Source: a virus
Virus record (IMG/VR): IMGVR_UViG_3300017732_000021
Coordinates: 1-37,905 of that record
Reading direction: 5' to 3' (one strand)
DNA: 37,905 bases
In this document: piece after piece, positions 1 to 37,905 of the stretch
How positions within the stretch are numbered: position 1 is the stretch's first letter
How the letters are laid out: every line of letters starts with the position of its first letter
Program-made: the position numbers and the translations under genes
Notes under the pieces: generated by a model
Seen by the model: only the letters and a program-made list of their open reading frames with translations
Database searches by the model: none
Told to the model about the DNA's origin: nothing

Positions 1-1
1 T

Positions 2-370
2 CATTCTCACATTAGTGGTGGTCTTAGTAAGATCAACACAGCGGATAACGTGTTTGGTATCTTTACAAGTCGTGCTATGCGCGAGCGTGGACGCTATCAG
101 ATACAGTTAATGAAAACTAGAAGTAGTAGCGGCGTTGGTCAAAAGATTGATTTAGAGTTTGATATTGAAAGTTTACGCATCCGGGACTTGGGAGAGGATG
201 AGGAGTATCAACAGTTTAAGAAACAGTCAAGCAGTATCTATGATCAACTTAAAAATAAAGATAGCGGGGGCGTAGTCACTGCGCCAGATCAAGAAGCAAA
301 CAAGATTACTGCAAGTGTACAAAGCAGTAAACTAAAAAACATGCTTGCTGGACTTAAGACTAGTGACTAA
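2..370 (+). CDS. Replicative DNA helicase, C-terminal fragment (gp41/DnaB type)
   Basis: The reading frame is open from the left edge and ends at the TAA at 368-370, so only the last 122 codons are present. The visible part has the late RecA-fold core signature of DnaB/T4 gp41 helicases: HISGGLSKINTADN, then SRAMRERG, then MKTRSSSGVGQKIDLEFD. It is followed by an acidic, low-complexity tail. The protein would unwind DNA ahead of the phage polymerase as a hexamer. An internal GTG at 50 is not a credible start because the family signature continues upstream of it. The 3' end overlaps the convergent polymerase gene by 11 nt. The family call is firm; gp41 rather than bacterial DnaB is inferred from the T4-like context. 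Confidence 0.85.
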   Translation, partial: HSHISGGLSKINTADNVFGIFTSRAMRERGRYQIQLMKTRSSSGVGQKIDLEFDIESLRIRDLGEDEEYQQFKKQSSSIYDQLKNKDSGGVVTAPDQEANKITASVQSSKLKNMLAGLKTSD

Positions 371-2060
371 GGTATTGATCTAGTCTGTAGCCTTTTGCAT
401 CATAGCAATCAATATAACGAGCACCATTGCTCATGCGTATCTTTCCACTGCCCGCAACTACATCACTGTCTCTATATCCAAACGGCTTTTTAATAGTAAC
501 ATCTACATATTCGCCATTGTTTACACCCAGTGTTACAAATGTAACATAGCGTCCTTGTTCACCTCGAAACACACGCCCATTAGCAACTAAGCCTGCAAAG
601 TTTACTCTATCGCCCCAGGTCTCCTGTATAAACATACTGGGCATAAACTCTGGCTGTGTCCAGTATCCGTGACGTTTGTATTGTTGCTGTGGAGATTCTG
701 TAATTCCATTTGGATATCCTAAGTCACGCAGATCCCAACCTGCATTCTTTGCTTCTGTTTTGTGTACCCAGCGTCTGTAACTGCCCTGACAATGTTTAAG
801 TGCAGCACGCCAAAACTCTTTTGGGTTGTGTGCTTTATTATAGGCGAGTGCCCAGATAAGTCTGCCTAGATTTACAGCATGCGCTCTGCACAATCCAAAG
901 TTACCAAGTCCATATAGTTCTTGTATAATTTCTTCCTTGCGTTCACTGTCGCCCATGCGCTCCATGAACTGCATAACTTTTTCTTCATCACGTTTTGCAA
1001 ACGCACGACGATACATGTCTGCTTCATACATATCACAGTTGATAAGTTTTGCTATTTTTCTAATAGCATCATCTTCATATACAATAGTATCCTCTAGGCG
1101 TTGCTCAGTCCAGTCCTGAAAAAATGCTGCTTTTTGTCTGCCTGTAGTAGCAACAGGTCTAATAAGTGCAGTAGCGAATACGCAGTCTGCTTTGCTTTGT
1201 GGTTGTATTGCTTGGAAAAGTCTGCGCATTGCTGGCGACTCTGCTTGTGTTACACCAATAACATCTCCTCTACAAAGCATCTGACTTGTTTCAAAGTCCT
1301 CTTCAGGGTATGCTTCAAGTGGGGTATCGCTGTCTATTTCTAACAATTGGCTAAGTCCTCTGTTAGCGAGGATATCTATCTTAAGATGCTCTAAATCTTC
1401 TACTTCACGCTTGTCCAGTAGTATTTGATTGTCTGCGTTGATTAAACTTTTTGGTATCTTGTGATTGAATACAAGTACACCTCCGCAGTGTTTCGATATT
1501 GCTTTCTTTTTGCCTATTAGTTTTCGTTCGATTCTCATTGCTTCTTCCTTGTCTATGTCTAAATCTTCGTACTTAAAATTGCGAGGAAGTTTACCAGATG
1601 CGCCAAGACGGCGTGCCGCTTCTCTGCGGGCACCGCGCTCTTTATAGGTAACATAGTTGCTGATCCTGGCACTTTTGCCGGGCCATTTATCAAATATCCG
1701 TTGCATTACAGCGTTCTGTTGCCAATGTGGAAAGTCTATATCCACATCTGGTAAATCATCTCTCAAAGGATTTAGGAAACGTGCAACCGGTATTTGCCAT
1801 CTTATGGGATCCACGTCTGTAATACCCAGTAGGTAACAGACGAGACTAGACCCTGCTGAACCGCGAGTCATATGAGTAATGTCACGGGTTAGCGTCAGTA
1901 CATCGCAAATTGTGAGGAAGTAATCGACGAAACGAAGTTTGAGAATAATCTCTAGTTCTTCGATAAGCCTGTTATGATATTCAGCATTGTTCGGAATATG
2001 CCTTATGAATCTGCCTAGTAATCGTTCTAATTGAGCCGTTGCGTCCTTAGGTAACTTCAT
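360..2060 (-). CDS. C-family (DnaE-like) DNA polymerase lacking the PHP domain
   Basis: This 566-residue protein aligns by eye with the palm-fingers part of bacterial Pol III alpha. A TRGSAGSSL motif near residue 65 matches DnaE GRGSxAGSL. PDVDIDF at 104-110 carries the catalytic Asp107 and Asp109. LKIDIL carries Lys227 and Asp229, matching the third catalytic Asp. Further blocks match the fingers (GVTQAESPAMRRL, ADMYRRAFAKRD, CRAHAVNLG). The C-terminal ~80 residues look like an OB fold. Bacterial DnaE is about 1,160 residues and starts with a PHP domain. Here the protein starts just before the palm, so the PHP domain and much of the C-terminus are absent. It likely copies phage DNA or works in repair. 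The ATG at 2060 follows a minus-strand TATAAATA at 2130-2123. Polymerase family is confident; its role (main or accessory) is not known. Confidence 0.85.
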   Translation of the reverse strand: MKLPKDATAQLERLLGRFIRHIPNNAEYHNRLIEELEIILKLRFVDYFLTICDVLTLTRDITHMTRGSAGSSLVCYLLGITDVDPIRWQIPVARFLNPLRDDLPDVDIDFPHWQQNAVMQRIFDKWPGKSARISNYVTYKERGARREAARRLGASGKLPRNFKYEDLDIDKEEAMRIERKLIGKKKAISKHCGGVLVFNHKIPKSLINADNQILLDKREVEDLEHLKIDILANRGLSQLLEIDSDTPLEAYPEEDFETSQMLCRGDVIGVTQAESPAMRRLFQAIQPQSKADCVFATALIRPVATTGRQKAAFFQDWTEQRLEDTIVYEDDAIRKIAKLINCDMYEADMYRRAFAKRDEEKVMQFMERMGDSERKEEIIQELYGLGNFGLCRAHAVNLGRLIWALAYNKAHNPKEFWRAALKHCQGSYRRWVHKTEAKNAGWDLRDLGYPNGITESPQQQYKRHGYWTQPEFMPSMFIQETWGDRVNFAGLVANGRVFRGEQGRYVTFVTLGVNNGEYVDVTIKKPFGYRDSDVVAGSGKIRMSNGARYIDCYDAKGYRLDQYLSH

Positions 2061-2122
2061 TGTGTGCCTTTGTTTGCCTAAATTCTTTTATTTGTGCCAA
2101 GTGTTGCAAGTTGCAACAGTTT

Positions 2123-2130
2123 TATTTATA
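2123..2130 (-). promoter_or_regulatory. Late-promoter-like TATAAATA (minus strand)
   Basis: Read on the minus strand this is TATAAATA, the T4 late promoter core. It lies 63 nt upstream of the polymerase start. A replication gene is not a typical late target, so this may be an added late promoter or a chance match in an A+T-rich gap. The remainder of the 2061-2176 gap shows no other feature I can support. Confidence 0.4.
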
Positions 2131-2176
2131 CCAGTTATAGATTGGTTTTAGAAAAAAGTGATTAAATAAGAGTACA

Positions 2177-3220
2177 ATGAATAAATTTTGTGCTTTTTTA
2201 AGCAACGGTATTAACATTGAGAAACGTAGTCGAGGATATAGTGTAACACCCTGTTGTTGGTATGATGAAGAAATAATTATACCAGACCTTACACCCCAAA
2301 ACATACAAACCGCTAGAAACAAATTTTCTCACATAGATAGTTGGGTTCCTGCATGCAATGCGTGTAAGACATTAGAAACGCATGGCGGCAGTAGTTTTAG
2401 ACACAGTAGTTTTGACGTAGTAGTAGATGATGATGACACAGTACAGCATCTGGATTTGATGTTACACAATGTTTGCCAAAATGCTTGCATAATATGTAGT
2501 AGTGACTTTAGTAGTACTTGGTATAAACAAACTGGTGGTGTTAAACCTTTTATGTTTGACAAACTACAGTTTGAAAATCTAAAACAATTCAATCTGGACA
2601 ATGTTCGCACCATACGTTTTAAAGGTGGAGAACCATTTGCAAATGATCTCCACTTGGACTTTCTTGCTCTTATAAAAAATCCAGAACAGTGTGATATACA
2701 ATACACAGTAAGTGCGCAAACACTGCCCAGTCAGCGAACATGGGATACTATAAGCAAATTTCGTCTAGTAAAGATAGAGTTCAGTGCAGATGGTGTAGGC
2801 GAACAGTTTGAATATATACGCTATCCTCAGAAGTGGAGTAACTTTGTAAATAACTGCAAAACAATAAGACAGATTGCACCAGTAAATACACTGTTCCGTT
2901 TTAACTATACAGTAAATCCATTTAACATTGCCTATTTTGATAGGTTTCAACACTGGGTGGATACAGAGTTTGCAGACAATAGGCTAGGTGATCCAACAGA
3001 AATAAATTTGCATGAATGTACAGGCAACCTTGCGTGTGATAAAACTCCGCCAGCACTGATACAAACAATTAAAACTAACAACCTACAATTGCAAGGTATG
3101 ATAAGCATGGATAGATACACAGAGCATGATAGTATGATAGCATACATGGACTTCTGGGATACACAGCGTAATCTAAACTGGCGTAGTGTGTTCCCAGAAC
3201 TAGTACAGTATTATGAGTAA
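2177..3220 (+). CDS. Radical SAM protein (twitch-type), copy 1
   Basis: This 347-residue protein has the radical SAM cluster motif CxxxCxxC at Cys100, Cys104 and Cys107, followed by the SAM-binding FKGGEPF at about 149-154 and a later EFSADGVGEQFEYIR strand. The N-terminal segment has additional paired cysteines (Cys26-Cys27, Cys60 and Cys63). They could bind a second cluster or zinc, as in the shortened 'twitch' branch of radical SAM/SPASM enzymes. It would cleave SAM reductively to start radical chemistry on an unknown substrate. Its stop overlaps the start of a paralogous gene by 8 nt, so the two are probably co-translated. The ribosome-binding site is weak. The substrate cannot be inferred. 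Confidence 0.85.
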   Translation: MNKFCAFLSNGINIEKRSRGYSVTPCCWYDEEIIIPDLTPQNIQTARNKFSHIDSWVPACNACKTLETHGGSSFRHSSFDVVVDDDDTVQHLDLMLHNVCQNACIICSSDFSSTWYKQTGGVKPFMFDKLQFENLKQFNLDNVRTIRFKGGEPFANDLHLDFLALIKNPEQCDIQYTVSAQTLPSQRTWDTISKFRLVKIEFSADGVGEQFEYIRYPQKWSNFVNNCKTIRQIAPVNTLFRFNYTVNPFNIAYFDRFQHWVDTEFADNRLGDPTEINLHECTGNLACDKTPPALIQTIKTNNLQLQGMISMDRYTEHDSMIAYMDFWDTQRNLNWRSVFPELVQYYE

Positions 3221-4163
3221 AACTTTTTGTGTTCAACCATGGTTAGGCAAAGACCTTCCAAGTCCATTTTTAGATAAAAGTCAATATGATAATTCTAGTT
3301 TTAGATACTGTTGCTGGATGACATACGATTATGATATTGAAAAAGTAAGACAGGATCTACTTGATGGTGTACCTAATAGTGCATGTTCAAAATGTTGGCA
3401 AGCAGAACAACGTGGAGAGTCTAGTCAAAGACAAATAAGAAACACACTAGCAGATAATCTTTATGATCTGAACATTGATAATTTAAAAGCAATGGTAAGC
3501 AAACAAGGATACACTCCCACTATCTATCAAGTTCCCACAAGCAATTTATGCAACGGTGCATGTATTATGTGCAGTGGTGCACTTAGCACTAAATGGCAAA
3601 GTATAGACAAAGAAAACAAAGAATACAAATATGAAATACTTGAGGATATACAAATAGAATATGACACTGCAAAGTTTGTGGAATTTGTGGGTGGAGAGCC
3701 ACTGTTGGAACAACGTAATATAGAAATACTAGAACAACTAAATCCGGATTGTGTAATAAGTCTTGTAACAAATGGTAGTGTTGAAATAAACAAAAAACTT
3801 TTGCAAGTATTAGCAAAGTTTAAGCGTGTAATAATTTGTTTAAGTATAGATGGTATTGAACAAGTTTTTGAATACCAACGTTGGCCCTTACAGTGGAGTA
3901 AACTGTTGGAAAACTTAACCAAGTTTAGAGACTTACAGTGTGATATAAGTGTTAGTTATACTTCAACTAACGTAAATTTACCATACAAGCAACAAACCAT
4001 AGACTGGATCACACAACAAGGATTACCCTACATTGTAAATGATGCAAGGTATCCAAGTTACTTTAATCCCAGTACGCCTATAGGTGTAGAAACCATAAGT
4101 GAATTAGATCGTCAGGATAAACTAAAAGGAATAGACCGACGAGATTATGGATTTAATTTTTAG
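3213..4163 (+). CDS. Radical SAM protein (twitch-type), copy 2
   Basis: This 316-residue protein is a diverged paralogue of the preceding gene. The radical SAM motif CxxxCxxC is at Cys113, Cys117 and Cys120 (NLCNGACIMCSG), followed by FVGGEPLLEQ and CLSIDGIEQVFEYQRWP. The N-terminal region again has CC (33-34) and CxxC (58-61) pairs, spaced like those in copy 1. Both copies keep the catalytic cysteines, so both should be active or work as a heterodimer. The start overlaps copy 1 by 8 nt. The 3' end overlaps the convergent lipase gene by 11 nt. Family membership is firm; the substrate is unknown, and peptide or cofactor modification is only one possibility. Confidence 0.85.
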   Translation: MSKTFCVQPWLGKDLPSPFLDKSQYDNSSFRYCCWMTYDYDIEKVRQDLLDGVPNSACSKCWQAEQRGESSQRQIRNTLADNLYDLNIDNLKAMVSKQGYTPTIYQVPTSNLCNGACIMCSGALSTKWQSIDKENKEYKYEILEDIQIEYDTAKFVEFVGGEPLLEQRNIEILEQLNPDCVISLVTNGSVEINKKLLQVLAKFKRVIICLSIDGIEQVFEYQRWPLQWSKLLENLTKFRDLQCDISVSYTSTNVNLPYKQQTIDWITQQGLPYIVNDARYPSYFNPSTPIGVETISELDRQDKLKGIDRRDYGFNF

Positions 4164-4884
4164 CAATCTTTGCTTCATATGAGTCCATGCTGTGGTCTCT
4201 AGCACCATCAAATAATTCTAGTTTACTCCATGCACGAAAACGTCCACGCCAACTATCCTTAAACTTCTGCCAGGGTGTAAGTTTACGCAGATTACCATAG
4301 TAGTTGATGTAGTGTAGTTCACCATAGTGTCTAAATCCCATAATTGCAAATGGTACACGAGGAACAATATCATTGTTGTTTACATATCGGTGATTTTCAA
4401 ACGTCTGCTTTGCAAGCCAATCTCTGCCTCCTACACGAGGACTTCCGTATGTATAGCAAGCAACTACTCTGTCGTTTAGTCTACTACTAGCAAGTGTTGC
4501 CATTGCACCACCTAAACTATGTCCACATATGTACAGTTGTTTTTCTTCACGTTTGCCATAGTTTATATGGTTCTCAACAGTATCCCATATACGCTCAAGG
4601 TAGTCGTAAAAGCCAGCATGTACCATGCCTTCAGTTTCACTAGGACGTTTCCATGCTTTGAGATCTGCTTTAATATCACTAAACTCTTTTGGCTCTGTGC
4701 CACGAAATGCAAGCACAATTCTTTCACTATTTTCTAGGAACAAACATTCTGCACCTTTATGATCTATAAGTTTTATTTTAGTATAACCCATTGTATGTGC
4801 TATAGGCTTACTGTCTTTTTCGGTCATGTATGCTATTTTCGCCAAGGTTGCAAAATGCAAACCAGGATTTTCTATAGTTGACAT
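4153..4884 (-). CDS. Class 3 lipase-like alpha/beta hydrolase
   Basis: This 243-residue protein has the lipase nucleophile elbow GHSLGG with Ser123, a probable Asp172 in NNDIVPRVP, and His231 in the C-terminal GARDHSMDSY. Together they give a complete Ser-Asp-His triad. LAFRGTEP (58-65) matches the oxyanion-side motif of the fungal-type (class 3) lipase family. I chose the ATG at 4884, which follows a good GGAGAG ribosome-binding site. The longer upstream frame encodes an implausible Cys/Leu-rich stretch. There is no signal peptide, so the enzyme would act in the cytoplasm or virion, perhaps on host membrane lipids. A phage lipase of this class is uncommon. Confidence 0.85.
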   Translation of the reverse strand: MSTIENPGLHFATLAKIAYMTEKDSKPIAHTMGYTKIKLIDHKGAECLFLENSERIVLAFRGTEPKEFSDIKADLKAWKRPSETEGMVHAGFYDYLERIWDTVENHINYGKREEKQLYICGHSLGGAMATLASSRLNDRVVACYTYGSPRVGGRDWLAKQTFENHRYVNNNDIVPRVPFAIMGFRHYGELHYINYYGNLRKLTPWQKFKDSWRGRFRAWSKLELFDGARDHSMDSYEAKIAKN

Positions 4885-4925
4885 ATTCTCTCTCCGTGTT
4901 ACAATATGTAATAGTGTATTTAACC

Positions 4926-4934
4926 GATAAATAC
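4926..4934 (+). promoter_or_regulatory. Late-promoter-like GATAAATAC
   Basis: GATAAATAC lies 20 nt upstream of the ATG at 4955. It matches the ATAAATAC element that recurs before other structural gene blocks in this window. It probably drives the 4955-8431 gene block. Confidence 0.7.
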
Positions 4935-4954
4935 TAAAAAGATAGGGTAAAGTA

Positions 4955-5218
4955 ATGCGTAAACAGACTAGAAGCATATTACACGAACTTAATACTATGA
5001 TTGTTGAAAAAGATAGGCAACATGTTATGGAAAGTCGTGCAACAAATGTAATAGAAAGTGCAATTAATCTTATCAATGAAATGCACAAACACTACGATCC
5101 TGATACCGCAGGCGACTTAGAACGCAGGCTACTTAACAGTATTAAAAATCAGGATACAAAACGTTTTGTGCGAGGTATTAGACGGGTCAACGAAAGCAAA
5201 TGCGCTTCAAAGAAATAG
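4955..5218 (+). CDS. Small conserved-looking protein of unknown function
   Basis: This 87-residue protein is charged and predicted largely helical, with no cysteine cluster until a single Cys near the end. I do not recognise the family. It is the first gene after a late promoter motif and overlaps the following gene by 19 nt, so it belongs to the late structural operon. A possible role is head assembly or an internal virion protein, but nothing in the sequence proves this. Confidence 0.75.
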   Translation: MRKQTRSILHELNTMIVEKDRQHVMESRATNVIESAINLINEMHKHYDPDTAGDLERRLLNSIKNQDTKRFVRGIRRVNESKCASKK

Positions 5219-6429
5219 TAGCGGAAGCAGAAGGCAAAAATCTGCACCTTGAGCATATTGAAGATTTAGTTTTTCTTCAAGGCAAAAGTGGTGCCAGTAG
5301 TGCATTGCAATATATAAACAGTGTGCGAGACATGCTAGAAGAAGGTGGTGCTATATCACCTGCTAATAGTAGCGTAACTGTAAAGTGGGATGGTGCACCT
5401 GCTATCTTTACAGGCACAGATCCAGCAGACGGCAAGTTTTTTGTTGGTACAAAAGGTGTGTTTAGTAAAACAGGCAAACTTGTTAAAAGCACAGCAGACT
5501 TAGACAAGTATGGTTACAGTGGCGGCTTGCGTGAGAAACTAGCACTAGCACTAAAACTACTTCCTAGTCTAGGTATACAAGGCATACTGCAAGGCGACAT
5601 GATGTATACAAAAGCAGATTTAGAAACTGCTGACATTGATGGCGAAGATAGTTTAGTATTTCAACCAAACACTATTGCATATGCAGTTCCAAAAAACAGT
5701 GAACTTGGTAAGCGCATTGCAGCAAGTCAAATGGGAATTATTTTTCACACAACTTATACAGGCGACAACATGGCAGACATGCAAGCAAGTTTTGGCGCCA
5801 ATGTTGCAGAACTTAACAAAACAAGTGCAGTATGGTTTGATGACGCAACTTACAAAGACCTAAGTGGCACAGCAAGTTTAAGTAAAACAGAAAATGCACA
5901 AATGCTAAGAGGATTAAATGCTGCGGCTAAAGCATTGGGATCTGCAGACTTTGCCGCAGTCAGCGGCGAATACAAGGCACTGATGATGCAGTATGTAAAT
6001 GCCCGCATTAGACGTGGTGATACACAAATAGATGACGTACAGAGTTTTGCTACAGATTTTACACAATGGTACAATGATTATATACAAAAAGAAATTGCAA
6101 AACTTAAGAACCAAGATCCCGCTAGTCCTGCAGTAAAAAGTCGTACAGATAAAATTGATGCACAGAATAAGTTTGTTAGTGATAACATGACAGGCATTGC
6201 AAGCGCACTAGCAGTTTACAAAGACATTATTGCTCTCAAAAATATGTTGATAAGTAAGTTAAATAAAGTGGATAGTATAAAATCACTACTACGAACAGAC
6301 ACAGGTTATACAGTAACAAATCCAGAAGGCTTTGTTGCAATAGGTAGTGACAGTGGTGCAGTTAAACTAGTTGACCGCATGGAGTTTAGTAAAAACAATT
6401 TCAATGCTGTTAAGAACTGGAGCAAGTAA
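5200..6429 (+). CDS. Nucleotidyltransferase/ligase-like virion protein (DUF6267-like)
   Basis: This 409-residue protein resembles a family common in marine T4-like phages that I recall as DUF6267. It opens with MRFKEIVAEAEG, which contains a VAE|A site like prohead-protease targets. Then come HLEHIEDLVFLQG and VKWDGAPAIF near residues 67-76. The KWDG matches the KxDG nucleotidyl-lysine motif I of ATP-dependent ligases and capping enzymes. FFVGTKGVFSK, GILQGDMMYT and SLVFQPNTIAYAV follow in an order reminiscent of later ligase motifs. The C-terminal half is helical. If the ligase reading is right, it could join or adenylylate nucleic acid after delivery into the cell. It overlaps the previous gene by 19 nt and abuts the next (TAATG). 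Family call moderate, ligase fold speculative. Confidence 0.75.
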   Translation: MRFKEIVAEAEGKNLHLEHIEDLVFLQGKSGASSALQYINSVRDMLEEGGAISPANSSVTVKWDGAPAIFTGTDPADGKFFVGTKGVFSKTGKLVKSTADLDKYGYSGGLREKLALALKLLPSLGIQGILQGDMMYTKADLETADIDGEDSLVFQPNTIAYAVPKNSELGKRIAASQMGIIFHTTYTGDNMADMQASFGANVAELNKTSAVWFDDATYKDLSGTASLSKTENAQMLRGLNAAAKALGSADFAAVSGEYKALMMQYVNARIRRGDTQIDDVQSFATDFTQWYNDYIQKEIAKLKNQDPASPAVKSRTDKIDAQNKFVSDNMTGIASALAVYKDIIALKNMLISKLNKVDSIKSLLRTDTGYTVTNPEGFVAIGSDSGAVKLVDRMEFSKNNFNAVKNWSK

Positions 6430-7766
6430 TGAGACTAAGAGAGTTTAAACAACCTCGACAGCGTATTAATGAAGCACCAATAGTTGCTGGTATACCTCTT
6501 GCGAAGTATCTTTATGGTTTACTAATTGCGGGCGGAGCAGCGATCGCTGGCAATCCAAATACAGCAAAAAATATTGATCGCTGGATAGACAGTAATCGTG
6601 ACGAAGCACAAGTATACGCAGATGAAATAAAACGAGGACAAGACGCAGGCGCACTTCCTAAAGATCCAAGTGAACTAGGAAATGTAGCCTTTCCTATTGT
6701 AAGTGCTTTATCAAGTGCATGGGATTGGTTAACAGGTGGTAGTACTACAGGCAATAAGCCAGCACAACCCGGTGACTATGTAAAAGGTAAAGACGGTTTG
6801 TTACGCCGCAAAGAAACGGCTGCAAACATTAGTAAAATGATTGGCGATGTAATTGCAAGTAATAGCACTACATTTAGCAATCAAGCAAATGCTAGAAAAG
6901 CATTGCCAAGTTTAAAAGATGGCACAGTAGTAACTATAGATGGAAGAACATATAAAGTGGATCCTAATGCAGGCGGTGTATTAAGCAAAGAAAAGCGAGG
7001 TTTTGTTCCATACAAAGACATGGGTACTGTAACTGGTAGAACTACAACAGGACAAGTTGATGATATAGATGACTTTGAAGTAAGTCCAAGTACAAGCGCA
7101 GACGATGATGTTGTTACTACTCCTAAACCTAGTGCTGGCACTACTGGCACTAGTTGGTTGGATCGTGTAGGTGATGCAGTTGGTGGTGTTTTTAACACGG
7201 TTGCAGGCGCAGTAGGCGGATTATTTGGTGGTGATCGTAAAGATGATGTTAAACCTTCACTTGTTCCTCCTGATCAGGTTGATATTAACATAGGCAAAGA
7301 TACTAGTAAAACAACATCAGGAGACACAACTAGTGCAGGCTCAACAACAAGACCAGATGACAAAACAAAACCCGAGCGTTTACCTCCACCTATTGTAAGA
7401 CCAGGTGATGAAGCAGGTCAAGGAGTACCGGGTGCTACTTCAGGCACTAGTAGTGGCACTGGCACACAAGCAGGCACAGGCGCACAAGCAGGCACAGGTG
7501 CACAAGCAGGGACAGGCGCACAGACCCAGGCACAGACTGACGCAACAACTCAAGCACAAACTGATGCAACATCTCAAGTACAAACTAGGACAGAACCAGT
7601 TGTAACTAATCCAGCACAAATAATGCCTCCTCCTGCAGTAGCAGCACCACCAATTTCAAGTCCTGCGCCATCTGTCAAAACAGAACCTTATAAAGGACAG
7701 GACGTATTCTATACTGGTTGGCGTAAAGGTCCACCAAAGAAAATTGTTAGTTTAAGGAATAGATAA
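6429..7766 (+). CDS. Repeat-rich virion-associated protein
   Basis: This is a 445-residue protein of unknown family. The N-terminus has RINEAPIVAG, containing I-N-E|A, a good match to T4 gp21-type processing sites, then a short hydrophobic stretch (VAGIPLAKYLYGLLIAGGAA). The middle is Gly/Thr/Asp rich and looks disordered, with one more apolar Gly/Ala patch around 245-270. Residues ~340-390 are a low-complexity tract with four AQAGTG-type units and QAQTDAT units. A Pro-rich segment and a basic C-terminus end it. Start and stop are shared with neighbours (TAATG junctions). It is probably an internal or structural virion protein, but this is inferred only from context. Confidence 0.7.
   Translation: MRLREFKQPRQRINEAPIVAGIPLAKYLYGLLIAGGAAIAGNPNTAKNIDRWIDSNRDEAQVYADEIKRGQDAGALPKDPSELGNVAFPIVSALSSAWDWLTGGSTTGNKPAQPGDYVKGKDGLLRRKETAANISKMIGDVIASNSTTFSNQANARKALPSLKDGTVVTIDGRTYKVDPNAGGVLSKEKRGFVPYKDMGTVTGRTTTGQVDDIDDFEVSPSTSADDDVVTTPKPSAGTTGTSWLDRVGDAVGGVFNTVAGAVGGLFGGDRKDDVKPSLVPPDQVDINIGKDTSKTTSGDTTSAGSTTRPDDKTKPERLPPPIVRPGDEAGQGVPGATSGTSSGTGTQAGTGAQAGTGAQAGTGAQTQAQTDATTQAQTDATSQVQTRTEPVVTNPAQIMPPPAVAAPPISSPAPSVKTEPYKGQDVFYTGWRKGPPKKIVSLRNR
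7455..7590 (+). repeat. Coding tandem repeat (18-nt AQAGTG units)
   Basis: About four copies of an 18-nt unit of the form GCACAAGCAGGCACAGGC encode AQAGTG. They are followed by degenerate units encoding QAQTDAT. The repeat lies in frame inside the 6429-7766 gene, so copy-number change would lengthen or shorten a flexible linker without a frameshift. Confidence 0.75.
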
Positions 7767-8431
7767 TGGCATTTGAATTTATTAGAGAAGAAATAACAGA
7801 AGCACGTTATATTCGTAATGCTGGTGATACAGTGGGACGAAACATGGCAGATGTAGGTGAAAGTTTCTTTGAACAACTATTAATGCTACAACAGATGCGT
7901 TTTGAAAATCCTAAGTTTGCAGCCAAGTATGCAAAAGATACACTTAAATTTATGAACTTTAGTGGCGTAAAGCCAGGCGCAACAGACCTTCATAATCTTG
8001 CAAGTATAATTAATAATCCTAGCAAGTACAAAGGTGTTACTGGCGGTGGCAACGTAAATTTTGATGAACTTGGCTTTAAGCGTTTCTTGCGTGATATTGC
8101 AAGCGGTAAAAGTAATCAAAGCATGGATCGTTCTTTCCTAATGCGTCAACAAAAGAATCTTGGCATTAGTGGTAGTTTTCTGAAACAAGCAAGACGTTTA
8201 AGTGCAGACTATGGTAGAACTAATGCAGGTGAACGCGGTGCGCTCAGTGCTAGAATGGTAAACAGTCAGCGTGTGGACGGCAAGTTCCGCAGTGACATTA
8301 GCAAGCAATACATGGGTACAATTAAAAACAAAAAACTTATACCCGCAGAAAAAGGCATCCCCAAGTGGGCAAAAGCCGCAGCAGGATTTGCTGCAGGTTA
8401 CGCCATTGGTAAAACTAGTTTCACTGGATAA
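7766..8431 (+). CDS. Probable internal virion protein with N-terminal processing-like site
   Basis: This 221-residue basic protein begins MAFEFIREEITEARYIR, containing I-T-E|A, the same pattern seen in several neighbours and in T4 internal head proteins. The rest is Lys/Arg rich and mainly helical. A short C-terminal Gly/Ala stretch (WAKAAAGFAAGYAIGK) could be a membrane-active or glycine-zipper helix. It is the last gene before a late promoter motif at 8446 and starts on a TAATG junction. No enzyme motif is seen. Packaging in the capsid is inferred. Confidence 0.7.
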   Translation: MAFEFIREEITEARYIRNAGDTVGRNMADVGESFFEQLLMLQQMRFENPKFAAKYAKDTLKFMNFSGVKPGATDLHNLASIINNPSKYKGVTGGGNVNFDELGFKRFLRDIASGKSNQSMDRSFLMRQQKNLGISGSFLKQARRLSADYGRTNAGERGALSARMVNSQRVDGKFRSDISKQYMGTIKNKKLIPAEKGIPKWAKAAAGFAAGYAIGKTSFTG

Positions 8432-8445
8432 AATCCTATTAAAAG

Positions 8446-8454
8446 CATAAATAC
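8446..8454 (+). promoter_or_regulatory. Late-promoter-like CATAAATAC
   Basis: CATAAATAC lies 44 nt before the ATG at 8499, in the short gap after the previous stop. A strong ribosome-binding site (AGGAGAAG) precedes that ATG. With the terminator at 9645 it bounds a compact three-gene unit. Confidence 0.75.
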
Positions 8455-8498
8455 TTCTAAGCAGGACAAAATAGTCTGCAAATTATAGGAGAAGAAAA

Positions 8499-8888
8499 AT
8501 GGCAGGAATTACAAGAGTACACCCAGTCGCAACGCCAACATTACCAGTGTCTATGGGCGGAAGCACAGAAAACATGACATATGTTGAGGTTGATTATGGT
8601 GCGGACGTTTCTGGAAAGACAGGACCTGAATCAACACTGGCACAGGTTGCATCTTTGATGGGAACATTTGGTACAGTAGTTTACCAGGGACCATTGTTTG
8701 ATAGTAATACACGACAGCATATTGGTATTGAAGGTTGCACAACAGATACAGCAGTAGCAAACTTTGCTTCAATGGCTGTTATAGCGGCAGCATTGCAGGC
8801 ACTAGGCACAGTTGATTCAATTGACCTTAGCGCACAAACAGTTATCCGTGGTGGACCAAGTGCAGCACTACAAGATGCAATTGCGTAA
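8499..8888 (+). CDS. Small beta-rich virion protein, paralogue of 9232-9618
   Basis: This 129-residue protein is rich in Thr, Val, Gly and Ala, has no enzyme motif and looks like a beta-sandwich structural protein. It shares layout with the protein two genes downstream: an N-terminal AGITRVHPVA / ASLTKAHPAV block, a central LMGTFGTVVYQGPLF / IQTYGNILIAGAVY block, and a C-terminal LGTVDSIDLSAQT / LGTVDGVNFAAGT block. A strong RBS and its own late promoter and terminator suggest high expression. A head decoration or tail tube-associated role is possible. I cannot assign a T4 counterpart. Confidence 0.75.
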   Translation: MAGITRVHPVATPTLPVSMGGSTENMTYVEVDYGADVSGKTGPESTLAQVASLMGTFGTVVYQGPLFDSNTRQHIGIEGCTTDTAVANFASMAVIAAALQALGTVDSIDLSAQTVIRGGPSAALQDAIA

Positions 8889-8898
8889 GGAGTAGAAA

Positions 8899-9201
8899 AT
8901 GGCTGAAAATACAGATCACACAGGAGTTGGCAATGTCTTTAACTCACATGGTAAAGCATTACACCTCACAAAATTAGCAAAAAACAATATGACACAAGCA
9001 GAACTTGATGCTGCTCTACGATTCATTGCACTTACTGCAACCGTAGTAGCAGTTGGCGATGATACAACTGGCGGATTTAACGCTGGAGCATCAGATGAAG
9101 TGCATGTACTTTCAGAAGGTATAGCACCAGCAGCAGTATCAAACTTTGGTGTGGGCTCAACAGGCATCACAACAACTGTAGTAGCACATTTTGAAGTATA
9201 A
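8899..9201 (+). CDS. Small virion protein of unknown function
   Basis: This 100-residue protein lies between two paralogous small structural-type genes, 10 nt after the first, with a GGAGTAG ribosome-binding site. The N-terminal half is polar and helical (HLTKLAKNNMTQAELDAALRF). The C-terminal half is Gly/Thr/Val rich and beta-like. There are no cysteines and no enzyme motif. Co-transcription with its neighbours suggests a role in the same particle structure. Confidence 0.7.
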   Translation: MAENTDHTGVGNVFNSHGKALHLTKLAKNNMTQAELDAALRFIALTATVVAVGDDTTGGFNAGASDEVHVLSEGIAPAAVSNFGVGSTGITTTVVAHFEV

Positions 9202-9231
9202 AAAATTATAGAGAGATAAAGGAATAATAAA

Positions 9232-9618
9232 ATGGCATCACTAACAAAAGCACATCCAGCAGTAGCCACTCTAATTGGAGAGCACAGATTTGTTGGAAAA
9301 GAAGTAACATTATTAATGGTTGACTTTAATGTTGACGCTGACGGAAGCGCAATTGCAATGGAAACAGTTCTTAATACAATCCAAACATACGGAAATATCC
9401 TCATTGCAGGAGCAGTTTACGGCACAGGTCAGCAGATTGACGTTATCCTAGAAGGTTCGTTTCTTGGATCAGATTATAAATCAGCAGACGGTACTGTAAC
9501 AGGCACATTGGAGCAGGCTTTGGAAGAAGACATCCTAAACTTAGGTACAGTGGACGGCGTTAACTTTGCAGCAGGCACACCAGCAATTACAACAAAGACA
9601 GCATTTAAGTTAGCATAA
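9232..9618 (+). CDS. Small beta-rich virion protein, paralogue of 8499-8888
   Basis: This 128-residue protein shares the N-terminal, central and C-terminal blocks of the 8499-8888 product, so the two arose by duplication. It is acidic and beta-rich with no catalytic motif. AAAGGAATAA precedes the ATG as a ribosome-binding site. A rho-independent terminator follows 26 nt after the stop. Probably an abundant particle component; the exact part is unknown. Confidence 0.75.
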   Translation: MASLTKAHPAVATLIGEHRFVGKEVTLLMVDFNVDADGSAIAMETVLNTIQTYGNILIAGAVYGTGQQIDVILEGSFLGSDYKSADGTVTGTLEQALEEDILNLGTVDGVNFAAGTPAITTKTAFKLA

Positions 9619-9644
9619 TTAGTTAACTTTTGTTTAAGTATATT

Positions 9645-9675
9645 AAAAGCGGTGTTTTTTAGCACCGCTTTTTTT
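9645..9675 (+). terminator. Rho-independent terminator
   Basis: AAAAGCGGTG (9645-9654) pairs with CACCGCTTTT (9663-9672) around an 8-nt U-rich loop, and a run of T follows. It ends the 8499-9618 unit. The next gene begins immediately at its 3' edge. Confidence 0.9.
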
Positions 9676-10158
9676 ATGAGTAAATACTTTATGATCAGCG
9701 ATTATCCTACAGTAGTATATGGTATAAGCATGGTAGATGTTACTTGCACAGGCGTAACTCGAGGCGACGGATTGCAACGCAATCAACAACGTAATTGGGA
9801 AACAGTGCTACAAACTTTTGGCTTGCTTACACAGCCACAAATAATACAATATCCAGAAAAACATTACTTTACAAAAAATGACAACTTTATACAAAGTAAA
9901 GTATACAATAAAATAGGTACAAAACACCAGTTTACAATACAAATGATACGTCCAGAAACAAGCATGTGGATATTTGCAATTGGCACTGAACATACTGGAG
10001 TCTTTGGGGATAACTGTGATATACTCCATGACGTATTTAATTTAGTGCCTGTTATACCTAATTTAGAAAATACAATAGAACTTATTCCTAGTGTATTTCA
10101 AACTAGGAACAAAGAGTTTGTTAATATACAGTTTTTCCCTCAATCTACAACAGTATAA
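9676..10158 (+). CDS. Protein of unknown function
   Basis: This 160-residue protein is Asn/Gln/Thr rich, with a beta-like composition and no motif I recognise. The frame is open further upstream, but those codons lie inside the terminator hairpin, so I chose ATG 9676. A second ATG at 9691 is also possible. There is no Shine-Dalgarno before 9676 because the T-tract is directly upstream, which is odd. Translation could depend on read-through RNA. A baseplate or tail role is possible from context only. Confidence 0.65.
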   Translation: MSKYFMISDYPTVVYGISMVDVTCTGVTRGDGLQRNQQRNWETVLQTFGLLTQPQIIQYPEKHYFTKNDNFIQSKVYNKIGTKHQFTIQMIRPETSMWIFAIGTEHTGVFGDNCDILHDVFNLVPVIPNLENTIELIPSVFQTRNKEFVNIQFFPQSTTV

Positions 10159-10161
10159 ATA
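10154..10161 (+). promoter_or_regulatory. Late-promoter-like TATAAATA
   Basis: A perfect TATAAATA overlaps the stop of the preceding gene and lies 96 nt before the ATG at 10258. It could give a leader that contains the hairpin at 10233-10252. Confidence 0.6.
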
Positions 10162-10232
10162 TATATGATGCTAGAAAAACAGGCACACTTAAAACAATAC
10201 TAGGCACATATAAAAAAATAGATAATCTAGAC

Positions 10233-10252
10233 ATCACCCTAAGGTAGGTGAT
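10233..10252 (+). promoter_or_regulatory. Hairpin around the ribosome-binding site
   Basis: ATCACC (10233-10238) pairs with GGTGAT (10247-10252). The loop holds the purine-rich CTAAGGTA, which carries the likely Shine-Dalgarno AAGG upstream of the ATG at 10258. The fold could expose or block ribosome access. Confidence 0.45.
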
Positions 10253-10257
10253 TAGTT

Positions 10258-10509
10258 ATGTCGGAACTAGAAAAAGAATCTCTTGAAGCACATGTGGACA
10301 TGTGTTCTGAAAGGTATAATGGTTTGCACAGAGAACTTAAAAATTTAAGTTCTCGCATGGACAAGTTTGAGCGCATGCTAACTGAAATGCGAGACATGAT
10401 GATGAAAATGAAAACTGATCGCCAAAGTCAACTAATTAGTTGGGGTATAGGCATCATTGGAACCTTAGTGGCTGCAGTTGGCGCACTTCTCTTTCTACTA
10501 CTGGGCTAG
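10258..10509 (+). CDS. Coiled-coil protein with C-terminal membrane anchor
   Basis: This 83-residue protein is highly charged and helical over residues 1-55, with a heptad-like pattern (LHRELKNLSSRMDKFERML). A single C-terminal membrane helix follows (ISWGIGIIGTLVAAVGALLF). Basic residues lie just before the helix. The topology resembles small tail-anchored proteins and some holin or anti-holin types, but no family is certain. It sits between two late promoter motifs and is preceded by a hairpin-masked ribosome-binding site, so expression may be controlled at translation. Confidence 0.75.
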   Translation: MSELEKESLEAHVDMCSERYNGLHRELKNLSSRMDKFERMLTEMRDMMMKMKTDRQSQLISWGIGIIGTLVAAVGALLFLLLG

Positions 10510-10512
10510 TAG

Positions 10513-10521
10513 TATAAATAC
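10513..10521 (+). promoter_or_regulatory. Late-promoter-like TATAAATAC abutting a start codon
   Basis: TATAAATAC ends only 3 nt before the ATG at 10525. ATAAATACAGTATGA is shared exactly with the element before the PAAR gene at 27021. Confidence 0.7.
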
Positions 10522-10524
10522 AGT

Positions 10525-10794
10525 ATGATTTTAAATGAACTTATCGAAGGCATGGCATGGGCAAAACGCGGCACTAAGGTAGTGCGTAAGTTTCGTTGCA
10601 CCAGCGGTAGGCGTAAAAGCCGTATAGTAAGTTCACCAGCACAATGCTTTGCAGCACCTGATATAAAGAAACGTATTAAATTAAAAATGACCCGTGCTAG
10701 ATTAGGTCCGAGGATGGTACGCAAGTCTAAAAAAACTAAGAGAGTAAATCCAGCAAGTAAGCGTGTAGCAGCATTAAACAAGGCAAGTAGATGA
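10525..10794 (+). CDS. Small very basic protein, probably packaged with DNA
   Basis: This 89-residue protein has more than 25 Lys/Arg and resembles a short family common in marine T4-like phages (SELIEGMAWA, RKFRCTSGRRKSRIVSSP). The N-terminus MILNELIEGMAWA contains L-I-E|G, a match to prohead-protease sites. Two cysteines (in FRCTSG and AQCFA) could form a small metal or disulfide site. It is likely a DNA-binding internal head protein (inference). The ATG lies 3 nt after a late promoter motif, leaving no room for a ribosome-binding site on an RNA started there. Confidence 0.75.
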   Translation: MILNELIEGMAWAKRGTKVVRKFRCTSGRRKSRIVSSPAQCFAAPDIKKRIKLKMTRARLGPRMVRKSKKTKRVNPASKRVAALNKASR

Positions 10795-11075
10795 AACTAT
10801 TAGAAGCACAGTATGGAATGAGTGAAGGTATCTCTGTACAGTTATACGAAGCACAGTATATACTTACAGGTACACAGGGTTTTACTGCAACATTTGCAGA
10901 TCCAAATGATCCGCGTATTACTTTTACAATGAACTTGTCTGATAAAAAAATTGACCTAACAGGTCCCAACGGCATGATAAGCATTACAGATGAACTATCA
11001 CCAGCAGAACGAGCAAATATGATTCGCCGTGCAAAAGGTGCTATGGTTGATGTTAATGTAAGTAGTTTACGATAA
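10791..11075 (+). CDS. Protein of unknown function with processing-like N-terminus
   Basis: This 94-residue protein overlaps the preceding stop by 4 nt (ATGA). It begins MKLLEAQYG, containing L-L-E|A, a close match to the T4 gp21 cleavage consensus. The centre is beta-like (GFTATFADPNDPRITFTMNL) and the C-terminus is a short basic helix. No catalytic motif is present. Gene order and N-terminus suggest an internal head or assembly protein. Confidence 0.7.
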   Translation: MKLLEAQYGMSEGISVQLYEAQYILTGTQGFTATFADPNDPRITFTMNLSDKKIDLTGPNGMISITDELSPAERANMIRRAKGAMVDVNVSSLR

Positions 11076-11305
11076 TGCGTTTTGTAGAGTTTACAAATGG
11101 TCTTCAGACCTTTGTATCAGGAGAGGAACAAGAACTTATTGAGACAATCAGTGAGAAAAAACTTGTAAGTAAAAAAGATTTGTCTGAACGAGAACAACTA
11201 GTTGCAAAACGTCTCGCTGAAAAATCTATCCTAGTTAGGCAAAATACCAATGACAGCATCTATTATAAACTTAGCAAAAGAGCAGACACTTCATCAACGT
11301 ATTGA
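11075..11305 (+). CDS. Small winged-helix-like phage protein of unknown function
   Basis: This 76-residue protein begins MRFVEFTNGLQTF. After an acidic helix it has KKDLSEREQLVAKRLAEKSIL, then VRQNTNDSIYY, a helix-turn-helix-to-beta pattern that recurs in marine T4-like phages. It shares the TAATG junction with the gene before and overlaps the next by 56 nt. Function unknown; nucleic acid binding is only a possibility. Confidence 0.7.
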   Translation: MRFVEFTNGLQTFVSGEEQELIETISEKKLVSKKDLSEREQLVAKRLAEKSILVRQNTNDSIYYKLSKRADTSSTY

Positions 11306-11678
11306 TCGTCTACTTGATTTTGTTCCTGAAATAAAAATCCGCAAACTAGATCATGGTACTATAAAAGTTAACAACATAGTAATTAAAAACTTCTATGGTG
11401 TATGGGAATGTCAAGGTAATAATTTCTTTAGACGCAAAAGCGCAGTTGGATATGCACTGTGTACACTGCAAAACAACAGTAAAAAAGCAAATGATATTAA
11501 AGAACTTGATAGAAAACTACAAAAAATTAAAACAGATATTGACATTTACCACTATCATTTGCGTAGAAGCAATCAATTTAAAAAAACAATAATGAGTCAT
11601 CGTATAAGTGCTGACATGCCAGTACTACATCAAGTGGATGCAGCTCTTACACAACTTCTCAAAACTATCTCAATTTAA
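11250..11678 (+). CDS. Conserved-looking helical protein of unknown function
   Basis: This 142-residue protein starts at ATG 11250 inside the previous gene (56-nt overlap) and has no enzyme motif. The N-terminal half holds a beta segment (GTIKVNNIVIKNFYGVWECQG) and the C-terminal half is a basic helix-rich region (KELDRKLQKIKTDIDIYHYH). It is placed directly before the promoter of the scaffold-like gene, so it ends one transcription unit. I do not recognise the family. Confidence 0.7.
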   Translation: MTASIINLAKEQTLHQRIDRLLDFVPEIKIRKLDHGTIKVNNIVIKNFYGVWECQGNNFFRRKSAVGYALCTLQNNSKKANDIKELDRKLQKIKTDIDIYHYHLRRSNQFKKTIMSHRISADMPVLHQVDAALTQLLKTISI

Positions 11679-11685
11679 TAAATAC
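11677..11685 (+). promoter_or_regulatory. Late-promoter-like AATAAATAC
   Basis: AATAAATAC overlaps the previous stop and lies 27 nt before the ATG at 11713, which has an AAAGGGAAG ribosome-binding site. It probably drives the 11713-14477 block. Confidence 0.75.
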
Positions 11686-11712
11686 ACTTATATAATTTTA
11701 AAGGGAAGAACC

Positions 11713-12477
11713 ATGAACCTTAACGACATCGTACCTGCTCCAAACGCAGCAAAAGTAAACCAGTTAGCAAAACGTGTATTCGGATATGCATTAGACTTAG
11801 ATAACCTGAGTGAAGCAAAAGCGCAGCGTTTGCATAAAAATCTTAGTAGCCAAATGAACATTTATGAAAGTAAACTTGGCAGTGCAAGTCAAACTCGTAC
11901 AAAGTATTACGAAATGAAAATTGCACTTGAAGCACTTACCAAACATATTGCAGAAAAGAAAGCAAAGCCAGACTACATTGACATTGACGGTGATGGCAAT
12001 AAAAAAGAGTCTATGAAAAAGGCTGCTAAAGATAAAAAAGCCAAAGCAAATGAAAGTGTAGTAACTGAAGGTCAAGTGGAGTCAAGTGAACTTATTATGG
12101 CTGCAAAAAGTATGGTTGACAAGTACGATGCAATGATACAAGATGTAGGTGAAATGCTAAACGAAGATTTAGCACCAGTAGCAGATAAGATTCGTGATGA
12201 AATGGGTTCAGACGTTGCAGATAATTTTATGGCAGGCATGACAGGTGCACTACAAAGCACACTGGATAGTATGAAAGCAGATCGTGTTGCAGCAGATAAC
12301 GCAACTCGTTTACTAGTTGGAGATGCACCTGCAGAACCAATGGGTATGGATACAGACATGGATATGGATGATGTATCAGACATGGAACCAACAATGGACA
12401 TGGATGATGAGTTTGACGCAGCACCAGCAGCACAGGGTGGTGAAGAACAGCCAGTAGGTAGAGAAAAGAGAGCATAA
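11713..12477 (+). CDS. Acidic scaffold-like or internal head protein with a DxDxDG motif
   Basis: This 254-residue protein starts at ATG 11713 behind a strong ribosome-binding site. An upstream in-frame extension has no such site. The N-terminal part is helical and charged. A DIDGDGNKKE motif at about 93-102 matches the calcium-binding loop pattern of EF-hands and is followed by KKAAKDKKAKA. The C-terminus is strongly acidic with Met-Asp repeats (MDTDMDMDDVSDM, then MDMDDEF). Acidic helical proteins of this kind act as prohead core components in T4-like phages, and I infer a similar role. It shares the TAATG junction with the next gene. Confidence 0.7.
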   Translation: MNLNDIVPAPNAAKVNQLAKRVFGYALDLDNLSEAKAQRLHKNLSSQMNIYESKLGSASQTRTKYYEMKIALEALTKHIAEKKAKPDYIDIDGDGNKKESMKKAAKDKKAKANESVVTEGQVESSELIMAAKSMVDKYDAMIQDVGEMLNEDLAPVADKIRDEMGSDVADNFMAGMTGALQSTLDSMKADRVAADNATRLLVGDAPAEPMGMDTDMDMDDVSDMEPTMDMDDEFDAAPAAQGGEEQPVGREKRA

Positions 12478-12683
12478 TGTTTACAACAGTTGATATGAGA
12501 CAATTGCAGGATCGTTTGGATGCAATGACAGAAGTTGCAGAAGAAGTCACTGTCGAGGCTGCAGAAATTGAAGCAGCACCTGCAGTGGAAGAAACATCAA
12601 TAGAAAATGCTAATGGTGACGCAGAACTTGCAGAACTTAAAGACATGCTAGGACGCAGTGGCGTGATGGGATTTACACAGTAA
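12477..12683 (+). CDS. Small acidic protein sharing a C-terminal motif with its neighbour
   Basis: This 68-residue acidic protein consists of a helical N-terminus and a Glu/Ala-rich middle. Near its end is ELAELKDMLGRSG. The next gene product ends in ELADLKQALGKFK, so both carry E-L-A-x-L-K-x-x-L-G close to their C-termini. Start and stop are shared with flanking genes (TAATG). No enzymatic feature. Probably an assembly or core protein. Confidence 0.65.
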   Translation: MFTTVDMRQLQDRLDAMTEVAEEVTVEAAEIEAAPAVEETSIENANGDAELAELKDMLGRSGVMGFTQ

Positions 12684-12964
12684 TGGAAAAGATTGACGAA
12701 GCAACACAACTAGACGGAATTTTTAGTGTAAAGCATCAAGGAGCTCTACTGTCGCTTACAATTGAGCTCCGTAAATTTTTTGATACTGTAGACAAAAAAC
12801 TTGATCTTCCGGGTGATCTACAACTTAGTCTTATGAACCAAGTAGCAGATATGCAAGATAATATCAGTCAATATATTGATAAAAAACGAAAAGAAATGAG
12901 CCAAGAGTCTATAGGTGAGCAAGAACTTGCAGACCTTAAACAAGCACTAGGAAAGTTCAAGTGA
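12683..12964 (+). CDS. Small helical protein of unknown function
   Basis: This 93-residue protein begins MEKIDEATQ, containing I-D-E|A, which fits the processing-site pattern seen in neighbours. The body is helical and amphipathic, and it ends ELADLKQALGKFK, the same C-terminal motif as in the preceding gene. The GTG start of the following gene overlaps its stop (GTGA). No known family was recognised. Confidence 0.65.
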   Translation: MEKIDEATQLDGIFSVKHQGALLSLTIELRKFFDTVDKKLDLPGDLQLSLMNQVADMQDNISQYIDKKRKEMSQESIGEQELADLKQALGKFK

Positions 12965-14118
12965 GATTTTACGAAGTAGATAGTAGTGTTGATGCTATAA
13001 TGAGTGCAGCAATGCTTGCACAAACCCGTGCTAGTAGTAGTGGCAAACAGGGTAAACTTAGCATGAACGGCTTTCTACAGATGCTTGCAAACTCAGGCAT
13101 TATGATGGATTACGATGGTTTTAAAACTGTATATGATACTAATCCACAACTTGCAAATGTTATTGCACAGTTTAACAAAGACGAGATTACCTTTGTAGGT
13201 GATAGCGATGACGAAGACGCAGCATTTGAGCCTGATAAAGGTGAAATTCCTGACGATGAGCGTGTTAGCAAAATGGCGAAAAGAGCAATGAGAACTAGAG
13301 AATTTGTAGAAGCAAAAGTAACAGAAGACCGTGAAGTAATGGTTAGAGCAACTAATATTGATTATGATGGCCCTGCACTTGATAAACTACCAACAGACGT
13401 AAATGTAAAAGTAATGGTTAATCCTGGTGACAGTGAAGATGACATTTTTGATATGGTCGCAGATGAACTAGAAGATCGCTATGGTGTCAAAGTAAGTGGC
13501 TTTGATATGAAGATGATGGAAGGCGAACTTCCGCCACACCTAAGTAAAATGTTTGGCAAGGACGGTAGTCAAGTTGAGACACGCACAGATGTTATGAAAC
13601 AGATGCGCGACATTGTAGATAACAAGAGTGCAATGGAAGTTACATTTGGTGATGGCAAACAAATGGTGGACATGTATACAGCAAGTGTACTTGTACAAAT
13701 ATATGATAAAGTTAATGATAAAAACAAAGAAGCAATTGTACAACGTGTAGGCACTATTGAAAAGTTTATGAAACTTATGCCTAAACTGTTTGGTATGATG
13801 GGCGAAGGCATTGAAGAAGGATTTGCAAGTGATGCACAACGCAAGGCAGCATTTGCAAGTGGTTATGATCCTAGCAAAAAGAAAAAGAAAACAGAAACTA
13901 AAACAAAAGATATAGATTACGGTAGAATGATTTCTGGTAAAGGACCTAAGCCTAAGCCTATACGCGAGAACATGGAAGATAAGATTGCTGCTGACATTGC
14001 GGCAGGCATGAGTACAGATGCAATCATCGGCAAGTATGCAAACAGACGCACTGATAACGTAGACGAGATTCGTAAGATTATACAACGTATTAAGTTTAGA
14101 AACTTTAGGAACAAATAA
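12961..14118 (+). CDS. Large charged head-region protein of unknown function
   Basis: This 385-residue protein starts with GTG at 12961, overlapping the previous stop by 4 nt. It begins MRFYEVDSSVDA, similar to the short tags of neighbours but without a clear cleavage site. Blocks seen are a helical N-terminal segment, a ferredoxin-like stretch (VNVKVMVNPGDSEDD), a helical segment ending IEEGFASDAQRKAAFASGYD (a string I associate with marine phage proteins), a Lys-rich linker, and a C-terminal segment resembling a small DNA-binding helix pair (IAAGMSTDAIIGKYANRRTD). Function unknown; virion-internal location inferred. Confidence 0.7.
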   Translation: MRFYEVDSSVDAIMSAAMLAQTRASSSGKQGKLSMNGFLQMLANSGIMMDYDGFKTVYDTNPQLANVIAQFNKDEITFVGDSDDEDAAFEPDKGEIPDDERVSKMAKRAMRTREFVEAKVTEDREVMVRATNIDYDGPALDKLPTDVNVKVMVNPGDSEDDIFDMVADELEDRYGVKVSGFDMKMMEGELPPHLSKMFGKDGSQVETRTDVMKQMRDIVDNKSAMEVTFGDGKQMVDMYTASVLVQIYDKVNDKNKEAIVQRVGTIEKFMKLMPKLFGMMGEGIEEGFASDAQRKAAFASGYDPSKKKKKTETKTKDIDYGRMISGKGPKPKPIRENMEDKIAADIAAGMSTDAIIGKYANRRTDNVDEIRKIIQRIKFRNFRNK

Positions 14119-14477
14119 TGGCATACTTTCCAACAGGCGCACAGGCTCGTGAAAGAGCGCAAAACAATAATACACTAGCACAGCAGATCAGTATTATGGA
14201 AATTAGTGTATTAAATTCAATTGCTTCAAGTACATTTACTGCAACTATAAGTGATACAAGCACAGTAAGTATTAATGGTGCAACTGTAACAGGAAGTCCT
14301 ATGACCGATAATGACACAGACGGTCAAAACTATTATAAAGTATATCAAGGTACAACCACTGACGCCGTAAAATCAGAACAGATGGCAGAAGTTATTGCAC
14401 ATTTTGAGGACAAAGGTTACACTATTGCTCGTAAAAGTAGCAGTGGAACATATTTTTATTGGGAAATTACTTGGTAA
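14118..14477 (+). CDS. Small virion-type protein of unknown function
   Basis: This 119-residue protein has a helical N-terminus (GAQARERAQNNNTLAQQI), a Thr/Ser-rich beta middle and a C-terminal helix-strand unit (EVIAHFEDKGYTIARKSSSG) ending in aromatic residues. It has no motifs of catalysis. It is the last gene of the 11713-14477 late unit and overlaps the convergent glycosyltransferase-like gene by 11 nt. A structural role is likely but unproven. Confidence 0.7.
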   Translation: MAYFPTGAQARERAQNNNTLAQQISIMEISVLNSIASSTFTATISDTSTVSINGATVTGSPMTDNDTDGQNYYKVYQGTTTDAVKSEQMAEVIAHFEDKGYTIARKSSSGTYFYWEITW

Positions 14478-15423
14478 GCCAACTAGTGACTTGGTCTACT
14501 CTACTTTTTACATCAATACTATAAATTAAATTTTGGTTATGTAGCAATCTATCCTTGCACTTAGCGTATACACTTGGCATATCAAGTGTGTTTACCTCGC
14601 TTATAGTTTTACATACAGCAAGCAGTCTATCTTTTGTGTTAGTAATATCATCATAACTCTCATCCCATATATCACCAAATGTCTCAAACCCTTGCTGCCG
14701 TAGTAATTTTAAACTTCCAACCGCGCCTGCTATAATAAACATGTGTAGGTTAGCACATGCACTATAAGTTTTCTCTGTGACCATAAGAGGCACAGTTTGA
14801 TCTTTGTAGTGTTGAAATGTAGTCTCACCTATTATGCTACAGTATGTTTGATGATATATGTCCTGGCTAAGATTACGCGCAAGATTAGTATTATCAAAAG
14901 GTGCAAATGGAATAATGTTATCTGTGCTACGGGCACTTTTACAATGGACTTGTTTGAACCCAAGTGCTGGATCAAACCAAGAGTCAATATTTGTAAGTTC
15001 AATGTAACTCCACATGCAATCTTTTAGTATATTGTTGTAGTTCAGATGTGCAAGCAGGTACCTTCTATGACCAACATCCTTTCCGTTTAAAAACAAAAAC
15101 TTTTTACGCTTGCTAGATTTGTAACAACAACGAGTCCAAATTTTACTTGCAGCAATGTCATGCATGTTAAAATGATTAGATAATAGTGCATTGCCTGTCA
15201 CATAAACAAAATCTCTGTCTAACTTACTTGTGTCCTCAACAAATGCTTCTCCAGCATGCCATAGTAATAATGGCAAATCTATATCCGGTACAGTGCTCCA
15301 GTCACTATCAAACACCATATGAAATATAAAATTACATTCTGGATAGTGACCTAAGTAATCGAAAATATCTTTTATTTTTGCCTTACTTTGTGAAAAGTGT
15401 ACTGTGTGCTTGCCAGTAGACAT
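14467..15423 (-). CDS. Glycosyltransferase-like protein
   Basis: This 318-residue protein has a C-terminal block (VTEKTYSACANLHMFIIAG, GSLKLLRQQGFETFGD, WDESYDDI) that matches the donor-side signature of fucosyltransferase/exostosin-like GT-B enzymes in phages and bacteria, where a TEKT..A segment precedes GSLxxLRxxGFxTF..xxDESYD. No signal peptide. It overlaps the end of the upstream gene by 41 nt, so the pair is co-expressed. It could decorate phage DNA, virion proteins or host surface sugars. Fold call moderate, substrate unknown. Confidence 0.7.
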   Translation of the reverse strand: MSTGKHTVHFSQSKAKIKDIFDYLGHYPECNFIFHMVFDSDWSTVPDIDLPLLLWHAGEAFVEDTSKLDRDFVYVTGNALLSNHFNMHDIAASKIWTRCCYKSSKRKKFLFLNGKDVGHRRYLLAHLNYNNILKDCMWSYIELTNIDSWFDPALGFKQVHCKSARSTDNIIPFAPFDNTNLARNLSQDIYHQTYCSIIGETTFQHYKDQTVPLMVTEKTYSACANLHMFIIAGAVGSLKLLRQQGFETFGDIWDESYDDITNTKDRLLAVCKTISEVNTLDMPSVYAKCKDRLLHNQNLIYSIDVKSRVDQVTSWLTK

Positions 15424-15865
15424 CGAAATACTCTTTTGCTAGATTGTAGTTTACATTTAAATTGTAAATCTTTGCACAATTTTTTATGTGTTGTTTTGTG
15501 TTAGTCCAATTTGATAAATCGTCTTGTGATAAAGTATAGATTGCTGTATCAATAGCACGCCAGTTTTTGACATCTCTACTATAAAAAACTTCCCAACTTC
15601 TTTTGCTATTATCTTTGACTTGTTGTAGTATCTTTACAGTTTCAACATTAGGAAGTATTTGTATTGGATTTATATGAGGCAATTCATGTCTTACAGTATA
15701 AGGCACCGTAGGATCGCTATCGTCTATTTCATAGGGTATCCAATTTTTTAGATCTTTTGGCAATACACAAACACGTTCAAACCATTTTATATTGTCCATA
15801 GCAAGCATGTTTCCAAAAAACTTTCCTTGACTATATGCCATAAAATATAGACTAAAAATCTTCAT
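15383..15865 (-). CDS. Protein of unknown function, partner of the glycosyltransferase-like gene
   Basis: This 160-residue protein is rich in Trp, Tyr and Asn, has no recognised motif and lacks a clear signal peptide. It begins at ATG 15865. A TATAAGTATAAC stretch lies upstream on the minus strand and may be a promoter, though it deviates from the ATAAATAC element. The 3' end overlaps the glycosyltransferase-like gene by 41 nt, so a shared pathway is likely. Confidence 0.65.
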   Translation of the reverse strand: MKIFSLYFMAYSQGKFFGNMLAMDNIKWFERVCVLPKDLKNWIPYEIDDSDPTVPYTVRHELPHINPIQILPNVETVKILQQVKDNSKRSWEVFYSRDVKNWRAIDTAIYTLSQDDLSNWTNTKQHIKNCAKIYNLNVNYNLAKEYFDVYWQAHSTLFTK

Positions 15866-15882
15866 TATGTTATACTTATAGA

Positions 15883-16566
15883 ATGTTAATAGAGCGATAC
15901 AATTATGCTCCGATCAATAGAAAAACCATTGACGGAAAGAGGCACTATGCTACACCAGACGGAAGTGCAGTGCCTAGTGTTACAACAATACTGGACAAGA
16001 CAAAATCCAAAGAAAAAATGCAGGCACTAAACGCATGGAAAAAACGTGTGGGTGAGGCTAAAGCACAGCAAATTGTTACAGAAGCAGCAGGAAGAGGCAC
16101 ACGTTTACACAAGTGGCTAGAAGATTATGTAATGTCAGGTAAAATAGGCGATCCAGGTTCTAATCCATATAGTCAGCAAAGTCATAAGATGGCTAGTCTA
16201 ATATTGGAACATGGACTTAAAAATGCAGATGAGTTTTGGGGAACAGAAGTTCCACTTTACTACAGTGGACTATATGCAGGTACTACTGACTTAGTTGGAG
16301 TGCATGCTGGAGAGCCTGCTATCATGGACTTTAAACAAACTAACAAGCCAAAGAAAACAGAGTGGGTAGAGGATTACTTCCTACAACTATGTGCTTATGC
16401 ACATGCACACAATAACATGTTTGAAACAACTATTAACAAAGGTGTTATTCTAATGTGTAGCAAAGACTATCAGTACCAAGAGTGGATTCTTGAAGGTGCA
16501 GCGTTTGATCATTATAGTAATATTTGGTTTGACAGGGTAGCCCAATACTATGAATATAACACTTAA
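15883..16566 (+). CDS. PD-(D/E)XK exonuclease, MGME1/RecB-like
   Basis: This 227-residue protein has the order expected for MGME1-like single-strand exonucleases found in marine phages: PSVTTILDKTK, then GRGTRLHKWLEDY with the conserved His, then GTTDLVGV with the metal-binding Asp, then AIMDFKQTNK with the D-x-K catalytic pair, and a Gln in YFLQLCAYAHA. It would trim DNA ends during replication, recombination or host DNA recycling. Divergently transcribed from the minus-strand pair, with a 17-nt gap. Confidence 0.85.
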   Translation: MLIERYNYAPINRKTIDGKRHYATPDGSAVPSVTTILDKTKSKEKMQALNAWKKRVGEAKAQQIVTEAAGRGTRLHKWLEDYVMSGKIGDPGSNPYSQQSHKMASLILEHGLKNADEFWGTEVPLYYSGLYAGTTDLVGVHAGEPAIMDFKQTNKPKKTEWVEDYFLQLCAYAHAHNNMFETTINKGVILMCSKDYQYQEWILEGAAFDHYSNIWFDRVAQYYEYNT

Positions 16567-17071
16567 CATGCAGGGATCATTTTGTAATAATTGGCCCATA
16601 CTAACAATTACGCAAGATGAAAACAAGTATGAACACTTAGTTGAAGAACAAACCAGTGTTAGCATGGATTTAGATAATGCACCTTTTCGATTAGGAATGT
16701 ATAACAAAAGTTTTGGCAACAACCATATATGGGATACTAAAACAGATCAATCTGGCAATATACTTGAGGACAAGTTTATTAAGTTTACAGACATACTAAT
16801 AGATGATGTTAGTGTGTTACACCTATTGACTAAGATTGATTATAATAGCAAAGAACAAGGATGTCACATTGTACATGATAGTTGTTTAAGATTTAACGGA
16901 TATTGGAATTTTCCAATTGGTGACAATCCCTATGACTGGATAATAGATACAATTTATCAACAGACAAATGAATATAGAGACACAAGTTATTTTAGTGATT
17001 ACACTATTATAAATAATTATGCTGAACACTATCAATACATAAGAAAAATTAGAAAACTTTTAGATATATGA
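16550..17071 (+). CDS. Protein of unknown function
   Basis: This 173-residue protein starts inside the exonuclease gene (17-nt overlap); a second ATG lies at 16568. It is rich in Asn, Asp, Tyr and Ile, with beta-like segments and no catalytic motif that I recognise. It overlaps the B12-type radical SAM gene by 4 nt (ATGA), so it could be an accessory or substrate-related protein of that enzyme. That is inference from position only. Confidence 0.65.
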   Translation: MNITLNMQGSFCNNWPILTITQDENKYEHLVEEQTSVSMDLDNAPFRLGMYNKSFGNNHIWDTKTDQSGNILEDKFIKFTDILIDDVSVLHLLTKIDYNSKEQGCHIVHDSCLRFNGYWNFPIGDNPYDWIIDTIYQQTNEYRDTSYFSDYTIINNYAEHYQYIRKIRKLLDI

Positions 17072-18552
17072 AGAATATACTCATTGCTGTACCGCAACTT
17101 GAAGTGCATAGACCTCCTATTAGCACGGCAGTAATTGCTGGTGTAATTAGAAATGCTGGGTATGATCTTACTGTGTTAGATCTTAACATTAACCTTTTTA
17201 GATCGCTGGGTGCAACAGAATATTATGCACTAGGCAGTGTATGGGAATCTTCAAGACAACCAACTACACAAGAAAATGATTATCTTAATAAATTTATTGA
17301 CGATGAATTAGTTTCACAATGTAATGATGAAACTAGATTAATGATTAGTGTGTTTACAACAAACAGTCAACAGTTTACAAGAAGATGTTGTGACCGTGTA
17401 TTATCTGTGTATCCAAACTGCGAGATTGTACTAGGCGGCATGGGAGTAGATACATTTGGACAGGAAATGTTAGACCTTAATCTATGCAAATATGTAATCT
17501 ATGGCGAGGGAGAGGAAGCAATTTTAGCGTTAATGGAGGGCAACGTTACTTATCCTGGTATAAATGTTAAAGATACGCAGAAACAAATTATGGATATAGA
17601 TAGTCTTAGTTTTCCAGTATATGATGATTATGACATGAGTGCATATGATTATCTTTACAAAGATCGTGCAGAAGTAAACATAGTAGGAAGCAGAGGATGT
17701 GTTAGAAAATGCACATACTGTAATGTAGCAACATACTGGCCCAAGTTTAGATACCGCAGTGGACAAAGCATTTCCGATGAAATGATTTATCATTATGAAA
17801 AACATGGTGTAACACAGTTCTATTTTACAGACAGTCTTATTAATGGAAGTTTAAAAGCATTTAGAGACATGTGTGATAAACTTGCAAATTACAATACTAC
17901 ACATAATGCTGGCTTTAAATGGAGCGGACAGTTTATCTTTAAACCACAAAGGCAAATTACAGATGATTATTTTGATATGATTGCTGCAGCAGGTGGTGAT
18001 CAGTTCTATGTTGGGGTAGAGACCGGCAGTGATAAAATACGCTGGGAGATGGATAAAAAGTTCACAAATGAAGATGTAGATTATCATTTACATCATTTTC
18101 AAAGGACAGGCTTGCGTTGTTTCTTTTTAATGATTATAGGATACCTAACAGAAACACTAGAAGATCATGAAGATAATTTACTAATGTATCCTAGATGGCA
18201 GAAGTATGTTGCTAGTGGAACAATAAGCGGAATTGATCTGAGTACCAGTCTAATGTTTATGCCAGGAACTCCCTTGGAACGTATGATAGACACACATGAG
18301 GTTACGTTTCCAGCATATGAATACAACGCCGTTGGCAACAAGGTAAAAAATAATTTGATATGGACAAGTGCGCTTAATCCAGATCTTACATTTGAGGAAC
18401 GTATTAGACGTAGACTAGAAGTACATGAGCATGCTATGAAATACAAGTGGCCCATATGGCGAGGTCCACAACGCTTGGACAGTCTACTAAGTAATGTAGA
18501 GTTATACAAAAAAGGTATTGGCAAAAGAATACCAGTGCTTAGTGTAAATTAA
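17068..18552 (+). CDS. B12-binding-domain radical SAM protein
   Basis: This 494-residue protein has the two-domain layout of cobalamin-dependent radical SAM enzymes. An N-terminal Rossmann-like part (residues 1-160) contains ISTAVIAGVIRNAGYDL and VLGGMGVDTFGQEML. The radical SAM core has GSRGCVRKCTYCNV with Cys211, Cys215 and Cys218, then YFTDSLINGS and YVGVETGSD. The usual His of the cobalamin DxHxxG loop is not obvious, so B12 may bind without a protein ligand. Such enzymes methylate or rearrange unreactive carbons. Substrate unknown. It is followed by a late promoter motif and the tail spike gene. Confidence 0.85.
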   Translation: MKNILIAVPQLEVHRPPISTAVIAGVIRNAGYDLTVLDLNINLFRSLGATEYYALGSVWESSRQPTTQENDYLNKFIDDELVSQCNDETRLMISVFTTNSQQFTRRCCDRVLSVYPNCEIVLGGMGVDTFGQEMLDLNLCKYVIYGEGEEAILALMEGNVTYPGINVKDTQKQIMDIDSLSFPVYDDYDMSAYDYLYKDRAEVNIVGSRGCVRKCTYCNVATYWPKFRYRSGQSISDEMIYHYEKHGVTQFYFTDSLINGSLKAFRDMCDKLANYNTTHNAGFKWSGQFIFKPQRQITDDYFDMIAAAGGDQFYVGVETGSDKIRWEMDKKFTNEDVDYHLHHFQRTGLRCFFLMIIGYLTETLEDHEDNLLMYPRWQKYVASGTISGIDLSTSLMFMPGTPLERMIDTHEVTFPAYEYNAVGNKVKNNLIWTSALNPDLTFEERIRRRLEVHEHAMKYKWPIWRGPQRLDSLLSNVELYKKGIGKRIPVLSVN

Positions 18553-18554
18553 CG

Positions 18555-18563
18555 GATAAATAC
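18555..18563 (+). promoter_or_regulatory. Late-promoter-like GATAAATAC
   Basis: GATAAATAC lies 27 nt before the GTG start at 18591, just after the radical SAM stop. A TAGGAG ribosome-binding site sits between. It marks the tail spike as a separate late unit. Confidence 0.75.
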
Positions 18564-18590
18564 TACATTATAAAGTAGGAGTATACTAAC

Positions 18591-20177
18591 GTGGCTATCG
18601 TTCAAATTTCACGCATCCAGCACAGAAGAGGTGTATCAGACAACTTACCGCAACTTGCAGTTGGCGAGTTAGGTCTAGCAGTAGACACACGCAGAATTTA
18701 CATTGGTAACGGAGGCACCGACGCTCCGCAGATCGAAAACATCGAATTGCTTACAGCGCAAAGTAATCTATTAGATAGCGCAGACAGTTATACATATACT
18801 GGTGCAGCCGCAGGTTATGATGCAACAACAGGTGCTAGTGCAGCAGCGCCAACAACCCGTACAATGCAAGCAAAGTTTGATGAGTTTGCAAGTGTTAAAG
18901 ATTTTGGTGCAAAAGGTGATGGTAATACAGATGATACTGTGGCTATTAATAGGGCACTTAGTGAACTATACACCCGTGCAACTAACACAGAAATTCGTCG
19001 CGCACTTTACTTTCCTGCAGGTGTATACCCTGTAAGTGATGTGCTTAAAATTCCAACATTTGCTAAACTAGTAGGCGAAGGACACAATAGTAGTATTATC
19101 AAGGGCACTAGTTCTACTCCTGATTGTGTTGCAATGCTTAGTGATAGTTTACAACAGATTGATGGTAGTGTGGGAACAGGAGGCGCAACAAGTCCAGGTG
19201 ATGTAAACATTGACGGTTTAACTTTCCATGCAAGTGTTGATAACCTTGATGCATTTGTTGTTAACCAAGCACAGACTGTAACATTTACTAATTGTCGTTT
19301 CCAAGGATTTAACACTAGTGTACCTACAGGTGTTGGCAATAGTCAAACTGCGTTTAAATTAGAAAGCAGCGCAACACGCCAAACAGAACACATCCATTGT
19401 GTTGGTTGTAGTTTTAGTGGTGCTAACTTTCTTGTTAATGCTGACCATGATATGAATAGCATTACTTTCAGCGGATGTGAATTTCTAACAGCATTTAAAG
19501 GTTTTAAAATTGGTGAAAATAAATCAGGCAGTGCGCCAAGTGTAATTGGGCCACGTGGGATGAAAGTTACAAATAGTTTATTTGATGACATATATGATCG
19601 TGGTATACACTTGTATGATGGTCCTGGATTTTCAAGTGCGTTCAATACATTTAAAGATGTTGCTAACAATAACTTAGGCACAGGTAATGCAAGCACTCAT
19701 GTTATTGAATTTGCAGCAGATGACAGTCAAAGTATTGGTGATGCATTTGAAAGACCTGACGGTGATGTAGTTAGTACAAAGCGTCGCGTAAGTGCAGACA
19801 CTAGTAAGAAAACTAGTTTTGCAATTGAAAGTTCAGGTGTTAAGTTAGGAGGTTATGTTCGTGACTATGGTCAGGTAGAAACACTTGATGATAATAGTAC
19901 TAAGGATAGTACAATAAGTTTTGCAGACAATACAGACTTTGCTGCTATTGAAATTGATTACTATATTACTCGTGGTACAACTAAACGCCAGGGCATTTTA
20001 CGCATTACACATGATGCAACAGCACAGGCTATAGATGATGAATTTTCAGAATCTAATGGTGATGCAGGCGTCACTTTCTTATTGACAAATAGTTCAAATA
20101 TAACTAAACTAAGATATACTACAACTAGCACAGGTGCAGCCGCTACATTCAATCGTAGTATAAGAATTATACGTTAA
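18591..20177 (+). CDS. Tail spike/fibre with pectate-lyase-like beta-helix
   Basis: This 528-residue protein starts with GTG. Residues 5-50 (RIQHRRGVSDNLPQLAVGE, RIYIGNGG) match the virion-attachment domain of many phage receptor proteins. SVKDFGAKGDGNTDDTVAI near residue 100 is the start signature of the pectate-lyase-3 right-handed beta-helix superfamily. Repetitive coils follow (VTFTNCRFQGF, ITFSGCEFLTAF), then a beta-rich C-terminal domain that probably trimerises or binds receptor. It would bind or digest surface polysaccharide. The catalytic residues cannot be placed by eye. Confidence 0.85.
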   Translation: MAIVQISRIQHRRGVSDNLPQLAVGELGLAVDTRRIYIGNGGTDAPQIENIELLTAQSNLLDSADSYTYTGAAAGYDATTGASAAAPTTRTMQAKFDEFASVKDFGAKGDGNTDDTVAINRALSELYTRATNTEIRRALYFPAGVYPVSDVLKIPTFAKLVGEGHNSSIIKGTSSTPDCVAMLSDSLQQIDGSVGTGGATSPGDVNIDGLTFHASVDNLDAFVVNQAQTVTFTNCRFQGFNTSVPTGVGNSQTAFKLESSATRQTEHIHCVGCSFSGANFLVNADHDMNSITFSGCEFLTAFKGFKIGENKSGSAPSVIGPRGMKVTNSLFDDIYDRGIHLYDGPGFSSAFNTFKDVANNNLGTGNASTHVIEFAADDSQSIGDAFERPDGDVVSTKRRVSADTSKKTSFAIESSGVKLGGYVRDYGQVETLDDNSTKDSTISFADNTDFAAIEIDYYITRGTTKRQGILRITHDATAQAIDDEFSESNGDAGVTFLLTNSSNITKLRYTTTSTGAAATFNRSIRIIR

Positions 20178-20288
20178 AAAAACATTAGCTCAATTAGTGT
20201 GAGGATTATATAGTGTTATAGGCACAGTGCCTTTGCCTGTAAATATCACACACAAAAAAATATAAAAGATGATTCAAGAGGGTTCAAG
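20178..20288 (+). other. Short intergenic gap before nrdA
   Basis: This 111-nt gap holds a small palindrome AGGCACAGTGCCTTT (20220-20234) that could be a weak terminator or an operator, and an A-rich stretch with AAGAGGG before the nrdA ATG. No late motif better than GTAAATA is present. I see nothing else. Confidence 0.4.
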
Positions 20289-22592
20289 ATGAACAGCAAT
20301 ATACAAATAACAAAACGTGATGGCACTAAAGAAGGCCTTGATCTGGACAAACTCCACAAGGTCGTTTTTTATGCCTGTGAAGGTATTACGGGCGTAAGTG
20401 TAAGTGAAGTTGAGTTACGCAGTCACATCCAGTTTTACACAGGCATGAAGAGTGTTGATATTCAAGAAACACTTATTAAAAGTGCTGCAGATTTAATTAG
20501 TGAAGAGACTCCTGGCTATCAGTATGTTGGCGGAAGACTTATTAACTATCATCTGCGTAAAATGGTCTATGGACAGTTTGAGCCATGGCACGTTAAAAAA
20601 TTAGTAGAACGCAATATCAAGATCGGCTTCTACGATAAAGAATTAATTAGCAGTTATGACAATGATGAATGGAATACGATCAATGGCTTTATTAAGCATG
20701 ACCGTGATGAAAATTTAACCTATGCTGCAATGGAACAATTCCGCGGCAAGTATCTAGTAAAGAACCGTGTTACAAACGAGATGTTCGAAACACCGCAAAT
20801 TACCTATGCACTTATTGCTGCTACACTGTTCGCGCATTACCCGAAAGATACCCGCATGCAGTGGGTTAAAGACTACTATGATGCTATATCCACATTTGAC
20901 ATTAGCCTGCCTACTCCAGTTATGGCTGGTGTACGCACCCCACAAAGACAATTTAGTTCGTGTGTTCTCATTGAGACTGACGATAGCCTCGACAGTATTA
21001 ACGCTACTACTAGCAGTATCGTTAAGTACGTTAGTCAAAAAGCAGGCATTGGCATCGGAGCCGGATCCATACGGGCCTTGGGCTCGCCTATTAGAGCAGG
21101 TGACGCCTACCACACAGGAGTTATTCCCTTCTACAAGATGTTTCAATCTGCCACTAGAAGTTGCAGCCAAGGCGGCGTGCGAAATGGAGCCGCTACACTG
21201 TACTATCCTATATGGCATTTGGAGGTCGAAGACTTGCTTGTGCTTAAAAACAATAAAGGAACTGACGACAACAGAGTCCGACATATGGACTATGGTGTGC
21301 AATTCAACAAACTAATGTATGAAAGACTCGTGGGCGGAGGCGACATTACACTGTTTAGTCCTGCTGATGTACCTGGACTATATGATGCATATTTTGCAGA
21401 CCAAGACGAGTTTAAAAGGCTATACGAAACAGCAGAACGTAACACCCGTTTGCGTAAAAAAACTATTCCTGCTGCTCAGTTGTTTGCAAGTTTCATGGAA
21501 GAGCGTAAAAACACAGGTCGAATTTACTTGCAAAACGTTGATCACAGCAATGAGCATGGCAGTTTTAAACCTGAACTAGCGCCTATTAAACAAAGCAATT
21601 TGTGTTGTGAAATTAACCTACCCACAAAGCCACTTAATGATTTGAATGATCCGGAAGGTGAAATTGCACTGTGTACGCTAAGTGCAATTAATTGGGGGAA
21701 TATACGCAAGCCAGAAGATTTTGCAAAGCCATGTGAACTTGCTGTTCGCGGACTGGATGCACTACTTACATATCAGGACTATCCTGTACTAGCAGCAGAG
21801 CGTAGCACAATGAAACGCCGTCCTCTTGGCGTAGGTATTATTAATCTTGCATACTTCCTTGCAAAAAATGATAGCACCTATACTAATCCTAACTTGGACC
21901 TAATTGATCAATACGCAGAAGCATGGAGTTACTATCTTATAAAAGCCAGTGCAGATCTAGCAATAGAACAAGGTGCTTGTCCAGGTACAAACGAAACAAA
22001 ATATGGTGATGGTATAACTCCAAATCAAACATATAAAAAAGATGTTGACGAACTAGTTAAACATGTAGAACGCATGGATTGGAAAGGTTTGCGCAAGCAA
22101 CTTGCAGATACAGGTATCCGTAATAGTACACTAATGGCATTAATGCCCAGCGAAACAAGTGCGCAAATATCAAATGCAACAAACGGTGTAGAACCACCTC
22201 GTGCATATGTAAGTGTCAAGCAAAGCAAGGACGGTGTGCTAAAGCAAGTTGTTCCTGGATATCCACGTTTGAAAAACAAGTATGAACTATTATGGGATCA
22301 GCAAAGTCCAGAGGGATACATTAAGATCATGGCAGTACTGCAAAAGTATATTGACCAAGGTATTAGTGTAAACACAAGTTATAACCCACAGTTCTACGAA
22401 GAAGAAAAGATACCAATGAGTACTATGTTACAACATTTGCTTATGGCGTATAAATATGGAACCAAGCAACTATACTATTTTAATACATATGATGGCAGTG
22501 GTGATGATATGAGCGATCGTGTTGAAGGCGTAATGCTGGAACTACCTGAAGAAGTAATGGATGATGAACACTGCGATAGTTGCGCAATATAA
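20289..22592 (+). CDS. nrdA: Class Ia ribonucleotide reductase, alpha subunit
   Basis: This 767-residue protein has full NrdA length. It reduces ribonucleoside diphosphates to deoxy forms for phage DNA synthesis. An N-terminal ATP-cone (KRDGTKEGLDLDKLHKVVF) is present. The redox-active site cysteines are in SSCVLIETDDSL and ALCTLSAINWGNI. NLCCEINLPT and GIGIGAGSIRALGSPI are family signatures. The C-terminal CDSCAI provides the swinging cysteine pair (762, 765) reduced by thioredoxin or glutaredoxin. It forms an operon with nrdB (12-nt gap), and a glutaredoxin gene lies downstream at 26715. No intein or intron was noticed. Confidence 0.97.
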   Translation: MNSNIQITKRDGTKEGLDLDKLHKVVFYACEGITGVSVSEVELRSHIQFYTGMKSVDIQETLIKSAADLISEETPGYQYVGGRLINYHLRKMVYGQFEPWHVKKLVERNIKIGFYDKELISSYDNDEWNTINGFIKHDRDENLTYAAMEQFRGKYLVKNRVTNEMFETPQITYALIAATLFAHYPKDTRMQWVKDYYDAISTFDISLPTPVMAGVRTPQRQFSSCVLIETDDSLDSINATTSSIVKYVSQKAGIGIGAGSIRALGSPIRAGDAYHTGVIPFYKMFQSATRSCSQGGVRNGAATLYYPIWHLEVEDLLVLKNNKGTDDNRVRHMDYGVQFNKLMYERLVGGGDITLFSPADVPGLYDAYFADQDEFKRLYETAERNTRLRKKTIPAAQLFASFMEERKNTGRIYLQNVDHSNEHGSFKPELAPIKQSNLCCEINLPTKPLNDLNDPEGEIALCTLSAINWGNIRKPEDFAKPCELAVRGLDALLTYQDYPVLAAERSTMKRRPLGVGIINLAYFLAKNDSTYTNPNLDLIDQYAEAWSYYLIKASADLAIEQGACPGTNETKYGDGITPNQTYKKDVDELVKHVERMDWKGLRKQLADTGIRNSTLMALMPSETSAQISNATNGVEPPRAYVSVKQSKDGVLKQVVPGYPRLKNKYELLWDQQSPEGYIKIMAVLQKYIDQGISVNTSYNPQFYEEEKIPMSTMLQHLLMAYKYGTKQLYYFNTYDGSGDDMSDRVEGVMLELPEEVMDDEHCDSCAI

Positions 22593-22604
22593 TAGAGAGA
22601 TAAA

Positions 22605-23726
22605 ATGGCTGTACTAAACACAAGTAAACATAATCACATAGAAAAAATGGCGTTCTTTGACGGGGAACTGGGCATGCAACGCTACGATACACTAAAGTAT
22701 CGTCAGTTTGACAAACTTACTGACAAGCAATTAGGATTCTTTTGGCGACCTGAAGAAGTAGATATCCTTAAGGACAGTAAAGACTTCAAGGAACTTACTG
22801 ATAACGAGCGACATGTGTTTACAAGTAATCTTAAACGTCAAATACTGCTTGATAGCGTACAGGGTCGTGCGCCAGCAGAAGCATTTAATCCTATTACAAG
22901 TTTACCGGAACTTGAAAACTGGATTACTACTTGGACATTTAGTGAGACAATACACAGTCGTAGTTACACACATATTATTCGCAATGTATACAGCGATCCT
23001 AGTATTATCTTTGATGAAATGATGGATGTTAAAGAGATTGTAGACTGTGCTGATAGTATTACAGAACTTTACGATGAACTTATAGAGAAGTCCATGTACT
23101 ATAATCTCCTAGGCACAGGAACACACACAGTAAATGACAATAAGGTTGTTATTGACTTGTATGAACTAAAAACGCTACTATATAAGACACTAATGAGTGT
23201 AAACATTCTCGAGGGTGTACGCTTTTATGTTTCGTTTGCTTGTAGTTGGGCATTTGCTGAACTTAAGAAGATGGAAGGCAATGCCAAGATTATCAAGTTT
23301 ATTGCCCGTGATGAAAATGTTCACTTGGGCAGTACACAACAACTACTAAAGATACTGCCTAAAGATGATCCAGACTTTGCAAAAATTGCAGAGGAAACTC
23401 GCGAAGAGTGCATACAAATGTTTGTTGATGCAGTGGATCAAGAAAAAGAATGGGCAGAGTATTTGTTTAAAGACGGATCAATGATTGGTCTAAACAAGCA
23501 ACTATTAGATGGTTACATTGAGTGGATTGCTAATAAACGTATGGGTGCTGTGGGTCTTAAAAGTCCCTACACTGTGCCACAAGCAAACCCACTGCCGTGG
23601 ACTGCTAAATGGATTGCAGGCGGTGATGTGCAAGTTGCACCTCAAGAAACAGAAATCTCGAGCTACATTATAGGTGGCACAAAACAAGATGTCGAAAAAG
23701 ATACATTCGCAGGATTTAGCCTCTAG
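22605..23726 (+). CDS. nrdB: Class Ia ribonucleotide reductase, beta subunit
   Basis: This 373-residue protein carries the diiron and radical site: LLDSVQGRAP with the first Asp, FSETIHSRSYTHII with Glu, His and the radical Tyr, EGVRFYVSFACSWAF with a Glu ligand, and ARDENVHLGSTQ with Glu and His. These correspond to E. coli NrdB D84, E115, H118, Y122, E204, E238 and H241. It supplies the tyrosyl radical to NrdA. A GAGAGATAAA ribosome-binding site precedes the ATG. The 3' end overlaps the next gene by 38 nt. Confidence 0.97.
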   Translation: MAVLNTSKHNHIEKMAFFDGELGMQRYDTLKYRQFDKLTDKQLGFFWRPEEVDILKDSKDFKELTDNERHVFTSNLKRQILLDSVQGRAPAEAFNPITSLPELENWITTWTFSETIHSRSYTHIIRNVYSDPSIIFDEMMDVKEIVDCADSITELYDELIEKSMYYNLLGTGTHTVNDNKVVIDLYELKTLLYKTLMSVNILEGVRFYVSFACSWAFAELKKMEGNAKIIKFIARDENVHLGSTQQLLKILPKDDPDFAKIAEETREECIQMFVDAVDQEKEWAEYLFKDGSMIGLNKQLLDGYIEWIANKRMGAVGLKSPYTVPQANPLPWTAKWIAGGDVQVAPQETEISSYIIGGTKQDVEKDTFAGFSL

Positions 23727-24204
23727 TATAGAATCCTGGATTAAGGAAAGACTAAGTGTAAAGTCGGAAGTTTTTAACGGACTTCCGCCTTGCCCTTATG
23801 CTCAAAGTGCCTGGTTAGAGGGCAAGGTAACAACACATCACTTGAATGGTACTTTTCCATTAAATATACACATACCTGCAGAAATAGAAAACTATACATA
23901 TCATTGGCCCAAAGGCTGTGAAGTTGTAGTGCTTGGATTTGATCCACTTAGTATTCTTCCTAGCACACTTAGCGAAATAATTGACAATAGTAGTGATATG
24001 CTAAGTAAGCGTGGATATACTGCATTAGAAGATCATCCTTTTGAACGTGAAGAAGTAAGTGGTGTATGGTTAAACAATGGTACATGGGCCTTAGTATTGA
24101 TACAACCTACAGAAAAGTTGGTTGAGGCAAGGCAGTGGTTAGAAACAAAAGATTACTATAAAAATTGGGATCCAAATTACAAGGAGTCAGTACAAAGTAG
24201 ATGA
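23689..24204 (+). CDS. Protein of unknown function after nrdB
   Basis: This 171-residue protein starts at ATG 23689 inside nrdB, which gives a 38-nt overlap. A GTG at 23674 would add five residues. Features are a Pro/Cys turn (GLPPCPYAQSAWLEGKV), a beta segment (CEVVVLGFDPLSILP) and a C-terminal aromatic tail. I do not recognise the family. It begins a chain of overlapping genes running to the glutaredoxin gene, so a shared pathway is plausible. Confidence 0.7.
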   Translation: MSKKIHSQDLASSIESWIKERLSVKSEVFNGLPPCPYAQSAWLEGKVTTHHLNGTFPLNIHIPAEIENYTYHWPKGCEVVVLGFDPLSILPSTLSEIIDNSSDMLSKRGYTALEDHPFEREEVSGVWLNNGTWALVLIQPTEKLVEARQWLETKDYYKNWDPNYKESVQSR

Positions 24205-24644
24205 GCAACGGTGAACTATATTGCTACATAGACTTAGCAGAAACAAACTACACAGATCATTTAGATTATAAAATATTAGACAATCCTGATCCAGAACCTT
24301 TATTAAAAATATATGATCAGTACGCACGTTACAAAAAACTAGATAGCGTTTGGCCCATATATGCAGAAGAGTTTAGTAATCCAACAAATGATATTATTGG
24401 ATATTATGACAATGGTGAACTTGTTGCATGGAGTTGTATATATAGAGTAAGCAGTACTGCAGTTGAAGCAGAACAGTTTGCATGGAACTATGATAATCCT
24501 AAACTTAAACTTGGCATTGAAAGTATGAAGTGCGAATGTGCAATATACAAAGCACGAGGATATAAAATACTAATACTGGGCGATGCTCATGAATACAAAA
24601 AGCAGATAGATGGATTCAAACTTTTCGGACCAAGATTACCATAA
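24201..24644 (+). CDS. GNAT-like small protein
   Basis: This 147-residue protein overlaps its neighbours by 4 nt and 35 nt. The strand-turn-helix order (IIGYYDNGELVAWSCIYRV, then FAWNYDNPKLKLGIESM, then ILILGDAHEYK) resembles the GNAT acetyltransferase fold. The canonical acetyl-CoA loop (Q/RxxGxG/A) is not evident, so catalysis is uncertain. It may be a degenerate acetyltransferase or a separate phage family. Confidence 0.6.
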   Translation: MSNGELYCYIDLAETNYTDHLDYKILDNPDPEPLLKIYDQYARYKKLDSVWPIYAEEFSNPTNDIIGYYDNGELVAWSCIYRVSSTAVEAEQFAWNYDNPKLKLGIESMKCECAIYKARGYKILILGDAHEYKKQIDGFKLFGPRLP

Positions 24645-25293
24645 CCACGAAATATGGGATGTCAAACCACAATACCGTTGGACGTTTAATAAACTAGACC
24701 TAGGTTATCGTTGTGGATATAATGTAGGTCCTGTACCGTTACTGCCCAAACAAAGTGGTTACTATTGTATAAGACCTATATATAACCTCATAGGTTTAGG
24801 GTTGCATGCTCGTAAAATGTGGATAGACACGGAAGATGAATACAGTTTATTTGAACTTCATCCTGGAGAGTTTTGGACAGAGTGGTGGACTGGTACGCAC
24901 TACAGCATAGACTATGTATGGGAAAATAAGTGGAAACCTGTACATGCAGCAATAGGTGTAAACAGTGATGACAATTTGTTAAAGTTTGAAAGTTGGCACA
25001 AAGTAGATCCTCCAGAAATACAACTTCCTAAATTTTTAGACGAACTAGCAGATAATAACATATTGAATATTGAGTTTATAGATAGTAAAATAATAGAAAT
25101 ACATTTGAGATTAGGAAACATGTTCGGTGACTGGTTAGATACTGGCGATGCTAATACACTAATACCTGCTTGGCGTAGCAAATACGAACAGGAAGCAGAA
25201 CAACGAAAACTAGATGGTTGGAAATTTAGAGAAGACTACGATCATGGTTTTAGTTATATTGAAGAACCTAGATTGGGATTTTGGTACAAATGA
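24610..25293 (+). CDS. Protein of unknown function
   Basis: This 227-residue protein is very rich in Trp, Tyr and acidic residues, and starts inside the GNAT-like gene (35-nt overlap). Conserved-looking blocks are KPQYRWTFNKLDLGYRCG, PKQSGYYCIRPIYNLIGLGL, and WTEWWTGTHYSIDYVW. No catalytic motif I can name is present; the PIYNLIGLG segment is slightly reminiscent of ATP-grasp proteins but this is weak. It joins the following gene through an ATGA overlap. Confidence 0.65.
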   Translation: MDSNFSDQDYHNHEIWDVKPQYRWTFNKLDLGYRCGYNVGPVPLLPKQSGYYCIRPIYNLIGLGLHARKMWIDTEDEYSLFELHPGEFWTEWWTGTHYSIDYVWENKWKPVHAAIGVNSDDNLLKFESWHKVDPPEIQLPKFLDELADNNILNIEFIDSKIIEIHLRLGNMFGDWLDTGDANTLIPAWRSKYEQEAEQRKLDGWKFREDYDHGFSYIEEPRLGFWYK

Positions 25294-25610
25294 ATGTATA
25301 CACAATATATGCAGAACTAGCAGATGGTGTTAAGCCTAATGAATTTGTTGAACGTATTACAGAATATTTTGCAACACTACCAACACTGCAAACATTTAGA
25401 ATAACAAGAATGAAACTAGGCTTTCGCAGTGCAGACCTTGGTGAGTGGCGTATTGACATGGAATTTAAAACAATGCAAGACTTGGATGATGCAATGGATG
25501 CTGTACTGTATAAAAAAGACAGCATACAAACACACATTGGATTTAGCAAACTAGTTGATGCAGATAGTTTAGATCATTTTTTATATAGGGATTATCCTGA
25601 TGAAATATAA
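25290..25610 (+). CDS. Small ferredoxin-like-fold protein (DUF6614-like)
   Basis: This 106-residue protein starts at ATG 25290, overlapping the previous stop (ATGA). The pattern NVYTIYAELADGVKPNEF, then FRITRMKLGFRSADLGEW, then MEFKTMQDLDDAMDAV matches my recollection of DUF6614, a dimeric alpha/beta-barrel-like (Dabb/EthD-type) family. Such proteins bind small molecules or act as accessory enzymes. It overlaps the amidinotransferase-like gene by 11 nt, so both are probably part of one pathway. Confidence 0.65.
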   Translation: MNVYTIYAELADGVKPNEFVERITEYFATLPTLQTFRITRMKLGFRSADLGEWRIDMEFKTMQDLDDAMDAVLYKKDSIQTHIGFSKLVDADSLDHFLYRDYPDEI

Positions 25611-26715
25611 TATATGGAACAAGTGGGATCCGCTTGAGGTTTGTATGTTAGGTAATAATTATTTGCCGGAGTTTTTCAACGGAGTAACTGATAAAGTAGG
25701 TGACCCACTTAAAAGGATTTGCGAAGAAACACTAGAAGATTTACAAGGATATAAAGAAACACTAGAGCAGTTCGGTGTTAAAGTAATACAACCTGAAATG
25801 GATCATAATGAAAGATTTATGGATAATCCCCATAGATATCCTCGAGGTCCACTGCAGGTTCGCGATAATCAATTAGTGTTAGGCAACCAGTGTTTTAGTA
25901 TTAAAGGCGATCATCCTGCAATTCTCGAAACCCTTAAAAAATATTCACCATTAAGTGCATTAAATTTTAAGTTTCCTTATATACAAGATGAAAACAAGTA
26001 TAATATAATTGCTGGTGATAGTTTTCCAAGTTGGGAGCAATTTTGTGAGAACAGGACAAACAAAAACTACTTTGAGGACTTTGTATGGGAAGAATTAATG
26101 GAGTTTAGTAATTTTCCTTGTTTTACAAGTGCAATGTGTTTTATGATAGGGACCAAATTATTTTTTGCTAATGACAGGAATCACATACCATTACATAATG
26201 ATGAACTAGGATACCATGGTAATTTTGATGTTATACAAGTGGATGTTGCTGGTCACTCTGATGGTAATTATCATCCTATATTGCCTGGTGCAATATTAAG
26301 TGTAGCAGGAGTTGAAATATATAATAAAAACTTTCCAGGTTGGGATATTTGTTACTTAGCAGATGAAAGTTGGCACAAAGTAGGTAAATGGGGAAGTCTT
26401 AAACGCCAGAACGCTGGCAAATGGTACCTGGCAGGTGAAGAGGATAATGACGGATTTACTAATTTTGTTGAAACTTGGTTGCAAGATTGGGTAGGATTTG
26501 TAGAGGAGACAGTATTTGACGTTAACGTTCTTATGCTCGATGAGCATCATTGTTGTGTTAGTAATCCTAACAATGAAAAAGTAAATGCATTTTTAAAGAA
26601 ACATAAAGTAGAACCAGTGCATGTACCATGGAGGCACAGATATTTCTGGGATGGTGGACTACATTGCATTACACTTGATCTTAAACGCAGAGGCGATCAA
26701 AAGGAATATTTTTAA
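25600..26715 (+). CDS. Glycine-amidinotransferase-like enzyme
   Basis: This 371-residue protein aligns by eye with arginine:glycine amidinotransferase. The N-terminal NIWNKWDPLEVCMLG matches the AGAT start of the fold. VRDNQLVLGN matches the first conserved Asp. AGHSDGNYHPILPGAILS carries the HxD pair. NVLMLDEHHCCV and DGGLHCITLDLKRRG carry the nucleophile Cys356. The AGAT FDAAD segment appears here as CFTSAMCF, so the Asp that polarises the catalytic His seems replaced. The enzyme would move an amidino group from arginine or hydrolyse a guanidino substrate. It lies before glutaredoxin, sharing one base. Confidence 0.85.
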   Translation: MKYNIWNKWDPLEVCMLGNNYLPEFFNGVTDKVGDPLKRICEETLEDLQGYKETLEQFGVKVIQPEMDHNERFMDNPHRYPRGPLQVRDNQLVLGNQCFSIKGDHPAILETLKKYSPLSALNFKFPYIQDENKYNIIAGDSFPSWEQFCENRTNKNYFEDFVWEELMEFSNFPCFTSAMCFMIGTKLFFANDRNHIPLHNDELGYHGNFDVIQVDVAGHSDGNYHPILPGAILSVAGVEIYNKNFPGWDICYLADESWHKVGKWGSLKRQNAGKWYLAGEEDNDGFTNFVETWLQDWVGFVEETVFDVNVLMLDEHHCCVSNPNNEKVNAFLKKHKVEPVHVPWRHRYFWDGGLHCITLDLKRRGDQKEYF

Positions 26716-26990
26716 TGATAACAGTATACACAAAAGACTTTTGCCCATACTGTGTGCAAGCAAAGCGACAGTTGGATACAATGGGATTTGAATATGAAGA
26801 AATTAACGTTGAAGCAGATGCTAAAACCAGAGGCTGGCTTATGGAACAAGGGCATCGTACTATGCCACAACTTTACCACAATGGCAAATTACTTGTTGAA
26901 GGTGGCGCACAAGGTTTGGCAAAACTAAGCAAAGATGAAATAAAAACTGCACTTGGCGAATTTGATTTTGACATTTCCTATAAGTTATAG
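26715..26990 (+). CDS. Glutaredoxin
   Basis: This 91-residue protein has the classical CPYC active site (Cys10, Cys13) after MITVYTKDF, the cis-Pro segment TMPQLYHNG and the GG-containing glutathione-binding segment VEGGAQGL. It would reduce the swinging cysteines of NrdA using glutathione. It is the last gene of the block that begins with nrdA and starts on the TAATG junction of the amidinotransferase-like gene. Confidence 0.95.
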   Translation: MITVYTKDFCPYCVQAKRQLDTMGFEYEEINVEADAKTRGWLMEQGHRTMPQLYHNGKLLVEGGAQGLAKLSKDEIKTALGEFDFDISYKL

Positions 26991-27008
26991 TAGTATATAA
27001 TAAGCACC

Positions 27009-27017
27009 GATAAATAC
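27009..27017 (+). promoter_or_regulatory. Late-promoter-like GATAAATAC abutting a start codon
   Basis: GATAAATAC ends 3 nt before the ATG at 27021. The string ATAAATACAGTATGA is identical to the one at 10514-10528. Confidence 0.75.
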
Positions 27018-27020
27018 AGT

Positions 27021-27311
27021 ATGACAAATCCAATAGTAAGACAAGGTGATAGAAATAGTGCAGGTGGCAAAGCAATTATGCCGCGCACTAAAGTAAAAGC
27101 AAGTGGCAAAAATCTTGCAGCATATCGTAGCAGAGTAACACCGCATCCTTGTTGTGGTAGACCAGGATGTACAATACACTGTAGAGCAGTAGTTACAGGC
27201 GGAGCACCAACAGTATATGCAGAGGGCAAACCTGTACATATAGTAAGCGATAGTGACAACTGTGGTCATAAGAGAGTACAAGGCGATAATAAAGTATTGG
27301 TATACAAATAA
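27021..27311 (+). CDS. PAAR-domain tail spike tip protein
   Basis: This 96-residue protein matches PAAR proteins, which cap the membrane-piercing spike of myophage and type VI secretion needles (T4 gp5.4 type). RQGDRNSAGGKAI opens it, and GKPVHIVSDSDNCGHKRVQGDNKV is typical of the second half (shown here as a motif, with Cys and His for a bound metal). A Cys-rich insert (HPCCGRPGCTIHC) could hold an additional metal. It starts 3 nt after a late promoter motif. The next gene begins on its stop (TAATG), linking it to the tail. Confidence 0.85.
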   Translation: MTNPIVRQGDRNSAGGKAIMPRTKVKASGKNLAAYRSRVTPHPCCGRPGCTIHCRAVVTGGAPTVYAEGKPVHIVSDSDNCGHKRVQGDNKVLVYK

Positions 27312-29065
27312 TGGCATATGGGACTAGGACTACAATAAGTTATCTTGGCGTAATGGCAGCAGGCGCACTTAACAGTGGTCTAGGATTTGCGCCTGGCACA
27401 AAGGAACTTGCTGCACAAACAAAGGCAGTTGCTAGTGGTCACATACAAAAAGCAGCAAATGCAAGACAGCAACCAAATGTTGCTGACACTGCTACCATTG
27501 ATGCATTATGCAATAGAGATGTAAGTGCTAGTGGTGCTTTTACTGGCACAGTGCCTGCAGTATATACAAGTACATTGGGTGTTGGCTTTGGTATGGACAG
27601 ATTAGCAGCACATACAACACTTATGTTCGGTAGTAGTCCAATTCAAATGACGCAAACATTTTTTAGTGCAGAAGGATTGGTAAGTGTAAGTGAACAACTT
27701 GCACCAACACTAAGCAAATTAAATGATGGAGTTGAGTTTGGTAAGTTTCCCAACTTAGACAGTTTGATATATCCTGCTAACGGAATATTTCCTAATTTCT
27801 TAGGAAGTGCATATGAAAATTTACAAAGTGTTGTAACAAACGGCATTAGCAGTCTTGTTACCACGGCAACACAAGCCAACTTTCAATTACTTGCAAGCGA
27901 CTTAACAAATCTTGGAAGTGCATTTGATTTAAGTAACATTGCAAATTTTGGTAATCCAGGACAAATAATTGAAACTCTTAACAATGCAAATGGGTTACCA
28001 GCAACAGGCTTAGCACAGATACTAGCACAGGTACAAGTAGATCCAGGTAGTATATATAATCTTGGTAGTAGTAACTTTAATACAATGATGCAAGCAATAC
28101 TTGATGGCGTAAACACTCCTGAACTAATAGAAAATGCACAAACACTGCTTGATAGCAATGTTAACAATATGGAAAGCCTAGGTGATTACACTAACTTTGA
28201 TAAAATATTTGTTAACAGTAAAGATATTATTTCATTTACAACAATGGAAGAGTTCAAAGAAAAATTACAGGCTATTGAATTAGGCGTAATTGAAACAGTT
28301 GCACAACTTGCATCCTATGTGAACAACATAGAACCTGTTAGTTTGCCCACAGTGGATAATACCACAATTTTTACTCGCAGTGATTATGTTGATAGTTTAA
28401 TTGCAAAGTTTTTAGGCGGTACTGGCACATACGGTGCTATAACACTAAGTGATATGATTGGCAGTTTGGGTGCTGTCAAGGTCAGTGGATTTGCTACACA
28501 ATATAGAACTGCAATGACTGCACTGCATGCAGCAGGTGAACTTACTGCACTAGCAGCACACTTAGACCAATTAAATCTTGGTCTTAAAGGTGATTTTACA
28601 AGTGGCAGTGATCCAAACTTTACTATTACAGATCCTGATGGTCCCAACGTTGGACCAGATGCAAATCCATATCCTGACTTCCAGGAACAAAAAATTGCAC
28701 AGATTGAAGCAGATTGTGCAAACTTAATGGGTAGACGAAATGTAAATCCAGATATACAAACTGCTATTGATGCATGGAATAATATTTTCAAACAAATATT
28801 CAATGAAAAAGATTTTCAATCTAGAGTAGACATGGGATTTGATGTAAGAACAGACTTTAGTGATAATTCATACAGTTTTATTAGTGGACTTCGCGGTACT
28901 ATAAATGAACATGATAAACTTGATATTATAAATGGTATGATAGATCAAGCAGTATTAGACGGTGATGTAGGCGGAGAATATCAAAGAGCCTATATTAAAG
29001 AATTAGAAAATAAACTACAAGCAGATGTATTTGATATTAGATGGCGCGGGGAGTTCGACGATTGA
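27311..29065 (+). CDS. Large tail or baseplate virion protein
   Basis: This 584-residue protein is rich in Asn, Gly, Leu and Thr, with alternating helical and turn segments and a low Lys content. It resembles structural virion proteins but I cannot place it in a named family. It has no enzyme motif or signal peptide. Its position directly after the PAAR tip gene, sharing the TAATG junction and a late promoter, argues for a baseplate, hub or tail component. The C-terminus overlaps the zinc-ribbon gene by 25 nt. Confidence 0.75.
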   Translation: MAYGTRTTISYLGVMAAGALNSGLGFAPGTKELAAQTKAVASGHIQKAANARQQPNVADTATIDALCNRDVSASGAFTGTVPAVYTSTLGVGFGMDRLAAHTTLMFGSSPIQMTQTFFSAEGLVSVSEQLAPTLSKLNDGVEFGKFPNLDSLIYPANGIFPNFLGSAYENLQSVVTNGISSLVTTATQANFQLLASDLTNLGSAFDLSNIANFGNPGQIIETLNNANGLPATGLAQILAQVQVDPGSIYNLGSSNFNTMMQAILDGVNTPELIENAQTLLDSNVNNMESLGDYTNFDKIFVNSKDIISFTTMEEFKEKLQAIELGVIETVAQLASYVNNIEPVSLPTVDNTTIFTRSDYVDSLIAKFLGGTGTYGAITLSDMIGSLGAVKVSGFATQYRTAMTALHAAGELTALAAHLDQLNLGLKGDFTSGSDPNFTITDPDGPNVGPDANPYPDFQEQKIAQIEADCANLMGRRNVNPDIQTAIDAWNNIFKQIFNEKDFQSRVDMGFDVRTDFSDNSYSFISGLRGTINEHDKLDIINGMIDQAVLDGDVGGEYQRAYIKELENKLQADVFDIRWRGEFDD

Positions 29066-29238
29066 TTTCAACAGTGGAGTACATACATCATTATACATGT
29101 GACGAGTGCAAAGGATGGTGGAGTATTGCAAGTCATGAAAATTATAAGCCTAAGGCAATGTATTGCCCTCACTGTGGGCATAAGCACAGTGTTATTAACT
29201 TTGTTAATGTTAAAGACGGAAGTCCTCGCGGCAGGTAA
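29041..29238 (+). CDS. Zinc-ribbon protein
   Basis: This small protein of up to 65 residues has two CxxC knuckles, TCDECKGWWSI and YCPHCGHKH, typical of a zinc ribbon common in T4-like marine phages. The start is uncertain: ATG 29041 lies in the previous gene, and TTG 29062 or GTG 29074 would give shorter forms. It overlaps the next gene (29135) by 104 nt in a different frame. It could bind nucleic acid or a polymerase subunit, but no function is proven. Confidence 0.75.
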   Translation: MARGVRRLISTVEYIHHYTCDECKGWWSIASHENYKPKAMYCPHCGHKHSVINFVNVKDGSPRGR

Positions 29239-29563
29239 AACATACGAAGGCAAGGAACAACTTGCACACTGTAATTTATGGGATACAATTAGACGACAGT
29301 GGCCCGCAACTAGTTTAGGAATAGAACCTAGAGAATGTAGACGCAAAGCAGTAGCGCCTACAACAAGTATGACAATCACTTGTAGATTAGACAGTGAATA
29401 CATAGATGAAGAAACCGGCGAGCGAATGTGTATATATCAGCGAGGCGGTTACAATCAGGGACCTCACACTATAGCAATGGACAAATACTATCAATGTCCA
29501 AGGACACAACAATGTAAACAAAGTCCAGGCTCAGGAGGTTCCCCTAGTCAAGGAGTACGATAA
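29135..29563 (+). CDS. Exported Cys-rich protein, nested start in the zinc-ribbon gene
   Basis: This 142-residue protein starts at ATG 29135. A signal peptide is clear: basic start (MKIISLRQ), hydrophobic core (CIALTVGISTVLLTLLML) and an Ala-x-Ala-like cleavage area (VLAAG). The mature part has several cysteines (AHCNLW, PRECRRK, ITCRLD, ERMCIYQ, YQCPRTQQC), fitting a disulfide-stabilised periplasmic protein. The first 104 nt overlap the zinc-ribbon gene in another frame, so both proteins use this DNA. I do not recognise its family. Confidence 0.75.
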   Translation: MKIISLRQCIALTVGISTVLLTLLMLKTEVLAAGKTYEGKEQLAHCNLWDTIRRQWPATSLGIEPRECRRKAVAPTTSMTITCRLDSEYIDEETGERMCIYQRGGYNQGPHTIAMDKYYQCPRTQQCKQSPGSGGSPSQGVR

Positions 29564-29832
29564 TGTTTTGGTGTAAATTATTTGGTCATCACTATAGTAT
29601 TACAAGTGCAATGGGTAACTACGCTTTTTGTAGTAGGTGTGGCGACACACTTACTATTAAAGATCCATATGCACTTTCACCTGGTGAAAGACGCTATATG
29701 CATGGCACGTTATTTGAAATGACAGAATTTGGTTTAGAGGAAGTAAAAATTGATAAAGAAGATAATAGAAAAGTTGACAACCAAGAAACAGGAGAGTACT
29801 CCGTTCAATCCAAGGATCCGCATGAACAGTGA
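29563..29832 (+). CDS. Small zinc-binding protein, DUF1660-like
   Basis: This 89-residue protein begins with MFWCKLFGHHY and continues to FCSRCGDTL. The CxxxxHH...CxxC pattern matches small prophage proteins of the DUF1660 type. The rest is acidic and charged. It starts at the TAATG junction with the exported protein and overlaps a tiny downstream ORF. Function unknown. Confidence 0.7.
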   Translation: MFWCKLFGHHYSITSAMGNYAFCSRCGDTLTIKDPYALSPGERRYMHGTLFEMTEFGLEEVKIDKEDNRKVDNQETGEYSVQSKDPHEQ

Positions 29833-29914
29833 GAATATGACTGATGAAGAAAAACTTAAACAAGGTTTTAATGGCAGCACTTACAGTATTAATGGCAGGG
29901 ATGTAGACTTTTAA
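29822..29914 (+). CDS. Possible 30-residue small protein
   Basis: The frame ATG 29822 to TAA 29912-29914 encodes 30 residues, with a second in-frame ATG at 29837. It overlaps the previous gene by 11 nt and meets the convergent membrane protein gene. A charged start (MTDEEKLKQGFNG) and a polar end suggest a real small protein, but there is no family support. Confidence 0.45.
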   Translation: MNSENMTDEEKLKQGFNGSTYSINGRDVDF

Positions 29915-30324
29915 CTTATGTTACACCAGTAACCATCTTCAGGCCCACTGCATCCTCTTATTAACAGTTCAAGCATTACATCAAAGTCTTCTGCAATCCC
30001 AATGCTTATGCCTAGCAACATTGTTAGCAATACTATGATAAATGGACTGGGCAAAAATAAAAACCAATAGGTACGGAATAGTCCATGTCCATGTTCTAAT
30101 CTGTATGCACGTTTGCGTTGGAAGTAATGTATAATACCTTTAATACAGTTTTTAATTTTATTAACAACCCATTCGCCTATAAAATAACGCACAGTTCTTA
30201 CAATTATTAGCACAGGACTTGCAATTACATCATAGAATAACAATGCCGCATCAACAAGTAAATCAACTACATGATCGACTGTCCACCACGCTTTAAACTT
30301 TTGCCAACGTTCTTTTATTGTCAC
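29911..30324 (-). CDS. Small membrane protein
   Basis: This 137-residue protein has an amphipathic, hydrophobic stretch around residues 18-50 (VVDLLVDAALLFYDVIASP) and a clear membrane helix near 90-110 (LFLPSPFIIVLLTMLLGIS). A basic loop (YFQRKRAYRLEHGHG) lies between them. Two cysteines lie near the C-terminus. A minus-strand ATAAATA at 30385-30379 is upstream. A membrane role such as holin or host-envelope interaction is possible but not shown. Confidence 0.7.
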   Translation of the reverse strand: MTIKERWQKFKAWWTVDHVVDLLVDAALLFYDVIASPVLIIVRTVRYFIGEWVVNKIKNCIKGIIHYFQRKRAYRLEHGHGLFRTYWFLFLPSPFIIVLLTMLLGISIGIAEDFDVMLELLIRGCSGPEDGYWCNIS

Positions 30325-30378
30325 TGTCTATTGCCCAATAGTTTTACAAATTTGTGTAATGCCTGTATAATAAGTAAA

Positions 30379-30385
30379 TATTTAT
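30379..30385 (-). promoter_or_regulatory. Late-promoter-like ATAAATA (minus strand)
   Basis: Minus-strand ATAAATA lies 55 nt upstream of the membrane protein start. It sits in the near-palindrome TAAATATTTA, and the plus-strand reading GTAAATA could serve the divergent ferredoxin gene. Confidence 0.5.
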
Positions 30386-30401
30386 TTAATAGGAGAAGAC
30401 T

Positions 30402-30890
30402 TTGCCTACATTTGTATATATGACAGCCTGTGATGGCTGCGGTTATTGCGTTGATATTTGTCCAAGTGACATCATGCACATTGATCCAGTAACACGAAGA
30501 GCAGTAAACATAGAACCAAACTTTTGTTGGGAGTGCTACAGTTGTATAAAAGCATGTCCACAAAATGCAATTGATGATCGTGGGTACTCAGACTTTGCGC
30601 CTATGAACCATAAGGTCAGGGTATTAAGGGAACCAGAAAAAGGCGTTATTAGTTGGCGGCTTAAATTTAGAGACGGCAGAGAAAAACACTTTGAAAGTCC
30701 TATCCGTACAACACCTTGGGACAGTATAAAATGTGCAAGTGAGTATGACATGCCCGAACAAGGACTTAAAGATACACAGCAACTAGCACATGAACCAGAA
30801 TACTTACTGGCAGATGGCGGCTTGCGCATGATTAATAAAAATAAATTTGTTAAATACAAGTATACAGGAGATACACATGGCACCGCGTAA
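30402..30890 (+). CDS. AprB-like ferredoxin, 2x[4Fe-4S]
   Basis: This 162-residue protein starts with TTG at 30402 behind AGGAGAAG. The sequence closely resembles the beta subunit of adenylylsulfate reductase. Two 4Fe-4S motifs are seen: Cys10, Cys13, Cys16, Cys20 and Cys42, Cys45, Cys48, Cys52. The first begins CDGCGYCVDICP; the second, CWECYSCIKACP, has the Trp43 that lies on the electron path in AprB. The tail (RVLREPEKGVISWRLKFRDG) is the arm that embraces AprA in the bacterial complex. No aprA is in this window. It probably feeds electrons to a partner, and the oxygenase-like product 14 nt into its 3' end is the best candidate. Confidence 0.85.
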   Translation: MPTFVYMTACDGCGYCVDICPSDIMHIDPVTRRAVNIEPNFCWECYSCIKACPQNAIDDRGYSDFAPMNHKVRVLREPEKGVISWRLKFRDGREKHFESPIRTTPWDSIKCASEYDMPEQGLKDTQQLAHEPEYLLADGGLRMINKNKFVKYKYTGDTHGTA

Positions 30891-31968
30891 TCATAAAAAT
30901 TGGCTTACAACACCTAAAGTAGAACACATCAGCAGTGATGCTTACAACAGTTTCTATCTATATGAACAAGAACAAGAACATATTTTCAGTAAAGTATGGG
31001 TGCCCATGTGTCACATCAGTGAGATGTACAACCAAGGAGATTTCCGCACAACTCAAATTGCAGGACAACGTGTAGTGGCTTGGAACACAGGCAATGGCGT
31101 AAAAGCATACCTTGGAGAAAACATCACTAGTGTAAGAGGTAACATGAGCAGCAACGAAGCCGCTGGTAAAGAACTACACAGTGAAGTTTACCATGGTGGC
31201 ATGGTCTGGGTAACACTTAATGATAATCCAGATTGCAGTGTAGATCAGTGGACAGCAGGTGCATTTGATTGTATCGCTGAAGCAATTGACACAGAAGAAA
31301 TGGAAGTATTCCATTATCATAAAGCAGTTATCGACACAAATTACAAGTTATGGCATGATACAAATAGTGAATTCTACCATGATTTTATGCATTATTTTAA
31401 TAGAGTGAGTGGATTTAATGACGAATATTTCGCTAGAAAAAATATTCCTTTTGATAACGGTCATGTTAACGTTAGTAGTTTTACTGTTAATTACGAAGAG
31501 TATGACGGATTTGAAGATCGCGGGGAACTATCTTTTCCCAATTTGCCGCCCAACCAGTGGTACATGGTTGACCTATTCCCAGGATTCAATTTTAACCTCC
31601 GCGGGAGTGCATATCGTAGTGACTCGGTAACACCACTTGGACCAAACAAAGTTTTAATTGAGTTTCGTGGTTACGGACTTAGAAAAGATACACCAGAGGA
31701 AAGACAAACACGCATAAAGCATCACAATAGTATATGGGGACCTTTCGGCAGAAACTTGCACGAAGACCTTATTGGTGTTGCAGGTCAAGGTACCACAATG
31801 CGTGAGGGTACAGAATCAAGAAATATACTGCACGGCAGACATGAAAATTCGACAATACACGACGAAGTTGGCATGCGTCACTACTATGCAGAGTGGGGCA
31901 ATTTCCTAGGAGTTGATCCTGCAAATCCACTACAAGGACAACTTCAAAATGTTAGTAAGGCTGCGTAA
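30877..31968 (+). CDS. Rieske-oxygenase-like protein without a Rieske cluster
   Basis: This 363-residue protein has the architecture of ring-hydroxylating/Rieske oxygenase alpha subunits. SKVWVPMCHISEMYNQGDF and VAWNTGNGVKAYLGENI match the Rieske domain strands, but the expected CxH and CxxH ligands are gone. Only three cysteines are present in the entire N-terminal half. The catalytic domain retains the mononuclear iron motif: NYKLWHDTNSEFYHDFMH with His168 and His172, and EDLIGVAGQG with Asp297. The spacing of the two His is one residue shorter than in typical members. ATG 30877 is preceded by AGGAGATAC and overlaps the ferredoxin gene by 14 nt. An iron oxygenase needing outside electrons is inferred; an inactive scaffold is the alternative. 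Confidence 0.8.
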   Translation: MAPRNHKNWLTTPKVEHISSDAYNSFYLYEQEQEHIFSKVWVPMCHISEMYNQGDFRTTQIAGQRVVAWNTGNGVKAYLGENITSVRGNMSSNEAAGKELHSEVYHGGMVWVTLNDNPDCSVDQWTAGAFDCIAEAIDTEEMEVFHYHKAVIDTNYKLWHDTNSEFYHDFMHYFNRVSGFNDEYFARKNIPFDNGHVNVSSFTVNYEEYDGFEDRGELSFPNLPPNQWYMVDLFPGFNFNLRGSAYRSDSVTPLGPNKVLIEFRGYGLRKDTPEERQTRIKHHNSIWGPFGRNLHEDLIGVAGQGTTMREGTESRNILHGRHENSTIHDEVGMRHYYAEWGNFLGVDPANPLQGQLQNVSKAA

Positions 31969-32035
31969 AAGATTATTCAAACTTATGGACTGGGTAGCCA
32001 GAGACTCTGGCTGCAAGCACATGGGACGTAATTAA
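31949..32035 (+). CDS. Possible 28-residue basic small protein
   Basis: ATG 31949 to TAA 32033-32035 gives 28 residues, MLVRLRKRLFKLMDWVARDS then CKHMGRN. It overlaps the oxygenase gene by 20 nt. The basic amphipathic helix and short Cys/His end look non-random, and similar tiny ORFs recur in marine phages in my memory. Coding status is uncertain. Confidence 0.45.
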   Translation: MLVRLRKRLFKLMDWVARDSGCKHMGRN

Positions 32036-32046
32036 AAGAGGCACAT

Positions 32047-32268
32047 ATGAAAGAGTTTTTGCTTGTTATCTCAATGTGGGGTAACACAGGCACTGAATGG
32101 GAGTACATTGGTAATCAAATTGTACTTCAAGAACCTATGACTGAAAAACAATGTCAATATATAATTCAAGACAGCAAATGGGCTCAACACTATGAGAACG
32201 AATACTACAAGATGGTTGTTCAGTGTTATCCAAAAGAATGTGCTGGTCAGGAATCTTGCACAAATTAA
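32047..32268 (+). CDS. Small protein of unknown function
   Basis: This 73-residue protein starts at ATG 32047 after AAAAGAGG. The N-terminus MKEFLLVISMWGNTG is mildly hydrophobic but too short to be a certain signal peptide. Three C-terminal cysteines (VQCYPKECAGQESC) plus one in the middle suggest a disulfide-bonded or metal-binding protein. It ends just before the tmRNA promoter. Confidence 0.65.
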   Translation: MKEFLLVISMWGNTGTEWEYIGNQIVLQEPMTEKQCQYIIQDSKWAQHYENEYYKMVVQCYPKECAGQESCTN

Positions 32269-32297
32269 TTGACAAATATACAAAACAATGCTATAAA
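32269..32297 (+). promoter_or_regulatory. Sigma70-type promoter of the tmRNA gene, overlapping a late motif
   Basis: TTGACA (32269-32274) and TATAAA (32292-32297) are separated by exactly 17 nt. The -10 is inside TATAAATAA, which also fits the phage late element. The tmRNA could be read both by host sigma70 polymerase early in infection and by the phage late sigma. Confidence 0.75.
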
Positions 32298-32307
32298 TAA
32301 TATGTAA

Positions 32308-32365
32308 CGTTGAAGCAAGTTCAACGCTGGACAGGACCGGGGGGCGGTACCCCGCGCCTCCACCA
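32308..32365 (+). ncRNA. tmRNA acceptor piece
   Basis: This is the 3' domain of the permuted tmRNA. It begins with a 7-bp hairpin CGTTGAA/TTCAACG (32308-32314 with 32320-32326), then GGACAGGACC, the T-arm and the acceptor strand ending CCA. The encoded CCA marks the mature 3' end. The 5' end is estimated from the promoter. Confidence 0.8.
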
Positions 32366-32474
32366 ATACACATTAAGGTGTGTGCTTATGGGGGCGAAAT
32401 AGGATCGACTGACAGTTAATAGGCAAGTGGAGTTATCCGGCGCAAGCACGGTTATCGCAAGAAAAACTATAATT

Positions 32475-32516
32475 GCAAATGACAATTATCAGCCAGAAAT
32501 GGCACTAGCAGCCTAA
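32475..32516 (+). other. tmRNA tag reading frame (ANDNYQPEMALAA)
   Basis: Codons from the resume codon GCA at 32475 to the TAA at 32514-32516 encode 13 residues. The start AND and the end ALAA match bacterial tags; the middle NYQPEM is specific to this gene. It lies in the coding piece of the permuted tmRNA. Confidence 0.9.
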
Positions 32517-32580
32517 GTATAGGTATGCGTGGGCGGGTACTGCCTAGAAACAGAAGTGCCACTTATATAAGGAACAGACT

Positions 32581-32844
32581 ATGGGTAAGAAAAGATCTAG
32601 ATCAACACAAACAAGTAGCGGTACACACTGTCAAAAGAAGTCAAGTTACAGCAAACAACAAAGACGTGAGTACAATGAAACATTTATGCAAGCAATTAAC
32701 AAACGCAGTGCTTGGGCAAGTGGCAAAAACGTAATGCTTACAATACCTAATCCAAATACAAATGAAACCAACAAACCTTTTATCCGTGTACCTGCGCATG
32801 AGCAGTGGGGCGACTGGCGTGGAAAGAAGGCTCCATCCAAATAA
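32581..32844 (+). CDS. Small basic protein of unknown function
   Basis: This 87-residue protein begins at ATG 32581 behind AAGGAACAG, directly after the tmRNA. It is rich in Lys, Ser, Asn and Gln. The first half is highly basic (GKKRSRSTQTSSG, CQKKSSYSKQQRREYNETF), suggesting RNA or ribosome binding. No family is recognised. Its 3' end overlaps the lipoprotein-like gene by 40 nt. Placement next to tmRNA and a ribosomal-protein-like gene hints at a translation role, by context only. Confidence 0.6.
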   Translation: MGKKRSRSTQTSSGTHCQKKSSYSKQQRREYNETFMQAINKRSAWASGKNVMLTIPNPNTNETNKPFIRVPAHEQWGDWRGKKAPSK

Positions 32845-33059
32845 TACTAATAGCAATTGTAATTGTGCTATTAGTTGCATGCAGTCCAATAATTACAACT
32901 ACTAGTTTAGTACACAGTATTGCAAAAGGTGATGCATTTGGCACAGTAAGTGGTGTAATTGGTAGCATGAGAAATGCTATAAAGTCCGAGCCAGACCTAC
33001 CTAAGAAAAAAACAAGAGCAGAGATTATGGAAGATCTGCGCAAAGCATTAGAAAGATAA
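32805..33059 (+). CDS. Small lipoprotein-like membrane protein
   Basis: This 84-residue protein starts at GTG 32805 or a later codon; no strong ribosome-binding site is visible. A hydrophobic segment (IILIAIVIVLLVAC) ends in a lipobox-like LVAC, so the mature protein could be lipid-anchored at the Cys. The rest is a charged, helical periplasmic or cytoplasmic tail (PKKKTRAEIMEDLRKALER). An outer-membrane spanin role is conceivable, but no inner-membrane partner was identified next to it. Confidence 0.6.
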   Translation: MGRLAWKEGSIQIILIAIVIVLLVACSPIITTTSLVHSIAKGDAFGTVSGVIGSMRNAIKSEPDLPKKKTRAEIMEDLRKALER

Positions 33060-33063
33060 ATCA

Positions 33064-33270
33064 ATGGCAGCAAAGAAAAACAAAGACAGCAAAGCCCACA
33101 TGATACCAGAGGGCGAAAAACGTGAGAATGCAACATATCATTTTCTTGCCCGCAAAAGCATAAGCATGATCCGTGAAGGTAAAAAGTTGCGTATGCGTAA
33201 GTATCATCCTAAATTAAAACAACATGTTTGGTTTGTAGAAACAAAGATGCCTAGTCACAGTGCTAAGTAA
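33064..33270 (+). CDS. Ribosomal protein bL33-like
   Basis: This 68-residue basic protein has a C-terminal half KLRMRKYHPKLKQHVWFVET with the bL33 pattern KxxxxKYxPxxKxHVxFxETK. It is preceded by a beta strand (TYHFLARKS), as in bL33. Bacterial bL33 is about 50-56 residues; here an N-terminal basic extension adds some 15. It sits just after a tmRNA gene. A phage copy might replace the host bL33 in the 50S subunit. The call rests on this pattern; no Cys pair is present, as in the Cys-lacking bL33 type. Confidence 0.7.
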   Translation: MAAKKNKDSKAHMIPEGEKRENATYHFLARKSISMIREGKKLRMRKYHPKLKQHVWFVETKMPSHSAK

Positions 33271-33359
33271 ACAGAGGGCCGGGATCAAGATGCCACATAT
33301 GAGATGTAACACGAGGATGTGTGCTACCTAACTAACAAAATATAAATGCCCATTAAACT

Positions 33360-33382
33360 AGCACCTTCGGGTGCTCTTTTTT
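33360..33382 (+). terminator. Rho-independent terminator
   Basis: AGCACC (33360-33365), a TTCG tetraloop and GGTGCT (33370-33375) form a stable stem followed by a T-rich run. It ends the tmRNA/bL33-like block and insulates the next genes. Confidence 0.92.
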
Positions 33383-33383
33383 G

Positions 33384-33391
33384 TTAAATAC
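33384..33391 (+). promoter_or_regulatory. Late-promoter-like TTAAATAC
   Basis: TTAAATAC follows the terminator and lies 20 nt before the nuclease ATG, which has GGAGAG as ribosome-binding site. It deviates from ATAAATAC at one base. Confidence 0.5.
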
Positions 33392-33411
33392 ACGACTGAG
33401 GAGAGAAGTCA

Positions 33412-33873
33412 ATGTATGAATACAAAGCAACAGTAGTAAAAATTATAGATGGCGACACAGTGGATGTGGATATTGATCTAGGATTTGGTATAGTGTTAAA
33501 AGATGAACGTGTAAGAATTATGGGTATTGATACACCTGAAAGCCGCACTAGTGATAAAGTTGAGGACTTGTTTGGAGAAGCAGCAAAAGCAAGAGTTGGG
33601 CAACTTATGGGCGAAACAGCGATCTTAAAAACGCAGATCAACAAAAATGGTGAGGACATGAAGGGCAAGTTTGGACGTATACTTGGTGACTTTGTTTTAG
33701 GCGATAAAATGCTTACTGAGATCCTTATTGAAGAGGGACATGCAGTGCCTTATACGGGCGGATCAAAGGCTGATACAGTTGCCGCACACGAAGCAAATAG
33801 ACAAAGATTAGTTAGTGAAGGCATTGTAGCAAAAGAAGATTACGATAGAGAAATTGCTAAACAAAACAGTTGA
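33412..33873 (+). CDS. Thermonuclease (SNase-like)
   Basis: This 153-residue protein matches the staphylococcal-nuclease fold. VVKIIDGDTVDVDIDLGFG and VRIMGIDTPESR contain the metal and catalytic Asp/Arg positions. GKFGRILGDF and LIEEGHAVPYTGG complete the fold. It cleaves DNA and RNA with calcium; in phages it may degrade host DNA or process packaged DNA. There is no signal peptide, so the site is cytoplasmic. It has its own ribosome-binding site and lies between a terminator and the lysin promoter. Confidence 0.9.
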   Translation: MYEYKATVVKIIDGDTVDVDIDLGFGIVLKDERVRIMGIDTPESRTSDKVEDLFGEAAKARVGQLMGETAILKTQINKNGEDMKGKFGRILGDFVLGDKMLTEILIEEGHAVPYTGGSKADTVAAHEANRQRLVSEGIVAKEDYDREIAKQNS

Positions 33874-33897
33874 CACAATGAATAATCAATGTATACT
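33870..33897 (+). promoter_or_regulatory. Sigma70-like promoter for the lysin
   Basis: TTGACA (33870-33875), a 16-nt spacer and TATACT (33892-33897) lie 31 nt before the ATG at 33929. The -35 overlaps the nuclease stop. The site supports the chosen start of the lysin gene. Confidence 0.65.
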
Positions 33898-33928
33898 AAT
33901 AATAGTTAAACAACTATTGAGGTTGCGT

Positions 33929-34561
33929 ATGTTTAGGTTCTTTGAGTATGTAGGAGTAATTACTACTGCTGTATTTGTAAGTATGTTTGTCGCTTCTGTA
34001 TCAGATAATACAGATTATATAATAGATCCAGGATTAATTAAACAAGCAGTTGCACATGAAGATGAATTAACATACAGTGGCGGCACAGAAGTTCATGCTG
34101 ACGAATTAAACTGTATGGCACGGAATATATACTTTGAAAGTAATAATCAAAGTAGAGCAGGACAAATTGCTGTTGCGCGTGTTGTAATTAATAGAGTGCT
34201 GGATACACGTTTTCCTAACACAGTATGTGAAGTTATAACTGAAGGGCCTATCAGGGAAAGTTGGAAAACTGCAAAGGATCCAGAGTTACCAGAAGAGGAA
34301 CGTATTTTTTATCCTAAGCGTAATATGTGTCAGTTTAGTTGGTACTGTGATGGACGCAAGGATGATATTCCTAGCAAAGATAATAATCATGCATGGCGCA
34401 TGGCTCAGGATATTGCCTTTAACGTAATGGTGTTTAATAAGTACAGTGGTCTAGTTGAGGGTGCAACGCACTATCATGCAGATTATGTAGATCCAGACTG
34501 GAATAAAACAATTACACTGATTACAAAAGTAGATGATCATATTTTTTATCGTTGGGACTAA
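33929..34561 (+). CDS. Cell wall hydrolase (SleB-type) endolysin with membrane anchor
   Basis: This 210-residue protein starts at ATG 33929 after GAGG. An N-terminal hydrophobic segment (YVGVITTAVFVSMFVASVS) could be a signal-anchor-release sequence. The catalytic domain matches the SleB/Hydrolase_2 family: LNCMARNIYFESNNQSRAGQ with the catalytic Glu, VARVVINRVLDTRFPNT, CQFSWYCDGRKD and EGATHYHADYVDPDW. It should cut peptidoglycan during lysis. Four cysteines could form disulfides in the periplasm. The stop overlaps the next start by one base (TAATG). Confidence 0.88.
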   Translation: MFRFFEYVGVITTAVFVSMFVASVSDNTDYIIDPGLIKQAVAHEDELTYSGGTEVHADELNCMARNIYFESNNQSRAGQIAVARVVINRVLDTRFPNTVCEVITEGPIRESWKTAKDPELPEEERIFYPKRNMCQFSWYCDGRKDDIPSKDNNHAWRMAQDIAFNVMVFNKYSGLVEGATHYHADYVDPDWNKTITLITKVDDHIFYRWD

Positions 34562-35319
34562 TGTTTAATCGAGAAAATGTAGCACAAGCAAAAGCAGACT
34601 TTGCAGAAAAACGTTACTGCGTTGTTGATAATGTTTTAGAGGAACATTACATTCAAGCACTGTACAAAGCAGTGCCTGAAATGGAATACGGCGTTTGGAC
34701 TTGTATACACAACAGTCATAACAAGTTTCGGTATGGATTCAAAGATAGCGATGAATTTGGACCTATACATAAACAATTTATTGAAGACGCAAGAGGAAAA
34801 TTTAGTTACTGGCACTATGCTTATTGGCTTCTAAAGGATCATCACAAAGTACATAAAAATAGATTCGTGACAGAGTTTAATCGTATTGTTACAGAAGATT
34901 ACAGTGTGACAAAGCCTGATTACACGTTTCACGATCTTGTTAGTGAAGTAACAGGTTTTACTAACATGTTTACAAATCAGCCCACATACAGTTATTATGA
35001 TCATACTGCCTGGCTTAATGCACATAATGATCCAAGACGCTGGTGTGCATATATATTTTATTTTAATGAAACATGGCTTGCACAATGGGGCGGACAACTT
35101 TGTATACTTGGAAAAGATGAACGAACTATTGTAGACAGTATAGAACCTTTTGGAAATAGATTATTAATTATGGATGTGAGTGAAGTCACAGGGACTCGTA
35201 TCAATAAGCACTTTATAAGTCCTGTGAGTATAACAGCAGATCATCCACGCTATAGTTTAGCAGGATGGTTTTATCAACTAGAAACAGACGGACCTAGTCC
35301 GGTAAGGAGTAAACAATGA
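34561..35319 (+). CDS. 2-oxoglutarate/Fe(II) oxygenase (prolyl-hydroxylase-like)
   Basis: This 252-residue protein has the double-stranded beta-helix pattern of 2OG oxygenases. WLNAHNDP carries His155 and Asp157 (HxD). WGGQLCIL is the typical beta-strand. NKHFISPVSI carries the distal His217. HPRYSLAGWFY has the Arg230 that binds 2-oxoglutarate. It would hydroxylate an unknown substrate with O2. Prolyl 4-hydroxylase-like members are frequent in marine phages. It starts on the TAATG junction of the lysin and overlaps the following gene by 4 nt. Confidence 0.87.
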   Translation: MFNRENVAQAKADFAEKRYCVVDNVLEEHYIQALYKAVPEMEYGVWTCIHNSHNKFRYGFKDSDEFGPIHKQFIEDARGKFSYWHYAYWLLKDHHKVHKNRFVTEFNRIVTEDYSVTKPDYTFHDLVSEVTGFTNMFTNQPTYSYYDHTAWLNAHNDPRRWCAYIFYFNETWLAQWGGQLCILGKDERTIVDSIEPFGNRLLIMDVSEVTGTRINKHFISPVSITADHPRYSLAGWFYQLETDGPSPVRSKQ

Positions 35320-35846
35320 CATTAAAACGTGATCTAATTGCAGCAGGTACTTTTATTGCCGTAAGTCTATTTGCACTCAATGCGCTTGCTGAATCATACA
35401 CTGTGCGTGGCACAGTAACAAGTGTAGAGCCAAGATATGCCACAAAGACTGTAACAGAACCTGTGCAAAAATGTTGGACTGAAGAAGTACCTGTGTATGG
35501 ACAAGGAAAGAATAACGACAGTTCGGTGTTTGGTATGGATCTAGAAGGTGCTATTATCGGCGGTATTCTCGGTAACAATGTTGTTAAAGGTGATAATGCA
35601 GGTGCAGCAGGTGCAATTATTGGTGGTCTTATCGGCAGTGATATGAAGAACAAAAAGAATCAGGAGATCACTGGATATAGACAGGTAAGCAAGTGCAATA
35701 CACAGTACAATGAACGCACTGAAGAATACCTTGCAGGATATAGTATTAGTTATGAAGCATTAGGACTGAGAGGCGTGATGTCAAGCACAAGAAGTCGTAA
35801 TGTTGGTGAAAGCATAGATGTAAACGTACAAATTAGTGCGTATTAA
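35316..35846 (+). CDS. Exported glycine-zipper protein
   Basis: This 176-residue protein has an N-terminal signal peptide (KRDLIAAGTFIAVSLFALNA) with an ALA-E cleavage site, so it is exported. The mature part contains a glycine-zipper double helix (GAIIGGILGNN, GAAGAIIGGLIGSD) typical of outer-membrane-associated 17-kDa/RcpM-like proteins. Two cysteines flank it. It may reshape the host outer membrane or aid lysis; this is inference. It overlaps the convergent minus gene by 14 nt. Confidence 0.85.
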   Translation: MTLKRDLIAAGTFIAVSLFALNALAESYTVRGTVTSVEPRYATKTVTEPVQKCWTEEVPVYGQGKNNDSSVFGMDLEGAIIGGILGNNVVKGDNAGAAGAIIGGLIGSDMKNKKNQEITGYRQVSKCNTQYNERTEEYLAGYSISYEALGLRGVMSSTRSRNVGESIDVNVQISAY

Positions 35847-36504
35847 TATACTGATAAATTCTTTTTAGCAAGCGTTTTATAACAGGATGCTTGCTATCAA
35901 AATTCCACATGCCCATGTATGCAAATAAGTCTGGACTTAAAAAATTGCCCATTTCATCTTTAAATTGGGCTGTTTTGCCTGCCATGCGTAGTAGTTTTAG
36001 TGCATCTTCTTTGCCTACTTGACGATACAATTCGTCAGCAATGTTCATAGCATATGCTTCTATTTCATCTGGACGGCTCATGTATTCGTAATTCATGTTA
36101 CGTTTATCTTTGCCCTGTGTATAATCTTCAAAGTCTCTTGCTCTTGCTTGTTTTTGATGAATCATTTCGTGTTTCATCATATCTAGTATACGATTTATTA
36201 ATGGATTTGGATCATTTACTGCCATGCGATCTTCTTTGTTGCTAAACACAAGTGTAATTTCAAATGGTATTTCACCATCTTCATCATCATCTTGTTCATA
36301 AGCAGCACTAGCGTTCATGTCACCTTTATCAACATTAGGACTTAGTTCCATTTCAACACGGGTAATGTCGCCAATGTTGCTTTCAAGTTCTGTGGCAATT
36401 TCTTTGGGTGTATGGCTACCTTGCGTTAACCAGTCTCTGAAACTTGTCAAACGCATTTTAAGTTCTTGCATATCGCTGGGTTGTGTAATTTCTTTAAGTA
36501 GCAT
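35833..36504 (-). CDS. HExxH zinc metallopeptidase-like protein
   Basis: This 223-residue protein starts at ATG 36504; a TTG just upstream would add one residue. KHEMIHQKQA at about 111-120 is the HExxH zinc motif with His112, Glu113 and His116. RPDEIEAYAMNIADEL offers a third ligand Glu147, a gluzincin-like layout. The first residues MLLKEITQPS resemble the tags on neighbouring late proteins. It could be a virion-associated or prohead-maturation protease, or a host-targeting one. A minus-strand ATAAATAC ends 3 nt before the ATG. Confidence 0.75.
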   Translation of the reverse strand: MLLKEITQPSDMQELKMRLTSFRDWLTQGSHTPKEIATELESNIGDITRVEMELSPNVDKGDMNASAAYEQDDDEDGEIPFEITLVFSNKEDRMAVNDPNPLINRILDMMKHEMIHQKQARARDFEDYTQGKDKRNMNYEYMSRPDEIEAYAMNIADELYRQVGKEDALKLLRMAGKTAQFKDEMGNFLSPDLFAYMGMWNFDSKHPVIKRLLKRIYQYINTH

Positions 36505-36507
36505 CAA

Positions 36508-36515
36508 GTATTTAT
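36508..36515 (-). promoter_or_regulatory. Late-promoter-like ATAAATAC (minus) abutting a start codon
   Basis: On the minus strand ATAAATAC is followed by TTG and then the ATG at 36504, so the motif-to-start distance is the same as at 10525 and 27021. It is one half of a divergent pair with the plus-strand motif at 36519. Confidence 0.7.
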
Positions 36516-36518
36516 TTT

Positions 36519-36527
36519 AATAAATAC
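36519..36527 (+). promoter_or_regulatory. Late-promoter-like AATAAATAC (plus)
   Basis: AATAAATAC lies 25 nt before the ATG at 36553, with a GGAG ribosome-binding site between. It forms a divergent pair with the minus-strand motif. Confidence 0.75.
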
Positions 36528-36552
36528 ATACACAGATTTTGGAGTTTATAAA

Positions 36553-36873
36553 ATGGCAGTATACGGAAGTTATGGCGGTCCTATCAAGGCTACACTAGGT
36601 AAGCAAAGTATTACTTGTATTAGTAATACTAATGTTGCCACAACTATCACGCACACAGACGATTCATCTAGTGTAGATAGTAGCAGACATGTCACAATGA
36701 TTATTACAAGTAGTGGAAACGCAACAATAGAAATTAATGGTGCAGCAACCGCAAACAGTCTTGCAATGACTAGTAGTGACACGCTTATTGCTAAAATACC
36801 AAGCGGCAACACATTAGGTTGCAGAGGGACAGCAAGCACGCCTACAATTACAGTTCATAAGGTAGTTTGCTAA
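36553..36873 (+). CDS. Small beta-rich virion protein, tandem copy 1
   Basis: This 106-residue protein is Ser/Thr/Ile/Gly rich with a beta-sandwich look. It is similar along its entire length to the next gene: GSYGGPIKATLGKQSIT versus GEFGGPVKDYLGSQSIT, then ATIEINGAAT versus CFIQINGSAT, then SSDTLIAKIPSGNTLG versus SSDTMIIKLARGATLG. Likely a decoration or tail component. It starts a late unit behind AATAAATAC. Confidence 0.75.
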   Translation: MAVYGSYGGPIKATLGKQSITCISNTNVATTITHTDDSSSVDSSRHVTMIITSSGNATIEINGAATANSLAMTSSDTLIAKIPSGNTLGCRGTASTPTITVHKVVC

Positions 36874-37181
36874 TGGCTGATTTTGGAGAATTTGGCGGCC
36901 CTGTTAAAGACTACTTGGGTAGTCAAAGTATTACTGCTACTACTGATGGCGTAGATACAACAATTACACATGAGATTACATCAGGATCAGCAAAAAGTTT
37001 AATCTGCGCAGTTACTACAGATGGAAACTGCTTTATTCAAATTAATGGAAGCGCAACTACAGGCAGTTTTCCACTTACTTCAAGTGATACAATGATAATC
37101 AAATTAGCTCGTGGTGCAACACTAGGAGCATTAGGCAATGGTGGAGAGAGGGCAGTCACAGTAAAGAAATACGTTTCGTAA
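36873..37181 (+). CDS. Small beta-rich virion protein, tandem copy 2
   Basis: This 102-residue protein starts at the TAATG junction with copy 1. It shares the blocks listed there, so the pair arose by tandem duplication. No catalytic motif is present. The divergence at most third and many first codon positions means the duplication is old. It ends at the base before a sigma70-like promoter. Confidence 0.75.
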   Translation: MADFGEFGGPVKDYLGSQSITATTDGVDTTITHEITSGSAKSLICAVTTDGNCFIQINGSATTGSFPLTSSDTMIIKLARGATLGALGNGGERAVTVKKYVS

Positions 37182-37211
37182 TTGACTTTTACTTACGGAA
37201 GGTAGTATAAT
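37182..37211 (+). promoter_or_regulatory. Sigma70-like promoter
   Basis: TTGACT (37182-37187), an 18-nt spacer and TATAAT (37206-37211) lie just after the previous stop. Only six bases separate the -10 from the ATG at 37218, so RNA from this site would be leaderless or nearly so. Confidence 0.7.
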
Positions 37212-37217
37212 AAAGTT

Positions 37218-37905
37218 ATGTTTTTAGGTCTACTCACTCTATTAGTTGCAATCAGTATCAGCGTTATTGCCGCATACTACAGTATACTAGGACTCACAGC
37301 AATTTTTGCTGCAGCATTTTTGCCTATTGTATTGATGGGCAGTGTGCTAGAAGTTGGTAAAATACTTGCTACAGTATGGCTACACATACACTGGAAACGT
37401 GCGCCATTTATAATCAAAGGTTATTTAACAAGTGCAGTCATTGTGCTTATGTTTATTACAAGTATGGGAGTGTTTGGCTTTCTAAGTAAAAGCCACATTG
37501 AACAAAGCAGTGTAGGCACAGAGCAAATTGCACAAGCAGAAGTTATTGATCAAAAGATTGCTAGAGCGCAAGCAAAGCAAGCACGTTGGTCAGGAGAAAT
37601 AACTAGACTACAAGCAGGTGAAACAAGTGGCAGAGTTGATGCACTCATTGCCCGTGAGCGCGAACGTATTAAAGATGCTCGTAACAGTTTAGCACCGCAG
37701 ATAAAAGCAGAGAATGACAAGATTCCTGGACTGCGAGAGCAAGCAGAAAAAGAAGTTTCACAACAAAACAAGCGTTTAGGCGATGCACAAAAGCGTAGTG
37801 CAGATGCAATAGCAGTTGCACAAGCAGAACTTGATCGTTTAGATGCTGATGTACTTGCTTACACCAAACAAGGAAAAGCAAAAACAGGAGCATTTGGCGG
37901 CACGA
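37218..37905 (+). CDS. Membrane and coiled-coil protein, cut by the window end
   Basis: The frame is open to the last base, so at least 229 residues are seen and the C-terminus is missing. Three or so membrane helices occupy residues ~1-95 (FLGLLTLLVAISISVIAAYY, FAAAFLPIVLMGSVLEVGK, AVIVLMFITSMGVFGFL). A long charged coiled coil follows, rich in Ala, Gln and Lys (AQAKQARWSGEITRLQAG, DNKIPGLREQA-like heptads). It may be a membrane-anchored scaffold or a tail-associated protein; many marine phages have such a gene. Promoter TTGACT/TATAAT is immediately upstream. Confidence 0.75.
   Translation, partial: MFLGLLTLLVAISISVIAAYYSILGLTAIFAAAFLPIVLMGSVLEVGKILATVWLHIHWKRAPFIIKGYLTSAVIVLMFITSMGVFGFLSKSHIEQSSVGTEQIAQAEVIDQKIARAQAKQARWSGEITRLQAGETSGRVDALIARERERIKDARNSLAPQIKAENDKIPGLREQAEKEVSQQNKRLGDAQKRSADAIAVAQAELDRLDADVLAYTKQGKAKTGAFGGT

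Follow-up and report, generated by a model that had tools for sequence, protein, structure and literature searches.

Very probably, the window analyzed here (the whole stretch of DNA, a linear IMG/VR virus record of 37,905 bp that is itself a fragment) encodes a working two-piece tmRNA of the alphaproteobacterial type, and this tmRNA belongs to a phage family in which the excised spacer would act as a gene-cassette site in relatives. The evidence is computational throughout. Taken alone, the window tmRNA extends by one the list of phages with a ribosome-rescue RNA of their own and, given that permuted tmRNAs of phages have already been published (PMC9004378), is a further case of a known type; the family-level result on the spacer matters more. 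Complete open reading frames are found inside the spacers of relatives and not in that of the window, which is too short (24 nt) for a gene, so that the cassette claim rests on the relatives. Both this use of the spacer and the family membership of the ORF upstream of the tmRNA are invisible from the window alone and were missed by the preliminary description of this DNA, which had been made from its letters only.

Anatomy and tag of the tmRNA

The site was scanned with ARAGORN and with all Rfam families, and these searches together with the anatomy of the locus identify positions 32304-32565 as a circularly permuted tmRNA of the alphaproteobacterial type (Table 1). The alpha_tmRNA family RF01849 gave a full-length match above its gathering threshold (32265-32565, 117.8 bits, E=1e-31; threshold 50), as did the tmRNA_permuted family RF04321 (32304-32516, 117.4 bits; threshold 47), and ARAGORN reported the permuted form with the tag ANDNYQPEMALAA. 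The start of the RF01849 match at 32265 takes in promoter DNA; a position near 32304 is the probable start of the mature acceptor piece. The models do not define where the coding piece ends, so that its 3' limit of about 32565 is approximate. The anatomical claims of the preliminary description were borne out by these searches. It had described a two-piece tmRNA on a phage, with the encoded CCA part ahead of the 5' GGGGGCG part and a 24-nt spacer between them, and both of these proved exact to the base; the 7-bp acceptor stem with its G3-U70 pair and a tag ending in ALAA are likewise present, and the alpha-tmRNA covariance search that it had proposed as a check is the RF01849 match given above.

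Table 1. Positions of the tmRNA, its parts and its neighbors in the window
Feature	Position	Strand	Details and basis
73-aa ORF (SMWG family)	32047..32268	+	ends directly before the tmRNA promoter
Promoter	32269..32299	+	TTGACA 32269-32274, 17-nt spacer ending TGC, TATAAATA 32292-32299
Acceptor piece of tmRNA	32304..32365	+	Rfam RF01849/RF04321; T-stem covariation
T-arm, acceptor piece	32338-32342 paired with 32350-32354	+	loop GGCGGTA
Acceptor 3' strand	32355-32361	+	CGCCTCC
Discriminator	32362	+	A
Encoded CCA	32363-32365	+	
Excised spacer (intervening segment)	32366..32389	+	24 nt, with 7-bp closing stem
Coding piece, mRNA-like part included	32390..32565	+	3' end approximate; Rfam alignment
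Acceptor 5' strand	32390-32396	+	GGGGGCG; opens the coding piece
Tag reading frame	32475..32516	+	ANDNYQPEMALAA + stop; ARAGORN; conserved, with variants, in closest phages
87-aa ORF, phrog_23239 (putative protein)	32581..32844	+	directly downstream of tmRNA; synteny anchor

The acceptor stem comprises 7 pairs, among them the G3-U70 pair of alanine identity, which is present in 253 of 253 phage copies in a set chosen for full acceptor pairing. The T-loop agrees with the alpha_tmRNA consensus, and the coding piece contains the conserved GGATCGAC. When 15 related phage copies were aligned, three pairs of the T-stem were found to be changed on both sides (for example, C-G, G-C, U-A), and the T-stem cells were paired in 100% of cases compared to 42-57% when the partner was slid by 1-3 columns, which argues that the tmRNA structure is not due to chance. 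The acceptor stem is invariant in this alignment and accordingly uninformative on covariation. The window RNA folds into the acceptor stem, a 4x4 internal loop and a 7-bp stem that closes the spacer, with a folding energy 2.4 standard deviations below that of shuffled sequences.

Among the 12 closest contigs, the tags are ANDNYQPEMALAA, ANDNHQPEMALAA, ANDNYQAEMSLAA or ANDNQQPEMALAA; the window tag has the usual start ANDN and end ALAA, and across related phages the middle of the tag varies freely. An LAA end was found in 169 of 185 phage tags compared to 25 of the 44 bacterial tags sampled. This ending is recognized by ClpX-type unfoldases, and because the window tag keeps it, proteins marked with this tag should undergo normal degradation. 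We detected the exact tag in none of 84,980 species genomes, and a looser pattern had three matches, one of which is itself a phage contig in a metagenome bin. This contig (L323; PALK01000009.1, 29,883 bp) comes from a 'Rickettsiales bacterium' bin and has been binned as bacterial, and its locus is shared with an IMG/VR virus record.

The preliminary description had raised the possibility of a private tag that redirects proteolysis, and a special tag sending host proteins to a fate chosen by the phage would be in line both with the absence of the exact tag from the species genomes and with the published speculation that phage tmRNA tags host proteins for recycling (PMC9004378). We nevertheless consider this quite unlikely. 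The comparison with bacteria that had been proposed bears out a distinct tag and not a private function, given the ordinary ANDN...ALAA frame and the free variation of the middle among related phages; because the tag keeps the normal degradation ending ALAA, redirected proteolysis is unsupported. It is very unlikely, too, that the RNA is a decoy that blocks or diverts host trans-translation. Such an effect has a precedent in the tmRNA-like RNA of phage DS6A, whose expression in E. coli inhibited the tmRNA of that bacterium (cited in PMC11915505); however, the DS6A RNA has no tag, whereas the window copy has a full tag frame with a stop, and LAA ends are kept more strictly in phages than in the sampled bacteria.

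Promoter, phage relatives and proposed mode of action

The promoter directly upstream of the tmRNA combines two signals. The motif TATAAATA, which is also the T4 late-promoter motif, overlaps the sigma-70 -10 box and is kept upstream of phage tmRNAs, namely 145 of 248 related copies; the exact arrangement TTGACA-N17-TATAAATA, mostly preceded by TGN, is present in 86 of the 248, and TATAAATA was found upstream of none of the 48 bacterial tmRNA copies sampled. The combination of TTGACA with an extended -10 box suggests strong transcription by host sigma-70, and on these motifs the tmRNA would be expressed early, possibly also late. The T4 late promoter is recognized by the phage sigma factor gp55. 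A late promoter as the sole promoter is unproven, and we rejected it because TATAAATA is not enriched over chance in the whole window (6 occurrences vs 4.8 expected) and a perfect -35 box is conserved alongside it. A simple promoter scan gave no call at this site because it demands T at position 6 of the -10 box. Early use of the tmRNA, based on a predicted early promoter, has been postulated by the authors of the Melnitz study (PMC9004378).

The genes of the window match those of T4-like marine phages, with relatives that include Synechococcus phages, Melnitz and Pelagibacter phage HTVC008M. The preliminary description had staked its reading on paired acceptor ends in related phages, and these were found: a permuted tmRNA is located beside the downstream 87-aa gene in 12 of the 12 closest phage contigs (gene 75-100% identical), and 12 of 16 longer, more distant records that contain this gene have a permuted tmRNA as well. 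The window copy shares 79-98% identity with the nearest phage tmRNAs, compared to 68% with the nearest of the 48 sampled bacterial copies, which argues for an established phage gene without recent capture from the sampled bacteria. An alphaproteobacterium was presumably the source from which the tmRNA family was once captured. A rival reading is a decaying or captured host copy without function in the phage, left for example by imprecise prophage excision. We regard this as highly improbable: all 12 nearest contigs keep the tmRNA, all pairs of the covarying T-stem are intact, the phages share a conserved promoter that differs from the sampled bacteria, and the nearest sampled bacterial tmRNA is as distant as noted above.

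A blastn search of the region against known phages returned only 59 bp, in Rhodobacter phage RcRudolph (L320, OP009285.1). This phage carries an unannotated permuted tmRNA whose tag is ANDNVRMDAQALAA and whose spacer measures 98 nt; a called hypothetical protein overlaps this tmRNA. In a close relative (L254:4284-4499), the T-loop of the tRNA-like part is the canonical TTCAATT and the acceptor stem differs, and the remainder matches L253; this looks like the product of recombination between tmRNA lineages. Within the window, a protein with 4Fe-4S and APS-reductase beta-subunit C-terminal domains (PF12139, 9e-23; 30402-30890) adjoins a relative of Rieske-type ring-hydroxylating oxygenases (PF00848; 30847-31968). 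Both proteins also recur near the tmRNA in related phages and are possible sulfur or redox auxiliary genes.

An alphaproteobacterial host, to which the preliminary description pointed, is plausible, but the case for it was overstated. OM43, the host group of Melnitz, belongs to Gammaproteobacteria in GTDB. Melnitz carries an alpha-type tmRNA and its host is a Methylophilales strain (PMC9004378); with a tmRNA of this type in a phage that infects OM43, an alphaproteobacterial host of the present virus is not established. None of the 15 phage records searched, among them Melnitz and contigs with lengths of 316 and 244 kb, yielded an SmpB gene, so that host SmpB would be needed.

In the mechanism that we propose, host RNA polymerase would transcribe the tmRNA early via TTGACA/TGN/TATAAA, and later in infection its expression may be sustained by the overlapping T4-late motif. 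The precursor would fold, and host RNase P together with the tRNA 3'-end enzymes would cut after CCA and before G1, releasing the spacer. Host AlaRS would then charge the acceptor piece through G3-U70, host SmpB and EF-Tu would deliver the tmRNA to stalled ribosomes, and the stalled proteins would receive an ordinary degradable tag, with ribosomes and amino acids presumably staying available during infection. The earlier suggestion that the virus supplies its own ribosome-rescue RNA is supported by inference.

Genes in the excised spacer of related phages

Across phages, the length of the excised spacer ranges from 8 to 464 nt, and the long spacers often hold a complete small ORF. Viral contigs were scanned by spacer length alone, with no requirement for an ORF; a spacer was counted as filled if an ORF was located wholly inside it and covered at least 75% of it, the counts were made on clusters of spacers of at least 100 nt, and expectations were obtained from dinucleotide shuffles. 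Filled spacers were found in 44 of 104 phage clusters compared to 4.07 expected, and those with a ribosome-binding site in 30 of the 104 compared to 0.25 expected; in the antisense control on the same clusters, 3 were filled and 2 had a ribosome site. The nested ORFs mostly start 11-23 nt after CCA and stop 1-15 nt before G1. Crude clustering of the encoded proteins, which are small and often membrane-like, yields 20 families. In the ten families with enough variants, pN/pS, calculated as simple pairwise sums with phylogeny ignored, ranged from 0.05 to 0.44, and the changes were concentrated at third codon positions; by this measure, the nested gene families tested are under purifying selection. 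The nested proteins include an HNH homing endonuclease (phrog_655, E=2.3e-13), a PGDYG protein and one with a weak match to DUF2061; two of the spacer-filling protein families had no match among named phages. The HNH gene occupies a 464-nt spacer (L079) and is preceded by its own TATAAATA and ribosome site.

Even with their spacers filled, the tmRNAs score above the Rfam thresholds, the copy with the 464-nt insert reaching 103 bits. The contigs with nested genes carry T4-like replication genes, namely those for a DnaB-type helicase and a gp32-type ssDNA-binding protein, as well as PhoH, and the recurrence of the nested arrangement in contigs from different samples argues against assembly error. 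Very improbable is the reading that the ORFs of long spacers are chance occurrences or by-products of structured spacer RNA: some long spacers contain no ORF and some frames enter the coding piece, but the excess over both the shuffled expectation and the antisense control, the third-position changes with low pN/pS, the stand-alone homologs of several families and the homing endonuclease domain all speak for genes.

In L324, L327, L329 and L333, the spacers (78-125 nt) have no filling ORF and look strongly structured, possibly representing spacer RNAs with a role of their own. In L018, L049, L516 and similar cases (spacers of 159-177 nt), a ribosome site and a short first ORF stand at the beginning of the spacer, a membrane-like ORF of 38-44 aa overlaps this first ORF, and these spacers may contain two overlapping small genes each. 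In the Melnitz ORF, and likewise in four of the counted clusters, which belong to two families, the frame extends into the coding piece of the tmRNA.

The ends of the spacer pair in all length classes tested, and the stem formed by them covaries across phages. In long spacers, this closing stem has a mean length of 8.0 bp compared to 4.6 +/- 0.14 when the ends were swapped between sequences, and it is also present in the window beside the acceptor stem. Of 35 nested genes, 13 have their ribosome site within the closing stem and 10 more have one that overlaps the stem, so that translation could depend on tmRNA processing; this placement suggests that processing may control the translation of the nested genes.

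The window itself is linked to the nested genes through the ORF that ends at its tmRNA promoter. The protein encoded by this ORF is 58% identical (E=4e-32) to a 75-aa protein that L323 and related contigs encode within their 266-nt spacer, and a further SMWG homolog is nested in L639. Searches gave 9 nested and about 100 stand-alone hits; in other phages, the SMWG gene is found about 1.1 kb upstream or 188 nt downstream of the tmRNA. For other nested families, too, members were found as ordinary genes, either in the vicinity of the tmRNA or on different contigs. The SMWG protein had no Pfam or PHROGs match, and its predicted fold (pLDDT 84) had no significant match in PDB or among viral models. 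Within the window's own group, near-identical phages have occupied and empty sites: between L251 and L140, the upstream flank and acceptor piece are 94.9% identical, and the spacers measure 202 and 24 nt, respectively. The spacers of L251 and L248 lack a clear start codon and are possibly decayed. The window copy is ordinary for marine phages and represents the empty state of the proposed cassette site.

Bacterial genomes, sampled irrespective of base composition, served as controls. Among 385 alphaproteobacterial genomes, none had a matching spacer of 231-291 nt and one had a spacer of 111-171 nt, without an ORF; no ORF-filled spacer was found in the 20 longest of the approximately 150 bacterial matches listed. 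Among the phage matches listed, nested genes were present in 3 of 15 unique copies in a sample drawn by sequence pattern, with spacer length ignored, and in 3 of 26 copies in a sample drawn by neighboring gene. Roughly one of 5 to 10 phage copies contains a nested gene.

Taken together, these comparisons make it likely that T4-like marine phages have, in the excised spacer of their permuted tmRNA genes, a recurrent site for gene cassettes: small genes would move between the tmRNA flank and the loop of the closing stem, be co-transcribed with the tmRNA and be translated either from its precursor or from the fragment that is cut out. The conserved stem next to the acceptor stem closes the spacer, and in filled copies the loop carries one small gene, usually with its own ribosome-binding site; such genes are also found beside the tmRNA as ordinary neighbors, as in the window. 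Because the spacer would be removed by tRNA-processing enzymes, a gene in it could be tolerated without harm to the mature tmRNA, like genes inside introns. In the literature searched, we found no report of protein genes in an excised tmRNA spacer, although a mention in the older work of Sharkady 2004 or Mao 2009 is possible, and no demonstration that a nested gene is translated.

Relation to known systems

Phage tmRNAs of the permuted form are not new, and the preliminary description overstated their novelty: 53 of 133 unique phage tmRNA structures were already two-piece, 50 of these 53 from marine or aquatic phages (PMC9004378). Buchholz and colleagues described the two-piece tmRNA of phage Melnitz (PMC9004378), and the tmRNA database paper, in which RF04321 was built, lists 79 phage tmRNAs (PMC11915505). 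Melnitz, Pelagibacter phage Mosig and other marine phages resemble the window in carrying a permuted alpha-type tmRNA in a T4-like marine phage (PMC9004378). Melnitz has the same TTGACA-N17-TATAAATA promoter as the window but differs in its 142-nt spacer, which contains a ribosome site and an ORF (predicted peptide MFKWLSKTRLVV...) that enters the coding piece, and in a glutamine riboswitch match directly downstream of the tmRNA (L651:6399-6447), of which the window has none at the Rfam threshold. Cultured Melnitz would allow tests of spacer ORF translation, of its control by tmRNA processing and of the role of the small proteins.

The defining parts of RF01849 and RF04321 are the same as in the window tmRNA, and the contents of the spacer fall outside these family models. 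Permuted tmRNA genes with long spacers may conceal genes, which is a warning for annotation. Foreign material in the excised spacer, as in the phage relatives, is known from permuted tmRNAs whose intervening sequence harbors a tRNA-Ala gene or a repetitive element (PMC11915505). However, those inserts are single bacterial or nominally archaeal cases and not protein genes (PMC11915505), whereas the phages contain about 20 recurring protein families.

The HNH gene of L079, with TATAAATA ahead of it, resembles intron genes driven by late promoters. T4 genes contain group I introns with homing endonuclease genes. Group I introns with such genes in the T-loops of tmRNAs likewise place a gene inside RNA that is removed at maturation (PMC11915505), as in the phage spacers, and the homing endonuclease among the nested genes parallels mobile introns. 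There are, however, two differences: the phage spacer would be removed by tRNA-processing enzymes, with the pieces not rejoined, and most of the nested genes do not encode endonucleases. The nested spacer genes would accordingly represent a non-intron way to hide a gene in an important RNA gene, with its removal left to the enzymes that process tRNA.
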